A stretch of DNA of 64,000 nt from contig JAIOYV010000009.1 of assembly GCA_021740905.1 (NCBI GenBank), forward strand, positions 1-64,000, given 5' to 3'. Within the stretch, counting starts at the first letter, position 1. Each line of letters begins with the position of its first letter. Positions 1 through 64,000 of the stretch are shown here, one piece after another. The notes beneath the pieces were generated by a model that saw nothing but the letters and a program-made list of their open reading frames with translations, was not told the DNA's origin and ran no database searches. Source of the DNA: Bacteroidales bacterium (GTDB taxonomy: Bacteria > Bacteroidota > Bacteroidia > Bacteroidales > M50B96). The position numbers were made by a program, and so were the translations under genes.

Positions 1-291
1 CGCAATTTGTATCAAAAAACCTGAGATGCCGCCTCAAATCCCTTAAAAATAGCGCGAAGATTGTTTTTTAGGGTGCTCACTATAAGGCTTTGCTGTCAGG
101 CTGTTAGGGCAAAAGTTAAATTCATAAGGAATAGCTGAGCATATCAAGTTTTATCTGATGGAAATAAAAGGCAACGGTACGAACAGGAATTTAATAGCGC
201 GAATTTAAGTAATGATTCTTTTCTTGAACTTGACAAAAAAATAGAAGAACTGGATAAAATTCAAGCAAAGATCAAGAAACAAAAGTCTGAG
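1..291. other. Left-edge region, no complete gene
   Basis: No convincing gene is seen in the first 138 bases. From position 139 the reading frame of the following coiled-coil gene is already open, with charged, coil-like residues from about 181, but it has no in-frame ATG. An ATG at 158 in another frame starts a peptide that stops after about 16 codons. The 5' part of the next gene is therefore either started at a non-ATG codon or damaged by a frameshift. Confidence 0.5.
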
Positions 292-1215
292 TTGGAAAAT
301 AAACAGATTGAGATAAACAATAACCTAAGTTATCTCCTCGAAAAGGAAAAGAGACTTACCCAAATGGAAGAAACCATACAAACAAAAGAAAGGAACATTG
401 AAAAGATAAAAAATCAACAAAAGCGGATCAAAGCATTTGGATATCTGAGCATTGCGGCATCTTTTTTCATTATCCTCATTTTCATAGTTTTTACAAATGG
501 TGCAGTCCATAAAATTTATGAATATAGAATAACCAAAATGGAAGGTACAGTTGTTGCTAAAAACAATGAAATAAATAGGTTGCTAAGTGAAATAGACTCA
601 TTAAATACCGAGATTTCATCAGCAGGACATGAAATATCCAATTTAGAATCAGAAAGAAGTAACCTCTATAAAACTTTATCAAGTAAAGATGAAAAAATTA
701 CATCTTTAAACAATGAAATATCAAATTTAAAAGCCTCTCATCAAAAAAATGTAAGTCAGTTAAATACAGCACTAAAAGTATCTAAAGGTGAAATAGCCAA
801 TACTTCATCAACAGCTAAAGTTTCAAAATTTGAGAATAAAGCCATAGTGTATAATCATGATGATTTGCAAATTGTAGACATCTTTTGGCATGATAGAAAT
901 TACAGCATTGATCCAATTAATGCGATTGAGAAAATATCTTACAAAAATAACACCAATAGAACAATCACAGGAGTAAGTATAGAGTATGAAATAATTAATT
1001 CAAGTGGTAAGACTCTGGACTCTGGAGTAAAAAGTACAAAAAGATATACAACACGGACAAAGAGATATGCAGATGTATATGATGAACATACTTATGGAGG
1101 ATTCGGTTTACCTCCTTCAAAAACTCAATATATTGATATTGGCTATTTCCCGAGTTTTGAATTATCGCAAAAGATTATTTTAAAAATAACCGAAGTATAT
1201 TTTAATGAAAAGTAA
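292..1215 (+). CDS. Membrane-anchored coiled-coil protein, function unknown, start uncertain
   Basis: The 307-residue product is not recognised. It has a charged N-terminal coiled coil (residues 1-47), one hydrophobic membrane segment (about 48-70), then a second coiled coil rich in Glu, Asn, Ser and Leu (about 75-155). The C-terminal 130 residues look like a beta-rich domain, with a stretch around IEKISYKNNTNRTITGVSIE that resembles domains seen in extracellular or periplasmic proteins. The listed start is a TTG. The frame stays open upstream to 139 with coil-like residues but no ATG, so the true N-terminus is probably longer, or the gene has lost its start by a frameshift. It is AT-rich compared with dnaE2 next door and is followed by another orphan gene, which suggests acquired DNA. 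No function is proposed. Confidence 0.6.
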   Translation: MENKQIEINNNLSYLLEKEKRLTQMEETIQTKERNIEKIKNQQKRIKAFGYLSIAASFFIILIFIVFTNGAVHKIYEYRITKMEGTVVAKNNEINRLLSEIDSLNTEISSAGHEISNLESERSNLYKTLSSKDEKITSLNNEISNLKASHQKNVSQLNTALKVSKGEIANTSSTAKVSKFENKAIVYNHDDLQIVDIFWHDRNYSIDPINAIEKISYKNNTNRTITGVSIEYEIINSSGKTLDSGVKSTKRYTTRTKRYADVYDEHTYGGFGLPPSKTQYIDIGYFPSFELSQKIILKITEVYFNEK

Positions 1216-1287
1216 AAATCAATAAAGTTATAACCATTTTATCATGCCATACCATACCCTACCATACTGATATTGATTTAATTTGAA

Positions 1288-2418
1288 ATGGGAAAATCTA
1301 ATCTTCAAATACTACACAAGGACAATCTTGAGCGATTCGCCGAACTATATCAAGCTGTTTATCTACTGCGTGATTTTATGAATCATTTTATTGATGGGCA
1401 ATTCTTTTATCTGTATCCATTTTATGGTCAATTACGAGCAATATTAACCGATAAGTCAAGAGGAAAATTACCATTGCTTTTTGATATCACTGAAAAAACG
1501 GATTATAGTTTAGATGTATTTTATTGGTTACCTAAAGATACGGGTAGTGATAATGGTTTAACATACGGATTTACTGATCCTCAATTATCATTTTATAAAC
1601 CATCAGTTGATTTTAAGAAAATTCATTTAAAGGAATATATTGAAAAAGTTGAGTTCTTACAAGTTGATGATTTAAAATTTACACATGAGAAATTTATTGA
1701 ATTTATTGCTAATAACCTGGGTGGGGCACATTATTCACCGTTTATGGAATTATATAAGTATAAATTAAAATCATTCACTCATTTTAATTTAGTTGGTTAC
1801 AGTAAAAAGTTTGGTGAGGCTATAACTTTGAAAACAATTGATTTTATCAAGAAATTTACAGATATGGCCATAGGTTTTGGCTTTATTTTATATAAAACTA
1901 AAAATAAAATAAAGCTACTTGATCTAAACTTGCCAAACACACCAATGTCGGTTAAATTGTTTCTAAACCATGATAATACACTTCAGTTGAATCTGATTGA
2001 TTACTTCGGGGTGGTGATTAATTTAACAAGCAGGTATAAAATAAAACGAAACGAATACAATGTCATTTACCTTTCCTTTACAATTGATAGTCGTATGAAA
2101 GGTAGAATTAAGTTGTTCGTTAATAATAGGCTGTACATATCATATTTTGGATCATCTTTTCTGATAATCAATGAGTTTCACAGCTATAATCGACAAATAT
2201 TAACTGATTCTAAAAAATACGAAATTGGATTTACCTTTTTTGAGGTCTACAATGAGGTATGGAAGTCAACAATTAGAAAATCATACATTGATGATAAAAT
2301 TGAAGAATGGCATCAAAACACTTCATTCATGGTTTTTAAGGATGGTGAATATTTAACAGCAAAACCATTTGAAAGAAATTTGACAATTATTGGTTCTCCA
2401 TCATTTATTAATATCTAA
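1288..2418 (+). CDS. Hypothetical protein, 376 aa
   Basis: The family is not recognised. The protein has no signal peptide or membrane segment. The N-terminal half (residues 1-190) looks mostly helical and aromatic-rich. The second half, from about residue 215, contains alternating beta-strand patterns (LQLNLIDYFGVVINL, then VIYLSFTIDS and GRIKLFVNNRLYIS) that recall a jelly-roll or LamG-like sandwich, although this is only a visual impression. The gene starts at an ATG 72 bases after the coiled-coil gene and lies on the same strand, so the two may be co-transcribed. It is very AT-rich and ends 34 bases from the end of the convergent polymerase gene. This composition and the lack of a recognisable family suggest horizontal transfer. 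Confidence 0.65.
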   Translation: MGKSNLQILHKDNLERFAELYQAVYLLRDFMNHFIDGQFFYLYPFYGQLRAILTDKSRGKLPLLFDITEKTDYSLDVFYWLPKDTGSDNGLTYGFTDPQLSFYKPSVDFKKIHLKEYIEKVEFLQVDDLKFTHEKFIEFIANNLGGAHYSPFMELYKYKLKSFTHFNLVGYSKKFGEAITLKTIDFIKKFTDMAIGFGFILYKTKNKIKLLDLNLPNTPMSVKLFLNHDNTLQLNLIDYFGVVINLTSRYKIKRNEYNVIYLSFTIDSRMKGRIKLFVNNRLYISYFGSSFLIINEFHSYNRQILTDSKKYEIGFTFFEVYNEVWKSTIRKSYIDDKIEEWHQNTSFMVFKDGEYLTAKPFERNLTIIGSPSFINI

Positions 2419-2452
2419 TAAGTATTGTGTTCAAAAATTGAATATACTTTTC

Positions 2453-5395
2453 CTACACATACCTCGGATCCTTCACAATAGGCAACTTCGCCAGTTTTTC
2501 GGCAGTGAGGCTGGGGAAACCAAATTCTTCAGTCACGGTGCCGAGGAGGAGGTACACGCCATAGCCTTTGAAAGGATAGTATTTGAGACTGTCGGGGAAA
2601 TGCACCGAATCGAAAAACTCGCCGGTGTCGTCGATGAAAGTGCCGAAGTACATGAGTTCCTTTTTGATGGTGCGCACATATTTTATGGTCACCAGCTGGC
2701 CCACCATGCGCACCTTCTTGCCAATGTGGGCTGATAGTTCGCAGGCTTTTATTTCGCCCCGGAAAGGGGTTTGCAGCAAATCGAATTGGCTCATGCTCAC
2801 CGGGAATTCCAGCAGTTCAATCTCATCGAAGGCATCTTCCACCGGTGTGTGTTCGAGCACAGGTAACTTGAATTGCCGGACCGGTGGCACAAACAACATG
2901 TTGGGGCTGATGGCCTTCTCCTTTTTGTTCATCATGGTATGCACCTCCCACAGCAGCACCGCCTTCGATTTTCCGGTAAAACGAAAAGCCCCGATGCGGA
3001 TGAGGATGGTCATTTGCTCCAGTCCCGTGTCGATGCGGCTCAGGAAATCTTCCATCGAAAGAAAAGGGCCGTTGCGTTTCTGTTCTTCCTCGATGGCCTT
3101 GCCCACCTTGCTTTCGAGGTTTTGCAGGTGGATAAACCCCACGTAAATATCTCTGTCGATAATGCGGGTGAGGTAGTGGCTGTGGTTCACGCAGGGCAGG
3201 TTGATGGTGGCCCCCCAGCGTTTGGCCTCGTTGAAATATACCCAGGTGCGATAAAAGCCACCAAAATTATTGATTACGGCCACCATAAATTCACGAGGAT
3301 AATAGGCTTTCAGGTAGAGGCTCTGAAAGCTTTCCACAGCGTAGGAGGCCGAGTGGGCTTTCGAGAAAGAGTATCCGGCAAAGGATTCGATTTGCCGCCA
3401 CACCTCGTTGGTAATGGCATCGGAGTAACCATACGATTTGCAATTGGAGAAAAATTTATTCTGAATACGATCAAACTCCTTTTTCGAGCGGTGTTTGCCG
3501 CTCATGGCCCGGCGCAGCACATCGGCATCGGCCAGGTCGAGGCCCGCAAAATGATGGCAAATTTTCAGTACATCTTCCTGGTACACCATCACCCCGTAGG
3601 TTTCCTGTAATTGCTCCTTCATCACCGGGTGGATGTATTCAAAAGAGTCGGGCTTGTGAAAACGCTGGATGTAGGCCCGCATCATACCCGATTTGGCCAC
3701 CCCTGGGCGGATGATGGAACTGGCCGCCACTAAGCTCAGGTAGTTGTCGCATTTAAGTTTTTGCAGAAGGCCGCGCATGGCAGGGCTTTCGATGTAAAAG
3801 CAACCGTTGGTTTCGGCCTTGCGAAGTTGCTCTTTCACCCGCTTGTCCTCTTTAAATAGTTTCACCTGGTGCACGTCGATGGATAGCCCGCAATTTTCAC
3901 GGACAATTTCTGCCGCATCCTTGATATGCCCAATGCCCCGCTGACTGAGGATGTCGAGCTTTTCGAAGCCAATATCTTCGGCCACGTACATGTCCCATTG
4001 GGTAGTGGGAAAACCTTTGGGCGGCATGTCGAGTGAAGTGTAGCAGGTGATGGGTTCTTCGGAAATGAGTATGCCCCCTGCGTGGATGCTACGGATGTTG
4101 GGAAATCCGCTCATGCGCCGGCCCAGCCGCACAATGGTATGGCTGATTTCGTTGTCGTTCAGAGGATCTTCGGGGTAATCCACCATCCTATCCATTTCTT
4201 CTTTCGGAAGGCCATGTACTTTGCCCAATTCACGGATGATGGAACTTCCTTTAAAAGTGGGGGTCATGCCGAGAAGGGCGGTGTGTTTGCGGCCATAGCG
4301 TTTAAAGATATAGTCGATCACGTCGTCGCGCTCTTTCCATGAATAGTCGATGTCGAAGTCGGGCGGACTGGTACGTTTGGGGTTGAGGAAGCGCTCGAAA
4401 TACAAATCGAGTTCGATGGGATCGACATCGGTAATTTTCAGGCAATAAGCCACCACCGAATTGGCGCCACTTCCCCGTCCCACATGGTAGAATCCCCGCG
4501 ACATGGAATATCGGATGACATCCCAGGTAATGAGAAAATACGCCGAAAACCCAAGCCTGTCGATAATCTCCAACTCGTGCAACACCCGCTTTGTGGCCAC
4601 TTTATCGTTTTTTCCATAGCGGTAGAGCAAGCCATCGAAGGCCAGTTTATGGAGCAGGATTTTATCGTCGTAGCGGCTGCCGGTAAAAGTCTGTTTGTTT
4701 TTTATGCTTTTGAAGTTGAACTCGAAGGAGCAATCATCCAATAACTTTTCGGTATTTTCGATGATCTGTGGGAAATCGCGGTACATGTCCAGCAAGCGAT
4801 CGATGGGCAAAATGCGCTCAGCGGGGTCAGCTAATTGGGAATCATCGACTTTGCTCAACACCACATTAGTATCAATAGCCCGGAGATTGCGGTGCAGTTC
4901 GATGCTTTCGTCGTCGGAAAAGGTGACGGGCTGCCAAACGAGTAACTTGTTCTGCCGGTGGCGAAATTCGGTGGACAACAGTTTCCGAAGCTCGCCCGGC
5001 CTCACCCCAATGTATTCGTTGTCGCGAAGCTCCTCTCCTTCCCTACTGCCCAAAGGGTACACCATATACGCATCCGAAAAAGCCGGGGGGATGTCGGGCA
5101 GGGGGCGGTTGTTCAGGTTGTGGTACGACAGGAATTCGTTCAACTCGCGGAAGCCTGCATTGTTGCGGGCTAAACCAGTGTAAAGCTGCCTGCCTTTGCG
5201 GTGAAAATCGATACCCACAATAGGCTTGATGCCTTCCTCCTTGCATTGTTTTACAAAATCGAGGCAGCCCATGGTGTTGTTGATGTCGGTGAGCGCCATG
5301 GCCGGGATGCCAGACTTCTTGGCACTCTCCACGAGCTGGTCGATGGAGAGGGTGCCGTAGCGGAGGCTGTAGTATGAGCGGGTGTTTAGGTACAT
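2453..5395 (-). CDS. dnaE2: Alternative DNA polymerase III alpha subunit (DnaE2/ImuC-like)
   Basis: This C-family DNA polymerase is 980 residues, shorter than the replicative DnaE (about 1,160). Visible domains are PHP (1-200), palm and fingers (about 280-580, with GRGSGA at 307-312), a helix-hairpin-helix region near 780-805, and a C-terminal OB fold (about 893-960). The catalytic aspartates are intact: D346 and D348 in PPDFDID, and D481 in KLDILSQRG. The PHP metal-binding residues are degenerate: the usual HxH is replaced by NTR at residues 4-6, and the usual TDH reads TDI at 36-38. QFDLL at 870-874, just before the OB fold, fits a beta-clamp binding motif. It belongs with dinB and the S24 regulator as a damage-inducible translesion set, a grouping known in Bacteroidota. 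The housekeeping dnaE is not in this window. The DnaE2 label rests on context and length. Confidence 0.88.
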   Translation of the reverse strand: MYLNTRSYYSLRYGTLSIDQLVESAKKSGIPAMALTDINNTMGCLDFVKQCKEEGIKPIVGIDFHRKGRQLYTGLARNNAGFRELNEFLSYHNLNNRPLPDIPPAFSDAYMVYPLGSREGEELRDNEYIGVRPGELRKLLSTEFRHRQNKLLVWQPVTFSDDESIELHRNLRAIDTNVVLSKVDDSQLADPAERILPIDRLLDMYRDFPQIIENTEKLLDDCSFEFNFKSIKNKQTFTGSRYDDKILLHKLAFDGLLYRYGKNDKVATKRVLHELEIIDRLGFSAYFLITWDVIRYSMSRGFYHVGRGSGANSVVAYCLKITDVDPIELDLYFERFLNPKRTSPPDFDIDYSWKERDDVIDYIFKRYGRKHTALLGMTPTFKGSSIIRELGKVHGLPKEEMDRMVDYPEDPLNDNEISHTIVRLGRRMSGFPNIRSIHAGGILISEEPITCYTSLDMPPKGFPTTQWDMYVAEDIGFEKLDILSQRGIGHIKDAAEIVRENCGLSIDVHQVKLFKEDKRVKEQLRKAETNGCFYIESPAMRGLLQKLKCDNYLSLVAASSIIRPGVAKSGMMRAYIQRFHKPDSFEYIHPVMKEQLQETYGVMVYQEDVLKICHHFAGLDLADADVLRRAMSGKHRSKKEFDRIQNKFFSNCKSYGYSDAITNEVWRQIESFAGYSFSKAHSASYAVESFQSLYLKAYYPREFMVAVINNFGGFYRTWVYFNEAKRWGATINLPCVNHSHYLTRIIDRDIYVGFIHLQNLESKVGKAIEEEQKRNGPFLSMEDFLSRIDTGLEQMTILIRIGAFRFTGKSKAVLLWEVHTMMNKKEKAISPNMLFVPPVRQFKLPVLEHTPVEDAFDEIELLEFPVSMSQFDLLQTPFRGEIKACELSAHIGKKVRMVGQLVTIKYVRTIKKELMYFGTFIDDTGEFFDSVHFPDSLKYYPFKGYGVYLLLGTVTEEFGFPSLTAEKLAKLPIVKDPRYV

Positions 5396-5426
5396 TATGT
5401 GTGTATTAGATTAGTGTTTCCCCGAT

Positions 5427-5542
5427 ATGCCATATCTCTCTGATGCTCTATATCCCTGGTATACGCCATACCCCCCGGATACGCTGTGCCCTCGGATACG
5501 CCATACCACCCGGATATGCCATACCCCCCGGACACGCCATGC
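5427..5542. repeat. Degenerate ~18-19 bp tandem repeats
   Basis: About six imperfect copies of a GGATACGCCATACCACCC-like unit follow the start of the polymerase gene. They create spurious short ORFs rich in Pro, Thr and Arg in several frames. The function is unknown. The array lies where the dnaE2 promoter would be expected. Confidence 0.7.
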
Positions 5543-5562
5543 CACCCGGATAAATCCGGGTG
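5543..5562. repeat. Perfect hairpin CACCCGGAT-AA-ATCCGGGTG
   Basis: An inverted repeat with 9-base arms and a 2-base spacer closes the tandem array upstream of dnaE2. It could form a cruciform or an RNA hairpin. No T-tract follows it, so it is not a typical terminator. Confidence 0.7.
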
Positions 5563-5681
5563 TTGTCTCAACCTATTCGTTAAGTACGATAAGCTCTGTG
5601 ATATCCCCGGAAAACCGGTGGTTCGCTGAATCCTATTCATGTTGTTTGATTTTGTTTCCGGTCAAAAGATTACGATGTGTT

Positions 5682-5730
5682 GCGGCGCAGGGAAAGGCAG
5701 GGATTTTAAATACCTGATTTCGTGCGCCGC
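5682..5730. repeat. 49-bp intergenic repeat, copy 1
   Basis: This element is bounded by the inverted ends GCGGCGCA and TGCGCCGC. A second copy of exactly the same length lies at 5909-5957. The two agree except for about eight bases before the right arm. It looks like a small palindromic intergenic element of the REP type. Confidence 0.75.
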
Positions 5731-5845
5731 ATAATAGTTGTGTCCACTATACCCCGAGTTTCACTTGAGGTTAATCAAATTTTACCAGTCTGAGAAATCA
5801 TGCCGGAATTATGAAAATAGCCAAAGCCGGCTGTTTCTTCGGAAG

Positions 5846-5868
5846 CCCCTCCTTGTTTTAAGGAGGGG
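5846..5868. repeat. CCCCTCCTT hairpin repeat
   Basis: The 9-base arms CCCCTCCTT and AAGGAGGGG surround a GTTTT loop and are followed by GGTTGGGGTGGATAAAA. A diverged relative with the same downstream tail is found at 56889-56926, so this is a dispersed intergenic family. Confidence 0.7.
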
Positions 5869-5908
5869 TTGGGGTGGATAAAAAAATACAATCAAAGAAC
5901 AGGGTATT

Positions 5909-5957
5909 GCGGCGCAGGGAAAGGCAGGGATTTTAAATATCAACCTTCGTGCGCCGC
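5909..5957. repeat. 49-bp intergenic repeat, copy 2
   Basis: This is the second copy of the element at 5682-5730, in the same orientation and 227 bases away, with identical GCGGCGCA and TGCGCCGC ends. The two copies flank the CCCCTCCTT hairpin. Confidence 0.75.
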
Positions 5958-5991
5958 TATTGCGTTTCGCATTCCTACCCCCGGATAAATC

Positions 5992-6007
5992 CCCCGAAAA
6001 ATCGGGG
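5992..6007. repeat. CCCCGA-AAAA-TCGGGG hairpin
   Basis: A short perfect inverted repeat with 6-base arms and a 4-base loop, one more element in the repeat-filled gap between dnaE2 and the toxin-antitoxin pair. Apart from these repeats, 5396-6098 holds nothing recognisable as a gene. Confidence 0.6.
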
Positions 6008-6098
6008 CAGGCTGGGGGATGCCGATATTTTTCTCTTACGGAGGAATCTACCAAAACAAAACAACCTATACGTACTGATGCTTTTAAAATTAATGTCG

Positions 6099-6106
6099 TA
6101 CCTTTG
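6099..6106 (+). promoter_or_regulatory. Bacteroidota -7 box for the toxin-antitoxin operon
   Basis: TACCTTTG matches the Bacteroidota -7 consensus TAnnTTTG and lies 17 bases before the antitoxin ATG. No good TTTG -33 box is seen at the right distance. Confidence 0.5.
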
Positions 6107-6123
6107 AAGAAAGATTTATTACT

Positions 6124-6378
6124 ATGCAAAATACTATTATTACAATTGACCCTGAAATCCAAAGTGGCCAGGCTGTTTTCACTGGAACAAGAGTTCCTGT
6201 AAAATCCTTTATAGATTATATTACGACAGGCGAAAGCATTGAGGCATACCTTGATGATTACCCTTATGTTACAAGAAAACAAATACAAGATTTGATCTCC
6301 CTTCTTTATAACTTGTTCCAGAAAACAACTGATACTATTCTCTATGAAAATATTGATAGACGAGAATTTGCCAGTTAA
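6124..6378 (+). CDS. DUF433 family antitoxin
   Basis: This 84-residue protein has the hallmark DUF433 sequence: ITIDPEIQSGQAVFTGTRVP near the N-terminus, then a winged-helix-like C-terminal part with ESIEAYLDDYPYVTRKQI. DUF433 proteins are DNA-binding antitoxin candidates usually paired with a PIN-like DUF5615 protein, and that partner overlaps this gene by 35 bases. By analogy the protein binds the operon promoter and neutralises the partner. The pair sits between dinB and dnaE2 and reads opposite to both, so it appears to be an insertion into the mutagenesis cassette. The family call is confident; the toxin-antitoxin activity is inferred. Confidence 0.85.
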   Translation: MQNTIITIDPEIQSGQAVFTGTRVPVKSFIDYITTGESIEAYLDDYPYVTRKQIQDLISLLYNLFQKTTDTILYENIDRREFAS

Positions 6379-6664
6379 ACTGAAGAGCAGCTTTTGGGAC
6401 CATAACATATTCACTGTTCGTGATATGAAATGGGATAGCTTTAAAAATGGAAAGCTTCTCAGTAGTGCTATTGCAAATGGTTTTGATATCTTGATGACTT
6501 CGGACAAGAATTTACAGTACCAACAAAATTTTAATAAGCTTGATATTGCACTCATTGTATTCAATGTTAAGTTGTTGAAATGGCAATTTATCGAACCTCT
6601 AATACCCAAAGCCAAAGAGGTTATACTTCAGGTTGAAAAAGGTAAGATTTATATTATTGAATAG
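6344..6664 (+). CDS. DUF5615 PIN-like protein, probable toxin
   Basis: This 106-residue protein opens with MKILIDENLP, the signature of the PIN-like DUF5615 family. Acidic residues suited to metal binding follow: D6, E7, and D52 in the segment DILMTSDKN. PIN-fold proteins are usually metal-dependent RNases. The start overlaps the end of the DUF433 gene by 35 bases, typical of translational coupling in toxin-antitoxin operons. The TAG stop at 6662-6664 directly abuts the stop codon of the convergent dinB gene (6665-6667), leaving no intergenic base, so transcription terminators for both genes would have to lie inside the opposite gene. Confidence 0.8.
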   Translation: MKILIDENLPVKLKSSFWDHNIFTVRDMKWDSFKNGKLLSSAIANGFDILMTSDKNLQYQQNFNKLDIALIVFNVKLLKWQFIEPLIPKAKEVILQVEKGKIYIIE

Positions 6665-7870
6665 CTAACTTGTATCCATCAATTCAGGAACTCGTACCCT
6701 CCCCCGCAACCCCACGGCTCGGCAGACGGCCTTTTGCCCGTAACGCAGGCGTAGCTTGTCGAGGGCGAGGTAGAGGTTGACGGATTCGGGGGTATCCTCG
6801 AACAGGTTGAGTTGCTGAAAACCGTATTCGAGCTTGCTGAAACGTACGCCTATCAAGCGTATGAGCATCCTGCGGGTGTACAGTTTGTTGAACAGTTCTT
6901 TCACGATTTCGAGGAGGGTGTGGTCGAAGGAGGTGTAGGGGATGTTTTTTTGCATGGTGTGGGTGTCGAAATTTGAGTAGCGGATTTTGACCGTGACGCA
7001 GGCCGTGAGCTTGTGTTGCTTGCGCAGTTGAAAGGCCAGCTTTTCGACCATGCTGACAAGGATTTCGTTCATGCGCTTGATGTCGATGGTGTCTTTCTCG
7101 AAGGTGGTTTCGGTGCCCAGCGACTTTTGCTCGTAATAGGGCACGATGGGCGTGTGGTCGATGCCGTTGGCCTTTTTCCAGATCATGATGCCGTTTTTAC
7201 CCATGAGGCGTTCCATCATTTCGGGGGGGATTTCGCTCAGAGTCCTTATTGTGGAAATGCCCATGGATCGCAGCAACTGGAATGCCTTGCTGCCCAACAT
7301 GGGTATTTTTTTTATTGACAAGGGAAAAAGGAAAGGTTGCACTTGCTCCTGATTGACGTGCAACAATCCGTTGGGTTTGGCCTCGCCAGTGGCGATTTTC
7401 GATACGGTTTTGTTTACCGACAGGCCAAAGGATATTGGCAACCCGGTGTTTTTGATGATGCGCTCGCGCAGTTCGGTGGTCCATTTAAAGGAACCGAAAA
7501 AGCGGTCCATACCGGTGATGTCGATGTAGTGCTCGTCGATGGAGGCCTTCTCGAAAAGGGGGGCGCGCTCAGCAATTATCTCGGTGACGGTTTTCGAGTA
7601 GCGGCTGTAGTTGTCCATGTCGCCGCGCACCACGATGGCATGGCTGCACAGGCGCAGGGCCATTTTCATGGGCATGGCCGAACTTACGCCGTACTGCCGC
7701 GCCTCGTAGCTGCAACTGGCCACCACTCCCCGGTCGGATGTGCCGCCAATAAGTACGGGTTTACCCACGAGCTTGCTGTTCTGCAACCGCTCCACCGACA
7801 CGAAAAAGGTGTCGAGGTCGAGGTGCACGATGGTGCGGTTTGTTGTGGATGGTAGTATTGTCCCTCTCAT
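6665..7870 (-). CDS. dinB: DNA polymerase IV (Y-family)
   Basis: A 401-residue translesion polymerase. The palm carries HLDLDTFFVSVE with D18, and SIDEHYID with D112 and E113, so all catalytic carboxylates are present; this separates it from the inactive ImuB relatives. The finger and little-finger regions follow. QLNLF at 353-357 is a good beta-clamp binding motif. The protein bypasses DNA lesions at stalled forks, with reduced fidelity. It is on the same strand as the alternative alpha subunit and probably formed one operon with it before the toxin-antitoxin pair and repeats came between them. The autocleavable regulator at 10400 is the likely controller, and the clamp itself is encoded at 48181. 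Confidence 0.93.
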   Translation of the reverse strand: MRGTILPSTTNRTIVHLDLDTFFVSVERLQNSKLVGKPVLIGGTSDRGVVASCSYEARQYGVSSAMPMKMALRLCSHAIVVRGDMDNYSRYSKTVTEIIAERAPLFEKASIDEHYIDITGMDRFFGSFKWTTELRERIIKNTGLPISFGLSVNKTVSKIATGEAKPNGLLHVNQEQVQPFLFPLSIKKIPMLGSKAFQLLRSMGISTIRTLSEIPPEMMERLMGKNGIMIWKKANGIDHTPIVPYYEQKSLGTETTFEKDTIDIKRMNEILVSMVEKLAFQLRKQHKLTACVTVKIRYSNFDTHTMQKNIPYTSFDHTLLEIVKELFNKLYTRRMLIRLIGVRFSKLEYGFQQLNLFEDTPESVNLYLALDKLRLRYGQKAVCRAVGLRGRVRVPELMDTS

Positions 7871-7980
7871 AAATGATTATTTATTATTTATTAATGATTA
7901 ATGATTAATGGTGGATGACGAGCATGGCCTGGCACGGAAGGCACGGATTGCAAAGCCGCACCAGCGTGGGGGTAGTTAAA

Positions 7981-8120
7981 CCTGACAGCGTCCAAAGGAC
8001 CTGTCAGCGTTTACAACTTATCCGGTCAAATCCCAATGACGCTGTCATGTCCTTTGGACGATGACAGGTCTGCCTCCCCCAATGACGCTGTCATGTCCTT
8101 CGGACGATGACAGGTCTGCC
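7981..8120. repeat. Three copies of a CTGTCAT-hairpin repeat
   Basis: Two direct copies of a 43-bp element (8032-8074 and 8078-8120) differ at one loop base. Each folds on itself, CTGTCAT pairing with ATGACAG and GTCC with GGAC. A shorter related hairpin with arms CTGACAG and CTGTCAG lies at 7982-8008. They fill the gap between dinB and the restriction-modification operon. Confidence 0.75.
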
Positions 8121-8146
8121 CATCCCAACATTATTTCAAATAAAAA

Positions 8147-8193
8147 TTTGTACGGTTCAAACATTTATAATAATTTTGATTATTATTTAATCA
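8147..8193 (+). promoter_or_regulatory. Putative promoter with overlapping dyad
   Basis: TTTG (8147-8150), 20 bases, then TAATTTTG (8171-8178) is a good match to the Bacteroidota promoter. The dyad TGATTA-N5-TAATCA (8177-8193) overlaps the expected transcription start and could be an operator. A transcript from here would have a 230-base leader before the methyltransferase. The region 8194-8351 holds nothing else that is recognisable. Confidence 0.4.
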
Positions 8194-8351
8194 TTATGTC
8201 GATTACAATATAATCAATTTTAAAAATGATGCAAGGGAAATTTTGAGGAAAAAGAGGATGAAAATGCTGAAATATTGAGTAACAAGAAAATGTCAAATTG
8301 AAGAATTTGGCCGAAACGAATTAGGGTAATAGACATGGGACAAGCAAAGCA

Positions 8352-8383
8352 TTTAGTAGTAAAGCAAAAACAAACTAACTTTG
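8352..8383 (+). promoter_or_regulatory. Putative restriction-modification promoter
   Basis: TAACTTTG (8376-8383) matches the -7 consensus, with a one-mismatch -33 box TTTA at 8352-8355 and a 20-base spacer. It lies 34 bases before the methyltransferase ATG. Confidence 0.45.
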
Positions 8384-8417
8384 TTGACTGAATAAAATAG
8401 TTTCAAGACACAAGAAA

Positions 8418-9275
8418 ATGACAAGACACGAAAGAGATGGACATATAATTTTTCAAGGCGATGCAGTTCGGGTACTTCGGGACGAAATACCTGATAATTC
8501 AATCGACCTGATTTTTGTTGATCCCCCCTATAATATCGGCAAAAATTTCAACGGGAGAGCTGACAAGTGGGTAACCGACGAATCGTATTTAAACTGGTGT
8601 TATAGCTGGATTGACCTATGTCTGAAAAAACTTAAACCTAGCGGAAGTTTTTATGTGATGACATCCACCCAATTCATCCCCTATTTTGATATTTACCTTC
8701 GTGAAAAAGTTGAAATCTTGTCAAGGATCGTCTGGTCTTACGACAGTTCGGGGGTGCAGGCAAAAAACTATTTTGGTTCGATGTACGAGCCTATCCTGTT
8801 TTGTGTAAAAAACAAAAACGATTATACCTTTAATTCCGAAGAAATACTAGTAGAAGCCAAAACCGGGGCAAAGCGAAAATTAATCGATTACCGAAAAAAC
8901 CCACCCCAGCCCTACAACACCCAAAAAGTACCCGGCAATGTATGGGAATTTGCACGGGTTAGGTATCGAATGTCGGAATACGAGAACCATCCAACGCAAA
9001 AACCCATTGCATTATTGGAAAGGATAATCAAAGCAAGCTCAAATCCGGGAGATGTTGTATTGGATCCTTTTTCGGGCACGTTTACCACCTCTTATGTAGC
9101 AAAAAAACTTGGTAGGAAATCTATCGGGATTGAGATAGACGAAGACTTTGTGAAAATTGGATTGCGCAGGGTCCAGCAACTTCAGGAAATAAACGGGGAG
9201 AAATTGCAGAGGGAGCCGAAAATTTACGAAACGAACAATACACATCAACTAACACTATTTGAGCCTAAGCCATGA
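8418..9275 (+). CDS. YhdJ-like adenine-specific DNA methyltransferase
   Basis: A 285-residue beta-class N6-adenine methyltransferase. The catalytic motif VDPPYNIG (D35-PPY) comes first and the S-adenosylmethionine motif LDPFSGT (215-221) near the C-terminus. The central part, including IVWSYDSSGVQAK and DYRKNPPQPYNTQKVPGNVW, is very close to what I recall of E. coli YhdJ, which methylates ATGCAT. The stop codon overlaps the start of the next gene by 4 bases (ATGA), so the two genes form a tight restriction-modification operon. Here the enzyme protects host sites from the partner nuclease rather than acting as an orphan. The recognition site is inferred from the YhdJ likeness. Confidence 0.88.
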   Translation: MTRHERDGHIIFQGDAVRVLRDEIPDNSIDLIFVDPPYNIGKNFNGRADKWVTDESYLNWCYSWIDLCLKKLKPSGSFYVMTSTQFIPYFDIYLREKVEILSRIVWSYDSSGVQAKNYFGSMYEPILFCVKNKNDYTFNSEEILVEAKTGAKRKLIDYRKNPPQPYNTQKVPGNVWEFARVRYRMSEYENHPTQKPIALLERIIKASSNPGDVVLDPFSGTFTTSYVAKKLGRKSIGIEIDEDFVKIGLRRVQQLQEINGEKLQREPKIYETNNTHQLTLFEPKP

Positions 9276-10378
9276 GACATCAATTTACTGATACTATAGA
9301 AAATGTTATTGCGGAACATTTCCCTGAAAATTGGGAAGAAATATTTAAAAGCAGCGAACTTCTTCAGTACTTGAACAGAAAAACAGCTTCTGCAAATAGA
9401 GGCTCAAAAGCACGAGGTAGTTTTGCAAACCTTTACGCTATTTATGTTCTTGTTGAAGATTATATAAACAATGGATTCCTTGATTCTGGCAAGTACGCCA
9501 ACTATGAAGGAGCAAAATTTTCCGACTTATTTCGCAGACAAAGAGAACTTCCTTTCGGGACAAAACTTCAAAACCATGGTCTAAACCACAGGATGAACCT
9601 TGAATTCAGGAAATTCTTTCCAACCTGTGAATTTACCCCGATAATTAGGGTTGTAGAAACAAACCGATATTGGATTAATGAGAATCTTCTAAAAGTTAAG
9701 GTGAATAAGAAAACCTTCAATCTTACCCAGCCTATTATAGAAATTATTGATGCCTACATTCGGGCAAAAAAAAGTGCCTTTAATAGATTTATTGATACCT
9801 GCGAACAACTCAACAAAATTTCTTCAGAAGGAAAACAAGAGATAATTGACTTTATTATCGGTTTACTTGCTCCAAATATTGATGCAAGAATCTTTGAAAT
9901 TGTAAGTTATGCAATCCTTAAATACTTCTATTTCGACCAGTCCGTTTTCTTCGGTTTTGAAGTTGATACTATTGAAGAAGAGAACTTAAAGCTTTTTAAA
10001 ACAGGCCGCACCAATGCCAATGATGGAGGAATCGACTTCGTAATGAAACCATTAGGCCGCTTCTTTCAAGTTACCGAAACAACTGATGTTAAAAAGTATT
10101 TTTTGGACATTGACAAATTAGAGAAATACCCCCTCACATTTGTCATAAAATCGGAAGAGACTATTGATGACCTTTTTAATCGTCTAAAGAAAAATGCAAA
10201 ATCCCAATACTCTATTAATGCTGTTGTTGAGAAATATATGGAATGCATTGAAGAAATCATCAACATTCCAGTATTAAATGAACGTTTTCTTAAAGCTGTT
10301 GAATTAGGATACCTATCTGATATTATGAATGAAATCATTCTTCAAAGCAAAGTTGAATTTAATATTGAGATTGATTAA
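9272..10378 (+). CDS. Type II restriction endonuclease, ApaLI-like
   Basis: The 368-residue protein is translationally coupled to the methyltransferase. A likely nuclease centre lies at residues 245-270: GRTNANDGGIDFVMKPLG followed by RFFQVTE, which gives D255 and a Q-x-T-E strand in place of the classical E-x-K. This matches my memory of the ApaLI-like family (ApaLI cuts GTGCAC). The YhdJ-type partner suggests a site with the same TGCA core, such as ATGCAT. The N-terminal 200 residues are helical and may hold the recognition part. The gene is AT-rich compared with the regulator that follows 21 bases downstream. That this is the cognate nuclease is well supported by position; the family name is less certain. 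Confidence 0.72.
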   Translation: MRHQFTDTIENVIAEHFPENWEEIFKSSELLQYLNRKTASANRGSKARGSFANLYAIYVLVEDYINNGFLDSGKYANYEGAKFSDLFRRQRELPFGTKLQNHGLNHRMNLEFRKFFPTCEFTPIIRVVETNRYWINENLLKVKVNKKTFNLTQPIIEIIDAYIRAKKSAFNRFIDTCEQLNKISSEGKQEIIDFIIGLLAPNIDARIFEIVSYAILKYFYFDQSVFFGFEVDTIEEENLKLFKTGRTNANDGGIDFVMKPLGRFFQVTETTDVKKYFLDIDKLEKYPLTFVIKSEETIDDLFNRLKKNAKSQYSINAVVEKYMECIEEIINIPVLNERFLKAVELGYLSDIMNEIILQSKVEFNIEID

Positions 10379-10399
10379 GTTTTTATTGGCAAACAAACC

Positions 10400-11194
10400 A
10401 TGCACTTCACACAAAACATAAAACTGCTGCGCCGCCGGAAGGGATTTACCCAGGAGGATATGGCTCGTTTGCTAAACATGAAACGGCCTACTTTGGGTGG
10501 CTACGAAAGTGGCGTGGCCAAACCCGGCATCGGTGTATTAATCGCATATTCCGATTTTTTTAAGGTGTCGATTGATACATTGATCCGTATCGACCTGGGC
10601 AAACTTCCCGACAGTCAGCTAAGGCAACTCGAACAGGGCAACGATGTGTTTGTAAGGGGGAGCCAGTTGCGGGTGCTGGCCACTACCGTAGATAAAAACA
10701 ATCGGGAAAACATCGAGCTTGTTCCTGAAAAAGCCAAGGCTGGCTACACCACCGGTTTTGCTGACCCGGAGTACATCAGCGAGTTGCCCCGGTTTAGCCT
10801 GCCCTTTCTTCCTGATGAAAAAAAATTCAGGACCTTTCAGATAAGCGGCGATTCCATGTTGCCCATTGCAGAAGGTTCTTGGGTAACAGGGGAATATATC
10901 CAGGACTGGACCAGCATTAAAGATGGGCAGGCCTGCATTGTGCTTACTGTTGACGATGGCGTTATTTTCAAAATCTTGGAAAATAAATGGGAGCAGGAAG
11001 GGTCTTTCCTGGCCAAATCACTAAACCCCATGTACGAACCTTATCTAATCCCGATAATCGAAATAAAAGAAATCTGGAAGTTTACCCACTTCATTTCTTC
11101 AGCTATGCCCGAGGAAGATGTGTCGGTGGGAGAAATAATGAAAAGCCTGAAAAAGTTGCAGGAAGATGTGGCTGTGTTGAAGGATAAAGGGTAA
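10400..11194 (+). CDS. XRE-S24 autocleavable repressor (LexA/CI-like)
   Basis: A 264-residue regulator with an N-terminal Xre/Cro helix-turn-helix (about 5-60; FTQEDMARLLNMKRPTLGGY) and a C-terminal S24 peptidase domain. All parts of the self-cleavage machinery are visible: the A114-G115 bond in EKAKAGYT, nucleophile S152 in ISGDSMLP and general base K191 in GVIFKILE. Such proteins cleave themselves when RecA filaments form on damaged DNA and so derepress their targets. In Bacteroidota this regulator type is found beside dinB and dnaE2, which makes those genes its probable targets. Here the restriction-modification operon separates it from dinB and reads into it with only 21 bases between. 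A short coil (about 245-264) ends the protein. Confidence 0.88.
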   Translation: MHFTQNIKLLRRRKGFTQEDMARLLNMKRPTLGGYESGVAKPGIGVLIAYSDFFKVSIDTLIRIDLGKLPDSQLRQLEQGNDVFVRGSQLRVLATTVDKNNRENIELVPEKAKAGYTTGFADPEYISELPRFSLPFLPDEKKFRTFQISGDSMLPIAEGSWVTGEYIQDWTSIKDGQACIVLTVDDGVIFKILENKWEQEGSFLAKSLNPMYEPYLIPIIEIKEIWKFTHFISSAMPEEDVSVGEIMKSLKKLQEDVAVLKDKG

Positions 11195-11230
11195 GGTATT
11201 TTGTTCTGTCAGATACATCACAAAAAATTA

Positions 11231-11238
11231 TACTTTTG
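11231..11238 (+). promoter_or_regulatory. -7 box upstream of fixH
   Basis: TACTTTTG matches TAnnTTTG and lies 25 bases before the ATG of the FixH-like gene. The best TTTG upstream (11200-11203) is too far away (27 bases), so only the -7 element is proposed. Confidence 0.45.
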
Positions 11239-11263
11239 CAAAAAAATATAGATTGGTAAAATC

Positions 11264-11707
11264 ATGAAAATAAACTGGGGAACGGGGATTCTTATTTTTA
11301 TTGTTTTGTTTGTGAGCGGGATGGCCCTGTTGGTATACATTGCCTTTAGCCAAAAGATAAACCTTGTAAACAAAGATTACTATCCTTTGGAGATCGAACA
11401 CCAGCAAATGATCGACAAAGAAAACAACACCCGGCAACTGGCCGAAAACATTAGCATTTCGTTTAGCGGCGACTCTATCCTGTTGCATTTCCCCCATCTG
11501 GACGACTTTTCAAAAGTGAATGGCAAGGTAGTTTTTTACCGTCCATCCGATTTTGATGAGGATATTAGTTACGACCTTAATCTATCAGAAAACGGACAAC
11601 AAATGCTCAATTCCAATGGACTTTTAAAAGGGAAATATATTATCCAGGTGGATTGGGATTATGATGGCACGGCTTATTTCACGAAAAAAGACATTCATAT
11701 TCAGTAA
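11264..11707 (+). CDS. fixH: FixH family protein (cbb3 oxidase accessory)
   Basis: A 147-residue protein with one N-terminal membrane segment (residues 6-28) and a periplasmic domain. The segment from INLVNKDYYPLEIEHQQMID onward is characteristic of FixH proteins in Bacteroidota. FixH takes part in maturation of cbb3-type cytochrome oxidase, probably in copper or electron-transfer steps. It is followed 11 bases later by a SafE-like membrane protein, the usual order at the end of cco operons. The oxidase genes ccoNOP and ccoG are not present: the preceding gene is the S24 regulator. The module either works in trans with an oxidase elsewhere or is a relic of a rearrangement. Confidence 0.8.
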   Translation: MKINWGTGILIFIVLFVSGMALLVYIAFSQKINLVNKDYYPLEIEHQQMIDKENNTRQLAENISISFSGDSILLHFPHLDDFSKVNGKVVFYRPSDFDEDISYDLNLSENGQQMLNSNGLLKGKYIIQVDWDYDGTAYFTKKDIHIQ

Positions 11708-11718
11708 TCATTTAAAAA

Positions 11719-12441
11719 ATGGATTTATTTTATGCAGCTCTGATATTTGGCCTATTAACAGGATTCCATTGCATTGGCATGTGTGGGCCAATCGCCATAT
11801 CCCTGCCATTGAGCGATCAGAATTGGACATCGAAAACCCTTGGCGGCATAATTTATAATCTTGGCAGGGTAGTGACCTATTCCATTTTGGGCGGCCTTTT
11901 TGGCTTGGTCGGTCAGGGATTGAAAATTGCTGGATTCCAACAAGCGCTGGCCATCGTGGTAGGATCTATTATGATCGCCTCGGTATTTTTTCCTCTGTTG
12001 TTTAATAAAATGTCGAAAGGCTCCCCATTGTTCAGTTCGGTCGAAAAGCTTAAAATGAAAATGGGTTTGCTGTTTGGTAAGAAAAGCAATTCGGCCTTGT
12101 TCGCCATTGGCCTATTAAATGGCTTGTTACCCTGCGGCCCGGTCTATATTGCCCTTGGATTGTCGCTGGCTTCGGGGCATTTTTTGTTGGGTTCACTCTA
12201 CATGGCCGTTTTTGGCTTAGGGACAATCCCAATCATGTTAAGCCTCTCTTTACTTGGGAATTTTATTTCTGGACCGATTAGGCTAAAAATTCGGAAAATT
12301 GTACCTACCTTTATCGTGTTAATGGGGCTATGGTTTATCCTGAAAGGTTTGGGGTTGGGAATACATTTAATTTCGCCTTCCGATAATCGATTACATGTTG
12401 AACAAGAACCTGTTAAGGAACTAAAGAATTGTTGTAAATAA
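11719..12441 (+). CDS. Sulfite exporter TauE/SafE-like membrane protein (CcoH/CycZ-type context)
   Basis: A 240-residue integral membrane protein with about six hydrophobic segments. The first contains GFHCIGMCGP, a Cys-x3-Cys motif typical of the DsbD_2/SafE-like family found beside cbb3 oxidase genes, and a second conserved motif, LPCGPVY, lies in the middle. Members are thought to move copper or reductant for cytochrome oxidase assembly. The C-terminus ends in NCCK, two further cysteines in the cytoplasm or periplasm. It is co-transcribed with fixH (11-base gap) and followed 18 bases later by a lipoprotein cytochrome c. The exact substrate cannot be told from sequence. Confidence 0.8.
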   Translation: MDLFYAALIFGLLTGFHCIGMCGPIAISLPLSDQNWTSKTLGGIIYNLGRVVTYSILGGLFGLVGQGLKIAGFQQALAIVVGSIMIASVFFPLLFNKMSKGSPLFSSVEKLKMKMGLLFGKKSNSALFAIGLLNGLLPCGPVYIALGLSLASGHFLLGSLYMAVFGLGTIPIMLSLSLLGNFISGPIRLKIRKIVPTFIVLMGLWFILKGLGLGIHLISPSDNRLHVEQEPVKELKNCCK

Positions 12442-12459
12442 CCATAAACTAAATGTAAA

Positions 12460-12927
12460 ATGAAAAAGTTGACTATCTTACTGACCGGAATAAGTGTACT
12501 ATTTCTGGTTTCCTGCGGAGGCGGGGGCGAAACAAAAAAAGCAGATGATACAAAAGCTGCTCAAGAAGAAGTAATGGATGTACAGGCTGCACCTGTTTTA
12601 GACCTTGCTGCCGGTGAAGCTATTTATAATGGAAAAGGATTATGTGCTACCTGCCACCAAAAAAATGGCGAAGGATTAGCTCCTGCATTCCCTCCTTTGG
12701 CCAAATCAGATTATCTTTTGGCAAACAAAGAAAGAGCCATCCACCAAGCTATGTATGGCTCAAAAGAGCCTATCACAGTTAATGGCGTTGAATACCCAGG
12801 TGGGATTATGACTGTAGTAGAAATGACCGACCAGGAAGTGATGGACGTAGTAAATTATATTTTGAACAGTTGGGGAAACGATGGTGGTACTGTAACTTTG
12901 GAAGAGGTTGCAGCACAGCGCAAATAA
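12460..12927 (+). CDS. Monoheme cytochrome c lipoprotein
   Basis: A 155-residue protein with a lipoprotein signal peptide (lipobox FLVSC, lipidated C19), a charged linker (about 20-48) and a class I cytochrome c domain. The heme site is CATCH (C62, C65, H66). A methionine in PGGIMTVVEM near residue 114 is a probable sixth ligand. It should be anchored in the outer leaflet of the inner membrane or in the outer membrane, shuttling electrons in the periplasm, plausibly to a terminal oxidase given the fixH/SafE-like neighbours. A strong terminator follows, which marks the end of the operon. Confidence 0.88.
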   Translation: MKKLTILLTGISVLFLVSCGGGGETKKADDTKAAQEEVMDVQAAPVLDLAAGEAIYNGKGLCATCHQKNGEGLAPAFPPLAKSDYLLANKERAIHQAMYGSKEPITVNGVEYPGGIMTVVEMTDQEVMDVVNYILNSWGNDGGTVTLEEVAAQRK

Positions 12928-12946
12928 TATTTTATTGTTCTTTTAT

Positions 12947-12981
12947 AAAAGGGATAGCTTTTTTCGGCTATCCCTTTTTTT
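12947..12981 (+). terminator. Intrinsic terminator after the fixH-cytochrome operon
   Basis: The arms GGGATAGC and GCTATCCC surround a T-rich loop and are followed by a run of seven Ts. The A-run before the stem means it may also stop transcription coming from the other side. Confidence 0.85.
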
Positions 12982-13170
12982 ATTTCACTTTTTAATTTTC
13001 CTTCCGGGATATTCTGAAAAATGCGGAAACTACTTCTACATGAATATGAAAAAGGCAAAATTGCAATTGGGGATAAAAATATCAGTATTTTGCACTTTTA
13101 GTTAGAATATTTAAATAAATTGATCAAATTGAAATTAAACAAACAAAATGGGGATGAAACAAATAAGATT

Positions 13171-14091
13171 ATGACTGGACTTAAATACATCCTTCCGCCA
13201 TTTCTTCAAAAAGGTGACAAAGTTGGGATAATTGCGCCTGCGCGTAAAATGAACGAGCCAGAACTTGAACCGGCAATCGGTACTATTCAGTCCTGGGGCT
13301 TTCATGTTGAATTAGGAAAAAACTTATATGCCAGCGACAGGCAATTTGCGGGAACCGACAGGCAACGAGCTGCCGATCTGCAAAACATGATGGACAACCC
13401 CGACATAAAAGCCATATTTTGTGCCCGAGGGGGCTATGGTTCCATCCGGCTCCTACCCTATCTCGACTTTTCAACTTTCAAAAAAAATCCGTGTTGGATA
13501 GTGGGTTATAGCGATATTACCGTACTCCATTCCTATCTCTCACAAAAGCTTTCAATTTGCAGCCTACATGCCACCATGCCCTTGAATTTTTCGGCTAATG
13601 AAAGAAACATCACTTCGCAAAATAGGCTTAAGCAAGTTTTAATGGGAGACCTACCAGATATCTCTTTTGCCTCAAACCCAAACAATCGAAAAGGCTTATC
13701 GGAAGGCGCACTTACTGGCGGCAACCTTTCGATGCTTTACAGCATGCGGGGGACCGAAATCGACATCGACACCGATGGCAAAATCCTCTTTATTGAAGAC
13801 TTGGACGAATACCTGTACCACATCGACCGGATGATGATGAACCTGAAAATTGGGAATCAATTGAAGAATCTTAAGGGGTTGATTATTGGTGGGATGAGCG
13901 ACATGAACGACAACAAGGTTCCCTTTGGGAAAACGGCAAAGGAAATTATTGCTGAAGCAGTGGCTGAATATGATTATCCGGTGGCCTTTGATTTTCCTGC
14001 CGGTCACCAGAAACTAAATATGCCTCTGGTTTTTGGCAAGCAGGTAAAATTGACAGTTGATGATAATGGATCTAATCTAACCTATTTATAA
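13171..14091 (+). CDS. LD-carboxypeptidase (peptidase family S66)
   Basis: This 306-residue enzyme removes the terminal D-Ala from tetrapeptides during peptidoglycan recycling. The S66 catalytic triad is visible: S114 in GYSDITVLH, E209 in FIEDLDEY and H279 in PAGHQKLN. The conserved ARGGYG lies at 85-90. The frame is open upstream to a TTG at 13120, but the ATG at 13171 gives the normal family N-terminus (a short segment, then GDKVGIIAPA) and is preferred. No signal peptide is seen, so the enzyme is cytoplasmic. It is followed 7 bases later by the yraN-like gene and probably co-transcribed with it. Confidence 0.9.
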   Translation: MTGLKYILPPFLQKGDKVGIIAPARKMNEPELEPAIGTIQSWGFHVELGKNLYASDRQFAGTDRQRAADLQNMMDNPDIKAIFCARGGYGSIRLLPYLDFSTFKKNPCWIVGYSDITVLHSYLSQKLSICSLHATMPLNFSANERNITSQNRLKQVLMGDLPDISFASNPNNRKGLSEGALTGGNLSMLYSMRGTEIDIDTDGKILFIEDLDEYLYHIDRMMMNLKIGNQLKNLKGLIIGGMSDMNDNKVPFGKTAKEIIAEAVAEYDYPVAFDFPAGHQKLNMPLVFGKQVKLTVDDNGSNLTYL

Positions 14092-14098
14092 AAGAACA

Positions 14099-14461
14099 AT
14101 GTCGGAAAAGAGCGAACTTGGGCGAAGGGGCGAAGTGATAGCCACGGAGTACCTGGTGAAAAATGGATTTACCATACTGCACAACAACTGGACTTACAAA
14201 AACAAGGAGCTGGATATTGTTGCCACGAAAGATAATTTTCTGATTGTGATCGAGGTAAAAAGTCGTTCGGAAAATTATGTGGTCGATCCTATTGATTCAA
14301 TTACACCCCAAAAGCAAAAGTTCCTTTTCGACGCTGCCGAATCGTATGCCGAAATTTACAATTTAGATGATGATATCCGTTTCGACATTATCTTGATTGT
14401 ATTTAGTGAAACAAGCCATACGCTTGAATATATTGAAGATGCCTTCCGACCGGGTTGGTAG
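14099..14461 (+). CDS. YraN/UPF0102 family nuclease-fold protein
   Basis: A 120-residue member of UPF0102. The conserved N-terminal LGRRGE is at residues 8-13, then ELDIVA and IEVKSR, which form the D...ExK centre of a PD-(D/E)XK nuclease fold. The cellular role of the family is not settled; links to DNA recombination or repair have been suggested. It lies 7 bases after the LD-carboxypeptidase and the repeat region at 14475 follows it. Confidence 0.9.
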   Translation: MSEKSELGRRGEVIATEYLVKNGFTILHNNWTYKNKELDIVATKDNFLIVIEVKSRSENYVVDPIDSITPQKQKFLFDAAESYAEIYNLDDDIRFDIILIVFSETSHTLEYIEDAFRPGW

Positions 14462-14474
14462 GAATTGGTTGGAG

Positions 14475-14522
14475 CCCACTTACGCTAAAGCCTGCCTTTG
14501 CCGGCAGGTAGGCTTCGGTGGG
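14475..14522. repeat. Dispersed palindromic repeat (CCCAC...GTGGG)
   Basis: A hairpin with outer arms CCCAC and GTGGG and inner arms AAGCCTGCC and GGCAGG. A shortened relative that keeps the outer arms and AGGCTTCGGTGGG lies at 35440-35465. It follows directly after the YraN-like gene, where it could act as an RNA hairpin. Confidence 0.7.
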
Positions 14523-14588
14523 TAAATGTCGGAGTGATGGAGAGAAGGAACGATGAGGAGAAGGAACAATTTTCCCTAGTGGTTCGAC

Positions 14589-14622
14589 CGAGAGTTTCGC
14601 TTAACGCGAAGCCTTCGGTTTC
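14589..14622. repeat. Nested hairpin TTCGC-TTAAC-GCGAA
   Basis: A small inverted repeat within ACCGAGAG...CTTCGGT, upstream of the following membrane gene. Its role is unknown. Confidence 0.45.
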
Positions 14623-14698
14623 TCTAAATTTTAGCCCGTGGATTTTCCCTTTATTTTTCGGATATTTGCTTCTGGTTATTAGCATCAAAAAATACGGA

Positions 14699-15151
14699 AT
14701 GACACATCCAGAAAACACGAAATTAAAAGATTGCTTAAAGGGGCTAAATATTGTTTACCTGGCATTATTGTTTGGTCAACTTATGCTAGGTGCGCTGTTT
14801 GTAATCCTCATCTATTCCGATATGGTAAGCCCCGAAATGGATGCCGAAACCCAATACATCATCAACACTTCGGCTTTGCTGATAAGTATAATTGCGATTC
14901 CTGCGGGATATTATCTTTATTCGCTAAGAGGGAAACATGCTCAAAGCATTTCGAATGAGGATCAGAAAATTGAGATATTCCGAAATATTACCATCCTGAA
15001 ATTGGCCACTTTCGAGCTTGGTGGAATGGCCAACCTGCTTGCCTTTTTAATTTGCCAGTCACAGCAAAGCTTGTTTATTTTTGCCATTGTGATAATTGTA
15101 TTTCTGCTGAATAAACCCAGTCAACAAAAATATTTCGAGAATTTTGAATGA
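14699..15151 (+). CDS. Small four-helix membrane protein, hypothetical
   Basis: A 150-residue protein with about four hydrophobic segments (approximately 17-40, 55-75, 95-120 and 122-140) and short charged loops. The family is not recognised. The frame is open to 14498, but that upstream part runs through two intergenic repeats, so the ATG at 14699 is the likely start. It stands alone on the plus strand between a repeat and the convergent lon gene. No function is proposed. Confidence 0.65.
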   Translation: MTHPENTKLKDCLKGLNIVYLALLFGQLMLGALFVILIYSDMVSPEMDAETQYIINTSALLISIIAIPAGYYLYSLRGKHAQSISNEDQKIEIFRNITILKLATFELGGMANLLAFLICQSQQSLFIFAIVIIVFLLNKPSQQKYFENFE

Positions 15152-15263
15152 AAATCAGGTATTGGGTTTAACTATGTACAAATATTGAATTGACTCAATC
15201 TCCCTACTCAGGTTATCACCTAATTACTCAATCCCCTAATCGCCCAATTACTCATTTCCCTAT

Positions 15264-17702
15264 TTACTCAATGACGACTGCTTTTTCCACCTTATCTTTC
15301 AGCAAAGCAAATTCCAACACATCCATAATGGTTGACACAAAGCGGAAGGTAAGCCCTTTCAGGTAAATATCTTTTATTTGCTCAATGTCTTTTTGGTTAT
15401 CTTTTGATAGAATGATCTCCTTTATGTCGGCCCGCTTGGCAGCCAGGATTTTTTCTTTGATCCCGCCCACAGGAAGCACTTTTCCTCGCAGGGTGATTTC
15501 GCCTGTCATAGCGATATTCGATTTCACTTTTCGTTGAGTAAAAGCGGAGGCAATCGACGATACCATAGTAATCCCAGCCGATGGCCCATCTTTTGGGATA
15601 GCCCCTTCCGGAACATGCACATGCACGTTCCATTTTTCAAAAACATCAGGAGAAATATCCAAAAGGCTGGAATGTGCTTTCAGGTATTCGAGTGCAATGA
15701 CAGCCGATTCCTTCATCACATCGCCCAGGTTTCCGGTGAGGGTGAGGTTTCCCTTGCCTTTGCTGAGGCTGGTTTCGACAAAGAGGATTTGTCCTCCCAC
15801 GGCAGTCCAGGCTAAGCCGGTGACCACACCAGCAAATTCATTCCCTTGATACGAATCGTTCAAGTATTTTGCAGGGCCAAGAATGTCGTAAAGCAATTCT
15901 TCGCTTATTTTTTTATCGAATGTCTCGTTGAAGGCAATGCGCCGGGCAGCCGAGCGACAAATCTTTGCAATGGTTTTGTCCAACTCGCGAACGCCCGATT
16001 CACGGGTATGATTTATAATGACGCTTTCGATTATTTTCTTCGAAAAGGTCAACTGGCTGCTTTTTACACCGTGCGCTTCCAGTTGCTTAGGGATTAGATG
16101 ACGCTTTGCAATCTCTACTTTTTCTTCTACAATGTAACCACTTACATCAATCATCTCCATACGATCGCGCAAGGCAACATTAATCGTACTTATGGTGTTG
16201 GCAGTGGCAATGAACATCACTTTCGAGAGGTCGTAATCGAGTTCAAGATAATTATCATGGAAAGCATAATTTTGCTCCGGGTCGAGCACTTCAAGAAGAG
16301 CAGACGAGGGATCGCCACGGAAATCATTGCCCACCTTATCAATTTCATCCAAAATGAAAACAGGGTTCGACGACTTGGTCTTTTTTATATTTTGAATGAT
16401 CCGCCCGGGCATGGCACCAATATAGGTTTTCCGGTGTCCACGAATTTCCGATTCGTCATGCAGACCGCCTAGCGACATCCTTATATAGTTGCGGTTTATG
16501 GCCCGTGCAATGGACTTGCCAAGCGAGGTCTTCCCTACACCGGGAGGCCCGTACAAACACAAGATAGGGGACTTTAAATCGCCCTTCAATTTTAAAACAG
16601 CTATATGTTCCAGGATCCGGTCCTTAACTTTCTCCAGACCAAAATGGTCTTCTTCCAGAATTTTCTGGGCGTTGGACAAATCAAAATTATCTTCGGTAAA
16701 TTCGTTCCAGGGAAGCTCCAACAAGGTACGGAGGTAATTCGACTGGATGGAATAATCGGGGGCTGCAGGGTTGATCCTCTGCAACTTTTCAATGTCTTTC
16801 TTAAACGCTTCGGCAACTGTTTCGTCCCACTTTTTATCTTTTGCCAGGGCTTTCATCTCTTCAATTTCCTGGTCGATGGGATTACTGCCCAGTTCCTCCT
16901 GGATGGTTTTCATTTGCTGATGCAGGAAATACTCCCTTTGTTGTTGATCCATCTCGGTGCGGACTTTTCCCTGCACCTCGTTTTTCAGTTCCAGCATCTG
17001 TATCTCGCGGGTGAGGAATTCTAATAACTGAACAGCCCTGTCTTGCAAGTCTTCAATTTCGAGGAGCTTTTGCTTATCAGCCGTATTCAGATCAGAATTT
17101 GAAGAAATAAAGTTGATAAGGAAAACCGGATTTTCAATATTCTTTATAGCAAATGATGCTTCGGGTGGGATATTGTATGACAACTGCACCACTTTCAACG
17201 AAAGGTCTTTCAATGATCCTATAATAGCATTAAATTCGGCTGTATACCCAGTCATGACCACCTCTTTCAGAAGCGAAACTCTTGCTTTGAAATAGGGTTC
17301 CGAAGTCAGCATTTCAGTTACCATAAACCGGCGTTTTCCCTGAATGATCACCGTAAAAACACCATCGGGCATTTCCAATAGTTTTACGATTTGGGCAACG
17401 GTCCCTGTTGTAAAAAGATCTTTGGCCTCTGGTTCTTCTATGTTTGCATCCATTTGCGAAAGACAGCCGATAATGCGGTTGCTATTGTAATATTCGCGAA
17501 TCAGCTGGATCGACTTTTGGCGGCCTACGGTAATTGGGATTACCACACCCGGAAACAAAACCGTATTTCGCAAAGGAAGAATTGGAAGTACATCTGGCAC
17601 TTCCATGTCGTTTAATGATTGTTCATCCCCATCAGGGATTATTGGAATAAACTCGGCTTCACCACCGATTATATTTGAAAATTCAGCTTCTCTGTAACCC
17701 AT
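15264..17702 (-). CDS. lon: Lon ATP-dependent protease (endopeptidase La)
   Basis: An 812-residue protease with the three Lon parts: an N-terminal substrate-binding domain (about 35-240), an AAA+ domain with Walker A GPPGVGKT (385-392) and Walker B ILDEID (about 450-455), and a C-terminal protease domain with the Ser-Lys dyad S708 (KDGPSAG) and K751. It degrades misfolded and regulatory proteins in the cytoplasm. Length and motifs are normal. The 328 bases upstream carry repeated ACCACAAT-AA-ATTGTGGT palindromes that could be operators or simple intergenic repeats. Confidence 0.97.
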
Positions 17703-17860
17703 TTATATTTTTGTCAAAAATGTACTTATTAGAATCGTCTTAATGAAAAATCCGCAGGTTTATGTCCCAAGTCAGTCAGCTTGTCACGATTTACCTGCGA
17801 ATTTTCTCAGCCCACCTACAGGTCAAGGCTTGTGCCAAAGAGGCAAAAGAGGCAAAAAGA

Positions 17861-18030
17861 ACCACAATAAATTGTGGTGATACCTCAACATAACAAACAC
17901 TAGCAACACCACCGAACCACAACAGCCCAAGCGCCACGGTCTAAGCCCCACGGCTAATGCACCACAATAAATTGTGGTGATAACTCAACCTCAACATAAA
18001 CCTCCTCATAAATTGTGGTGCTGACTCAAC
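17861..18030. repeat. ACCACAAT-AA-ATTGTGGT palindromic repeats upstream of lon
   Basis: Two nearly identical 29-base copies (17861-17889 and 17961-17989) begin exactly 100 bases apart. A third partial copy (about 18005-18030) keeps AAATTGTGGTG and the CTCAAC tail. Each full copy has perfect 8-base arms around AA. The rest of 17703-18030, the gap between lon and the glmU-like gene, holds no gene. Confidence 0.75.
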
Positions 18031-19221
18031 TTAGGAAAATCTTCTGTATTTCTGGCTTTGCTCAAACACATGCTCCAAAATCTTTTTCTCTACCTCATCG
18101 AATTCGATGTGCCGCCTTTCCATTACCAATTTGGCCACATAAAAAGCCGCTACCTTTTTATATTCCTGAAAGCCTTGTGGCCCGCCCCAGGCAAAGGATG
18201 GAACGAAGTTTCGCGGAAATCCCGAACCAAAAATATTCGCAAATACCCCGACAACAGTCCCTGTGTTGAACATGGTATTAATGCCACATTTTGAATGATC
18301 ACCCATTATCAAACCGCAAAATTGAAGACCCGTACCTTTAAAACGGTTTTCCACATAATTCCAGACTTTTACTTCAGCATAATTATTTTTCAGGTTCGAA
18401 TTATTTGTATCGGCTCCCAGGTTGCACCATTCGCCAATTACGGAATTGCCCAGAAAACCATCGTGGCCTTTATTGGAATATCCCTGAATGACCACATTGT
18501 TCAATTCGCCCCCGACTTTGGAATGAGGCCCGATAGTGGTTGGCCCATAAATCTTCGCCGACAGTTTTACGGTTGATGATTCGCCCAAAGCGAATGGACC
18601 CCGTATAACCGAGCCTTCCATAATTTCAGCATCACGGCCAATATATATAGGGCCGGTAGATGCATTAAGGATGGCACATTCCACTTTGGCACCTTCTTCT
18701 AGAAATACATTTTCGGGAGCAAGCACTTGGTTCGTAGAACTTAGTACCTCCGATCTCTTTCCCTTGGTCAACCATTCAAAATCCTGCTTCAAACATTCGC
18801 CATTCAAACTAAAAATATCATAAGGAAATGTTACTTGAAGGAATTTGCTTTCAAAAATAATTTCTTCGTAAATTCTTGCATTACAAGGGTTGAAACTGGT
18901 CAATCCCTCTGCGGTTAAGCATACAGCTATACATTCTCCATCCGCAATCAGAGATTGTCCTGCATTTAAACTTTGAATTGACTTTACCAAATTAGCATCA
19001 GGTATTAGCCCGCCGTTGATAAGGGTGTTCTCTGATTTACTGATCAATTGAAATTTTTCACCAAGATAGTCCTGGGTGAAATGTGAGCATTTGGAATTTA
19101 GAAAATGTTCCCATTTTTCGCGAATAGTAATTATGCCAATGCGCAAGTCGGCAATTGGCCTGGTGTAAGTCAACGGCAATAAATGATCGCGGTAGCGGTT
19201 GTCAAATAGTATGTAATTCAT
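18031..19221 (-). CDS. GlmU-like nucleotidyltransferase/acetyltransferase (Bacteroidota type)
   Basis: A 396-residue protein beginning MNYILFDN with a degenerate sugar-nucleotidyltransferase N-terminal half and, from about residue 170, a left-handed beta-helix of hexapeptide repeats (GRDAEIMEGSVIRGPF, GPTTIGPHSKVGG). This layout matches the alternate bacterial GlmU group, thought to make UDP-N-acetylglucosamine for the cell wall and lipopolysaccharide. The acetyltransferase half is well preserved, while the nucleotidyltransferase half lacks an obvious LxxGxGTRM motif, which is normal for this group. It stands between the rpmE2 terminator and lon on the same strand. Confidence 0.83.
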   Translation of the reverse strand: MNYILFDNRYRDHLLPLTYTRPIADLRIGIITIREKWEHFLNSKCSHFTQDYLGEKFQLISKSENTLINGGLIPDANLVKSIQSLNAGQSLIADGECIAVCLTAEGLTSFNPCNARIYEEIIFESKFLQVTFPYDIFSLNGECLKQDFEWLTKGKRSEVLSSTNQVLAPENVFLEEGAKVECAILNASTGPIYIGRDAEIMEGSVIRGPFALGESSTVKLSAKIYGPTTIGPHSKVGGELNNVVIQGYSNKGHDGFLGNSVIGEWCNLGADTNNSNLKNNYAEVKVWNYVENRFKGTGLQFCGLIMGDHSKCGINTMFNTGTVVGVFANIFGSGFPRNFVPSFAWGGPQGFQEYKKVAAFYVAKLVMERRHIEFDEVEKKILEHVFEQSQKYRRFS

Positions 19222-19300
19222 CTGCTTAGGTTGAAAATAAATTATTCATAATGGGATAAAAGTAAGCTTTTATGCTGAAAAGATAAACCAAGAAGGCATA

Positions 19301-19326
19301 AAAAAACCCCGACATGCGGGGTTTTT
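19301..19326 (-). terminator. Terminator of rpmE2
   Basis: AAAAAACCCCG-ACATG-CGGGGTTTTTT: a GC-rich stem flanked by A and T runs, so it can work in both directions. It lies 15 bases after the rpmE2 stop. Confidence 0.85.
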
Positions 19327-19340
19327 TAGAGATCTATATT

Positions 19341-19607
19341 TTAGTTGCTTTTTCGCTTATCGAAATGCTTTTGGTACTTGTTCATGAACTTATCAACACG
19401 TCCAGCTGTATCAACCAACTTCATCTTGCCTGTATAGAACGGGTGCGATGTATTGGATATTTCAAGCTTAATAAGCGGATACTCAACGCCTTCTAATTCA
19501 ATAGTATCTTTTGTTGGCGCGGTCGACTTTGTCATAAACTGATATTCGTTCGACATGTCCTTGAACACTACCAACCTGTAATTCTCCGGATGAATTCCCT
19601 TCTTCAT
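19341..19607 (-). CDS. rpmE2: 50S ribosomal protein L31 type B
   Basis: An 88-residue ribosomal protein starting [17 protein letters not shown], with the family motif [12 protein letters not shown] at its centre. It lacks the zinc-binding CxxC cysteines of type A L31, which identifies the zinc-independent type B form. It has its own promoter (19650-19680) and terminator. Confidence 0.97.
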
Positions 19608-19649
19608 TTTACTATTTTTTCTTTAAATTCTTAATTTCTAATTGGCTGG

Positions 19650-19680
19650 CAAAAGTACATATAGTTTTTTAGAATGCAAA
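19650..19680 (-). promoter_or_regulatory. Promoter of rpmE2
   Basis: On the minus strand, TTTG (19680-19677), 19 bases, then TACTTTTG (19657-19650). This is a perfect match to the Bacteroidota -33/-7 promoter, 43 bases before the start codon. Confidence 0.75.
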
Positions 19681-19840
19681 TAGATAGGGAAATAGAATTC
19701 AACAAATTTATGAACAGTCTCAAGTTCTCAGTTGGCAGTCGGCAGTTCAGAGTCTCCAGGCCTGAGTATTCAGCGTGAAAAGAATATGGCTTTGGACATT
19801 TTGTCAACCCGAAACACGGAACACGGAACACGAAACCAGT

Positions 19841-20650
19841 TTAAGCAAACAATTCCTTCACTACCCCGGCAAACTCATCAAATACCTCAGCATTTGTGGC
19901 TATAATTTCACTGCCGAAAATATAATCTGAGCCTTTGCTGAAATCGGACACCTTGCCACCAGCCTGTTGCACGATAAATGCCCCTGCTGCCACATCCCAG
20001 GCATGGAGGCTATACTCATAAAAAGCATCGAAACGACCACAAGCCACATAAGCCAGGTCGGTAGCAGCCGAACCCAACCGACGGATGCCGTGCGAGTTCT
20101 TCATAAAATACTCCAGGCTTTTTAGCATAGGTTGAATCCTGTCGTAGTCGTAATATGGAAACCCGGTCGCAATAAGGCTATCTTTCACGGCCTTGGCTTC
20201 TGATACTTTTATCTGTTTGCCATTCAGAAATGCAGTGCTTCCATTCCAGGCATAGAAACATTCATCGAGACTAACTTCATACACCACCCCCACAACAATC
20301 TCATCACCCTCCATAAGCGCAATGGAAATGGCAAAAGGAGACAGGCCATGAATAAAGTTGGTGGTTCCATCCAATGGGTCGACTATCCAGTTGAAGTGTT
20401 CCCCTTGTTTGGTTTCGGTGCCTTCTTCTACGATAAACCCGGCCTCGGGCACTATTTTCTTTAGCTCCTCCACCAGATTTTTTTCTGCTTCCTTATCGAC
20501 ATAGGAAACAAAATCGTGCAAGCCTTTAGTTTCTACATTTGAGGTACTAAAATTCTCCCATTCGACTCTGAGGAATTTGCTAGTCGTTTTGGCCAGTTTA
20601 ACGGTCTGTAATGCAATGCTTTTATAATCTGGAATGGATTTCATTATCAA
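19841..20650 (-). CDS. Inositol monophosphatase family protein
   Basis: A 269-residue Mg2+-dependent phosphatase of the IMPase/SuhB family. Metal ligands are visible: E75 and E76 in IVEEGTE, D91 and D94 in DPLDGTTN, and the C-terminal HAWDVAAG aspartate. It hydrolyses inositol 1-phosphate or a similar sugar phosphate; the true substrate cannot be told (SuhB, HisN and CysQ are related). It appears to be transcribed alone, with a -7-like TAGTTTTG on the minus strand at 20675-20668. Confidence 0.92.
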   Translation of the reverse strand: MIMKSIPDYKSIALQTVKLAKTTSKFLRVEWENFSTSNVETKGLHDFVSYVDKEAEKNLVEELKKIVPEAGFIVEEGTETKQGEHFNWIVDPLDGTTNFIHGLSPFAISIALMEGDEIVVGVVYEVSLDECFYAWNGSTAFLNGKQIKVSEAKAVKDSLIATGFPYYDYDRIQPMLKSLEYFMKNSHGIRRLGSAATDLAYVACGRFDAFYEYSLHAWDVAAGAFIVQQAGGKVSDFSKGSDYIFGSEIIATNAEVFDEFAGVVKELFA

Positions 20651-20739
20651 GATATTTTTTGTCTTGACAAAACTATAAAGATTGCTGGTAAATAATTAAT
20701 GATTATTGACTATTGATTAATTTGCTTGTTAATCCTTCC

Positions 20740-21708
20740 CTACTTATTCCGCCCATCAACCCTATTGCTCACAAACTTGAAGTATATGTTTTCGTTGGTC
20801 ACATTGGTTTCGGTGTATGTGCCCATGCAATCGAGTTGGAATCCACTACTTAGGTAGGCTTCAAATTCATTATCCTGATTATGAGAGAAGTGATTTTCAT
20901 TATCAAAAGTCAGGAGAACCAATTCAGTGCTGGACAATTTTTCAACTTCAAAAAACCTGTCCTTTATGCTGAAATCGATCCCCGAAACATAATTGAAATC
21001 AAACAGCGGAGAATAAATACCGGTAAAATCGAAGATTGCCATTATTTTCACAACCGGCATTGGGAATCCATGGAATTGAATGCCCTCACGCAACCCAATG
21101 CTATTATCAACCCATTGCCATTCGGAAACAAATTCGAAAGCACCTGAATATGTTTTACCATACTGCATTTCCGGATTGTCATCGTTGTATAGTGGAGCAT
21201 CCGGGTCGAAATAATTGTAGGTGATGTAAATCTTGTACTCCCCGTTCTTTTTTAAGGTCAATTCGTAATCGAAATTGATCTGCACATTGCTTTTGGAATA
21301 AGCATTTTCATATTCATTCTTCGGTAACACTACATAATAAATAGTATCAAATATGAAAGCATTAGTAGTAGTCAATATTTGATTGTAAGTGGCCAGTGCA
21401 TCGTCATAATTAAACGTTTTGGAAAGTACTCTTTGGTCATTGAATTCCTGAGGCAAGGGATTACCTAACCCATCAACAGCATTCTCACATTCATTATCCA
21501 ACCATAAGAACTTGGAGTCGTATGAGAAAAACAATTCGGAGTACCCACTTTCGAGATTCCACACTGCAGAAAGGTCGTTTAAGGTTGTGAAATTATATAC
21601 CTCCTCATTTTCATATTCATTTTCATCATCATGGTCGCAAGCTGAAAGGGGGATGATAAAAAGAAAGGCCAAAATCCATAGAGATAAAGTAAAATAATTG
21701 GTTTTCAT
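20740..21708 (-). CDS. Hypothetical lipoprotein, 322 aa
   Basis: The family is not recognised. The preferred ATG at 21708 gives a lipoprotein signal peptide (hydrophobic segment then PLSAC), followed by an acidic stretch rich in Asp, Glu and Asn. Acidic residues right after the lipid cysteine are often a surface-export signal in Bacteroidota. The frame is open 66 bases further upstream, but that part lacks a signal-like sequence. The rest is rich in Tyr, Phe and Asp and looks beta-stranded. No enzymatic motif is seen. Confidence 0.72.
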   Translation of the reverse strand: MKTNYFTLSLWILAFLFIIPLSACDHDDENEYENEEVYNFTTLNDLSAVWNLESGYSELFFSYDSKFLWLDNECENAVDGLGNPLPQEFNDQRVLSKTFNYDDALATYNQILTTTNAFIFDTIYYVVLPKNEYENAYSKSNVQINFDYELTLKKNGEYKIYITYNYFDPDAPLYNDDNPEMQYGKTYSGAFEFVSEWQWVDNSIGLREGIQFHGFPMPVVKIMAIFDFTGIYSPLFDFNYVSGIDFSIKDRFFEVEKLSSTELVLLTFDNENHFSHNQDNEFEAYLSSGFQLDCMGTYTETNVTNENIYFKFVSNRVDGRNK

Positions 21709-21830
21709 AGTAATTTTAGTTTGGTAATGTAATAAGACGGCATCGAAATCAAATAGTTGTTTTTTGACAATCATAAAATTAGATTCTACAGGTATTCTTC
21801 TTATTGATCAATCAACAATAATCATTAATA

Positions 21831-23096
21831 TCAGTCCCTCAACGCATCAATTGGTTTTATCCTTACAGCACGGCGGGCAGGGATCAGACCGGCCAAAGCA
21901 CCAGAAATTATCAGGATAACAAGGGCAGTAATAGCCACTTTGAAATCCACTTCGGGGCGTTGGAACATTTCGTTGGCGGCACCAAATTTAATGAGTGCGT
22001 AATTGATCCCTTCGACCAATCCCACACCAATGGCCAAACCCACGTACCCGGAAATGGCTGTAAGAAAAACCGATTCGGTGATGATCTGGCTCATTATGAC
22101 ACGAGGCGATGCACCGATTGCCCGCTGGATGCCGATTTCCTTGGTGCGCTCTTTCACAATGACCAGCATGATATTGCTGATGCCAATTACACCGGCCAAA
22201 AGGGTCCCGATCCCCACCAACCAAATCAAGGCTTTGATACCATTGAACAAGCCTTTCATCTGGTTAAAATTTTCTTCCAGGTTGAAATGCCCAAATGCTT
22301 CTTTGTCGTCGGGGTGTATGGTATGCCGTCGGGCCAATAGCTCCATCACTTTTGCTTCGAGGATCGCCGCCGAAACATCATCGTGCGAGGTAATGGAGAA
22401 CCAGCCGACTATATCGCCATAGTTGTAGGTTTTCTGTAGGGTGGTAAAGGGGATGAAAATGCTCTGTTCTTTTTCGCCCCCAAAATTGATTTGGGTGTTC
22501 AGGGGCTTGAAAACCCCCACCACCTGAAAGTAAATCCCGTTGATGCGAAGGTACTCGCCAACCGGATTTTCTCCGGGATCGAATAGCACCTCTCTTACCC
22601 TGGTACCGATTACGGCTATCTTACGTTTTTCAAGAATGTCGTTTTCGTTTATGAACCGGCCTGCCAGCATCTCCATCGGGTCAATCTTGTTCCAGTCGGG
22701 GTAATCGCCCACAATGGAAAAAGCCCCGGTTTTATTTTTATGGATGGTGTTGTTAGAGCCATCGCCCGCCGACCAGCCCCTTATTTTAGGGGCCAGGTAC
22801 TTTATTTCGGAGATATTGTCACGCAGGGCCTGAATGTCGTCGTTGTTGAAATTGAAATTTCGTCCTCTTGGGAATCCTTTGTAGGGCATGGTAGTTCCTT
22901 GTGTCCAGATAAAGATGCTGTTGGTGGCAAAATTCCCCATCCCCGAACTTACCCCGTTCTCAAGCCCCCTGCCCGATCCGAGCATAATGATCAGCATAAA
23001 AATACCCCAGAACACCCCAAAGGCTGTCATAAACGTACGGAGCTTGTTCTTTTTCAAGGTATGAAATATTTCCTGCCAGCGGTCTTTGTCGAACAT
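21831..23096 (-). CDS. MacB-type ABC transporter permease (1)
   Basis: A 421-residue permease with one N-terminal membrane segment (about 20-40), a large periplasmic MacB_PCD domain (about 45-290) and three C-terminal membrane segments of the FtsX domain. The conserved ERTKEIGIQRAIGAS motif lies between the second and third helices. Such permeases use ATP hydrolysis in the cytoplasm to drive movement in the periplasm, for export or lipoprotein transport. A close paralogue lies upstream (23288-24520), and they are separated by 190 bases. Neither contains an ATPase and none is adjacent; the nearest candidate is at 58118. Confidence 0.9.
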   Translation of the reverse strand: MFDKDRWQEIFHTLKKNKLRTFMTAFGVFWGIFMLIIMLGSGRGLENGVSSGMGNFATNSIFIWTQGTTMPYKGFPRGRNFNFNNDDIQALRDNISEIKYLAPKIRGWSAGDGSNNTIHKNKTGAFSIVGDYPDWNKIDPMEMLAGRFINENDILEKRKIAVIGTRVREVLFDPGENPVGEYLRINGIYFQVVGVFKPLNTQINFGGEKEQSIFIPFTTLQKTYNYGDIVGWFSITSHDDVSAAILEAKVMELLARRHTIHPDDKEAFGHFNLEENFNQMKGLFNGIKALIWLVGIGTLLAGVIGISNIMLVIVKERTKEIGIQRAIGASPRVIMSQIITESVFLTAISGYVGLAIGVGLVEGINYALIKFGAANEMFQRPEVDFKVAITALVILIISGALAGLIPARRAVRIKPIDALRD

Positions 23097-23100
23097 GTCT

Positions 23101-23287
23101 TGTTAGTTCTGAGTTAATTAGTTCTGAGTTCTGAGTTAAATTTAGTAATAGCTATCATTTGATTAATTGAAAATCGAAATTAGAAATTAGAAATTTGGAG
23201 GTTCGGTAACTTTCTCCATCTTTCATTTTATTCATCTTTCAAAATTTACGATTCAACATTTATCATTTATCAATAAAAAATAATCAT
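23101..23287. other. Intergenic stretch with AGTTCTGAGTT repeats
   Basis: The gap between the two permease genes has about three imperfect copies of AGTTCTGAGTTA (23105-23140) and AT-rich low-complexity sequence. No promoter or gene is clear. Confidence 0.5.
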
Positions 23288-24520
23288 TTATTCGTCTTTC
23301 AATGCTTCAACAGGTCTTATGGCCACAGCCTTCCTGGCAGGGATGTAACCCGCTAATAATCCCGCAATGATCAATACAATGGTGGCACTTATAGCAATTC
23401 CCAAATTGGCTTCGGGGTTTCTGAAAAACTCCGACTTGATATAGGGAGAAACCATTTCCAGCACACCAACGCCCAGCACCAAACCAATGTATCCGGCCAG
23501 GGCAGTGATAAAAATAGCTTCCTGCATAATCAGCATTAAAATAGAATTGGGTGTGGCACCCAGCGATTTCCGGATGCCAATTTCTTTGGTACGCTCGTTT
23601 ACCGAAATCATCATAATATTGCTTACGCCCACTATTCCTGCTATGATGGTGCCTATGCCGATTATCCAGATGAAAATGCGGATGGCCGCAAAAAGATCCA
23701 TGAATTTCTTGAATTCCTCCACTGCATTCCAGATAAACATAGCCCGGTCGTCGCCCTTGTCGAAATTGTGTTGGGCTGCCATCTTTGCCCTGATTTCTTC
23801 TTCCATGCGTTTGCTGTCGGCAATTTCGTTCGATGCCACCGTGACAGCCAGGGTCTGCAATTGGTCGCGGCCCATAAATACCTGTTGGGCTGTGGTTATG
23901 GGAATATACACAGTTCGTTGGTTGCCCTGTCGGCCATCGTCATCTTCGAAAACACCAATCACCTTAAAAGGCACACCCTGGATGTTGACATACGCATTGA
24001 TGGCAGCCTCATTCTTAAAAAGGGCTTCTTTTACAGCGATACCTATGCAGGCCACTTTCTGGTTTTTGCTTACATCGAGGGGATTTATAAAACGGCCTTC
24101 GCGAAGTATTACTTTTTCTATGGGGCCATAATCGGGGTGGATGCTTCGGATGTCGAAATTGCCATACTCGCTTTTGTACCTGATAATGTTGTCGCCCCAC
24201 ACAAAGGAACGACCGGCGATATATTCGATGCCCTGCACGCCTGATTTAATGTTGGTATAGTCGGCATTTTCGAACACAATATCGCGACCAGGTTGTAAGC
24301 CTTTGTAGGGCAAACTGGTCTGTCCACCCCATATCCAGAGGGTATTTACGGCTGATGATTTGAACTGATCGTGCACGCCATTCTCCAAACCATGCCCCGA
24401 CCCCAGTAATATTATCAACATGAAAATGCCCCAGGCCACACTGAAACCAGTGAGAAATGACCGGAGCTTATTTTTTCTGATGGTAACGAAAATCTCTTCC
24501 CACCTGTCGATGATAAACAT
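23288..24520 (-). CDS. MacB-type ABC transporter permease (2)
   Basis: A 410-residue permease with the same architecture as its downstream paralogue: an N-terminal membrane helix, a MacB_PCD periplasmic domain and an FtsX domain with ERTKEIGIRKSLGAT before the third helix. The N-terminal motif RKNKLRSFLTGFSVAWGIFM closely parallels the paralogue. The two probably arose by duplication and form a heterodimeric permease that recruits an ATPase from elsewhere. The cargo is unknown. Confidence 0.9.
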   Translation of the reverse strand: MFIIDRWEEIFVTIRKNKLRSFLTGFSVAWGIFMLIILLGSGHGLENGVHDQFKSSAVNTLWIWGGQTSLPYKGLQPGRDIVFENADYTNIKSGVQGIEYIAGRSFVWGDNIIRYKSEYGNFDIRSIHPDYGPIEKVILREGRFINPLDVSKNQKVACIGIAVKEALFKNEAAINAYVNIQGVPFKVIGVFEDDDGRQGNQRTVYIPITTAQQVFMGRDQLQTLAVTVASNEIADSKRMEEEIRAKMAAQHNFDKGDDRAMFIWNAVEEFKKFMDLFAAIRIFIWIIGIGTIIAGIVGVSNIMMISVNERTKEIGIRKSLGATPNSILMLIMQEAIFITALAGYIGLVLGVGVLEMVSPYIKSEFFRNPEANLGIAISATIVLIIAGLLAGYIPARKAVAIRPVEALKDE

Positions 24521-24586
24521 AGTTGGTTCGGCTGTTAAGTTTCATCAAATGTATTCAAAACTTTGCTTTCAAAAAAATTTTATATT

Positions 24587-24775
24587 GGTTGAGTGGTTGA
24601 GAAGTTGAGTGGTTGAGTGGTTGAGTGGTTGAGTGGTTGAGTGGTTGAGAAGTTTTTACCTTACTTGTGTCTTACTTACGTACTTACGTAACATACCAAC
24701 TTACCTAACTCACCTTACATACCTACTTACCTACTTACCTTACTTACCTTACTTACCTACTTACCTTACTTAGAG
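24587..24775. repeat. Simple tandem repeats (GGTTGAGT and CTTA/CCTTA)
   Basis: About seven copies of an 8-base unit GGTTGAGT (24587-24652) are followed by a run of CTTA/CCTTA/CTTACGTA units to about 24775. The array fills the gap before the RNA methyltransferase stop codon. Such arrays can vary in length by slippage. Confidence 0.8.
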
Positions 24776-24780
24776 CTCCA

Positions 24781-25470
24781 TCAATCCGATGCCCCATTCT
24801 TCAGAATCTTGCTGCAAACCGAGTGGACAAGGTGCATATCATCTTCGGAAAGCACGGCAAGGCGTTCTATGATCCGGTTGTAAATATTGCTGCCCGGAGT
24901 AAACTCCAATTCTAAAAGGGCCATTTCGGTTTTCGAGAGCAGGGCCTTGTAGGTGGCTGTATTTCGGTTTTCCTGTGCTGTTGATGAAATAAGATTGATC
25001 TCCGACAGACTGTAGGCATAAAGCATCACCGCTTGGGCAAGGTTGAGCGATGGGTACAGGTTTTTCATGGGAATGGTGCTGACAATATCGCAAAGGGCGA
25101 TTTCCTGATTTGTCAACCCCGATTCCTCCCGCCCAAAAACAATGGCTACCGAGGCGATCAAAGTCCCTTTTTTCTGAATAATAGCAGACAATTCGTCAAG
25201 GGTATAGTTGTCAGTTTTTACATGCCGGGATTTTGCAGAGCTTGCAATAGCGAAGTCAATATCTTCCAATGCCTGTTCAAGAGATGTATATACCTGTGCT
25301 TTCTCAAGAATATCGTTCGACGCATGGGCCAACCACCTGGCAGGCCCAGATAAATGATCGCATGGGTTGATAAGGCGCAACTCCGAAAAGCCCATTGTTT
25401 TAATGGCACGGGCTGCCGACCCCACATTTTCAGGCACTGCCGGTTCAACCAAAATGAATACAATTTTCAT
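24781..25470 (-). CDS. TrmJ-like RNA 2'-O-methyltransferase (SPOUT)
   Basis: A 229-residue SPOUT-class enzyme. The N-terminal FILVEPAVPENVGSAARA, central IVFGREESGLTN and C-terminal SLNLAQAVMLYAY are the three TrmH/TrmJ motifs that build the knotted S-adenosylmethionine site. TrmJ methylates the ribose at position 32 of tRNA. The ATG at 25470 is preferred over the ATG at 25482, because it starts directly with the family's MKIVFIL. The gene begins 12 bases after the PspC stop and is probably co-transcribed with it. The tRNA target is inferred from family likeness. Confidence 0.85.
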   Translation of the reverse strand: MKIVFILVEPAVPENVGSAARAIKTMGFSELRLINPCDHLSGPARWLAHASNDILEKAQVYTSLEQALEDIDFAIASSAKSRHVKTDNYTLDELSAIIQKKGTLIASVAIVFGREESGLTNQEIALCDIVSTIPMKNLYPSLNLAQAVMLYAYSLSEINLISSTAQENRNTATYKALLSKTEMALLELEFTPGSNIYNRIIERLAVLSEDDMHLVHSVCSKILKNGASD

Positions 25471-25482
25471 TGGCCAATGCAT

Positions 25483-25680
25483 CTAAAAAGCCGTATTATC
25501 GTCAGGCATTACAAACCACAATATCAAATAGGCAATAAGTCCCGGAAAGGCTACGCTGATTAATGACACCACTATATATAGCACACGTACAATGGTTGGG
25601 TCCCATCCCAGGAATTCGGCTAGACCACCACATACACCGGCAATGATCCGATTTCTCGATCTTGTTAATTTCTTATACAT
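25483..25680 (-). CDS. PspC domain protein
   Basis: A 65-residue membrane protein that is a single PspC domain: MYKKLTRSRNRIIAGVCGGL, then a hydrophobic pair of segments (about 33-57). PspC domains occur in envelope stress systems, where they sense or stabilise the inner membrane. No PspA or PspB gene is near. It is followed within 12 bases by the TrmJ-like gene. Confidence 0.9.
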   Translation of the reverse strand: MYKKLTRSRNRIIAGVCGGLAEFLGWDPTIVRVLYIVVSLISVAFPGLIAYLILWFVMPDDNTAF

Positions 25681-25817
25681 TATTTTAGTTTTTCAGTATT
25701 TGTAAACTATGCTTCAACGAAAATACTCCAAATTCATTACACAGAAAAACCTTAGGTTGTAGACCAAGCAAAAGATTTGTTCCTTTTACTGTAATTGTTG
25801 TGATGATAAAGAGGAGA

Positions 25818-26519
25818 TCAAGGTACAAAGGGCTGGGGATGGGTTTCAAAAAACTTTTGTTCGATCAGTTCTACTTTCTTAATATTGTTGCGAACCCATT
25901 TCAATAGGATTTCCACTTTTTCGTGGTGTTGTAATTGCCATTTGATTTCGGAAGACCTTAACTTAAGGGATAGATGGTGAAGGATAATGGCAGCCGATAC
26001 AGAAATATTGAAACTCTCGGTGAAACCATACATAGGAATTTTCAAATGTTCATCTGCTTCCTCCATAATATAATCAGATAGGCCAATTCTTTCAGTACCC
26101 ATAAAAAGTGCAGCCCTCCCTTTCGAGAGGTCAAAATCTTCGAGGTTTGTGCCATCGACGTGGGGAGATGTTGCGACAATGCGGTATCCCTTTTTCCTCA
26201 GATGCGAAACCGCTAAAGGGCTGTTTTCTTTTGCCTCATTGAATCGGAGTAGGCTCAACCATTTCGACGAACCCATTGCAATTTCCGGGTTTACAGTCAA
26301 TTCGTTCCTATTTTCGACCACGTGCACATCGTGAACCCCAAAACAATCGCAAGTGCGCAATACCGCACTGGCATTGTGTGATTGGAAAATATCTTCGAGG
26401 ACAACTGTCAGGTAGCGAGTACGTTTGTCAGCATTTTTTCGAAACGTGGCAATTCGTGAAGGCAAAACAAACTCTGAAAGATAATTCAGTAATGCTTCTT
26501 CTTTCGTGTTGATAGGCAT
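25818..26519 (-). CDS. trmH: TrmH family tRNA/rRNA 2'-O-methyltransferase
   Basis: A 233-residue SpoU/TrmH protein with the N-terminal LEDIFQSHNASAVLRTCDCF, the SAM-binding FMGTERIGLSD and the knot motif ESFNISVSAAIILH. The closest match by eye is TrmH, which methylates G18 in the D-loop of tRNA. It is a different branch from the TrmJ-like protein close by. It lies downstream of the HU terminator on the same strand. Confidence 0.87.
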   Translation of the reverse strand: MPINTKEEALLNYLSEFVLPSRIATFRKNADKRTRYLTVVLEDIFQSHNASAVLRTCDCFGVHDVHVVENRNELTVNPEIAMGSSKWLSLLRFNEAKENSPLAVSHLRKKGYRIVATSPHVDGTNLEDFDLSKGRAALFMGTERIGLSDYIMEEADEHLKIPMYGFTESFNISVSAAIILHHLSLKLRSSEIKWQLQHHEKVEILLKWVRNNIKKVELIEQKFFETHPQPFVP

Positions 26520-26549
26520 GAATATAAATTAAAAGATGGAAAACCTGGA

Positions 26550-26582
26550 AAAACAAAAGGCTGCCTTTTTGGGGCAGCCTTT
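26550..26582 (-). terminator. Terminator of the HU gene
   Basis: The stem AAAGGCTGCC/GGCAGCCTTT with a TTTTTGG loop lies 18 bases after the HU stop on the minus strand. A T-rich run follows in that direction. Confidence 0.8.
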
Positions 26583-26600
26583 CATTAAAATATTTTGACA

Positions 26601-26873
26601 TTACTTCACCATGTCGGATAATTCACTACCAGCCTTAAACTTAACAACTTTTTTTGCAGGGATGGTAATTTCTTTTCCGGTTTGCGGGTTTCTTCCTGTT
26701 CTGGCATTTCTTTCAGAAACTGAGAAAGATCCAAAACCTACTAAAGCTACACGGTCGCCACTTTTCAATGCACCCGATGTTGCGTTAATGAAAGCATCCA
26801 ATGCTTTTTTGGCATCAGCTTTTGTTAATTCAGCCTGTTCGGCCATTGCATCAATTAATTCAGATTTGTTCAT
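26601..26873 (-). CDS. hup: HU family DNA-binding protein
   Basis: A 90-residue HU/IHF protein with [20 protein letters not shown] at the start, [20 protein letters not shown] in the DNA-binding arm and [12 protein letters not shown] at the end. It bends and compacts DNA and acts as a dimer. It has a well-defined promoter and terminator, as expected for an abundant protein. Confidence 0.96.
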
Positions 26874-26921
26874 AGTCTAATAATTTAGGATTTAGGAAAT
26901 AGATATATTTTCAATAGTGTA

Positions 26922-26952
26922 CAAAAATATGTGAATTATTAGGTTTTGCAAA
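26922..26952 (-). promoter_or_regulatory. Promoter of the HU gene
   Basis: On the minus strand, TTTG (26952-26949), 19 bases, then TATTTTTG (26929-26922). This is a full match to TTTG-N19-TAnnTTTG, 49 bases upstream of the start codon. Confidence 0.75.
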
Positions 26953-26990
26953 TAATCCAGCAAAAAAAAATCCCAATTCTTAATAAAAAC

Positions 26991-27164
26991 ATGAAAATTG
27001 TTAATAAATCCTCAAATATGGGCTATTTTGACCCTTACAAAAAGTTCATTTCGAGGAAACACGGCTATACCCGTGGATTTGGGCCAAGAAGAAAAATACA
27101 TAAAATCACAAATCCATCGACTTTTGTCGATCGCGATTACGCTTTTAATCCACTTCTAAAATAG
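26991..27164 (+). CDS. Possible small basic protein, 57 aa
   Basis: An ORF with an ATG at 26991 codes for a basic peptide with several Lys, Arg and aromatic residues (GYFDPYKKF, GFGPRRKIHK). No family is recognised, and neither a clear ribosome binding site nor a promoter on the plus strand is seen. It may be real or chance; it is listed because it fills an otherwise empty 300-base gap between HU and the tRNA. Confidence 0.25.
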   Translation: MKIVNKSSNMGYFDPYKKFISRKHGYTRGFGPRRKIHKITNPSTFVDRDYAFNPLLK

Positions 27165-27224
27165 TTCTTCCCAGATAGTCCTAGACCTAAGGAAAAAAAA
27201 CTTTAATATTCGTAGGTAAAAGAT

Positions 27225-27254
27225 TTTGCAAGAATCTTAATTGTACTACTTTTG
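27225..27254 (+). promoter_or_regulatory. Promoter of tRNA-Ser
   Basis: TTTG (27225-27228), 18 bases, TACTTTTG (27247-27254). The -7 box ends 5 bases before the first base of the tRNA, so the transcript has almost no 5' leader. Confidence 0.75.
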
Positions 27255-27259
27255 CCGAC

Positions 27260-27344
27260 GGAGAAATGGCAGAGTGGTCGAATGCGGCGGTCTTGAAAAC
27301 CGTTGTCCTTCACGGGACCGGGGGTTCGAATCCCTCTTTCTCCG
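27260..27344 (+). tRNA. tRNA-Ser (UGA)
   Basis: An 85-base tRNA. The acceptor arms GGAGAAA and TTTCTCC pair fully, with discriminator base G and no encoded CCA. The anticodon loop CTTGAAA gives anticodon TGA. The variable arm is long (GTCC...GGAC), which is diagnostic of tRNA-Ser together with the G discriminator. The T-loop is TTCGAAT. Confidence 0.97.
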
Positions 27345-27367
27345 CACTGCGAAAAAACGCTCAAAAA

Positions 27368-27408
27368 TAAAAAGTCCTGAGATCTTCCGATCCCGGGACT
27401 TTTTTTTC
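27368..27408 (+). terminator. Terminator after tRNA-Ser
   Basis: AAAAAGTCC pairs with GGACTTTTT around a 17-base loop, followed by T-rich sequence. It lies between the tRNA and the end of the convergent FISUMP gene and may serve both. Confidence 0.8.
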
Positions 27409-27430
27409 ACCGTAATTTTTATGAATCCAC

Positions 27431-28672
27431 TTAATCCCGCACACACCGGACCGAGTAGCCTGTTTTTTTATTGGCGTGGTACTGGCTAACTGCAGCCACA
27501 TTGTAGGCAAGTCGCAGATATCTTGCATAAGTACTATTCTGCTCTGTGGCGCTCCACCAATAGCCATAGGTGCCTAGGCTCGAAAATGTTCCATTGAGGG
27601 AATACCGGTAGCCACCAGGAAGTGCATTGAAACCACTGTTGTTGGTTCCGCATGTATTAGGGCTGTTCCAGTGCAAAGTACCTGTTTCTTTTAACTGTCC
27701 ACCACAAGCATTGATCCCACCCAAATAATTAATCAGCGTTGTCCAATCAGTATCGTCAGGCACATGCCAACTCATTGGGCAGGCCCCTTGCACTGGATTT
27801 GAGGCTGAGGAACCGTTGCCTGCACCGTTCATAGCTGCAGTCCAAGTGTATAAAGCTCCATAATCGCCGCTGGGGTTGTTGTTGTAATAACAATAGGCAT
27901 CTGTATTAGTTAAACCCAAAGCTGTCCAGCCGGTATTGGAAGTTATATAAGGAATGTTTGCACCATTTGGATAATGGGTAGTCTTTAAGTTTTCTTTCAT
28001 CCAGCATTGATTACCAATTTGCACAGTATTGTAACTGTTTCCGTCGTAGTCAACAATTTGGTCGCCACACGCAAAATTGGGGTTGATGATATTGCTGTTT
28101 TGGGGATAGATCAGGGTATCTGCTGCTATTAGCTTTATCTGATAACCTTGGCCTGGTTGCATATTTCCTATTAGGTTTAGACCATACTGAGGCCAATACG
28201 ATTGTCCGTTCAAGTCTTTCAGAATAGACAAATTGCCAACAACGGGCGTAAGCATTAACTCTATATCAGCTGGTGTTGTGCGTAAATATCCCAGGATGCT
28301 CCAATTATTTGGCATTATGATAGGACAAGTATCAGGTTCAATAATGCTACCTGTGACAAGAAGGGTATCAGAATAAGTCAATTTGATTTGATATCCCTGG
28401 CCAAGCATAATGTCTCCAATCAAATTTACACCGTATTGGGGCAAGTACGATTGACCATTCCCATTTTTCGCAATCAACAGATTTGGCAGCACGGGGTTGA
28501 GCACATCGGCAATGTTGGCTTGAGTTGGCTGAATATAGGTTGAGATAATGCTCCAATTGGTAGGTAGGACAATGGTTTGGGTGTCGGGTGAGTTCGAAAG
28601 GCTATTGCCAGTTTGCGAAAAACCGATTTGGAAATGCAGGAAAAGTATGAGTATGAGATTGACTATTTTCAT
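27431..28672 (-). CDS. Secreted FISUMP-domain protein with two beta repeats
   Basis: A 413-residue exported protein. The ATG at 28672 gives a clear signal peptide ending near GFSQ. Two tandem repeats of about 75 residues follow (LPTNWSIISTYIQPT... and MPNNWSILGYLRTTP...), each ending in GQGYQIKL. The rest (about residues 205-413) is a FISUMP domain (Fibrobacter succinogenes major paralogous domain), recognisable by VQIGNQCWMKENLKT and the ending GYSVRCVRD. FISUMP proteins are surface or secreted, and their role is not known. No T9SS sorting domain is present. Confidence 0.85.
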   Translation of the reverse strand: MKIVNLILILFLHFQIGFSQTGNSLSNSPDTQTIVLPTNWSIISTYIQPTQANIADVLNPVLPNLLIAKNGNGQSYLPQYGVNLIGDIMLGQGYQIKLTYSDTLLVTGSIIEPDTCPIIMPNNWSILGYLRTTPADIELMLTPVVGNLSILKDLNGQSYWPQYGLNLIGNMQPGQGYQIKLIAADTLIYPQNSNIINPNFACGDQIVDYDGNSYNTVQIGNQCWMKENLKTTHYPNGANIPYITSNTGWTALGLTNTDAYCYYNNNPSGDYGALYTWTAAMNGAGNGSSASNPVQGACPMSWHVPDDTDWTTLINYLGGINACGGQLKETGTLHWNSPNTCGTNNSGFNALPGGYRYSLNGTFSSLGTYGYWWSATEQNSTYARYLRLAYNVAAVSQYHANKKTGYSVRCVRD

Positions 28673-28788
28673 TATTACGTATTGCATTATCAGTTTCAAA
28701 AATATTGAAATAAAATGAAAACAGCGGTGAATGGATAAATGTTCTTATAAACAGGAAGGAACAAGGAATGTCTGTTCCCATGATTCCA

Positions 28789-30942
28789 TTACTCTACCAA
28801 ACTCAAATCCAATTGTTTTTTGACCAGGTTTGCCCTGGCTATTTTTATCCGGACCTCATCGCCAAGCTGGTATACTTTGCCGTGTTCCCGTCCCGTAAGG
28901 CAATAGTCCTCTTCATCGAAAATGTAAAAATCATCGTCCAGGTCGCGCAGCGGAATCATGCCTTCCACTTTGTTTTCGGTGATTTCGACATAAAGGCCCC
29001 AATCGGTCACGCCCGAAATAATGCCCTCGAATTCCTGGCCTATTTTGTCCTGCATAAATTCCACCTGTTTGTATTTTATCGAAGCCCGTTCAGCCATGCT
29101 GGCACGTTGCTCCATGTTGGAGGCATGTTTGCAATTGCTTTCGTATTGTTCGGCATCCCTCGAATCGGCACCGTTCAGATAATCGTCCAGGAGGCGGTGT
29201 ACCATTAAATCGGGGTAGCGGCGGATAGGCGAAGTGAAATGACTGTAATGACTGAATGCAAGGCCATAGTGCCCAATGTTTTTGGTTGAATAAACGGCTT
29301 TTGCCATGGATCGGACGGCCAGGGTTTCGATGAGATTTTGCTCCTTTTTTCCCTGCACCTGGTCGAGCAAATTATTGATGACATTTGAGGATGACGCGCC
29401 TTTAGCCTGTTTTGCATTGTATCCAAAACGTCGGATGAAGTTGAAAAAGTTGTTCAACTTTTCCATATCTGGTTTGTCGTGGATACGGTACACAAAGGTT
29501 TTGGCTTTGCCACCCTGCTTAACTTTACCGATTTTTTCGGCCACTTTCCGGTTGGCCAGTAACATAAACTCCTCGATCAGTTCGTTCGATTCGCCGTGCA
29601 CTTTGAAGAAAACGCCCAATGGTTTTCCCTTTTCATCCAAATCGAATTTCACCTCAATACGATCAAAAGAAATGGCCCCGGCGTTGAAACGTGCCTGCCG
29701 CATGATCTGGGCCAGTTCGTTCAGTTTCAAAACTTCTTCTGAGAGATCGCCTTCTTTGGTGTCGATTATCGATTGAGCTTCGGCGTATGTAAACCGTCGG
29801 TCAGAGTTGATGATGGTACGTCCGAACCATTCGTTCAGAACCTGTGCTTTGTCGTTCATCTCGAACACTGCCGAATAACAAAGTTTGTCCTCGTTGGGAC
29901 GCAGGGAGCAAACAAAGTTCGAGAGTTTCTCGGGTAACATCGGCACCACCCGATCAACAAGATAAATGGATGTGCCCCGGTCGAAGGCTTCGTTGTCGAT
30001 GTTCGACTTGGGCTGCACGTAATGGCTAACATCGGCAATGTGGACGCCGATTTCCCAATTGCCGGTTTCCAATTTTTGAATGGAGAGGGCATCGTCGAAA
30101 TCTTTGGCATCTTCAGGGTCGATGGTAAAGGTGGTGATACCACGGAAATCGCGCCGGTTTTTCAATTCGAAGGGAGTAATTTCAGTTGGGATTTTAGCAG
30201 CCTCGTCTTCAAGCCCTTTCGGAAAACTGAGGGGCAGTTCAAATTCGGCTAGTATAGCGTGCATTTCAGCATTGTGTTCACCGGCCATGCCAAGGATCTC
30301 CACAATTTCGCCAACCGGGTTTTTCGCCCTGTTCGACCATTCCGTAATGCGAACCACTGCCCTGTGTCCCTGTTTTGCATCTTTTAAATTTCCTGCCGGG
30401 ATGAAAATGTCGAAAGGCATGTTCTTGTTATCGGCCACCAAAAAGGCATAGTTCGAAGTCTTTTGAATGGTGCCCACAAAAGTCTCGCGAGCGCGTTTTA
30501 AAATTTCAACCACTTCACCTTCGGGCTTTTTACGGCGTTTGCGTGCAAATACAAATACCTTAACAACGTCTCCTTGTAGAGCTGTTTTAAGGTTGTCGCG
30601 GCTAACATACACGTCTTCCAACACATTATCGGAGACAATGTAAGCCGAGCCCTGAGAAGTTACGTCAACCCTACCTTCGATATGTGCGCTTTTATATTTA
30701 TACTGAAATTTACCGGTGTGGAGTTCATCCAAATGACCAGCTGCTTTCAATTCGTATAAAACAGTGGTTATCAATTGCCGGTTTCCATCGTCCGATATGC
30801 CTAATTTGCTGGCTATTTGTTTATAGTTAAAGGTTTTGGTAGGATGTGTGCTGATATACTCAATAATAAGCTGGGTCAACTTATTCTTGTTGTATGTTTT
30901 GTTCTTGAATTGTTTGCTCTTGAATTGTTTTTTCTTTTTCAT
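28789..30942 (-). CDS. rnr: Ribonuclease R
   Basis: A 717-residue 3'-5' exoribonuclease of the RNB family. In order: a Lys-rich N-terminal tail with a helix-turn-helix (about 1-75), cold-shock-like domains (about 80-235), the RNB catalytic domain with IDPEDAKDFDDA (aspartates for metal binding) and HIADVSHYV, and a C-terminal S1 domain (about 635-715). It degrades structured RNA and helps in ribosome quality control. A -7-like box TACCTTTG lies at 30970-30963 on the minus strand. Confidence 0.96.
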   Translation of the reverse strand: MKKKKQFKSKQFKNKTYNKNKLTQLIIEYISTHPTKTFNYKQIASKLGISDDGNRQLITTVLYELKAAGHLDELHTGKFQYKYKSAHIEGRVDVTSQGSAYIVSDNVLEDVYVSRDNLKTALQGDVVKVFVFARKRRKKPEGEVVEILKRARETFVGTIQKTSNYAFLVADNKNMPFDIFIPAGNLKDAKQGHRAVVRITEWSNRAKNPVGEIVEILGMAGEHNAEMHAILAEFELPLSFPKGLEDEAAKIPTEITPFELKNRRDFRGITTFTIDPEDAKDFDDALSIQKLETGNWEIGVHIADVSHYVQPKSNIDNEAFDRGTSIYLVDRVVPMLPEKLSNFVCSLRPNEDKLCYSAVFEMNDKAQVLNEWFGRTIINSDRRFTYAEAQSIIDTKEGDLSEEVLKLNELAQIMRQARFNAGAISFDRIEVKFDLDEKGKPLGVFFKVHGESNELIEEFMLLANRKVAEKIGKVKQGGKAKTFVYRIHDKPDMEKLNNFFNFIRRFGYNAKQAKGASSSNVINNLLDQVQGKKEQNLIETLAVRSMAKAVYSTKNIGHYGLAFSHYSHFTSPIRRYPDLMVHRLLDDYLNGADSRDAEQYESNCKHASNMEQRASMAERASIKYKQVEFMQDKIGQEFEGIISGVTDWGLYVEITENKVEGMIPLRDLDDDFYIFDEEDYCLTGREHGKVYQLGDEVRIKIARANLVKKQLDLSLVE

Positions 30943-30962
30943 TATTGATAAGTATTAAAGTA

Positions 30963-30970
30963 CAAAGGTA
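30963..30970 (-). promoter_or_regulatory. -7 box upstream of RNase R
   Basis: TACCTTTG on the minus strand matches TAnnTTTG, 20 bases before the start codon. No TTTG -33 box is seen at the usual distance. Confidence 0.4.
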
Positions 30971-31097
30971 TGGAATTGCAATAAGAAAATTGGATTGATG
31001 GTTTAGGCAATAATCTATTGGTAGTATAGCGATAGGAATTTTACGATATTTTCAGAATCAAAAAAAAGCAAAAATTAATTTAACAAAAAAATACTTG

Positions 31098-34000
31098 ATG
31101 CTGAATCCCGTAGACTTTTACTATTTTTGGCAAAGCTTGGGGGCAATTAGGTACATATTACTTTTACTGGTATTTTCAATCAACCTTTCGTATGGACAGG
31201 TAGTTGATGTAAGTGATTTCTATTCCAATAACGAATTCTTTTTTCCAAAGTTTGAGCACCTGGGAGAGGATGAAGGTTTTCCAGTCAACAGAATTAGCTG
31301 TGTGGCACAAGACAACCTTGGTTATCTTTGGGTTGGTAGCATGGAAAATGGCCTTTTTCGATACGACGGTCATCAATTCGAATCCTTCGAACTTGACCAT
31401 ACAAATCCATTCTCGCTTCCGGGCAACGATGTGTATTTTATTCATGAGGATTCAAGAAAGATTCTGTGGATAGGGACAAATAAGGCCCTGTGTTATTTCC
31501 TACCTGAAAAGCACCAATTCATCAAAATGAAGATTGATTCACCTGACGATGCAAAAGGGTTAATCTTTACCAGTATTTTTGAAAATGAGATTGGCGATCT
31601 GTTTATTGGAACCAACAAGGGCATTTACTTGCTTTCAAATATTGCCCGATCCGATTTACTGGTTCAGGAACAACCTGTTTTGAATCCAGACTCAATGGGT
31701 ATTGAGCTTCACCGTATCGAAATCAATGTTAACAGTTCCATCAATTCAGTTTTAGAAGTGAAAGACCTTGCTGTTGATAAAGAAGGCAGGCTTTGGATCT
31801 TGCACGAACGAGTTTTAGGACTTTATACTACAATACATTCTTTTCAAGAAGCAATATCCGGCAATCAATACCCCATACATGGATATTATCAACAAATTGC
31901 TGAATTGAAATTAGCCAACAAACTGTGCCTTGATGAATCGGGAATATTAAGAACATCGTACGAAGATGAGATTATTAAGATAAATACGAATTCTCCAAAA
32001 ATTACTGTAGAAAGGCTAGGCATAAAATCAAATTTAGCTCAGATCGATGATTTTCATTCCATGGACAAACCCCGAAAAATATTTTGGGTGGGACACCACA
32101 TGATTGATATACATATTCTTGATGATGCAAGAAATAAGTTTTATCCTATATGTTTTGAATCATCAGATGAAAATTCCTTATTTGATAAAGGGGTAAGCTG
32201 TTTTCTTAGAACATCCTCCAATGTAATTTTTATTGGGACAGTCTGGGGTGGGTTGTTCAAATTTAATCCCTATTCATTTCAATCAAACTATCATCCCAAT
32301 CTTCAGTCAATCCATCTAAACCAACCGAACAACCTACGATACACGTATGAAGATTCGAGGGGATTGATCTGGATGATTGCAAGGGATGTGGATTGTTGCG
32401 ATAAAAATAGTGGACAGGTTCTGGCCACTTACGGCGATACTTTTTTCGATCATGAATGGCACTATAAAAACAAACTAATAGAAGATAAGAATGGGAGAAT
32501 GTGGATTGGCCTGGAGGGAGGTGGGTTGGGCTATTTCGATGTCCGGTTCGATTCCAGGAAAAATAGAAAAGAAGTAAAGACCACACCGCTACATCGCATT
32601 CTCAACAACAGCCATGTTTCAGCATTGTATGAAGATAAGGATGGAAATATATGGGTTGGTGCTTTTTATAATAGCAGGAGTAGTGTAGGCAAGAACACCT
32701 CATTGTTTAAAGTTTCCGGCGATGGTAAAATATTATCAGAGTATGTTATCGCATCCTGGCCTTATGGTTCTGAGGAGCGAATGAGCCATTTTATTAATCA
32801 AATAGTTGTGGATACTAATGGCTTCGCATGGTTGGCGACGGGGTTTGGACTTGGAAAATTCGATTTGCAAAATGCAAATATGGAATTGTTTCAATATCCC
32901 GAACAAGACTCCCTTTTAACCCATGGTTACCGATTTCTTACTCTTTTACCCGATCCCAATAAAAGTGATTCCATATTATGGATAGGAACAGCCGGCGGAG
33001 GCCTGCTTTCATTCAATAATACAAACAATTCTTTTCACTCCTATCATGAAGTAGTTGCAAAACATATCAATTCGATGCTTACCGATGATGCCGGTAGGAT
33101 TTGTTTGGGCACCACAGAAGGAATAATTCAGATTACTTTGAATAAGAATGGGGGCGAAATTTCAAGAGTTAAAAAATATGAAAAATCAGACGGGCTTATT
33201 ACCAATGATTATTCTTTTTACTATGGGCATAATGCGGTGAAAACAAAAAACGGTAGATTAATTTTTACAGGGCCCAAAGGATTTCAGGTAATAAATCCTG
33301 AACAAATAAAAAGTGATCCGTATATACCTCCGGTTTATCTTTCTGAATTTTTTCTGAATTATAAGCCCGCTGACTATTTAATACCTGGATCACCACTTGA
33401 AAAACCAATTTATCTTACTGAAAATATAAACCTGCCTTATGAACAAAATACACTTGGGTTTGAATTAAACGCATTAGATTTTAATTCTCCTAATCACCTA
33501 AACTATGCTTTCCTGTTAGAAAATTACGACAATGATTGGATATACACAGGAAACAAGAATGTAATTCATTATACCAAACTTCCATCAGGTAAATACAAGC
33601 TGAAATATAAATTGGCCAACAAAGATGGGTTATGGGGTGAAGCAACCGAGGGTTTACAGCTGCTGATTCTAAGACCCTGGTGGTTCGGCAACTGGGCTTG
33701 GATGGTTTATTTGCTTCTTCTATCAGCGGTGGTCATATTTTGGGTGAAAGTATTTCAATACAGACAAAAGATGAACATGCACATTGAGCTGAACAAAATG
33801 GAAGCCAACAAACTAAAGGAGCTTGATGCTATGAAATCGAAGTTTTTTGCCAATATCTCCCACGAGTTCAGGACCCCTTTAACCCTTATCATGAATCCGG
33901 TTGAAGTGATTCTGGATAACACCTCCGATACGCTTATCCGGCGAAACCTGCAGCTGATAAAGAAGAATGCCAACCATCTCTTGCAATATATTTCTGAAAT

Positions 34001-35420
34001 TCTTGATTTATCGAAATTAGAAGCAAACCGCTTAAGCCTGCATGTAAGGAAGGTCGACTTGAATGAAGTAGTGAGGAATCTCGTTGCATCGTTTGAATCG
34101 TGGGCACATAAAAAGCAAATTCACATAAAATTGAAATCGCCTGCGGGGATGCTTTTCTTTTTCCTAGATCCCGAAAAGATAAATACCATTTTATCCAATC
34201 TCTTTTCCAATGCCATAAAATACACTCCCGAGAATGGACAAATCAATATCGATATTTCTATTTGCAAGGGTGGATGCGTGGATCATTGCACCCTGAAAGT
34301 TGGCTGCCTGATTATCTCCGTCACCAATACAGGACCTGGAATCCCTCAAGAGAATTTGCCTTATATTTTTGACAGATATTACCGTGTTGAGAAGGATATG
34401 AACAAAAGTGAATATGGCACTGGTTTAGGCTTGACCCTGGTGAAAGAATTGGTACAACTTCATAATGGCACCATCAATGTAAAAAGTGTGGAAGGTGAAT
34501 TCACTAATTTCACATTGCGTTTTCCTCTTATTGAACCCCCTTTTGAATCGAAGGAAAATACAAGGGTATTTACCTTCGACACAAAAAGGGGAAATATCCA
34601 ATTGGATGAATGGGAAGAGGTTCAGGTATCGGAAAATATAGATCTTAGTCAGGATAAGGAAAAGAAGATAGTGCTGATAATTGAGGACAACCGGGATATG
34701 AGGTCTATATTAAAATCTGCCCTAAAGTCTACCTATAAACTCATTGAAGCTGAGGATGGGGATTTAGGCGAAAAACTGGCTATCGAAACCATTCCCGATA
34801 TTATTATCTCCGACTTAATGATGCCCAAGAAAAATGGTTACGAAGTAGCCCGTAGCCTAAAGTCGAATGAGATGACCAGCCATATCCCCATTATTTTGCT
34901 TACTGCCCGTGCCGACATCAGTGATAAAATAGCCGGTCTGGAAACAGGGGCCGACGATTACCTGATAAAACCTTTTTACGAAAAGGAGTTGAAAGTCCGG
35001 GTCAGGAATTTGATGGAGCAAAGGAAAAAGCTAAAAAACAAATACAGTCGCTTAAATATTTTGAAACTGGACAATCTGCCCGAGAAATCAATCGATCAGG
35101 CTTTTCTGGAAAAAGTAACCCGGCTCGCGTTGGAACATATTTCCGATGAGAATTTCGATGTTCAAACCCTTTTGGATAACCTTACGATGAGCCGTACCCA
35201 GCTTCACCGTAAACTGAAAGCTTTGACCAATCAATCGGCAACCGAATTCATCCGAAGTATACGCCTCCAAAAAGCCTCTGAAATGTTGAAAGGAAAAACC
35301 GGAACAGTGGCCGAGATTGCCTATCAGGTAGGATTTCAAAGCCTGCCTTATTTCAACAAAGTATTTAAGGAGTATTACGGGCATACACCGTCTGAGCATA
35401 TTGAGGAAGTGGGTGAATAA
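31098..35420 (+). CDS. Hybrid two-component system sensor-regulator (HTCS)
   Basis: A 1440-residue one-protein two-component system. It starts with a signal peptide or membrane segment, followed by a periplasmic two-part beta-propeller built of Reg_prop repeats (LGYLWVG, KILWIGT, GNIWVGA), a Y_Y_Y domain (about 800-865) and a membrane helix (about 870-895). The cytoplasm holds HisKA with H922 in SHEFRTP, a HATPase domain, a receiver with D1239 (DLMMPKKNG), and an AraC helix-turn-helix ending the protein. Such regulators usually sense sugar fragments and activate adjacent polysaccharide genes, but no SusC/SusD pair is near. The HATPase domain carries an unusual cluster C1056, C1060, C1064, C1070. 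The ATG at 31098 is preferred to the TTG just before it. Confidence 0.93.
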   Translation: MLNPVDFYYFWQSLGAIRYILLLLVFSINLSYGQVVDVSDFYSNNEFFFPKFEHLGEDEGFPVNRISCVAQDNLGYLWVGSMENGLFRYDGHQFESFELDHTNPFSLPGNDVYFIHEDSRKILWIGTNKALCYFLPEKHQFIKMKIDSPDDAKGLIFTSIFENEIGDLFIGTNKGIYLLSNIARSDLLVQEQPVLNPDSMGIELHRIEINVNSSINSVLEVKDLAVDKEGRLWILHERVLGLYTTIHSFQEAISGNQYPIHGYYQQIAELKLANKLCLDESGILRTSYEDEIIKINTNSPKITVERLGIKSNLAQIDDFHSMDKPRKIFWVGHHMIDIHILDDARNKFYPICFESSDENSLFDKGVSCFLRTSSNVIFIGTVWGGLFKFNPYSFQSNYHPNLQSIHLNQPNNLRYTYEDSRGLIWMIARDVDCCDKNSGQVLATYGDTFFDHEWHYKNKLIEDKNGRMWIGLEGGGLGYFDVRFDSRKNRKEVKTTPLHRILNNSHVSALYEDKDGNIWVGAFYNSRSSVGKNTSLFKVSGDGKILSEYVIASWPYGSEERMSHFINQIVVDTNGFAWLATGFGLGKFDLQNANMELFQYPEQDSLLTHGYRFLTLLPDPNKSDSILWIGTAGGGLLSFNNTNNSFHSYHEVVAKHINSMLTDDAGRICLGTTEGIIQITLNKNGGEISRVKKYEKSDGLITNDYSFYYGHNAVKTKNGRLIFTGPKGFQVINPEQIKSDPYIPPVYLSEFFLNYKPADYLIPGSPLEKPIYLTENINLPYEQNTLGFELNALDFNSPNHLNYAFLLENYDNDWIYTGNKNVIHYTKLPSGKYKLKYKLANKDGLWGEATEGLQLLILRPWWFGNWAWMVYLLLLSAVVIFWVKVFQYRQKMNMHIELNKMEANKLKELDAMKSKFFANISHEFRTPLTLIMNPVEVILDNTSDTLIRRNLQLIKKNANHLLQYISEILDLSKLEANRLSLHVRKVDLNEVVRNLVASFESWAHKKQIHIKLKSPAGMLFFFLDPEKINTILSNLFSNAIKYTPENGQINIDISICKGGCVDHCTLKVGCLIISVTNTGPGIPQENLPYIFDRYYRVEKDMNKSEYGTGLGLTLVKELVQLHNGTINVKSVEGEFTNFTLRFPLIEPPFESKENTRVFTFDTKRGNIQLDEWEEVQVSENIDLSQDKEKKIVLIIEDNRDMRSILKSALKSTYKLIEAEDGDLGEKLAIETIPDIIISDLMMPKKNGYEVARSLKSNEMTSHIPIILLTARADISDKIAGLETGADDYLIKPFYEKELKVRVRNLMEQRKKLKNKYSRLNILKLDNLPEKSIDQAFLEKVTRLALEHISDENFDVQTLLDNLTMSRTQLHRKLKALTNQSATEFIRSIRLQKASEMLKGKTGTVAEIAYQVGFQSLPYFNKVFKEYYGHTPSEHIEEVGE

Positions 35421-35439
35421 GTAAATTGAGAAATTAAGG

Positions 35440-35465
35440 CCCACCTGCGTAAAGGCTTCGGTGGG
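35440..35465. repeat. Short copy of the CCCAC...GTGGG repeat
   Basis: CCCACCTGCGTAAAGGCTTC followed by GGTGGG: a shortened relative of the element at 14475-14522, just after the HTCS gene. Confidence 0.6.
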
Positions 35466-35562
35466 TGAAAATTAGGAATTGAAGAATTAGGAATTAGGAA
35501 ATTGAGGGATTGAGGCCTCCGCATGAATTTCAAAGGTAGAAAAGGGATTTGGCGCACTGGTA

Positions 35563-35583
35563 GAGACGCAAGGTTTGCGTCTC
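35563..35583. repeat. GAGACGCAA-GGT-TTGCGTCTC hairpin
   Basis: Perfect 9-base arms with a 3-base loop. The remainder of 35421-35654 is low-complexity AT-rich sequence with GAATTAGGAATTAGG-like repeats and no gene. Confidence 0.7.
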
Positions 35584-35654
35584 AAAAAAGAACGAAACCA
35601 AAGAGGTTTCAATTAGCAATTCGAGTGATCCTTCAAAAATTAGAGTTTTACGTA

Positions 35655-36482
35655 TTAAAATTGGATGCCATTCCTTAAAATGATCTTATATAAGACCATG
35701 ATCGCGATGAGGATCAAAACCTGTAAGAAGTTAATTTTAAAGTTATCGTGTTTCCTGGCTTTTCCTAACGAGGGCAACTTTGCACGACGAAACCAAGTCC
35801 CAATGGCAATAAAGAATACAGTGGCAAGGGTTAGAATATCCAGATACAAATAAGCAGCGGAATGAGGTAGTTTGTAAATGAGAATTATAAATGTACCGAG
35901 GAAAGCCGGAATAATAATCTGAAACAAAAGAAATACCCTGAAGCTCCTAATATCAAACTTCCGAAAGTATAAGTTCGTTATGAGTAAAATGTGAATCTGG
36001 AAATAATAACCCAGTCCAATCAACGCTCCGGCAGAGGCCAAAGCAATTAAAATTCTTACAATAAAGGGCAGTGATATTGTTAGCATAACAGCCCCGAACC
36101 CAAAATTAAAAAACGCCCCAACTACAAAACTGCCCAGAAACCATGTAAGGGAAATTAGGGATACCCAAAGAATAAATTGTTTGGCTTTTACATACCGCTT
36201 TCGGATTGCCTTGTACCAACGCTCGAATAAAACGCCAATAAGTAAAGACAAACTTAAACCCAGGCCAAATATGAGAATAACTTTTTGGTCTGACCACTTG
36301 CCCTCTTGTTCAAATAAATCGTAACCATAATGGTACAGTACGGCTCCAATTCCTGAATGTCGTGCCAAATAAATTGCGAACAAGTTGGAAATTGTAACCA
36401 CAAAAAAATAGGCCAGAAGAAAATTCACCGTAGAATTAATGACTATTGCTTGTCCTGCCCTTATTTGTTTGTAATAATCCAT
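35655..36482 (-). CDS. Multispanning membrane protein, hypothetical
   Basis: A 275-residue protein with seven or eight hydrophobic segments and short basic loops (RRYVKAKQ-like and RRAKLPSLGKARKHDN). No family is recognised. The ATG at 36482 is preferred to a TTG at 36536, because a strong perfect hairpin (36524-36550) covers the upstream start. It is the last gene of a minus-strand run that begins with the giant surface protein and may be co-transcribed with it. The role is unknown; a transport or envelope function is only a guess. Confidence 0.65.
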   Translation of the reverse strand: MDYYKQIRAGQAIVINSTVNFLLAYFFVVTISNLFAIYLARHSGIGAVLYHYGYDLFEQEGKWSDQKVILIFGLGLSLSLLIGVLFERWYKAIRKRYVKAKQFILWVSLISLTWFLGSFVVGAFFNFGFGAVMLTISLPFIVRILIALASAGALIGLGYYFQIHILLITNLYFRKFDIRSFRVFLLFQIIIPAFLGTFIILIYKLPHSAAYLYLDILTLATVFFIAIGTWFRRAKLPSLGKARKHDNFKINFLQVLILIAIMVLYKIILRNGIQF

Positions 36483-36523
36483 TGTTTCAAATGCAAAATG
36501 TATCCCATTCAGAGCGTAGTAAT

Positions 36524-36550
36524 TCCCACTGGTCAAATCGACCAGTGGGA
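36524..36550 (-). repeat. Perfect 27-base hairpin between FISUMP and membrane genes
   Basis: Arms TCCCACTGGTC and GACCAGTGGGA (11 bases each) around a 5-base loop. No T-run follows in the direction of transcription, so it is not a typical terminator. It could stabilise the upstream mRNA end or control the next gene. Confidence 0.8.
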
Positions 36551-36591
36551 GAAATTACCATGTGGGTAAATATAGTTACTCCTAACTATTA

Positions 36592-37515
36592 TTAATTTTT
36601 AACGCAACGCACTGACATCCCTGTGTTAGTTGGCCAGCCGAACCTTTTGGTAGTAGCTTGATTATGTCTCAGTCTTCTGGCCCAGGCATGAGTCGGGTCA
36701 AATTGAAGAGCTGTCCAGAAATCCCCGGTACCGCCGTAGAAAGTCAGGCCTGAGATTGTACCGCCGGGAAGGGCAGTAAATCCACTTATGTTTGTACCTG
36801 AGTTGGTAGACCAACCGGAAGTGGCCTTTAGTTTTGTACCCACATCAGTCCCAACTTGATCGGCATCTAAAACACTGCATGAAATAGTACCCGCATCAAC
36901 AAAATTTTCCATCGTACACCAATCATCATGGGTAGCAACACGCCAGCCCGACGGGCAAATACCCTGTGCACCTGCAGTAGTCGAGTATTCCATCATCTCA
37001 TCCCAGTAATATAATCCACCCCACAAGGTACAATTGGCCGGGTCATCCTGATAACAATACTTTTCAATCGTTCCATTATCGGTAGGCAAAGTCGAAGTCG
37101 ATTGAAGGATTTGGGTGCCGACATTAAGGTTTTCGGCCATCCAGCAAAGGTTGTCGATTTGAACTGTTGCATACGTTTTTCCATCGCGCGAATCGGTAAA
37201 GTCGGCCCCACAAGCCCAGGGGCTAAGGGTGCTTGATCCAAGACTTAACTCTTTCCAGTTTCCTGCCGATGAATCGTAAAAGTACAACCGGTTTACATCG
37301 GTGTTAAATACCACCAACCCATTGGCGGGGTTTTGAATGTCCAGGATTTGAGCTTCTGTCATCCGGGGGAATAGTACCCCTTGCGTTGTACTTTTCACAT
37401 CCAGTATGGCCGATGCGTCGGGATCGCTACCATCGGTGTTTATACCTACCTGGGCTTCCAGGCTAAAACTTGCAACCATTACAAGTGCTATTAATGCTAA
37501 TCTTATATTTTTCAT
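36592..37515 (-). CDS. Secreted FISUMP-domain protein
   Basis: A 307-residue exported protein: a signal peptide (about 1-21), then VGINTDGSDPDASAILDVKS, a segment common at the start of Bacteroidota surface proteins, and a FISUMP domain from about residue 105 (VQIDNLCWMAENLNVG) to the C-terminal MSVRCVKN. It is the third gene of the operon behind the giant T9SS protein and the small protein at 37550 (gaps 34 and 13 bases), so it probably works with them at the cell surface. It has no sorting domain of its own. FISUMP function is unknown. Confidence 0.83.
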   Translation of the reverse strand: MKNIRLALIALVMVASFSLEAQVGINTDGSDPDASAILDVKSTTQGVLFPRMTEAQILDIQNPANGLVVFNTDVNRLYFYDSSAGNWKELSLGSSTLSPWACGADFTDSRDGKTYATVQIDNLCWMAENLNVGTQILQSTSTLPTDNGTIEKYCYQDDPANCTLWGGLYYWDEMMEYSTTAGAQGICPSGWRVATHDDWCTMENFVDAGTISCSVLDADQVGTDVGTKLKATSGWSTNSGTNISGFTALPGGTISGLTFYGGTGDFWTALQFDPTHAWARRLRHNQATTKRFGWPTNTGMSVRCVKN

Positions 37516-37549
37516 TTTCTTTAATTATTAATTCGTTACTACCTTATAT

Positions 37550-37801
37550 TTATTGATTCTGGCCTTGATTTCTAAACTGATAATACTTTCTGCCACCATA
37601 CCCAATCCCCATTAGGATCAACATGCCAAGACCTCCACTTATTGGAGCACCACCACCAGGAGGAGGAGCTTCCATGGATGAATTGCCACCTGATATTGGA
37701 TCGCTGCCATTGCCATTTGGTGGAGGCGGGCCTTGCGCAAATACACTTGCTGATGCAAAAAGGAATGCTGCCAGGATTATAAATTTTGCTGCTTTTTTCA
37801 T
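37550..37801 (-). CDS. Small secreted protein with C-terminal sorting-like anchor (PID-CTERM-like)
   Basis: An 83-residue protein with a signal peptide ending in SVFAQ, a Pro/Gly/Asn/Ser-rich middle (GPPPPNGNGSDP, then APPPGGGAP), and a C-terminal hydrophobic helix (GLGMLILMGIGYGG) followed by a basic tail RKYYQFRNQ. A motif, a helix and a basic tail are the layout of CTERM-type sorting signals. The sequence around PISGGLG...GIGYGGRK resembles what I recall of the PID-CTERM family in Bacteroidota, with PIS in place of PID. No sorting enzyme is in this window. It lies 13 bases after the giant protein's stop, clearly in one operon. Confidence 0.6.
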   Translation of the reverse strand: MKKAAKFIILAAFLFASASVFAQGPPPPNGNGSDPISGGNSSMEAPPPGGGAPISGGLGMLILMGIGYGGRKYYQFRNQGQNQ

Positions 37802-37814
37802 CTCTATATAGTTT

Positions 37815-40800
37815 TTAATTGTTTAATACTTTTTTACTGATTGTAGTGCCATTGTATGTCACCTTAACCAGGTAAATAGCCTGGCTGGCATGTAAGGCAA
37901 TTTCGTTGTTCAGACTTGATGTCTGTTGGTAAATGAGTCGTTGCCCGATGGCATTAAATACCTCAATATGTGCATTGAACTTACCATCAAAAAGACCCGA
38001 TTGAGTGAAATTGACATATATGAGCCCATTGGCACTATAGCACAAAACTGTATTGTTTTCATCCAGTTCAGCATTTTCAATTTCAGTAGTCATGGAAAAA
38101 TGGATACGTAAATTGCGCTGTGCCCCTGTAGTGTAAGTGATAGAATACTCGGGATTTATACGCAAGTTTTGCCAATAATTCAAGTCTTCATCCTCCAGGT
38201 AAACCGGGATTTGCGGGTCGAGGCTTTCAATTTCGCTTGCATGAATCTGATAAGTACCACTTTGTCCGGCCTCGAAATAGATGGGAACAATTTCATTCCC
38301 TGCAATAGATGGCAATGTGTTAATGGCCATGTTTTCGTTATCACATTTCGAGTAAATTACCGGGACATCGGGACTGTAGGGGATAATCTTTTTTGCATCG
38401 TACAACCTGTCGATTTGCGTCGTGGCATTTAGGTTGAAACGAATGGCCGTTTGAGTAGTGATACCATTTCCTGATGCTTTTAGCAGCAACATCGAATTAT
38501 TTGTTGAACTCTTATAAAATGGCTGGTCGCTCACGCCCCGGGCATTGTTGTCGAATTGTAAGGTGCCTGCCCCTCCAATCGAATTGATGAAAAAGCCCTG
38601 CCCCGATGCAATATACTGCGAGGTAGTATTTGCAACACCGCCACCATTTATATAGTACCGATAGTCGCCATTGGCACCCATAGCGGGATCGAATAGGTAG
38701 ATGGTGCCACTCAATTCAACCGGGATGGTAACCGCGTCCCAGTCGAGTTTCGATGGATAAGGGTTGCCCACAAGGTTGTAACCATAACTACTTTCGGTAA
38801 AGCCAATGGTTTGTGTGCTTGTATTACTTACACCTGTGAACACAAGCGTTGTGCTGTCGTTTCCCACCGCCCACGTCGAGTAACCTTGCATGGGGTTCAG
38901 TACATAGGTGGGAGAAGTAATATCGGTCCAGATACTTGTGACTTCGGAATACGATTGGAGAAAATTACCACTTAACATAGCCCCCGTTGCCGAAGCAATG
39001 GGCGATGAAATAAAATGCCAACTGCCTTGCGAAAGAAAACGTTCGACCCTCGTGGCTCCGTTTACACAAGTAACCGTACCCAGGTCGATAAGCGAGGCAT
39101 CGCCGGAACTATCCGATCGGAGCACCAGGTCGCCGGTGAGTAATTTCAGAGTTGTGCCTTCCATCACTTTGATATAGGTATTTGGCTTTACCTGCAAACC
39201 ATGAATAAATGTCAGGGAATTAGAATTTGGATTCGCATTTACAAGAACTGTAGCAGAACAAGTGGAGGAATTTCCATTGTAATCAGTAATAGTCAGTACC
39301 ACCGAATTATATCCAAGGTCGTTGATGTCGAAACTGGAATTATTTAAACTGAGGTTTGCAATGCCGCAATTGTCTGTCGATCCATTATTGATATCAGCAG
39401 CCACAATACTTGCATTTCCATAAAAATCGAGTTCAACTGTATGGTTCTGGCAAATTGCAGTAGGAGGAGTCACATCATCCACAACCACTGTTTGGGTTTG
39501 GGTTGAAGTGTTTCCATGCCCGTCATCGTAAGTCCAGGTTACAGTGTGGGTTCCCTGAGTTGTGTAAGTCAAGGGATCAGAAGTAGTACCTGTTATAGTT
39601 CCTGCACAGTTATCTGTAGCCGTAGGTGTGGTTGAAACAGTTGCACTACATTCTACTGTTATTGTTGGAAGAGTTGCAAGATCAGCGACAGGAGCTAGGT
39701 TATCTTCGACAGTAACAATGGCGTTGCAAGTTGAGCTGTTTCCGTTGCTATCCTCTACCGTTAAAACTAGTGGTACTCCATTATTACCGCTTAATTGTCC
39801 TTCCATGATTACGAAAGTCCATGCACCTAACTGCCATTCAAACAAATTGGTTCCACCAACTATGTAATTGCTGCCCGAAAGATTAAAGGTTTGCATCACA
39901 GATGCACAATTCACCCCATCATTAGGTCCAGCTGTTGATCCTAAACTTGTTCCATTAAAGAAATAAGGCATTGGTGCTCCGGTTCCGGAGAAATCAAATG
40001 ATAGACGAAGCTCTACAGAGGTAACAACTGTTCCTACTGGCAGGTTATCGTTCCATGTCCAGCCTTCCAAACCAGTATTGCTAATATACTGAGTAGCCGA
40101 ACATCCACCCCATGTGCTCCAATTTATGAGACTTGATTCGGTTAAAATGTATGTGGCAGATCCTCCTACATATTGTACAACAACTTCTCCCCAACCATTA
40201 ACAACCGGGCTTGATACATCGTTGCAATCAAAAGTAGTTACATCCAAGCTCATGCTGGCAATACCACAGGCATCGCTCGAACCATTGTCGATCTGGGCGG
40301 CAGTAATGCTTGCATTACCACTCGCATCCAATTGAACGGTTACGTCCTGACAAATTGCCGTTGGTGGAGTCACATCATCCACCACCACCGTTTGGGTTTG
40401 GGTTGATGTGTTTCCGTTTCCATCATCGTAAGTCCAGGTTACGGTGTAGGTTCCCTGTACTGTATAAGTTAGAGGATCGCTTGTGGTTCCGGTTACAGTT
40501 CCTGCACAGTTATCAGTAGCCGTTGGAGCTGTTAATGTGGCACTACATTCTTCTGATATAGTTGGCAATATGGTTACATCGGGAATCGGTGCTAAATTAT
40601 CTTCAACTGTAATAATCGCAGTACAGGTAGTGCTGTTTCCGTTTACATCGGTAACTGTAAGTACCACCGATGGTGAGGTTCCACCTCCGATTCCTGCTGT
40701 AAGGGGAGCTGTTGAAGCAACCCAATCTGAGGCTGGTTCCATATTTATCAAAGTACCATCATGACCATTACTGGTTATATCGGATAAGATACTTCCGCTT

Positions 40801-43800
40801 CCATCTTCAAAATTATAATAAGCCAACAAGCCTGATTCGGTACCAGATAGAGTTGTGCTCTGTGTCGATTGGATTTCTGAAAGTGTTCGGGCATAATCCC
40901 AAAGTCTCACCTCATCAATCATACCTTTCCAATTGCAACCCGTATTGCCATGTCCTCCTATTGAGAATGCACCTCCATCGGTATAGCCGGGAACATTATT
41001 GTTTACGGCAATTAAAACGCCATTCTTATACATGGAAAGCGTATTGCTTGCTGCATCATAAGTCAATGCAACATGTACCCATATATTGGTTGAGAAGTTA
41101 ACATTATCTTCAACCAAGTTATAATCGGTCCCATGACCACCGTTCAATTTATTAAATATCCAGAATATATGCTTATTGGCAGCAGAAAGGATGTTACGAC
41201 AATCTGTGGTCTGGGCATTCACCCATGCTTCCTTCGTATAGGAGCCACCAGTAAGGATTCCATTTCCAATTTCAACCCTTTCATTTGTCCCATCGAAATT
41301 GAGTGCAAAGTTATTGGCAGGGGCCGATGATCCACTCTGAATATCACTACAATCAAAACTGGTAACATCCAGACTCAGGCTTACAGGCCCACAAGCATCG
41401 CTCGAACCATTGTCCACCTGGACGGCAGTAATGGTTGCATTACCACTTCCATCCAATTGAACGGTTAGGTCTTGGCAAACTGCATTTGGTGGAGTCACAT
41501 CATCCACAACCACTGTTTGGGTTTGGGTTGATGTGTTTCCGTTTCCATCGTCATAAGTCCAGGTTACAGTGTGGTTTCCCTGAGTTGTATAAGTCAATGG
41601 ATCAGTAGTAGTACCTGTAATAGTTCCGGCACAATTGTCGGTGGCTGTTGGGGCAGAGGTAATTGTAGCATCACATTCCCCGGTTGCGGTCGGAAGGGTT
41701 GCAAGATCGGCAATAGGAGCCAAATTGTCTTCAACTGTAATCGTAGAGGCACACGTTGCCATGTTACCGCTGTTATCTTCAACGGTCAAGGTGACTACAT
41801 TTCCATTTGCGAAAACACCATTTGTCCATTCTGTTCCTGCCATATTGGTCAATGTTCCATTGCTCGATCCTGCCAAATCCGTTAGGGCAGTTCCTGTACT
41901 TTCGTCGAAACTGTAATAGTGTACCAATCCGCTTTCATTCCCATTTAAGACCGAATTCATGGATGCCTGGATTTCAGTTTGAGACCTGGCTACATTCCAA
42001 ACCCTCAACTCATCAATTGTCCCATTCAGGTGCTCAACACCCCAAGTGGTTCGTCCTATATTTGTTGTTGAGTTGGAAATTCCGACCGGCTCGCCCGTGG
42101 TATTTCTTACAACCACATAAGCGATAGGGCTTCCATCTATATAAACTTTTACCTGATCCTGAGTGGTAGGCCCGGCTGATGGGTCATAAACACCGGTCCA
42201 ATGATGCCAATTTGTATCTGTTATTTGGTTGGCATAGTAAACAGTCATGATCCAGTCGTCATTCACATCTTTCAACTGGAAATAACCATTTGCCGCAAAT
42301 CCGATGTGGCTATTGCCGCCACGGATCAAAATAGACTGGAGATTTTCACCGGCAGCCAATTTCACCCAAGCTTCGATGGTTATCTTGCTAAACCCTTCGT
42401 TCATGCCCGTACCAAGTTCTATATAGTCATCCGATCCATCCATTTCAAGAGCGAAATCTGGTGGCCCGGTAATATCTGAGCAGTCGAAAGTAGTCTGGCT
42501 CAGCGACATCGTATTTATTCCACAGTTGTCGCTTGAACCATTGTTAATGTCAGAAGGAACAATGCTTGCTTCGCCGTTTGCATCCAGTTGAACTATTATA
42601 TCCTGACAAACTGCGGTAGGTTCCACATCGTCGACAACTGTAATGGATGTTGTACATTCATCGGTACCTGTTCCATCACTCACTATCAAGGTAACATTGG
42701 TTATTCCCAATGGATATGGACCTGCAGGTAAGACTGAAAACGTAAGAGGGTCACTGTCTGCATCGCTTGAATTAAGATTGAAATCGGTAGCAACTGCAGC
42801 ACCCTCACAATTATTATTAGTAGAAACAGTCACTGGCTGGCAATCCGCAACAGGTAATGTATTGCTTAGTGTCAAAGCAACATCGTTCCCGTCCCCTCCT
42901 GTATAGGTAATCTGGAATTGGGCAATGCCCATAGTCACGAAACTCCCTTCAGCCTGTCCATTGAAATTTCCGCTTATGACATCTGTTCCATCATTGTTGA
43001 GTATCACAATGTCGCCCACTGGCGAAACACTTGCCAAACCATCCAAGAATCCGGCAAGGGTGATTGTACCGTTTACGATAAGTTGGTCGTAGTCGGTGCA
43101 GACAGTTGATCCGTCGATTTCGGTATAGAGCGTAGCACCACCGGCCAGGTTATAATTTCCGTTTATGGTAAGGCAGCCTGGGGATGCGCCAGGGTTGAGG
43201 ATGCCACCATTGGCGGTGACATTTCCGTTAATGGAGCCGGAACCTTTTAGTAGACCTCCTTCGACGTACAATCCGCTGGTTACACTTAGTGTAATGTCAT
43301 TTATGAAAGTACCATTTATGATGTCAACTCTTTTAAAGGTCTCATTATTCGCAATATTTGCGGTGTAGCTATTGTCCGTTTTGTTAATGGCAAGGTACCA
43401 TTGCGATCCGGCTGCAGGTCCTGTATACGACCCATTTGCAGAACCGCCCAAAATGATATAGGCTGTTCCATTAATATTATTGTCTGTTGATGTTACGTCA
43501 CCATGTACTTCAATCCCTCCATAAGTGCCCATTGCCGCATCTTTATTAATTGCCGCTACACTGGTTATGGTAAGGTTGCTGTTTACAACCAGATTTTGGT
43601 TTTGGAGTGTTATGTTTGAGCCTGTGTTAATTTCAAGGTTATCAATGCTTCCTGAAAAATCGACAGTTCCTGCATCGTTAAACACAAGCTTGCTACCTCC
43701 TGGACACTCGATCCTTGGGCCCGTACCGGTAAGTGAAAATGCACCGTTCCAGTATTTGTTCAAATTCATATCGGTTGAAAGGATTACATTGAATGTTCCC

Positions 43801-46130
43801 TTACTTATGTGCAGGTTGTGCAAACTACCGGTACCACTTAGGTTTTGAGTGGCTGTGGTGTTGGTCATACGGATGTAGCAATTTCCGTCCATATCGACAT
43901 CGTTGGAGATGACATTCCCTTTTACATCAATGCCATCGTTATCGCTTGTAGCAATTGATTCATTTATAGTTGTGGCATTCTGAATCAACAAATCATTGTT
44001 CACCATTAGGTTTTGATCGTAAACAGTCAGGCTGATACCCCCGTCAACTTTTACATTGTCAACACTTCCTGAGTAATAAACCCGCCCAACATTGTCATTA
44101 AATATGAGGTAACTTCCATTGGTGTTTTCAATCCTGGGGCCAGGGCCGCGTAATTCAAAGTATCCATTGGCATCCATTTTTAAGGTAAAATCGGATGGTA
44201 CAACCACATTATGTGTACCCTTGTCGACATACAAAAGGTGCAAAGCACCGGTACCGCTCAACGTCTGGCTGGCTGTGGTATTTGTCATACGGATAAAGGC
44301 CGATCCCTGAATACTTGCATCATTCGACATCACATTACCTTTTACATCAATACCATCGTAAGTACCCATCGCTGCATCTTTATTAATTGCCGCTACACTG
44401 GTTATGGTAAGGTCGTTGTTTACAACCAAATTCTGGTTTTCTATGTTGATGTTTGAGCCAGTATTAATTTCAAGGTTGTCGATATTTCCTGAAAAATCGA
44501 CAGTCCCCGCATCATAGAACACAAGTTTGCTGCCCCCCGTACATTCAATCCTTGGTCCTGTGCCGGTAAGCGAAAAGGACCCATTCCAATATTTATTTAA
44601 ATTCATATCGGTAGAAAGGATTACATTAAATGTACCTTTGCTAATGTAAAAATTGTGCAAACTACCTGTGCCACTTAGGTTTTGTGTGGCTGTGGTGTTG
44701 GTCATACGGATGTAACAGTTCCCGTCCATATCGGCATCGTTTGAGATTACATCCCCTTTTACATCTATCCCGTCATTATCATTTGTAGCAATTGATTCGT
44801 TTATCGTAGTCGCATTCTGGATCAGCAAATCGTTGTTCACCTGTAAGTTCTGATCATAAACTGTCAGGCTTATACCTCCGTCAATCTTTACGTTGTCGAT
44901 AGTTCCGGAATAATACACACGTCCTGTATTGTCATTAAAAATAAGGTAACTCCCATTCGTGTTTTCAATCCTTGGGCCAGGACCATGCAATTCAAAATAG
45001 CCATTGGCATCCATTTTTAAAGTAAAATCGGAAGGTACTACCACATTGTGTGTACCCTTGTCGACATACAAAAGGTGCAAGGCACCGGTACCACTGAGAG
45101 TCTGGCTGGCCGTAGTGTTTGTCATCCGGATAAAGGCCGATCCGAGAAGGCTTGCATCATTCGATGTCACATTTCCTTTTACATCAATGCCATCGTTGTC
45201 GTTTACAGCAATTGATTCGTTTATAGTTGTGACATTCTGAATCAACAAATCGTTGTTCACCATAAGGTTTTGATCGTAAATAGTCAGGCTGATACCTCCG
45301 TCAATCTTTAGGTTGTCGATAGTCCCGGAGTAATATACCCCTCCTACATTGTCATTAAATATGAGGTAACTTCCATTGGTGTTTTCGATCCTGGGGCCAG
45401 GTCCTCGTAATTCAAAGGCTCCATTGGCACTCATCTTTAAAGTGAAATCGGAAGGTACAACCACATTGTGTGTACCCTTGTCGACATACAATTTGTGCAG
45501 GACGCCGGTACCACTGAGGGTCTGGCTGGCCGTAGTGTTTGTCATCCGGATAAAGGCCGATCCGAGAAGGCTTGCATCATTCGATGTCACATTTCCTTTT
45601 ACATCAATGCCATCGTTGTCGTTTGTGGCAATATTTTCGTTGATGGCCGACACATTGCTATTAATCAGCAAATCGTTGTTCACTGTCAGGTTTTGACCAG
45701 AAATTGTAATACTTCCAAGGCTTATGGAAAGGTCGTACAAAGCGGACATGCTGTTCACAGTTACGTTCCCGTTTAGGACAACTGATCCTGTTCCAGCATT
45801 AAAGCCGGTGATACTGGCCACACTAAAACCACTGGTTACAGTGAGGGCGTTGGTGCCCAGGCTTACTACACCAGTGTAAAGTACATCAACGGTGAAGCTT
45901 TTAATACCATAGTTCCCATCAATACTACAATTAGCCACCGATGTAGCATCGAACACCACATCATCGGCAGTGCCAGGTAGAACATCGCCCGACCAGTTTG
46001 TGGGCGTGCTCCAGAGTCCGTCTCCACTGCTATTGTCCCAGGCAATGGTTGCCGCATTGGCAGATATGCCAAGGGCCCAAATCACACCAAGTAGAAGCAC
46101 AAACCGGAATAAGTAATTTTTCGTTTTCAT
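37815..46130 (-). CDS. Giant T9SS-exported surface protein with beta-helix, HYR and LamG domains
   Basis: About 2,771 residues. The ATG at 46130 gives a signal peptide ending in ANAA. Residues about 163-860 hold five tandem ~140-residue repeats in the order A-A-B-A-B, which look like a beta-solenoid (GIDVKGNVTSNDASLLGSA, then GPGPRIENTNGSYLIFND). From about 1,090 come hyalin-like HYR domains (PTAVCQDIIVQLD; TGTTSDPLTYTTQG). Three of the AVCQ/AICQ domains contain an inserted domain in the same loop: two LamG-like (about 1217-1443 and 1595-1817) and one different beta domain (about 1970-2117). A fourth is intact. The last ~85 residues are a type A T9SS sorting domain (EVFNAIGQRLIYQQ ... TYNGTTISKKVLNN). 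The protein is probably an adhesin or a surface-layer scaffold. Confidence 0.85.
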   Translation of the reverse strand: MKTKNYLFRFVLLLGVIWALGISANAATIAWDNSSGDGLWSTPTNWSGDVLPGTADDVVFDATSVANCSIDGNYGIKSFTVDVLYTGVVSLGTNALTVTSGFSVASITGFNAGTGSVVLNGNVTVNSMSALYDLSISLGSITISGQNLTVNNDLLINSNVSAINENIATNDNDGIDVKGNVTSNDASLLGSAFIRMTNTTASQTLSGTGVLHKLYVDKGTHNVVVPSDFTLKMSANGAFELRGPGPRIENTNGSYLIFNDNVGGVYYSGTIDNLKIDGGISLTIYDQNLMVNNDLLIQNVTTINESIAVNDNDGIDVKGNVTSNDASLLGSAFIRMTNTTASQTLSGTGALHLLYVDKGTHNVVVPSDFTLKMDANGYFELHGPGPRIENTNGSYLIFNDNTGRVYYSGTIDNVKIDGGISLTVYDQNLQVNNDLLIQNATTINESIATNDNDGIDVKGDVISNDADMDGNCYIRMTNTTATQNLSGTGSLHNFYISKGTFNVILSTDMNLNKYWNGSFSLTGTGPRIECTGGSKLVFYDAGTVDFSGNIDNLEINTGSNINIENQNLVVNNDLTITSVAAINKDAAMGTYDGIDVKGNVMSNDASIQGSAFIRMTNTTASQTLSGTGALHLLYVDKGTHNVVVPSDFTLKMDANGYFELRGPGPRIENTNGSYLIFNDNVGRVYYSGSVDNVKVDGGISLTVYDQNLMVNNDLLIQNATTINESIATSDNDGIDVKGNVISNDVDMDGNCYIRMTNTTATQNLSGTGSLHNLHISKGTFNVILSTDMNLNKYWNGAFSLTGTGPRIECPGGSKLVFNDAGTVDFSGSIDNLEINTGSNITLQNQNLVVNSNLTITSVAAINKDAAMGTYGGIEVHGDVTSTDNNINGTAYIILGGSANGSYTGPAAGSQWYLAINKTDNSYTANIANNETFKRVDIINGTFINDITLSVTSGLYVEGGLLKGSGSINGNVTANGGILNPGASPGCLTINGNYNLAGGATLYTEIDGSTVCTDYDQLIVNGTITLAGFLDGLASVSPVGDIVILNNDGTDVISGNFNGQAEGSFVTMGIAQFQITYTGGDGNDVALTLSNTLPVADCQPVTVSTNNNCEGAAVATDFNLNSSDADSDPLTFSVLPAGPYPLGITNVTLIVSDGTGTDECTTSITVVDDVEPTAVCQDIIVQLDANGEASIVPSDINNGSSDNCGINTMSLSQTTFDCSDITGPPDFALEMDGSDDYIELGTGMNEGFSKITIEAWVKLAAGENLQSILIRGGNSHIGFAANGYFQLKDVNDDWIMTVYYANQITDTNWHHWTGVYDPSAGPTTQDQVKVYIDGSPIAYVVVRNTTGEPVGISNSTTNIGRTTWGVEHLNGTIDELRVWNVARSQTEIQASMNSVLNGNESGLVHYYSFDESTGTALTDLAGSSNGTLTNMAGTEWTNGVFANGNVVTLTVEDNSGNMATCASTITVEDNLAPIADLATLPTATGECDATITSAPTATDNCAGTITGTTTDPLTYTTQGNHTVTWTYDDGNGNTSTQTQTVVVDDVTPPNAVCQDLTVQLDGSGNATITAVQVDNGSSDACGPVSLSLDVTSFDCSDIQSGSSAPANNFALNFDGTNERVEIGNGILTGGSYTKEAWVNAQTTDCRNILSAANKHIFWIFNKLNGGHGTDYNLVEDNVNFSTNIWVHVALTYDAASNTLSMYKNGVLIAVNNNVPGYTDGGAFSIGGHGNTGCNWKGMIDEVRLWDYARTLSEIQSTQSTTLSGTESGLLAYYNFEDGSGSILSDITSNGHDGTLINMEPASDWVASTAPLTAGIGGGTSPSVVLTVTDVNGNSTTCTAIITVEDNLAPIPDVTILPTISEECSATLTAPTATDNCAGTVTGTTSDPLTYTVQGTYTVTWTYDDGNGNTSTQTQTVVVDDVTPPTAICQDVTVQLDASGNASITAAQIDNGSSDACGIASMSLDVTTFDCNDVSSPVVNGWGEVVVQYVGGSATYILTESSLINWSTWGGCSATQYISNTGLEGWTWNDNLPVGTVVTSVELRLSFDFSGTGAPMPYFFNGTSLGSTAGPNDGVNCASVMQTFNLSGSNYIVGGTNLFEWQLGAWTFVIMEGQLSGNNGVPLVLTVEDSNGNSSTCNAIVTVEDNLAPVADLATLPTITVECSATVSTTPTATDNCAGTITGTTSDPLTYTTQGTHTVTWTYDDGHGNTSTQTQTVVVDDVTPPTAICQNHTVELDFYGNASIVAADINNGSTDNCGIANLSLNNSSFDINDLGYNSVVLTITDYNGNSSTCSATVLVNANPNSNSLTFIHGLQVKPNTYIKVMEGTTLKLLTGDLVLRSDSSGDASLIDLGTVTCVNGATRVERFLSQGSWHFISSPIASATGAMLSGNFLQSYSEVTSIWTDITSPTYVLNPMQGYSTWAVGNDSTTLVFTGVSNTSTQTIGFTESSYGYNLVGNPYPSKLDWDAVTIPVELSGTIYLFDPAMGANGDYRYYINGGGVANTTSQYIASGQGFFINSIGGAGTLQFDNNARGVSDQPFYKSSTNNSMLLLKASGNGITTQTAIRFNLNATTQIDRLYDAKKIIPYSPDVPVIYSKCDNENMAINTLPSIAGNEIVPIYFEAGQSGTYQIHASEIESLDPQIPVYLEDEDLNYWQNLRINPEYSITYTTGAQRNLRIHFSMTTEIENAELDENNTVLCYSANGLIYVNFTQSGLFDGKFNAHIEVFNAIGQRLIYQQTSSLNNEIALHASQAIYLVKVTYNGTTISKKVLNN
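43551..45644. repeat. Five near-identical ~419-bp coding repeats (A-A-B-A-B)
   Basis: Inside the giant gene, five in-frame repeats of about 140 codons follow each other. Type A units are close to identical to each other over long stretches, as are the two type B units, while A and B differ. A2-B1 and A3-B2 look like a duplicated two-unit block. This layout favours recombination and copy-number change. Confidence 0.85.
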
Positions 46131-46436
46131 ATTGAAATATTTAATTATTATTTTTTTATTGTCTAAAATCGCTGTCTCGAAAACTCTCTGATTCAACCAG
46201 GAATTCCTTCGTGTGCAAAGCTATTTTTCGATCCGTTAGCACACTAAATGATATGTTCCAAAATCACACTCGTATGTTCCAAAAGTGTGAAAAGCGAGTG
46301 TTTCTGGGTGTTTTTGGAGGGAACTAAAAGGAAGATTGCTGATAAATATGAATCTTACGAATAGTATCCTGTACTTGAATTTTGCCTATCTTGCCCTGCA
46401 AATTAATAGGTTTTACTGATAGGAGAAATATTCGAA
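46131..46436. promoter_or_regulatory. Divergent control region with 21-base-spaced direct repeat
   Basis: This gap drives two secreted-protein genes in opposite directions. TAGCTTTG on the minus strand (46223-46216) is a good -7 box for the giant gene. ATGTTCCAAAA occurs twice (46253-46263 and 46274-46284), exactly 21 bases apart, at about -43 to -74 from the expected start. Nearby, CACTCG and CGAGTG, and CACAC and GTGTG, pair as inverted repeats. For the plus-strand gene, TTTG (46381) and TAGGTTTT (46407) form a weak promoter. Confidence 0.5.
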
Positions 46437-47900
46437 ATGAAACGATTTATATTCTTGTTAAGCTTTATGTCCATAGCATTTTGGATTCAGTCTCAAACCA
46501 TTGTAGTCAACGAGTTCCTGGCATCGAACAATGCCGACATCAACGACAATTATGGTGAGTTTGAGGACTGGATCGAGATTTACAATCCATCCAGCACGCC
46601 TTATAATATTGGGGGTTTGTTTTTCACCGACAACCTTAGTGTTCCCCAGAAATACCAAATTCCGGTCGGTAACGATTCGACTATCATCCCGGCAGGTGGC
46701 TATCTTGTGCTTTTTGCCGATAACGACACGGAGCAAGGAGTTTTGCACCTTGATTTTAAACTATCGACCGGTGGTGAGCAAATCGGCATTTTCGATGGAC
46801 TGGGCAATCCCATCGACACACTTACTTACCCTCCCCAAAATACAGATGTTTCGTACGGAAGAAGCCCTGATGGTTCGGGCAACTGGGTGTATTTTGCACA
46901 AACCACACCGGGTGCTTCCAATCTTGTCAATTACCTGACTCCCTCGATAGTCTTGTATAATTTTCCACATACTTCGGGGTCGAATCTTGTTGTTGACATT
47001 ATGGCCAATATAAGCTGGACAGTAACCAACCCGGTAAGCTGGCTGAGTGTATCGCCCATGTCGGGTAGCAACAATGGCCAGATTACCATTTCGGTTACTG
47101 AAGCAAATCCAGATAATACAAGTCGAACAGGGGTTGTCACCTTAAGTGGCACTTTGGTAAACGACCAGGAAATTACCCTCGTGCAGTTTGGTTTGCCCGA
47201 TTTCCCCAATATTGTGATCAACGAGATAATGGCTGACAACACCATGACAGCTGCCGACAATCATGGTGAGTTTGAGGATTGGATCGAGATTTACAACCAG
47301 GGAACTAGCCCTGTCAATATTGGCAACCTCTATGTGACAGACAATTTAAGTGACCCCACAAAATATCAGATCCCAAACACATACCCCGATTCAACCACCA
47401 TTCCTCCGGGTGGTTTTCTTTTGCTTTGGGCCGACAACGACCCGGAACAGGGAGTCCTGCATCTCGAATTTGGCCTCAACAATGCCGGCGAGCAGGTGGG
47501 GATTTTCTACTCCCAATTTTCGCCCATCGATACTTTTTCGTACGGTCAGCAACAAGTCGACACATCGTATGGACGTGCCTGGGACGGTGCCAGTACCTGG
47601 ATGTTATTCTCGGAACCAACACCCGGTTATACGAATGCCATGTCCATTTCAGAGGTGGCGAAACATGCCATAAAATGTTATCCAAATCCTTGCAGCGATA
47701 GATTATGGTTCGATAGTGGAAATCCCGGGATAAGCGAGGTGTGGTTGTTTTCTTCGGAAGGCAAAGCTGAAATCCAAAAATCTATCTATGGTGAGAAGAA
47801 CAGCTTGGATATTGGTTTCCTGCCTTCGGGTTTGTATTTTTTGAAACTGATTACGGATGATGGGGTCTATTTTCAAAAGATCATGAAAAACAAAAAGTAA
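46437..47900 (+). CDS. T9SS-exported protein with two lamin-tail domains
   Basis: A 487-residue secreted protein: a signal peptide ending near WIQSQ, a lamin-tail domain (about 22-158; VVNEFLASN, FEDWIEIYNPS), a BACON-like beta domain (about 165-245; WTVTNPVSWLSVSPMSG), a second lamin-tail domain (about 255-395; VINEIMADN, FEDWIEIYNQG) and a type A T9SS sorting domain (about 402-487; KCYPNPCSDRLWF, SGLYFLKLITDDG). Bacterial lamin-tail domains occur in surface proteins and some nucleases and probably bind. No nuclease is seen here. The two lamin-tail units are clear duplicates. It is divergent from the giant surface protein and may share its control region. Confidence 0.85.
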   Translation: MKRFIFLLSFMSIAFWIQSQTIVVNEFLASNNADINDNYGEFEDWIEIYNPSSTPYNIGGLFFTDNLSVPQKYQIPVGNDSTIIPAGGYLVLFADNDTEQGVLHLDFKLSTGGEQIGIFDGLGNPIDTLTYPPQNTDVSYGRSPDGSGNWVYFAQTTPGASNLVNYLTPSIVLYNFPHTSGSNLVVDIMANISWTVTNPVSWLSVSPMSGSNNGQITISVTEANPDNTSRTGVVTLSGTLVNDQEITLVQFGLPDFPNIVINEIMADNTMTAADNHGEFEDWIEIYNQGTSPVNIGNLYVTDNLSDPTKYQIPNTYPDSTTIPPGGFLLLWADNDPEQGVLHLEFGLNNAGEQVGIFYSQFSPIDTFSYGQQQVDTSYGRAWDGASTWMLFSEPTPGYTNAMSISEVAKHAIKCYPNPCSDRLWFDSGNPGISEVWLFSSEGKAEIQKSIYGEKNSLDIGFLPSGLYFLKLITDDGVYFQKIMKNKK

Positions 47901-47947
47901 GAACGCGACAATATCTCAATCCCGAAAAATCATAAAAAACATAAGGG

Positions 47948-48043
47948 AACCACTGAGGCACTGAGGCCACTAAGGTACACTAAGAGCTAATTGAAACGAC
48001 TATTTTCTGAATACATATTAGTGTCCTCTGGGTCTTAGTGGTT
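47948..48043. repeat. Large imperfect inverted repeat
   Basis: AACCACTGAGGCACTGAGGC at the left and CCTCTGGGTCTTAGTGGTTA at the right pair imperfectly over about 35 bases each. It lies between the lamin-tail gene and dnaN, a form of dispersed palindrome common in this phylum. The rest of 47901-48180 shows no gene. Confidence 0.6.
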
Positions 48044-48180
48044 AAAATCAATAACAAAGGCCTTCTGCTAATTTTTTTGCATTTACTTTGCACCCCTAAA
48101 TATGAAAGATTTTTCGTATGTTTGTTTGCGAAAAACAAAGATGTTAAACGATTAATAATTAACCAATAAATATAAAACAG

Positions 48181-49311
48181 ATGAAATTTGTAATTTCCAG
48201 TGGCGAATTGTTCAAGCACCTGCAAGCCATAGGTAAAGTAATAAGTTCGAAAAACACTTTGCCAATCCTCGATAACTATCTGTTTCAATTGGAAGAGAAT
48301 GTTTTGACCATTACAGCTTCCGATCTTGAAACAACACTGATCACAACCATGATGCTAGAAGAACCCGTAGGTAGTGGAAGTATTGCCCTGGATGCAAAAC
48401 GGTTGAACGAGATTCTGAAAGAATTTCCTGAGCAACCACTCACTTTTGAGATAAACAACGACAACTTTAAAGTAGAATTGAAGTCGGACAAAGGGGAATA
48501 TGCCATTATGGGCCAAAACGCCGAAGACTTTCCTCAGCTGCCCGACGTAAACGAAGAGAAGGCTTTTAGGGCTAACCTGAGTAGCGATGTGCTGAACCAA
48601 GGGGTAAGCAAAACCTTGTTTGCTACTGCCGACGATGAACTTCGCCCCGTAATGAATGGTATCTTTATTGAAATATCCAGCGACAATGTGATTTTTGTGG
48701 CTTCCGATTCGCACAAACTGGTTCGCTATACACGCACCGATTTTACTGCCGATGCGAGTGCGTCGCTAATCCTTCCGAAAAAACCAGCTTCGCTTCTACG
48801 GAACATCATCCCAAAAGAAGCAGGCACGGTGGAATTCGAATTCGACGATAAAAATGCTTTTTTCACAATGAGTGGTTACAAGTTGATTTGCCGCCTGACC
48901 GAAGGAAAATACCCAAGCTACAATTCGGTGATCCCAAGCGATAACCCAAATAAATTAATTATCGACAGGCTTGAGTTTTACAATTGCCTAAAAAGGGTAT
49001 CGGTGTTTTCGAACCAAGCCAGTTATTTGATTAAAGTGGCTGTTTCGAACAATCAGGTTATCGTGTCGGCGCAGGATATCGACTATTCCATCTCGGGTGT
49101 CGAAACCTTGCCTTGCCAGTACGACGGAGATGATATGGAAATAGGTTTCAAATCGATTTTCCTGATCGAAATCCTGGCCAATCTTTCAACTCCCGACATT
49201 ATACTCGAAATGTCCGATCCATCGAGGGCCGGTTTATTGTTCCCATTCGAGGGCGAAAACGAGAACGAAGATGTACTAATGTTGATAATGCCAATGATGA
49301 TCAATAACTAA
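48181..49311 (+). CDS. dnaN: DNA polymerase III beta subunit (sliding clamp)
   Basis: A 376-residue clamp starting MKFVISSGELFKHLQAIGKV with three DNA-clamp folds and the C-terminal MLIMPMMINN, which is the hydrophobic tail of the ligand-binding groove. As a dimer it encircles DNA and tethers replication and repair proteins. Both translesion polymerases in this window carry likely clamp-binding motifs (QLNLF in DinB, QFDLL in the alternative alpha subunit). It is not next to dnaA, and is followed by a terminator and a DEDDh exonuclease. Confidence 0.97.
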   Translation: MKFVISSGELFKHLQAIGKVISSKNTLPILDNYLFQLEENVLTITASDLETTLITTMMLEEPVGSGSIALDAKRLNEILKEFPEQPLTFEINNDNFKVELKSDKGEYAIMGQNAEDFPQLPDVNEEKAFRANLSSDVLNQGVSKTLFATADDELRPVMNGIFIEISSDNVIFVASDSHKLVRYTRTDFTADASASLILPKKPASLLRNIIPKEAGTVEFEFDDKNAFFTMSGYKLICRLTEGKYPSYNSVIPSDNPNKLIIDRLEFYNCLKRVSVFSNQASYLIKVAVSNNQVIVSAQDIDYSISGVETLPCQYDGDDMEIGFKSIFLIEILANLSTPDIILEMSDPSRAGLLFPFEGENENEDVLMLIMPMMINN

Positions 49312-49344
49312 TTTTTTGTGTGAAAACGCAAAATCAAAATTTTA

Positions 49345-49374
49345 ACTGCCGGGTAAAATCCGGCAATTTTTTTT
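49345..49374 (+). terminator. Terminator after dnaN
   Basis: The stem TGCCGG/CCGGCA with a GTAAAAT loop is followed by eight Ts, between the clamp and the exonuclease gene. It may be leaky, because the next ATG follows at once. Confidence 0.85.
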
Positions 49375-49380
49375 AATAAT

Positions 49381-50151
49381 ATGGATCTTAACCTAAAGAA
49401 GCCTTTAGCATTTTTCGATCTTGAAACCACCGGAATAAATATTGTGAGCGACCGTATCGTGGAAATTTCCATTTTAAAGGTGCACCCGAATGGCAATCAG
49501 GAAACAAAAACCTACAGGGTAAACCCAACTGTTCCAATTCCTGATAAAGTTTCCAAAATACATGGTATCTATGATCAGGATGTGGCAGACAAACCGCCTT
49601 TCAAGGATATTGCCCGTGAAATTGCCGCCTTTCTCGATGGTTGCGATTTGGCCGGGTACAACTCGAATATGTTCGACGTTCCACTTCTGGCCGAGGAGTT
49701 CATCCGGGCCGAAGTAGATTTCGACATGAAAAAGCGCAGGCTGGTCGATGTACAGGTCATTTTTCATAAAATGGAACAACGCACCCTGGGCGCAGCCTAT
49801 CAGTTTTTCTGTGGAAAAAGCCTCGAAAATGCCCACTCGGCCGAGGCCGATACCACAGCTACATTCGAGGTGTTGAAAGCCCAGCTCGACCGTTACGAAA
49901 ACCTGCAAAACGACATGGATTACCTGGCCGGGTTTTCGAGCCATAACAAGAATGCAGACTTTGCAGGCCGTATTGTTTTCAACAGCAAAGGCGAAGAGAT
50001 TATTAATTTTGGAAAGCATAAAGGCAAAAAAGTGGAAGAGGTTTTCGAAAAAGAACCCAGCTATTACAACTGGATGATGGAAGGGGATTTTCCTCTTTAC
50101 ACCAAAAAAGTATTGACCAGCATAAAATTGAGGAAGTTTAATCAGAAGTAG
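49381..50151 (+). CDS. DnaQ-like 3'-5' exonuclease (DEDDh)
   Basis: A 256-residue protein. The DEDDh exonuclease domain (about 8-175) has D13 and E15 in FFDLETTG, D99 in NSNMFDVPLL, and H152 and D157 in HSAEAD. This is the epsilon proofreading or RNase T fold. The C-terminal 60 residues (IINFGKHKGKKVEEV, EPSYYNWMM) form a small extra domain seen in some exonucleases of this phylum. It may proofread for the polymerase or act in repair. Its place right behind dnaN fits either. Confidence 0.88.
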   Translation: MDLNLKKPLAFFDLETTGINIVSDRIVEISILKVHPNGNQETKTYRVNPTVPIPDKVSKIHGIYDQDVADKPPFKDIAREIAAFLDGCDLAGYNSNMFDVPLLAEEFIRAEVDFDMKKRRLVDVQVIFHKMEQRTLGAAYQFFCGKSLENAHSAEADTTATFEVLKAQLDRYENLQNDMDYLAGFSSHNKNADFAGRIVFNSKGEEIINFGKHKGKKVEEVFEKEPSYYNWMMEGDFPLYTKKVLTSIKLRKFNQK

Positions 50152-50185
50152 TACTTTTGAAAAGAAATAATTAATAAATGAAAAT

Positions 50186-51055
50186 ATGAAAACAAATACC
50201 ATACTTTTAGTACTGACAGCTATGCTTTCATTTGCATTTAAAAGCGATAAACCTGCCTACATGCTTTATACAAAAGATGGCAAAGAGGTTAAATTTGAAA
50301 AAATGATCAATGAACTAAAAGATGCAGATGTGGTCTTTTTTGGCGAGCAACATAACAACCCTATTGCACACTGGCTGCAGTTCGAATTGACCAAATCACT
50401 TTATGACCTTAAAAAAGAAAAGTTACAGTTGGGAGCGGAAATGTTCGAAACAGACAACCAACTTATCCTCGACGAATACCTGGACGGAATTATCTCAGAA
50501 AAGAAATTTGAAGCCGAGGCTCGCTTGTGGCCAAATTATCAAACCGATTATAAGCCACTGGTCAATTTTGCAAAGGAACATCAACTTACATTTGTTGCTA
50601 GTAATATTCCAAGAAGATATGCTTCACTTGTTTTTACAGATGGTCTGGAAGGTCTTGATAAATTGAGCGACGAAGCAAAAAAGTATGTTGCAGAATTACC
50701 TATAAAGTATAACCCTGAACTTGATTGCTATAAAAACATGTTAGGGACTTCTGAATCTTCACCGATGCACCAATCTGACAACCTTCCAAAAGCACAAGCT
50801 GTGAAGGATGCTACTATGGCCCAATCTATATTAAAATACTGGAAGGATGGACAATTGTTTTTACATTTCAACGGATCCTATCATTCCGATAACCATGAAA
50901 GCATACTTTGGTATTTGAAGCAAGCAAACCCGAAGTTGAAAATTATGACCATTACTACTGTTGAACAGGAAAACGTCGAAGAACTTGCTGATGACGAAAA
51001 GGGCGTGGCCGATTATATCATTTGTGTCCCTGAAACTATGACAAAAACCCGATAG
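50186..51055 (+). CDS. ChaN/Tiki-type iron-heme binding family protein
   Basis: A 289-residue exported protein with a hydrophobic N-terminal segment (about 4-18) and the conserved ADVVFFGEQHNNPIAHWLQ (about 47-65) of the ChaN family. In Campylobacter, ChaN binds heme as a dimer; other relatives are metal-dependent proteases of the Tiki type. Histidines in HNNPIAH and in FNGSYHSDNHE (about 225-235) could bind metal or heme. No lipobox is obvious. It is transcribed downstream of the exonuclease but is probably unrelated to it. Confidence 0.82.
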   Translation: MKTNTILLVLTAMLSFAFKSDKPAYMLYTKDGKEVKFEKMINELKDADVVFFGEQHNNPIAHWLQFELTKSLYDLKKEKLQLGAEMFETDNQLILDEYLDGIISEKKFEAEARLWPNYQTDYKPLVNFAKEHQLTFVASNIPRRYASLVFTDGLEGLDKLSDEAKKYVAELPIKYNPELDCYKNMLGTSESSPMHQSDNLPKAQAVKDATMAQSILKYWKDGQLFLHFNGSYHSDNHESILWYLKQANPKLKIMTITTVEQENVEELADDEKGVADYIICVPETMTKTR

Positions 51056-51270
51056 ACCGGGATTCAACATAGATGAGTGAATGGGAATATTGAAATTTCA
51101 GGAATGAAAAAATATCATTGCTTCAGATTGGGAGATGGGCGTTTTCAGGAAAAACGAATTGCTAAATTTCTTTAATATCGAATTTGTGCGCCTTGCACCA
51201 TTCCATTATACATCAAACCTAGCCTCATAATGTGGATGTTATTCTATGCTGCATAAAACCACAATACAAT
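51056..51270. other. Intergenic, no gene seen
   Basis: About 215 bases of AT-rich sequence between the ChaN-like gene and the terminator at 51271. No ORF, repeat or RNA gene is recognised. Confidence 0.5.
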
Positions 51271-51307
51271 AAAAAAACTCCTTGGTAAATCCCAAGGAGT
51301 TTTTTTA
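51271..51307. terminator. Bidirectional terminator
   Basis: AAAAAAACTCCTTGG and CCAAGGAGTTTTTTT around a 6-base loop: a strong stem with A and T runs on both sides. It lies between the convergent ChaN-like and cytochrome genes and can stop both. Confidence 0.9.
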
Positions 51308-51329
51308 TTGTATTTAGTTTTTCTGTAAT

Positions 51330-51860
51330 CTATTTGCCAGCTGGATTTGGATGAGCAATTTTTTTGCTGTATTCAGCATAATTAAATGGCTTGTGAAAAG
51401 GATTCTTCTCATTGTGACATGATTCACACAACTTCTGATCAGGAACAATTAGCCCGTTTGCCAATGATTTTGCATGATCTTGCATAATCGCTTTGGATTT
51501 GTAAGCACTACCGGGACCATGACAGCTTTCGCATGATACGCCTTCATCACTTTTTACACCAATATTCTTACTTGCATCAATACTCCCGGCAGTAGAATGA
51601 CATTTGATACATTTAGCATCAGTTGTCGGATCTGCGATGCCATTTGCTTTGGCATACTCCATAGATTTTTCATTACTAAGGGATTTCATTGCATTCGCAT
51701 GAGGACCTTCTGCCCATTTTTTGTACTGTTCGCCTGTGGCTGCCTTGTTGTGGCACATTTTACATTTCGCAGCTCCAATGTACTCAAAGTCCTGCGCGAT
51801 TAAGGAACTTCCTGCAAAAATAACCAGGCCAATTACCAAGATTAAATTCTTTTTTAACAT
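51330..51860 (-). CDS. Tetraheme cytochrome c (c554-like)
   Basis: A 176-residue exported protein: a signal peptide ending near SLIAQ, then four CxxCH heme sites (CKMCH, CIKCH and two CESCH). The order and the spacing, with GPHANAM and ESCHGPGSAY, resemble cytochrome c554 and related small multiheme proteins. It would be soluble in the periplasm and carry electrons. The divergent neighbour is a membrane-bound 19-heme cytochrome, so this protein is a probable electron partner. A full search would be needed to settle the subfamily. Confidence 0.85.
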   Translation of the reverse strand: MLKKNLILVIGLVIFAGSSLIAQDFEYIGAAKCKMCHNKAATGEQYKKWAEGPHANAMKSLSNEKSMEYAKANGIADPTTDAKCIKCHSTAGSIDASKNIGVKSDEGVSCESCHGPGSAYKSKAIMQDHAKSLANGLIVPDQKLCESCHNEKNPFHKPFNYAEYSKKIAHPNPAGK

Positions 51861-52161
51861 AAGTGTCTAATTTTAAATTAATACCAATTTATTTCACCTC
51901 AAAACTTGCTTTTTACAGACAATAATTGCGCCTAAAATTACTATTTGTATTCGATAACTCAATACTAGTAATATATATTTTTTTTGATTTCTCTTGGTGA
52001 AAAAGGGTGCTCAAAGTCCAATGTGTCTGAAATAGAACCAATTTATTATAGCTGTTATCTAAAAGAGCTATCTCTATTTTAGAATCTATATAAATAAATA
52101 GGCATATATCTAAATTTATAACTTAATGTATAATTTAGCCGAACAATAAATAATTTAACAA
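51861..52161. other. Divergent control region of the cytochrome genes
   Basis: About 300 AT-rich bases between the two divergent cytochrome genes. No perfect Bacteroidota promoter is seen; TATAATTTAG before the plus-strand gene is a weak -7-like sequence. Binding sites for a shared regulator may lie here but could not be identified. Confidence 0.4.
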
Positions 52162-54960
52162 ATGGGGCATAATAGATTATTATTCAAAAGCAGAAGGTTT
52201 TCGATCATCTTATTCTTTTTAATTTTCATGAGTAATCTTTCATTCGGACAATCGAACGAAGATTGTATGATGTGTCATGAAGACCCGGAACTCGTATCTG
52301 AAAAACCAGGCCCTACAAGATCTGTGTTTGTCAATATCAATACATTTATGAACTCAGTGCATAAAGAAGTTGATTGTGTATTGTGCCATTCAGACGCAGA
52401 TGTCGAAGATTTTCCTCATGCCGAAGATCTTACACCAGTAAATTGTGGTGATTGTCATGATGAGGCAAAGATGCAATACGACAGAGGGATACATGGACAA
52501 GCCTTGCAATTAAAAGCATTATATGCACCCACATGCAATGAATGTCATGGAACTCATGACATTTTACCAAGTTCATCCCCTAAGTCTCGCACCTATAAAA
52601 TGAACATCCCTGTTTTATGTGGAAAATGTCACCGCGAAGGAGCACCAGTTGCGCGTACTTATAAGATAGCGGAACATAATATTCTTGAAAACTATAGCCA
52701 GAGTATTCATGGCGAAGGTTTGTTTAAAAAAGGATTGATGGTATCAGCAACTTGCAATGATTGCCATGGAAATCACTTGATTTTACCGCATACCAGCCAA
52801 AATTCATCCATATCTGTTAGTAATATAGCAAGCACTTGTATGAAATGTCATGCTGAGATTGAAAAAGTTCATACAAAAATAATTAAAAAGGAATTGTGGG
52901 AAAAAGAGCCAGGTGCGATACCCGCTTGTACTGACTGCCATCCACCACATAAAGTCGATGTCCAAAACATAGTAATGACTATTTCCGATAGATCTTGTTT
53001 AAAATGTCATGAAAAGGATGATGTTCATAAAACAGTGAATGATTCAATCATATCTTTAAAAGTCGATAAAGACGAGCTCGTTGGTACCGTTCACAGAAAC
53101 ATACCCTGTGTAAAATGCCATTCGGATGTAACCCCACAAATAGAAAGGCCATGTGAAACGGCCTATCAGGTGGACTGCTCAAATTGCCATGCTGAAGTAT
53201 CAAATCTTTATAATGAAAGTGGACACGGAAAAGCTCACTTTCGGAAAGAAGAAAATGCACCTTACTGTACGGATTGTCACGGAAAGCACATAGTAAAATC
53301 GAGGTATGATGATACTTCTCCATCTTACAGGACAAATATCCCAAAGCTATGTGGCGAATGTCATAAAGAAAGTGGTAAAGCCGTTGAAATGACTAATCTA
53401 AAAGAAATAGATGCGTATGCCGATTATTCTCGAAGCATGCATGGCAAAGGCTTATCCGAAAAGGGACTCTTACCCAGTGCAATATGCACCGATTGTCATA
53501 CATCTCATTTTATTTTGAAAGAATCGGACGAGCGTTCTTCTGTTTACCGTAAGAATATTCCTGCAACTTGTGCCTCCTGCCACAAAGGAATTTACGATGA
53601 CTACATTCAAAGCGATCATTCAATATTGAATGATGACGATGGACAAAAGTATCCAACATGTGCAGATTGTCATACTGCTCATACAATTTCCGATATTGGA
53701 CAAGATAAATTTATGAATGAGGTTACTCATCAATGTGGTCGATGTCATGAAGATCTTGCAGAAAGCTATTCGGAAACTTACCATGGAAAAGCATACCAGC
53801 TTGGATATTCCAAAGCAGCCAAATGTTCCGACTGTCATGGAGCTCATAGCATTTATGCTTCAAGCAATATTAAATCATCAGTAGGATCAAAAAATATTGT
53901 ATCTACTTGTCAAAAATGCCACCCTGATGCCAATTCAAAATTTACGGGCTATCTTACCCATGCTACACATCACAATAAAACCAAATACCCGATACTATAT
54001 TATACGTTTTGGGCCATGACCACCTTATTAATGAGTGTATTTATCTTTTTCGGACTACATTTATTGTTATGGATACCTAAATCTGTTCAAAATATGGTAA
54101 AAAGGAGACCACACCATAAGTCATTAGAGGATAAATATTACGTTCGTCGTTTTACCAAAAGCCAGCGAATTACACATATTTTTGTTATTCTTAGTTTTGT
54201 TATGTTGGCTCTTACCGGGATGATGCTAAAGTTTTCAGGTATGAAATGGGCAAGCTGGCTGGCCGATCTCCTCGGTGGTGTGACGGTAGCAGGTAATATT
54301 CATCGCTTTGCAGCAGTAATTACTTTTGGATATTTTGTATTCCATCTTGGATCTCTCATTAGAACCAAAATTAAGCAACATATCCCATTGAAAGAGTTTA
54401 TCTTTGGGAAAAACACCTTAATGTTTAACAAACAAGATATTATTGATTTTTGGAATACAGTTAAATGGTTTTTTGGCAAAGGTCCACGACCTCAATATGG
54501 CCGCTGGACATATTGGGAAAAATTTGACTACATGGCTGTATTTTGGGGTGTAGCTGTAATCGGATTTTCCGGATTAATACTTTGGTTCCCTGAGTTATTT
54601 ACTAAAATTTTTCCAGGTTGGTTTATTAATGTTGCTATGATCATTCATAGCGATGAGGCCTTATTAGCTGTTGGTTTTATTTTTACCGTTCACTTTTTTA
54701 ATACACACCTCCGTCCCGATGCATTCCCTATGGATACGGTAATATTTACAGGTCTTGTTCCCTATGCGGAATTTAAACATGATAGGCCTCGCGAATATGA
54801 GGAATTGAAAAAGTCCGGCAAACTAAAAAAAGTTATTCTCAAATTAGACTCTCAGTTTAAATATAGAAGACTTGTAAAGATTTTTGGATTTACAATGCTT
54901 TCACTTGGTTTAATAATAATTTTACTCATTATTTACTCCATGCTATTTGGATATATGTAA
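52162..54960 (+). CDS. 19-heme cytochrome c fused to a membrane cytochrome b domain
   Basis: A 932-residue protein. After a signal peptide (about 1-29) come 19 CxxCH heme sites between residues about 35 and 593, many in recurring pairs such as CNDCHG and CGKCHR, with NIP-x-(L/T)CG/CAxCH spacing repeated. From about residue 612 the protein is membrane-bound, with five or six helices and histidines placed as b-heme ligands ([36 protein letters not shown]), resembling the cytochrome b561/HydC-FdnI type. The design, a periplasmic multiheme part plus a quinone-linked b part, matches CbcL of Geobacter, which oxidises menaquinol during metal reduction and has about nine c hemes. Likely job: passing electrons from menaquinol to periplasmic or outer carriers. 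Confidence 0.88.
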
Positions 54961-55271
54961 TCCTTGCCTAACTACTTATTGATCGGGCATTGATTTTTAT
55001 TCACTGCATAATAAGTTGTAATTTCTTTCAAGATCATCAAGGATTTCGTAGAGTGTTGTTGAAACATAAGAATGAGCCGTTGTGATTCTCTTAGTTTATC
55101 TCATATATAAAACTTGCTATATATTAAATTCCTTGTTGTAGAAATCTTGTGGTATTTGCTATTTGGACTATCTCTTTTTTTCAATTCTTTTTACGACCTT
55201 TGCAGGCCACTTTTCGAAGTGGTAGTTTGGTATTATTTATCTGATTAACAACAATTTTAAATGAGAGGAAA
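54961..55271. other. Intergenic, no gene seen
   Basis: About 310 AT-rich bases between the cytochrome and pseudouridine synthase genes. No ORF, terminator hairpin or repeat is recognised. An ATG at 55261 starts an out-of-frame peptide of ten codons before the real start at 55272. Confidence 0.5.
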
Positions 55272-56813
55272 ATGGAGGGGAGAAAAAGAATAGGTAAAAG
55301 CAGGCCACAGGCAAAGGGGAAAACATTCCATTCTGATAAGGATAGAAAGAAAGGAGGAAGACCTGGTGACAGGAATTTCAAATCGACAGAAAAAGATCAA
55401 AAATATAATAAGAACCGACCTCACGACAAGGATAATCAAGAGGCTGGCGAAACCCGCAAATATGGAAACACCGATCGTCGACCGGGGAAACCAGGCTATG
55501 GTGAAGGAAGTCGTCGCCCTAAAGATTCGGAATATAAACCTGAGTCGAAGCGTTTCAGGAAAGATGATACAAAGGAAGAAGGTTTCAAAAAAACGTATGG
55601 GAATGGCGATCAACCCTTTCGTAAAAGAAGCCAGAATAATGATGGAGAATATAAAAAAGAAAGTGGTTTTGTTAGGAAACCACGCTTTTCCAGATCGGGC
55701 GATGAGTCTGAATCCAGGCCTCAAAGAGAAGGTGGAGACCGTTCTTTTCGCATGAGGATCAACAAGGAGGAAATGGGCTATCGAAGAGGGGGAGATAGTG
55801 AAAGAAAGCCACGCTTTTCAAAATCGGATAATGAACATGAATCCAAGTTTCAAAGGGGGGGAGAAGAATATCCTCCCAAAAAAAGTATTAGGAAAGAAAA
55901 ACCATCCTATAAAAAAGAAGGTAGTTTTGATAAAACACGGTATCCTGAAAGTGGAGAGTCAACTAGATCGAGGCCATTCAAAGGAAAATCGGAGTATCCT
56001 GCCAGAAAGGAATCCACTTCAGATTACACAAAGCCAAAACCATCGTCAGGCAAGCCCAGGGGAAAATCGGACAAACCAAGTGGAACAGTAAGCGACGGTG
56101 AAATCAGATTGAATAAGTATATTGCCAATGCGGGTATTTGCTCTCGCCGGGAGGCAGACGAATACATTGCCTCGGGTGCGGTCACTGTGAATGGTAAAGT
56201 GGTTTCCGAACTGGGTTCCAAAGTTAAACCGACGGATGTCGTCAACCTCGATGGACTGGTTATAAAGGCAGAAAAGAAAGTTTACATTTTACTGAACAAA
56301 CCCAAAGATTTTGTTACAACGGTGGATGATCCACACGCCACAAAAACGGTGATGGACCTGATTAAACATGCTTGTCCCGAACGGGTTTACCCAGTTGGCC
56401 GTCTCGACCGGAATTCAACAGGTGTGTTGCTATTTACCAACGATGGCGAGCTGACCAAACGATTGACCCATCCGAAATACATGAAACGGAAAATTTATCA
56501 TATCCACATTGATAAAAACCTAAGCAAGGCGGATATGCAAAAACTGGTTGATGGAGTTGAACTCGAAGATGGTCTGGCCCAGGCCGATGTGGTTAGTTTC
56601 CCCGACGAAACCGACAAAAAGCAGGTAGGCATAGAAATCCACTCGGGAAGGAACCGGATTATCAGGCGCATGTTCGAAACGATAGGTTACACAGTGTTGA
56701 AACTCGACAGGGTGTATTTTGCCGGATTGACAAAAAAGAATGTGCCACGGGGAAAATGGCGTTTCCTCACCGAGAAAGAGGTCAATTTGTTGATGATGAA
56801 TGCTTTTTCGTAA
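55272..56813 (+). CDS. Pseudouridine synthase (RluB/E/F type) with long basic N-terminal extension
   Basis: A 513-residue protein. Residues 1-275 form an extremely charged, probably disordered extension with imperfect repeats (RKPRFSRSGDESES, RKPRFSKSDNEHES). It is followed by an S4 RNA-binding domain (about 277-335; IRLNKYIANAGICSRREADE) and the RluB-type catalytic domain with D379 in GRLDRNSTG. It makes pseudouridine in 23S rRNA. Such extensions are usual in Bacteroidota and probably help bind rRNA. Motifs and the catalytic half have the normal length for the family. Confidence 0.92.
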   Translation: MEGRKRIGKSRPQAKGKTFHSDKDRKKGGRPGDRNFKSTEKDQKYNKNRPHDKDNQEAGETRKYGNTDRRPGKPGYGEGSRRPKDSEYKPESKRFRKDDTKEEGFKKTYGNGDQPFRKRSQNNDGEYKKESGFVRKPRFSRSGDESESRPQREGGDRSFRMRINKEEMGYRRGGDSERKPRFSKSDNEHESKFQRGGEEYPPKKSIRKEKPSYKKEGSFDKTRYPESGESTRSRPFKGKSEYPARKESTSDYTKPKPSSGKPRGKSDKPSGTVSDGEIRLNKYIANAGICSRREADEYIASGAVTVNGKVVSELGSKVKPTDVVNLDGLVIKAEKKVYILLNKPKDFVTTVDDPHATKTVMDLIKHACPERVYPVGRLDRNSTGVLLFTNDGELTKRLTHPKYMKRKIYHIHIDKNLSKADMQKLVDGVELEDGLAQADVVSFPDETDKKQVGIEIHSGRNRIIRRMFETIGYTVLKLDRVYFAGLTKKNVPRGKWRFLTEKEVNLLMMNAFS

Positions 56814-56888
56814 TTGGTTTCGAGTTTCGATTTTGGGTTTCATGGCCATAAGTGGTCTAATTTCCAATAAACTTAGCTACGAAGACAA

Positions 56889-56926
56889 GCCCTTCCTTGT
56901 TTTTGGAAGGATTGGGATGGATAAAA
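56889..56926. repeat. Diverged copy of the CCCCTCCTT hairpin repeat
   Basis: CCTTCC and GGAAGG around a T-rich loop, followed by ATTGGGATGGATAAAA, correspond to the element at 5846. The rest of 56814-57110 is low-complexity sequence with repeated TTCTCAAC/TTGAAC words and no gene. Confidence 0.55.
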
Positions 56927-57110
56927 GGATGTATGTGGGTTTCGGGTTTTGAGAAGTGCTCAATGGTTGAGAACTTTCCAACTTTAAACTTCTCAACTTT
57001 GAACTCTTCAACATTGAACTTTTCAACTCGCTCCCTGTTGTTTTATGGAAAATTGTATCTTTGAACTGATTTTATTAACAGACAAATTAATATCAAAAAA
57101 GGAAAGAATT

Positions 57111-57797
57111 ATGCGAAGGATCTTATTTATCGTTGCCGCTTTAATAGCATTTAGCCCTGTTTTTGCACAAGAAGTAAAAACAGCCGATGATTATATTAGA
57201 GAAGGAAAAACGGCCTACGAATCAAAGGACTATAAAACTGCTTATGAGGCGTTTTATCAGGCAATTGTAGAAAACAAAAAAGCCAACGTAGTGGATACTG
57301 CCTTGTATTACAATACGGGATACTGTGCCTATAAAAGTAAAAATTATGCCGAGGCCGGAAAATTATTCAACCGGGCTATTCAGTTAGATTATAAAAAAGA
57401 CAAAGCCTATTTATTTGCCGCGAATTCCTTTAAGAAGGCTGGAAACGAAGAAGAACTCGAAAGGGTATTGATTGCGGGATTAGCCGATTATCCTGATAAT
57501 GATAAGCTCCAAAAAATGCAGTCGATCGAAGTGTATAAAAAAGGGCTTCAATATTATAATGAGGCATCTCAGCATAGTCAGGCAGCTGCAACTATGGTTG
57601 AGTCGGATCCTGAAAGGTATAAAGTAGAAAAAGCGGAATCAGAAAAATATTACAAAGAGGCGATGCCCTATTTGGAGCAGGCATTCCAATTAGATCCCTC
57701 GCTAGAAAATTTGATAGAAGCCTTAACAGGTGTTTACGAAGGACTTGGCATGGAAGAAAAAGCCAACAAAATGCGTAGCATGGAGGTGGAGGAATAG
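57111..57797 (+). CDS. Secreted TPR-repeat protein
   Basis: A 228-residue protein. The ATG at 57111 gives a signal peptide (MRRILFIVAALIAFSPVFAQ). The open frame further upstream lacks signal features. At least three TPR-like helix pairs follow (AYESKDYKTAYEAFYQAI, AYKSKNYAEAGKLFNRAI, YKEAMPYLEQAFQLDPSL). TPR proteins mediate protein contacts; this one would act in the periplasm. No enzyme motif is seen. It is transcribed alone and converges on the ABC ATPase gene across a repeat array. Confidence 0.83.
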   Translation: MRRILFIVAALIAFSPVFAQEVKTADDYIREGKTAYESKDYKTAYEAFYQAIVENKKANVVDTALYYNTGYCAYKSKNYAEAGKLFNRAIQLDYKKDKAYLFAANSFKKAGNEEELERVLIAGLADYPDNDKLQKMQSIEVYKKGLQYYNEASQHSQAAATMVESDPERYKVEKAESEKYYKEAMPYLEQAFQLDPSLENLIEALTGVYEGLGMEEKANKMRSMEVEE

Positions 57798-57831
57798 TCA
57801 TTCGCTTCGCATCACTCGATGATCATTCGAT

Positions 57832-58091
57832 AGTCATTCAGTAGTCATTCAGTAGTCATTCAGTAGTCATTCAATGACGCGCAGCAAATGACAATCAATG
57901 ACACGTAGTGAATGACAACCTAATGACGCGCAGCGAATGACAACCTAATGACGCGCAGCGAATGACAACCTAATGACGCGAAGCGAATGACAATCGAATG
58001 ACGCGAAGCAAATGACAACCGAATGACGCGAAGCAAATGACAACCGAATGACGCGAAGCAAATGACAATTGAATGACGCGAAGCAAATGAC
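57832..58091. repeat. Tandem repeat array (11-bp and 25-bp units)
   Basis: Four 11-base units AGTCATTCAGT (57832-57872) are followed by about nine 25-base units AATGACGCGNAGC(G/A)AATGACAACC starting at 57873, 57897, 57922, 57947, 57972, 57997, 58022, 58047 and 58072. AGTCATT on the left is the inverse of AATGACT-like words on the right, so the array can fold back. It fills the whole space between two convergent genes. Confidence 0.85.
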
Positions 58092-58117
58092 GTGCGTAGC
58101 ACTAATGACGGCGAAGC

Positions 58118-58780
58118 CTAATCGGCAATAAGCCCGTCGCGTAATCGAATAGTGCGGCCTGTCATAGCTGCAATGTCGTGTTCATGGGTGACTATCAAAA
58201 TGGTGATTCCCTCTTGATTGATTTCTTTAAAGAGTTGAAGCACATCGTACGAAGTTTCAGTGTCGAGCGCGCCTGTTGGTTCGTCGGCGAGTATAACCTT
58301 GGGTTTGGTAATCATCGATCGGGCTATGGCAATCCGCTGCTTTTGCCCCCCCGACAATTCTCCAGGGAAATGTTCGGCCCATTCCGTGAGCTGCATCCTT
58401 TCCAATAATTCCATGGCTTTGAGGTTCCTCTTTTTCCTGCTCATTTTTTGGTAATACAGGGGCAGGGCTACATTCTCCATCGCATTTTTAAAATTGATCA
58501 AGTTGAATGATTGGAACACAAAACCCAACATCTGGTTCCGGTAGAATGCCGAATCCTTTTCGCTCAGGTTGTGCATGAGTTTGCCATCGAGGAAATACTT
58601 ACCGGTATCGTAGCCATCGAGGATACCGATAATATTCAACAGGGTTGATTTCCCCGAGCCCGACGAACCCATAATGGATACGAATTCCCCCTTTTCAATA
58701 GTAAGGTCGATGCCTTTCAGCACATGGAGCTTATTGCTTCCGGTTACATAGCTTTTGTTGATTTCTTCTAGTTTTATCAT
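58118..58780 (-). CDS. ABC transporter ATP-binding protein (MacB/LolD-like)
   Basis: A 220-residue ATPase. Walker A GSSGSGKS (38-45), signature LSGGQKQRIAIARSM and Walker B VILADEPTGALD are all intact, and the H-loop histidine is in VTHEHD. It belongs to the LolD/MacB/FtsE branch, which pairs with permeases of the MacB_PCD-FtsX type. The permeases next to it are missing. Two such permeases without an ATPase lie at 21831 and 23288, so a functional link is possible but not shown. The ATG at 58780 is preferred over an upstream one, since it gives the usual MIKLEEINKSY start. Confidence 0.9.
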   Translation of the reverse strand: MIKLEEINKSYVTGSNKLHVLKGIDLTIEKGEFVSIMGSSGSGKSTLLNIIGILDGYDTGKYFLDGKLMHNLSEKDSAFYRNQMLGFVFQSFNLINFKNAMENVALPLYYQKMSRKKRNLKAMELLERMQLTEWAEHFPGELSGGQKQRIAIARSMITKPKVILADEPTGALDTETSYDVLQLFKEINQEGITILIVTHEHDIAAMTGRTIRLRDGLIAD

Positions 58781-59086
58781 GGCCCGAGGTTTATTGAATT
58801 GATGATCTTTTAAAAAATGTAAACTATACGGCAAAGATGGAATTTTATTTCTTTTTAGGCTTTTTTCATTATAAGGTTTTTTCGGAGTATGTATAATTTG
58901 GGAATTGAAAAATACCGCTATGTTGCTCTACGTAAGGGGTTCTTCATTTACCATTGGGATTTGTTGAAGATCTGAGTTTGCGAATGATTTTGCAAATAGT
59001 ACAAATAGGATGAGGTCTGATTTATCCACCGAGGCTTTATAGTAGGCTGGCTCCAACACTCCATCTCCCCCTCACTCCATCTTTTG
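58781..59086. other. Intergenic, no gene seen
   Basis: About 300 bases upstream of the ABC ATPase (minus strand). No ORF or repeat stands out and no promoter fits clearly. Confidence 0.5.
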
Positions 59087-59875
59087 TCATTCGCCTGATG
59101 CAATCCTATCACTATTGTTCACCACCTCATTCGACTCTTCCTGGATATTATCTTTATAAATAAAAATCAAATTATGATAAAAGTGCATCGAGGCGATCTT
59201 TTTGTCGAAATAGGTTTGAACGTAACCTGGCTTGATAAACTCCTTGTTGTTCATCGAATCGGTCAGGCTTTTAAAAAAGTTCATCATGGTGTTTGGGTTG
59301 TCCAAATCGTCGCTGTCGCCACCAAAATCCTTCCAATACGAAGTTTGTGTGTCTTCGATCACATAAATCCCTCCGTCCTTAAGTTTAGGGAACAATAACT
59401 TGAATGTTTCGATAACATGCGCGTTGATATGGCTTCCATCATCAATAATAATGTCGAGTTCGCCAATCTCATTGCAAACTTTGGCGAGGAATTCTTTATC
59501 GACCTGGCTACCTTGAAAAATTTTGATCCGTTTCTCCTGAAGAGCTGACTTATCACAGATATCAATTGAGAAAATTTTTCCAAAGGGAAAATACTTTTTC
59601 CACATCCGTAATGAATGTGCCCCATCAAAGGGATCGTCCCAGCCCCCGGCGCCGATTTCAAGTAAATTGATGCTGCGCAATTTGAATTTTCTAAAATGAG
59701 ATCGATAATGAAGGGTATAGAAATGCTTGCCCACCTTATCGGTTTTATAAATTTTACCAAGCTTACTTAAGTTTAACCCAAGCCCGATTGCGCGTAAATC
59801 ATCAACAAAATTCTGTAATTTATTTTTCGACTGATTGGATAATTTCTTTACTATGACTTCTTTCGCTTTAATCAT
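59087..59875 (-). CDS. Class I SAM-dependent methyltransferase
   Basis: A 262-residue protein. A basic N-terminal helix region (about 1-55) precedes a Rossmann fold with INLLEIGAGGWDD (SAM-binding glycine motif), IFSIDICDKS (acidic end of the second strand) and LDIIIDDGSHINAHVIETF. The IDDGSH and YVIEDTQTSYW motifs resemble sugar O-methyltransferases of the MycE/TylF kind. The substrate, probably a sugar or polysaccharide unit, is not clear. No glycosyltransferase cluster is near. Confidence 0.82.
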   Translation of the reverse strand: MIKAKEVIVKKLSNQSKNKLQNFVDDLRAIGLGLNLSKLGKIYKTDKVGKHFYTLHYRSHFRKFKLRSINLLEIGAGGWDDPFDGAHSLRMWKKYFPFGKIFSIDICDKSALQEKRIKIFQGSQVDKEFLAKVCNEIGELDIIIDDGSHINAHVIETFKLLFPKLKDGGIYVIEDTQTSYWKDFGGDSDDLDNPNTMMNFFKSLTDSMNNKEFIKPGYVQTYFDKKIASMHFYHNLIFIYKDNIQEESNEVVNNSDRIASGE

Positions 59876-60235
59876 TTTATTATAAATTACACTCGATCAA
59901 CAAATCAACGCCGGGCTCATATTATTCGGTTAACCTTTCTATTCCTCAACTCATTGATGGTGTGTAAAGATAGGGGATTTTTACAAGCCGCTTTGTTTCT
60001 CGTCAAAAAAGTTGACCAATGTATTAGTTTTCCAGATGAAATAAAAAAATATTTCCATCTAAATGTTGTTAGTCAGAATTTGGAAAGAAAATAATTCCAA
60101 CAGACTAATTCTCGGAGAGCAACTATTTCCGATCTTTTGCCATCAATAAAAATCGTAAACTGAACGATAAATTGTATAAGGGTATTTTGACTTTCAAATT
60201 AATTCTTGCTTTCTAATCAATTAAAAAGTAAAACT
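59876..60235. other. Divergent intergenic region, no gene seen
   Basis: About 360 AT-rich bases between the methyltransferase and the following secreted protein, holding a small palindrome GTCAAAAAAGTTGAC near 60001. No further gene, RNA or promoter is recognised with confidence. Confidence 0.45.
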
Positions 60236-61015
60236 ATGTATAAAACAATTATTTGTATCTTATTACTGGGGCTTTTACTATCGAAAGCCCGCTCTCTGCA
60301 TGGACAAGAAGATAGGGTCAGGTTTATCGGTGTGGAATCGGGGATCGATTTTCAAATTTGCGAGTCAACCGAATATGATTTTATACGGGGCGATGTAGAT
60401 GTTTCTATGTATGGATTAAATGATGGGGCAAATAACCTAACTCTGTCTTTACAGAATTGGTACATAGGCACTAAAGCCGAAATCAGGACAAAAAACAACC
60501 GGTTTGGTTTGTCGACCGGAGTGCGGTTTTCTCAAATCACAAGCTCCATGAGCAAATCGACGGGCTGGTCGGGGACTGCTGATTTCTTTTATATCCTGAA
60601 CAAACAGGAAGGGACAAGTACCGAGTATCTTAGGGTAAAGGAGATCAATCAGGTTTCAAATTATTTGGGCATACCTGTCGAGATTAAATTCTATCCTACT
60701 AAACCCTACTTTGTTCGTTTTTTTATAAAAGGGGCAGCCCTAATCAGTGGCCGTTTGAACACCTCGAACAATGTGGTTTTTTATTCTGATGAAATGAATC
60801 CCTATCAAAACGATGTGATCAATAAGTTTGACGAGCCAAAGTTTTTTTTAGGTATGGTGCATGGTTCGGTTGGGATTAAATTTGGGCATGAAGATAATAT
60901 AAACCTAAGCCTCGAAGCGGCGACGCCTTCAATAATATTCACCGAGAACTCATCCAGCCTTCTGAAACCTATGTTTGGAGGAGGGCTTCAATTAAATATT
61001 CTGATACCTTTTTAA
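60236..61015 (+). CDS. Secreted protein, possible outer-membrane beta-barrel
   Basis: A 259-residue protein. The ATG at 60236 gives a signal peptide (MYKTIICILLLGLLLSKARS ...) ending near LHGQ. The mature part alternates short hydrophobic and polar strands (FGLSTGVRFSQI, YFVRFFIKGAALIS, LQLNILIPF) and ends in a phenylalanine, as in outer membrane beta-barrels of the porin-like family. The family is not certain. It is followed 10 bases later by a lipoprotein gene, so the two probably work together in the outer membrane. Confidence 0.68.
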   Translation: MYKTIICILLLGLLLSKARSLHGQEDRVRFIGVESGIDFQICESTEYDFIRGDVDVSMYGLNDGANNLTLSLQNWYIGTKAEIRTKNNRFGLSTGVRFSQITSSMSKSTGWSGTADFFYILNKQEGTSTEYLRVKEINQVSNYLGIPVEIKFYPTKPYFVRFFIKGAALISGRLNTSNNVVFYSDEMNPYQNDVINKFDEPKFFLGMVHGSVGIKFGHEDNINLSLEAATPSIIFTENSSSLLKPMFGGGLQLNILIPF

Positions 61016-61025
61016 ATATTGAATT

Positions 61026-61631
61026 ATGAAAAATATATTTCTAATTTCGCTTGCATCCGTGTTGCTGCTTTCGGCTTGTAGCAATGAAATGGAATTACAA
61101 AAATCGGTTTTTGTTTCGGATATGCAATTTCCGGGCTTGCCCGAATATTCCGAGTGGGGCTATAATACTTTTGGTGGATACTACGACAGGGAAATATTTG
61201 TGTCAAACGACTATGAGGTGCCCATGAAAGTAATCGTGAAGGATGGTGCCACTACCTTTTCCTTTAATGGCCAAATGGGCGATTATAGCTATTACTATTC
61301 AAGCGATGAAATGTCCATGGAAATTACCCTGCCCAATTTTTCGCCCGATGCTTTTTCCGACTTAATCACCTTGGACGAAACTGTAATTGATTTAAAGCAA
61401 TCGGGTTGCCATGTCGATTTTAAAATAAATGGATACGAACGCCAGGCCACCATCATCAATGGCAATCTCGAATTTAAAAGAGCTCAAAATCTATCAGTTG
61501 ACAAACAACAGGTTGAAGTAATACTTTCGGGATATTTCCAATTTCAGGTACTGGTAAATGACGATCCAATATCGATAAACAATGGTCGGTTTGATGTTGG
61601 GGTAGGGCCAACCAATTTTTTCGCCTACTAG
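61026..61631 (+). CDS. Hypothetical lipoprotein, 201 aa
   Basis: A lipoprotein with signal peptide MKNIFLISLASVLLL and lipobox LLSAC. The mature part is beta-rich, with alternating hydrophobic residues (YYDREIFVSNDYEVPMKVIV) and no recognisable domain. It follows the putative beta-barrel gene by 10 bases and is probably co-transcribed with it. Function unknown. Confidence 0.75.
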   Translation: MKNIFLISLASVLLLSACSNEMELQKSVFVSDMQFPGLPEYSEWGYNTFGGYYDREIFVSNDYEVPMKVIVKDGATTFSFNGQMGDYSYYYSSDEMSMEITLPNFSPDAFSDLITLDETVIDLKQSGCHVDFKINGYERQATIINGNLEFKRAQNLSVDKQQVEVILSGYFQFQVLVNDDPISINNGRFDVGVGPTNFFAY

Positions 61632-61697
61632 TACTAAGACTTAGCTTCCACTTGAATTTTAGATGAAATGACATTCCATTTTCATCAACAGAAGCAA

Positions 61698-61892
61698 CTA
61701 ATATTGAATTTGGCTTGCTTCCAAATATTTTTTCAAGATCTCACGGATACTCCTTCTGCATCGGCCACACCCTGTCCCGGCCTGGGTTTGTTTTGAAATT
61801 TCGGGTAAGCTCTTTGCTTCGCCGGATTCTATCTTCCCGACAATTTCTTTTTCGCTTACCTCGTTGCACAGGCAGATTAGTTTATTGGCCAA
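61698..61892 (-). CDS. BFD-like [2Fe-2S] protein
   Basis: A 64-residue protein with the four cysteines of the bacterioferritin-associated ferredoxin fold: C7 and C9 in ICLCNEV, and C42 and C45 in GCGRC. It should bind one [2Fe-2S] cluster. Relatives release iron from bacterioferritin or serve as small electron carriers; no bacterioferritin gene is in this window. It ends 65 bases from the convergent lipoprotein gene and lies 22 bases after the beta-lactamase start-side neighbour on the same strand. Confidence 0.88.
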   Translation of the reverse strand: MANKLICLCNEVSEKEIVGKIESGEAKSLPEISKQTQAGTGCGRCRRSIREILKKYLEASQIQY

Positions 61893-61913
61893 CTTAGTAT
61901 CTTTTTTTGGTGA

Positions 61914-62789
61914 CTAATTTTCACTTTTCGAAACAGGAAGAATTGTTGATAGTATCCCCAAATTAGTCAGTGCTTTATAGGTAATTTCAGTCCTGATCTT
62001 TGGAAATATATCCATGTTGAATTCCTCATAAGGCTCTACATTGGTGGCAAAGAAATAGATCTTTCCCCGGGTTTCGACATAGCCAACAAACCAGCCATTG
62101 TTATTGCCGTTGCGGATCGACCAGCCGGTTTTACCTCTTAGGGTGTAAAGATCGTTTCGCTCAATTACAATCAGTTCCTTCATGATTTTTTGGGTTCGAT
62201 CTGAAACTTGTAGATTCGAATTATAGAAGCGATTCAGAAAGTCGATTTGTTGAAACTGGCTGATTTTCGATTCCCCTTCCAGCCAAAACAAATCGATGTT
62301 GGTGGAATCGACCTGCATCTTTCCATAGTCTAGTTTGGCGAGATATTCGTTCATTCGTTTTTCACCTATCCTTCGAGCAATATCCTGATAACAGGGCACA
62401 CAGGAGTAATGAAAGGCATCCCGAAAAATCAAATCTTGTTCCCAAATAGCCAGATTTCGGTTCTTTCCATCCCAAATAAAAAGAGTGCTATCATCCTCCA
62501 CAACACCCGTTTCCAAGGCAATTATCGAATTTGGAATTTTAAAAGTAGAGGCAGGCAAATTCCCTTTTCTCGCCCACTGAAAATCGTTGGAGTAAAATAC
62601 GTTTTGCTGAGGATCGAAGACAAGTACCGCCCCATTGACCTGGGCTGAATCAATAATTGCCTGAAGACCAGGCTTAAGGATTTCCTTTTGAAGGGTTGTG
62701 GTATCTTTATTCTTCGACTCATTTTGCTTGGGAGAGCATGCAGAGATAAGGATTGCGATAATGAGAAGGTGGTAGGTTTTCATTTCCAT
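61914..62789 (-). CDS. Class D (OXA-type) beta-lactamase, lipoprotein
   Basis: A 291-residue penicillin-interacting serine enzyme. Lipobox ISAC gives a lipid-modified C18. Class D motifs are all present: S81-T-F-K84 (active-site Ser and Lys), the S-x-V motif S129-C130-V131 in HYSCVPCYQ, the omega-loop W169-L-E-G, and K220-T-G-W223. It would hydrolyse beta-lactams in the periplasm. No integron, insertion sequence or regulator is close, so it looks chromosomal. The two cysteines at 130 and 133 lie next to the active site and are unusual. BlaR-like relatives lack a lipobox, so a sensor role is less likely. Confidence 0.9.
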   Translation of the reverse strand: MEMKTYHLLIIAILISACSPKQNESKNKDTTTLQKEILKPGLQAIIDSAQVNGAVLVFDPQQNVFYSNDFQWARKGNLPASTFKIPNSIIALETGVVEDDSTLFIWDGKNRNLAIWEQDLIFRDAFHYSCVPCYQDIARRIGEKRMNEYLAKLDYGKMQVDSTNIDLFWLEGESKISQFQQIDFLNRFYNSNLQVSDRTQKIMKELIVIERNDLYTLRGKTGWSIRNGNNNGWFVGYVETRGKIYFFATNVEPYEEFNMDIFPKIRTEITYKALTNLGILSTILPVSKSEN

Positions 62790-62792
62790 TTG

Positions 62793-63674
62793 CTATTCTT
62801 TCCTCAGATCATTAATTTGGGCTTTTGTTAATCCGGTAAATTTTATGATTTTATCAATAGGTTCATCATTCTTTAGCATTTCAATAGCAACTTTTTCTAT
62901 CCCTTTTTCTATCCCTTTTTCTATCCCTAATTCAATTCCTTCTTCTTTTGCTGTAACCAATGAATTTTTAATATCCCGGTAATACTTTAAACTGTCCTCA
63001 TAATTTTGATACTCTTCTCTACTAAACTTTGCTATTTCAGCTATCTCAAAAAGTTTTAAAAAAACGCTGTCGTTTAGGTTATCAGGAATCCTCTCAAGTT
63101 TATTCAAGTGACTTAAGATGAAGAGCCACTTATCAAACTTTGTTTCAAGTTCTTCACACGTTTTCTTAAACTTAGGCATTTCAAGATATATAAAGGTCAG
63201 TTTATCGTAGAAAACTTTTTTAGTCTCAATATCAGTCAGTTTTACATCATACCTTAATTTGTCCGGTTGATGCTTATCTTCATCGAAAACAAAGTCAAGA
63301 ATAGCGATAGTATAAACATTTTTCAACTCAAAATTCCAATCACTGCCCATAGTTGCTTGTTCCCTTATCGGAAATGTGGAATAGTATAGTGTTCGGTCCT
63401 TAAAATACTTTTGCTTGGTTTTTTGTAGCTCGACAATAAATTTTTCACCATGCTCATTCGTGCAATATAAATCAAAAACGGCCTTTCTATTCAAGTCTGT
63501 AGAGTCAAGATTTTCATTTTTCAGATAGGTTAGTTCTGTAATCTCGCCTTGCTCTTCTTTCAATAGCTCGTTGAGAAAATCAAGCAATAAATCTTTACTT
63601 GGTTCTTCACCAAACAATCTCTTAAATCCATAGTCAGTAAATGGATTAATGTATTTCTCTCTAAATTCAGTCAT
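62793..63674 (-). CDS. Rpn/PDDEXK_2 family nuclease-transposase protein
   Basis: A 293-residue protein starting FREKYINPFTDYGFKRLFGE, the hallmark of the PD-(D/E)XK nuclease family transposase group (Rpn-like). The catalytic centre is visible as FDLYCTNEHGEKFIVELQK, with D and E-x-Q. The C-terminal part is a Glu/Lys/Gly/Ile repeat (GIELGIEKGIEKGIEKV) whose copy number varies between relatives, followed by a short helical domain. Such proteins promote recombination and occur in many copies in Bacteroidota. No flanking inverted repeats are seen. It starts 3 bases after the beta-lactamase stop on the same strand. Confidence 0.88.
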   Translation of the reverse strand: MTEFREKYINPFTDYGFKRLFGEEPSKDLLLDFLNELLKEEQGEITELTYLKNENLDSTDLNRKAVFDLYCTNEHGEKFIVELQKTKQKYFKDRTLYYSTFPIREQATMGSDWNFELKNVYTIAILDFVFDEDKHQPDKLRYDVKLTDIETKKVFYDKLTFIYLEMPKFKKTCEELETKFDKWLFILSHLNKLERIPDNLNDSVFLKLFEIAEIAKFSREEYQNYEDSLKYYRDIKNSLVTAKEEGIELGIEKGIEKGIEKVAIEMLKNDEPIDKIIKFTGLTKAQINDLRKE

Positions 63675-63692
63675 CTATAGATTCTTTATTTA

Positions 63693-63700
63693 CAAAGGTA
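63693..63700 (-). promoter_or_regulatory. -7 box of the Rpn-like gene
   Basis: TACCTTTG on the minus strand, 18 bases before the start codon. It is the same box as upstream of RNase R and of the DUF433 antitoxin. No -33 TTTG is found. Confidence 0.4.
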
Positions 63701-63805
63701 TGACTTTTTTATCTAAAAGATTACCAGTTCTCTAAGTTCCTTACTTCTTACTTGCCTGCATGATAGTTTAAAATAGATTAGGATTATTATTGGAAATTTC
63801 CTATG

Positions 63806-64000
63806 CTATTCAACTAACAACCTCATCACTGCCCAATCCTCTCCCGACTTTATCGAAACAAAATAAACACCTGCCGGGATTTTAGCTTGAACAGGGACCG
63901 ACCTTACGCCACTCTCCCTTTTATTAAAAATCACTTTGCCCGATACATCAGCTATTTCAATATCAACCTCTGCCTGTACCGATCCGAGGTCAATGGTAAA
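63806..64000 (-). CDS. C-terminal end of a T9SS-exported protein (partial)
   Basis: The frame is open from the window's right edge (64000) to a stop codon at 63806-63808 on the minus strand, 65 codons including the stop. The 64 residues match the end of a type A T9SS sorting domain: VDIEIADVSGKVIFNKRESG, then IPAGVYFVSIKSG, then RLLVE at the C-terminus. The rest of the gene lies outside the window. It has no start codon here and must be read as a fragment. Confidence 0.85.
   Translation of the reverse strand, partial: FTIDLGSVQAEVDIEIADVSGKVIFNKRESGVRSVPVQAKIPAGVYFVSIKSGEDWAVMRLLVE

Follow-up and report, generated by a model that had tools for sequence, protein, structure and literature searches.

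A four-cysteine cluster in the ATPase domain of a Bacteroidales HTCS hybrid sensor: a putative metal site in a hypervariable hairpin loop

HTCS proteins have been studied as sugar sensors with a single, periplasmic input. The window (the whole stretch of 64,000 nucleotides that was analysed, from a Bacteroidales bacterium) encodes one such hybrid sensor with four closely spaced cysteines in its ATPase domain. Do these cysteines form a metal- or redox-responsive site, and with it a hypothetical second, cytoplasmic input to the kinase, or are they an accident of a variable loop? A functional site would place this second HTCS input within the catalytic domain; a neutral cluster would document the tolerance of the hairpin between the N-box and G1.

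The hybrid sensor and its cysteine cluster

The gene is located at 31098..35420 on the forward strand; its ORF starts with an ATG at 31098, its stop codon ends at 35420 and the product has 1440 amino acids. An in-frame TTG is found at 31095, upstream of this ATG, on which the residue numbering is based. According to Pfam, HisKA (residues 912-976), HATPase_c (1024-1144), Response_reg (1192-1302) and an AraC-type HTH (1361-1433), all above cut-off, follow one another in a single protein. Reg_prop repeats and Y_Y_Y precede the membrane segment, in the N-terminal sensor part, which is presumably periplasmic; hydrophobic 19-residue windows start at 862-870 and at 10-20. Apart from the cysteine cluster, the protein is an ordinary HTCS. 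The same single-protein set of sensor, HisKA, HATPase_c, receiver and AraC-type HTH is described for Bacteroides HTCS (e.g. BT1754 and BT0366) in the available text of PMC3404733, whereas the protein studied here also has cysteines clustered in the N-box/G1 hairpin.

Across the cluster the protein reads ICKGGCVDHCTLKVGCLIISV, which includes Cys1056, Cys1060, Cys1064 and Cys1070 with the spacing C-x3-C-x3-C-x5-C, plus His1063. Both the four cysteines with their histidine and their location between the N-box and G1 of the HATPase domain had been proposed in a sequence-only reading of this DNA; the former is borne out by the ORF translation, and the latter by the Pfam HATPase_c match (1024-1144), which encloses the cluster. 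Based on the sequence and the strands of an AlphaFold model, positions 34257..34307 of the forward strand cover the last part of hairpin strand 1 together with the cluster-bearing loop. In the model, Cys1056 (34263..34265) is the final residue of strand 1, Cys1060 (34275..34277) and His1063-Cys1064 (34284..34289; Cys1064 codon at 34287) are located in the loop, and Cys1070 (34305..34307), seven residues ahead of the G1 Asn, is the initial residue of strand 2, all on the same strand of the DNA. In the model's own numbering, to which 904 is added to give the residue number, the two strands are E144-152 and E166-174 and flank the loop. Cysteines directed into the core of a structure model had been named beforehand as a refutation; by these strand assignments the outer two stand at strand ends and the inner two in the loop. 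The position of the two outer cysteines at the strand ends and of the inner two in the loop speaks for a metal site; the low confidence of the model there (residues 1055-1064 average a pLDDT of 65) and the Pfam result for the loop, HATPase_c alone, count against one.

These four are the sole cysteines of residues 890-1440 and all fall within 15 residues, which favours a metal site and argues against a mere accident. Three post-hoc estimates describe this clustering: four positions drawn at random from residues 890-1440 lie this close together, inside 15 residues, with p about 5.5e-5, whole-protein shuffles bring four Cys within 15 amino acids in 6 of 5000 cases, and 0.12 loops with at least four Cys per 33 amino acids are expected among 256, given a background of 1.1% Cys. 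Also in favour of a metal site, the query is the only one of the 75 C-terminal regions of the tree set to have four Cys in 15 amino acids.

Variability of the loop and rarity of the cluster

A close rival to the metal site is a neutral loop, in which the four cysteines would have come together by chance in one lineage, in an exposed and hypervariable hairpin, and would play no metal, redox or signalling role; this is a real possibility, if not quite the one we would choose. The N-box/G1 loop is hypervariable and tolerant of inserts: among 255 other histidine kinases the stretch from N-box to G1 is 20 to 65 residues long, with very different sequences. The hairpin strands are also somewhat rich in cysteine anyway: 11 of 212 kinases have one at the position seven residues ahead of the G1 Asp. 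Both points support the neutral explanation.

Concerning the number of cysteines per loop, 198 of the 255 have none, 44 have one, 10 have two and one has three; the remaining two, both from KSB1, have five and six. HTCS and other kinases stand side by side in this set, 47 of them from the window's own genome; local matches that did not reach from N-box to G1 were dropped, as were repeat entries for the same gene. The expectation that HTCS normally lack cysteines here thus held for most loops of this mixed set and failed for the 57 of 255 with at least one. Commonness of the cluster among relatives had been named beforehand as grounds for abandoning a special site; in the comparison with the 255 other kinases it proved uncommon.

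The rarity bears on the neutral explanation as well. No relative with a readable loop carries the cluster; within the tree set, the query shares 45% identity with its nearest relative. In the data searched (the two best candidates per genome among the matches listed, and 14 of the 177 own-genome candidates) no homologue of the cluster was found, so the search offers no evidence of selection on its cysteines, which counts against a metal site. The exact motif was matched in the window's own genome only, in overlapping samples of 395 genomes of the phylum and 386 of the order. With one mismatch allowed, the order genomes gave one extra match, which is not in a kinase frame (G127, L304), and a reversed-motif control also gave one match (G264). 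A profile of the six four-Cys loops, run against the 395 genomes of the window's phylum with 12 candidates scored per genome among the matches listed, picked out two proteins in one genome, with E up to 1e-18, neither of which has the cluster. No relative was found in viral contigs, and none of the open-licence papers listed, going by titles and abstract openings, deals with inserted cysteines in the ATPase domain of an HTCS.

A mobile or palindromic, repeat-derived insert was also considered as the source of the query loop, and was rejected because the genome has no significant second copy of the loop DNA (E 0.49 for the best match elsewhere) and the surrounding stretch 33500-35400 yielded no inverted repeat.

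A conserved four-cysteine insert in KSB1-phylum HTCS

In the KSB1 phylum, six HTCS (L068, L070, L277, L284, L285 and L296) carry an insert of about 48 columns in the N-box/G1 hairpin, and the four cysteines of this insert are invariant; the text pattern by which the KSB1 loops were listed omitted L292 and L293. This conserved insert is a new observation. L068 and L070 have the full HTCS architecture. The spacing is C-x19-C-x2-C-x(11-17)-C, with a final spacer of variable length, and the cysteines are invariant at a non-Cys loop identity of 15-39% (one close pair excepted). In all six, the last Cys stands before the G1 Asp at the same offset as Cys1070 of the query. These features support a metal site, and strict conservation of four cysteines in the same loop elsewhere argues against the neutral explanation. 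Selection is visible in the KSB1 insert, and the question can be tested there, beyond the window's orphan protein.

Other KSB1 results count against a metal site. In L084, whose identity to L070 is 84%, the insert has been lost, along with three of the four cysteines that the others share. The insert is poorly predicted in the AlphaFold model of L068 (42-54 in blocks), and Pfam assigns three of the KSB1-phylum loops to HATPase_c alone, with a sub-threshold DUF4616 in L277. An origin of the KSB1 loops as simple-repeat insertions was proposed on the resemblance of L068 to a short repeat and rejected, as L277, L284, L285 and L296 keep the cysteines without the repeat.

The query resembles the KSB1 proteins in having four cysteines in the same hairpin, the last of them at the same offset, but its compact C-x3-C-x3-C-x5-C differs from the long C-x19-C-x2-C-x(n)-C insert and the two are apart in the tree. 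A shared origin is not supported: the tree (a quick one with long branches, loop columns removed) needs two changes, and its starred branches force two. Shuffled labels give about the same count (mean 2.5 changes; 219 of 500 as low as observed), so this test of shared origin is weak.

Candidate roles of the cluster and the genomic neighbourhood

A metal or redox role is plausible by analogy, because the four-cysteine insert of KSB1 is conserved in the same hairpin and SrrB has a Cys there. We tentatively favour, at somewhat less than an even chance, a putative lineage-specific thiolate metal site, probably for zinc, as suggested by the sequence and the model. On this view the HTCS would have gained a compact site of the Cys4 or possibly the Cys3His type, placed in the surface loop of the hairpin between the N-box and the G1 strand. 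We infer that a single thiophilic metal ion, probably Zn2+, may be bound there: Cys1056 and Cys1070 would presumably face each other from the ends of the two strands, and Cys1060 and Cys1064 (or His1063) would close the site from the loop. The ion may rigidify the hairpin, or kinase output may come to depend on metal or on thiol redox state. In the set of 212 kinases left after kin were collapsed, pairs of cysteines across the hairpin co-occur above expectation (odds ratio 6.8, p 0.001; hairpin zones chosen after seeing the data) and do so without the query (odds ratio 5.9, p 0.004), in support of the metal site. Against it, the CxxxC spacing is, to our knowledge, unlike that of common zinc knuckles. 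A broader proposal, which we consider doubtful, is that small Cys modules that sense metal or redox state might use the hairpin as a docking site. Such modules would have evolved separately in two lineages or more (the Bacteroidota protein and KSB1) and would gate a carbohydrate sensor from the cytoplasm via the ATP-binding domain.

A thiol redox switch is rather improbable. A reversible disulfide Cys1056-Cys1070 across the hairpin base, with Cys1060/Cys1064 as a second pair, would alter the dynamics of the ATP domain, along the lines proposed for S. aureus SrrB; cross-hairpin Cys pairs do recur, one paralogue of this genome (L004) included. In S. aureus SrrB, the disulfide, which we take to be formed by Cys464 and Cys501, presumably links one strand of the hairpin to the strand that precedes the N-box. 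The sequence of PDB 6PAJ has two cysteines with a spacing of 37, consistent with Cys464 and Cys501, and a third further on; strand 1 of this hairpin holds one of the SrrB cysteines. In the available text of two reviews, SrrB is the only redox case named for the ATPase domain, and its disulfide there is said to make kinase activity redox-sensitive (PMC8534201, PMC8774646). The query shares with SrrB the presence of cysteines in a histidine-kinase ATPase domain, including the same hairpin, but SrrB has a two-Cys disulfide and the query has neither of its positions: its cytoplasmic part has no Cys ahead of the N-box, and the hairpin position, counted from the N-box Thr, is an Ile. Also, four cysteines in 15 residues would suit a metal site better than one switch.

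The spacing of the query fits no Fe-S motif known to us, which counts against an oxygen-labile [4Fe-4S] cluster in the hairpin. Such a cluster, NreB-like in chemistry and sited in the ATPase domain, is very improbable: NreB, in the available text of PMC4601167, is a kinase controlled by four cysteines that hold [4Fe-4S], and the query likewise has four in a short cytoplasmic stretch (of hypothetical function), but those of NreB are in an N-terminal PAS domain and those of the query in HATPase_c, the query has no Pfam match to PAS, and a small exposed loop would shield little.

Concerning the neighbourhood, the available text of PMC3404733 reports that 28 of the 32 HTCS genes of B. thetaiotaomicron adjoin polysaccharide-utilisation loci. 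In contrast, no SusC/SusD was found among the ten neighbouring ORFs of the hybrid sensor scanned with Pfam (23288 to 49311), for which the earlier claim of a gene without a SusC/SusD neighbour holds; an adjacent SusC/SusD locus is typical of HTCS and does not define them. The genome has five SusD-like matches, four of them above the family cut-off, and every one is found on other contigs.

Cysteine cluster of the hybrid sensor

The open reading frame at 31098-35420 (+) comprises 1440 amino acids counted from the ATG and, as judged by sequence, is an HTCS-type hybrid sensor. Its Pfam matches, all above the cut-off, are Reg_prop in the N-terminal part, Y_Y_Y, HisKA (residues 912-976), HATPase_c (1024-1144), Response_reg (1192-1302) and an AraC-type HTH (1361-1433); Pfam gave no match to a PAS domain. 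The cysteines claimed from the sequence alone at 1056, 1060, 1064 and 1070, between the N-box and G1 of HATPase_c, are confirmed in the translated frame, together with the claimed histidine (His1063, directly preceding Cys1064). The protein has 12 cysteines in total; residues 890-1440, downstream of the hydrophobic segment, contain these four and no more.

The observation of the cluster is solid and its statistics are unusual: four cysteines fall within 15 residues in 6 of 5000 whole-protein shuffles, and p = 5.5e-5 for four random positions in 551 sharing such a span, both tests being post hoc for a feature picked because it looked odd. In a likewise post hoc comparison among the 75 C-terminal regions of the tree set (median of three cysteines), the sensor alone has four in 15 residues and one region has three.

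An AlphaFold2 model was made from residues 905-1160 and 45 relatives (residue = model number + 904). The kinase core (mean pLDDT 82) has the standard fold, with HK853 as the top match among the chains compared (Z 24.1). Model strand 144-152 terminates at Cys1056, strand 166-174 begins with Cys1070, and the connecting loop holds Cys1060, His1063 and Cys1064; the block mean pLDDT of residues 1055-1064 is 65. The outer pair, Cys1056 and Cys1070, would thus be opposed across the base of the hairpin.

The same hairpin in other kinases

In 255 other distinct loops (47 from the window's own genome), a set of HTCS and other kinases biased toward relatives of the sensor, the stretch from N-box to G1 spans 20 to 65 residues. 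That HTCS ATPase domains lack cysteines here holds for 198 of these loops, but 57 carry one or more (one: 44, two: 10, three: 1, five: 1, six: 1). The cluster itself is not common among relatives: the exact cysteine spacing with the G1 pattern occurs in one of 395 phylum genomes, the window's own, and with one mismatch allowed in two of 386 order genomes, the own genome and one where the match lies outside any kinase frame. Cysteines on strands 1 and 2 occur together in 7 of 212 hairpin loops (kin collapsed at 60%), with an odds ratio of 6.8 (p 0.001), or 5.9 (p 0.004) with the sensor excluded; the strand zones were chosen after the data had been seen. Another kinase of the own genome (L004, G000:C158) reads EIC-EDNSDHI-CLKF, with a cysteine on each hairpin strand, like the outer pair of the sensor.

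Concerning the relatives, a search of the own genome (6.5 Mb) with the kinase region gave 59 matches, one of them the sensor itself. Among the own-genome candidates listed from a further comparison (14 of 177 scored), none other aligns at full length, a second full-length HTCS was not seen, and the next best (149 bits) covers kinase and receiver only; other Reg_prop proteins are also encoded, in open frames up to 1296 codons. Three genomes of the same family gave no match at E 1e-120. Matches listed from 393 order genomes, with two candidates scored per genome, are 29-44% identical (best-scoring: 39%), and a scan of a genome collection described as covering 84,980 species gave 149 relatives, the best 80 of which were kept and show no more than 48% identity in their best segment. 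The cluster is absent from every readable loop of the listed order-genome matches and of these best 80. In the 75-row tree the sensor is a single long branch (1.3), with a highest identity of 45%. Thus no orthologue close enough for testing conservation of the cysteines was found among these relatives. The gene may have been acquired horizontally.

Four-cysteine insert of KSB1-phylum proteins

A stronger discovery than the cluster of the sensor is that some HTCS proteins of the KSB1 phylum carry a conserved four-cysteine insert at this hairpin. The search covered the three KSB1 genomes and, after these, 82 genomes from the same phylum as L070, of which 14 have a match at 1e-50. Six HTCS-type proteins from four genomes share the four cysteines in the hairpin (L068, L070, L277, L284, L285 and L296), or 6 of the 25 distinct loops among those listed from the phylum search. 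L068 and L070, which are the loops with five and six cysteines, are recorded as KSB1 and have the complete HTCS architecture; the other four, read in their kinase surroundings, belong to the same genome or phylum grouping.

The spacing is C-x19-C-x2-C-x(11-17)-C in all six, the spacer preceding the last cysteine differing in length. Six of the 48 aligned columns are invariant (Leu, Pro and the four cysteines). The remainder of the insert is 15-39% identical between pairs (67% in the close pair L068/L070), and the kinase outside it 61-76% (93% in L068/L070). Because the cysteines are fixed while the rest drifts, the insert looks as a metal or cluster site does; it counts as a separate candidate metal site. 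The insert is missing from L084, which shares 84% identity with L070 and keeps just one of the four common cysteines, the other three having been lost, so the module is, on this comparison, dispensable.

In all six the last cysteine lies seven residues ahead of the G1 Asp, as Cys1070 lies seven ahead of Asn. Spacing and length differ from those of the sensor, and the tree does not unite the two. These differences give modest support to separate origins at the same site.

Readings of the cluster and genomic surroundings

A metal or redox role for the sensor is possible but unproven. The reading we tentatively favour is a thiolate metal site specific to this lineage, set in a hairpin that tolerates variation; a neutral loop is almost as probable. 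In L042, L045 and L094, inserts in the same loop resemble translated short repeats or palindromes (e.g. NPPSRGD...PPFRGDGRG), which suggests that small repeats can insert there and be tolerated.

A redox disulfide is unlikely. Reviews describe a redox-sensitive disulfide in the ATPase domain of S. aureus SrrB (PMC8534201, PMC8774646), one of them adding that the fully oxidised protein retains about 60% activity and that its cysteines are not conserved across all staphylococci. In PDB 6PAJ, the SrrB sequence shows a cysteine in strand 1 of the same hairpin and another, 37 residues apart, in the strand preceding the N-box, with a third further along. The first two, which we take to be the disulfide pair, occupy positions without cysteine in the sensor. 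An Fe-S cluster is very improbable: the four cysteines and [4Fe-4S] of NreB lie within a PAS domain (PMC4601167), unlike those of the sensor.

As the sequence-only reading had stated, the gene lacks a SusC/SusD neighbour, neither being among the ten adjoining ORFs; the five SusD-like matches of the genome (four above the cut-off) are all on other contigs. The neighbours include RNase R, a T9SS-sorted protein and two FISUMP (Fib_succ_major) proteins (27431-28699 and 36592-37515 (-)), which flank the HTCS and RNase R genes, one on each side. Taken together, the HTCS, SusD and T9SS signals suggest that the genome belongs to Bacteroidota. Another of the neighbours is a 2793-aa protein (37815-46196 (-)) with laminin-G-like and HYR domains, including a four-cysteine HYR type.
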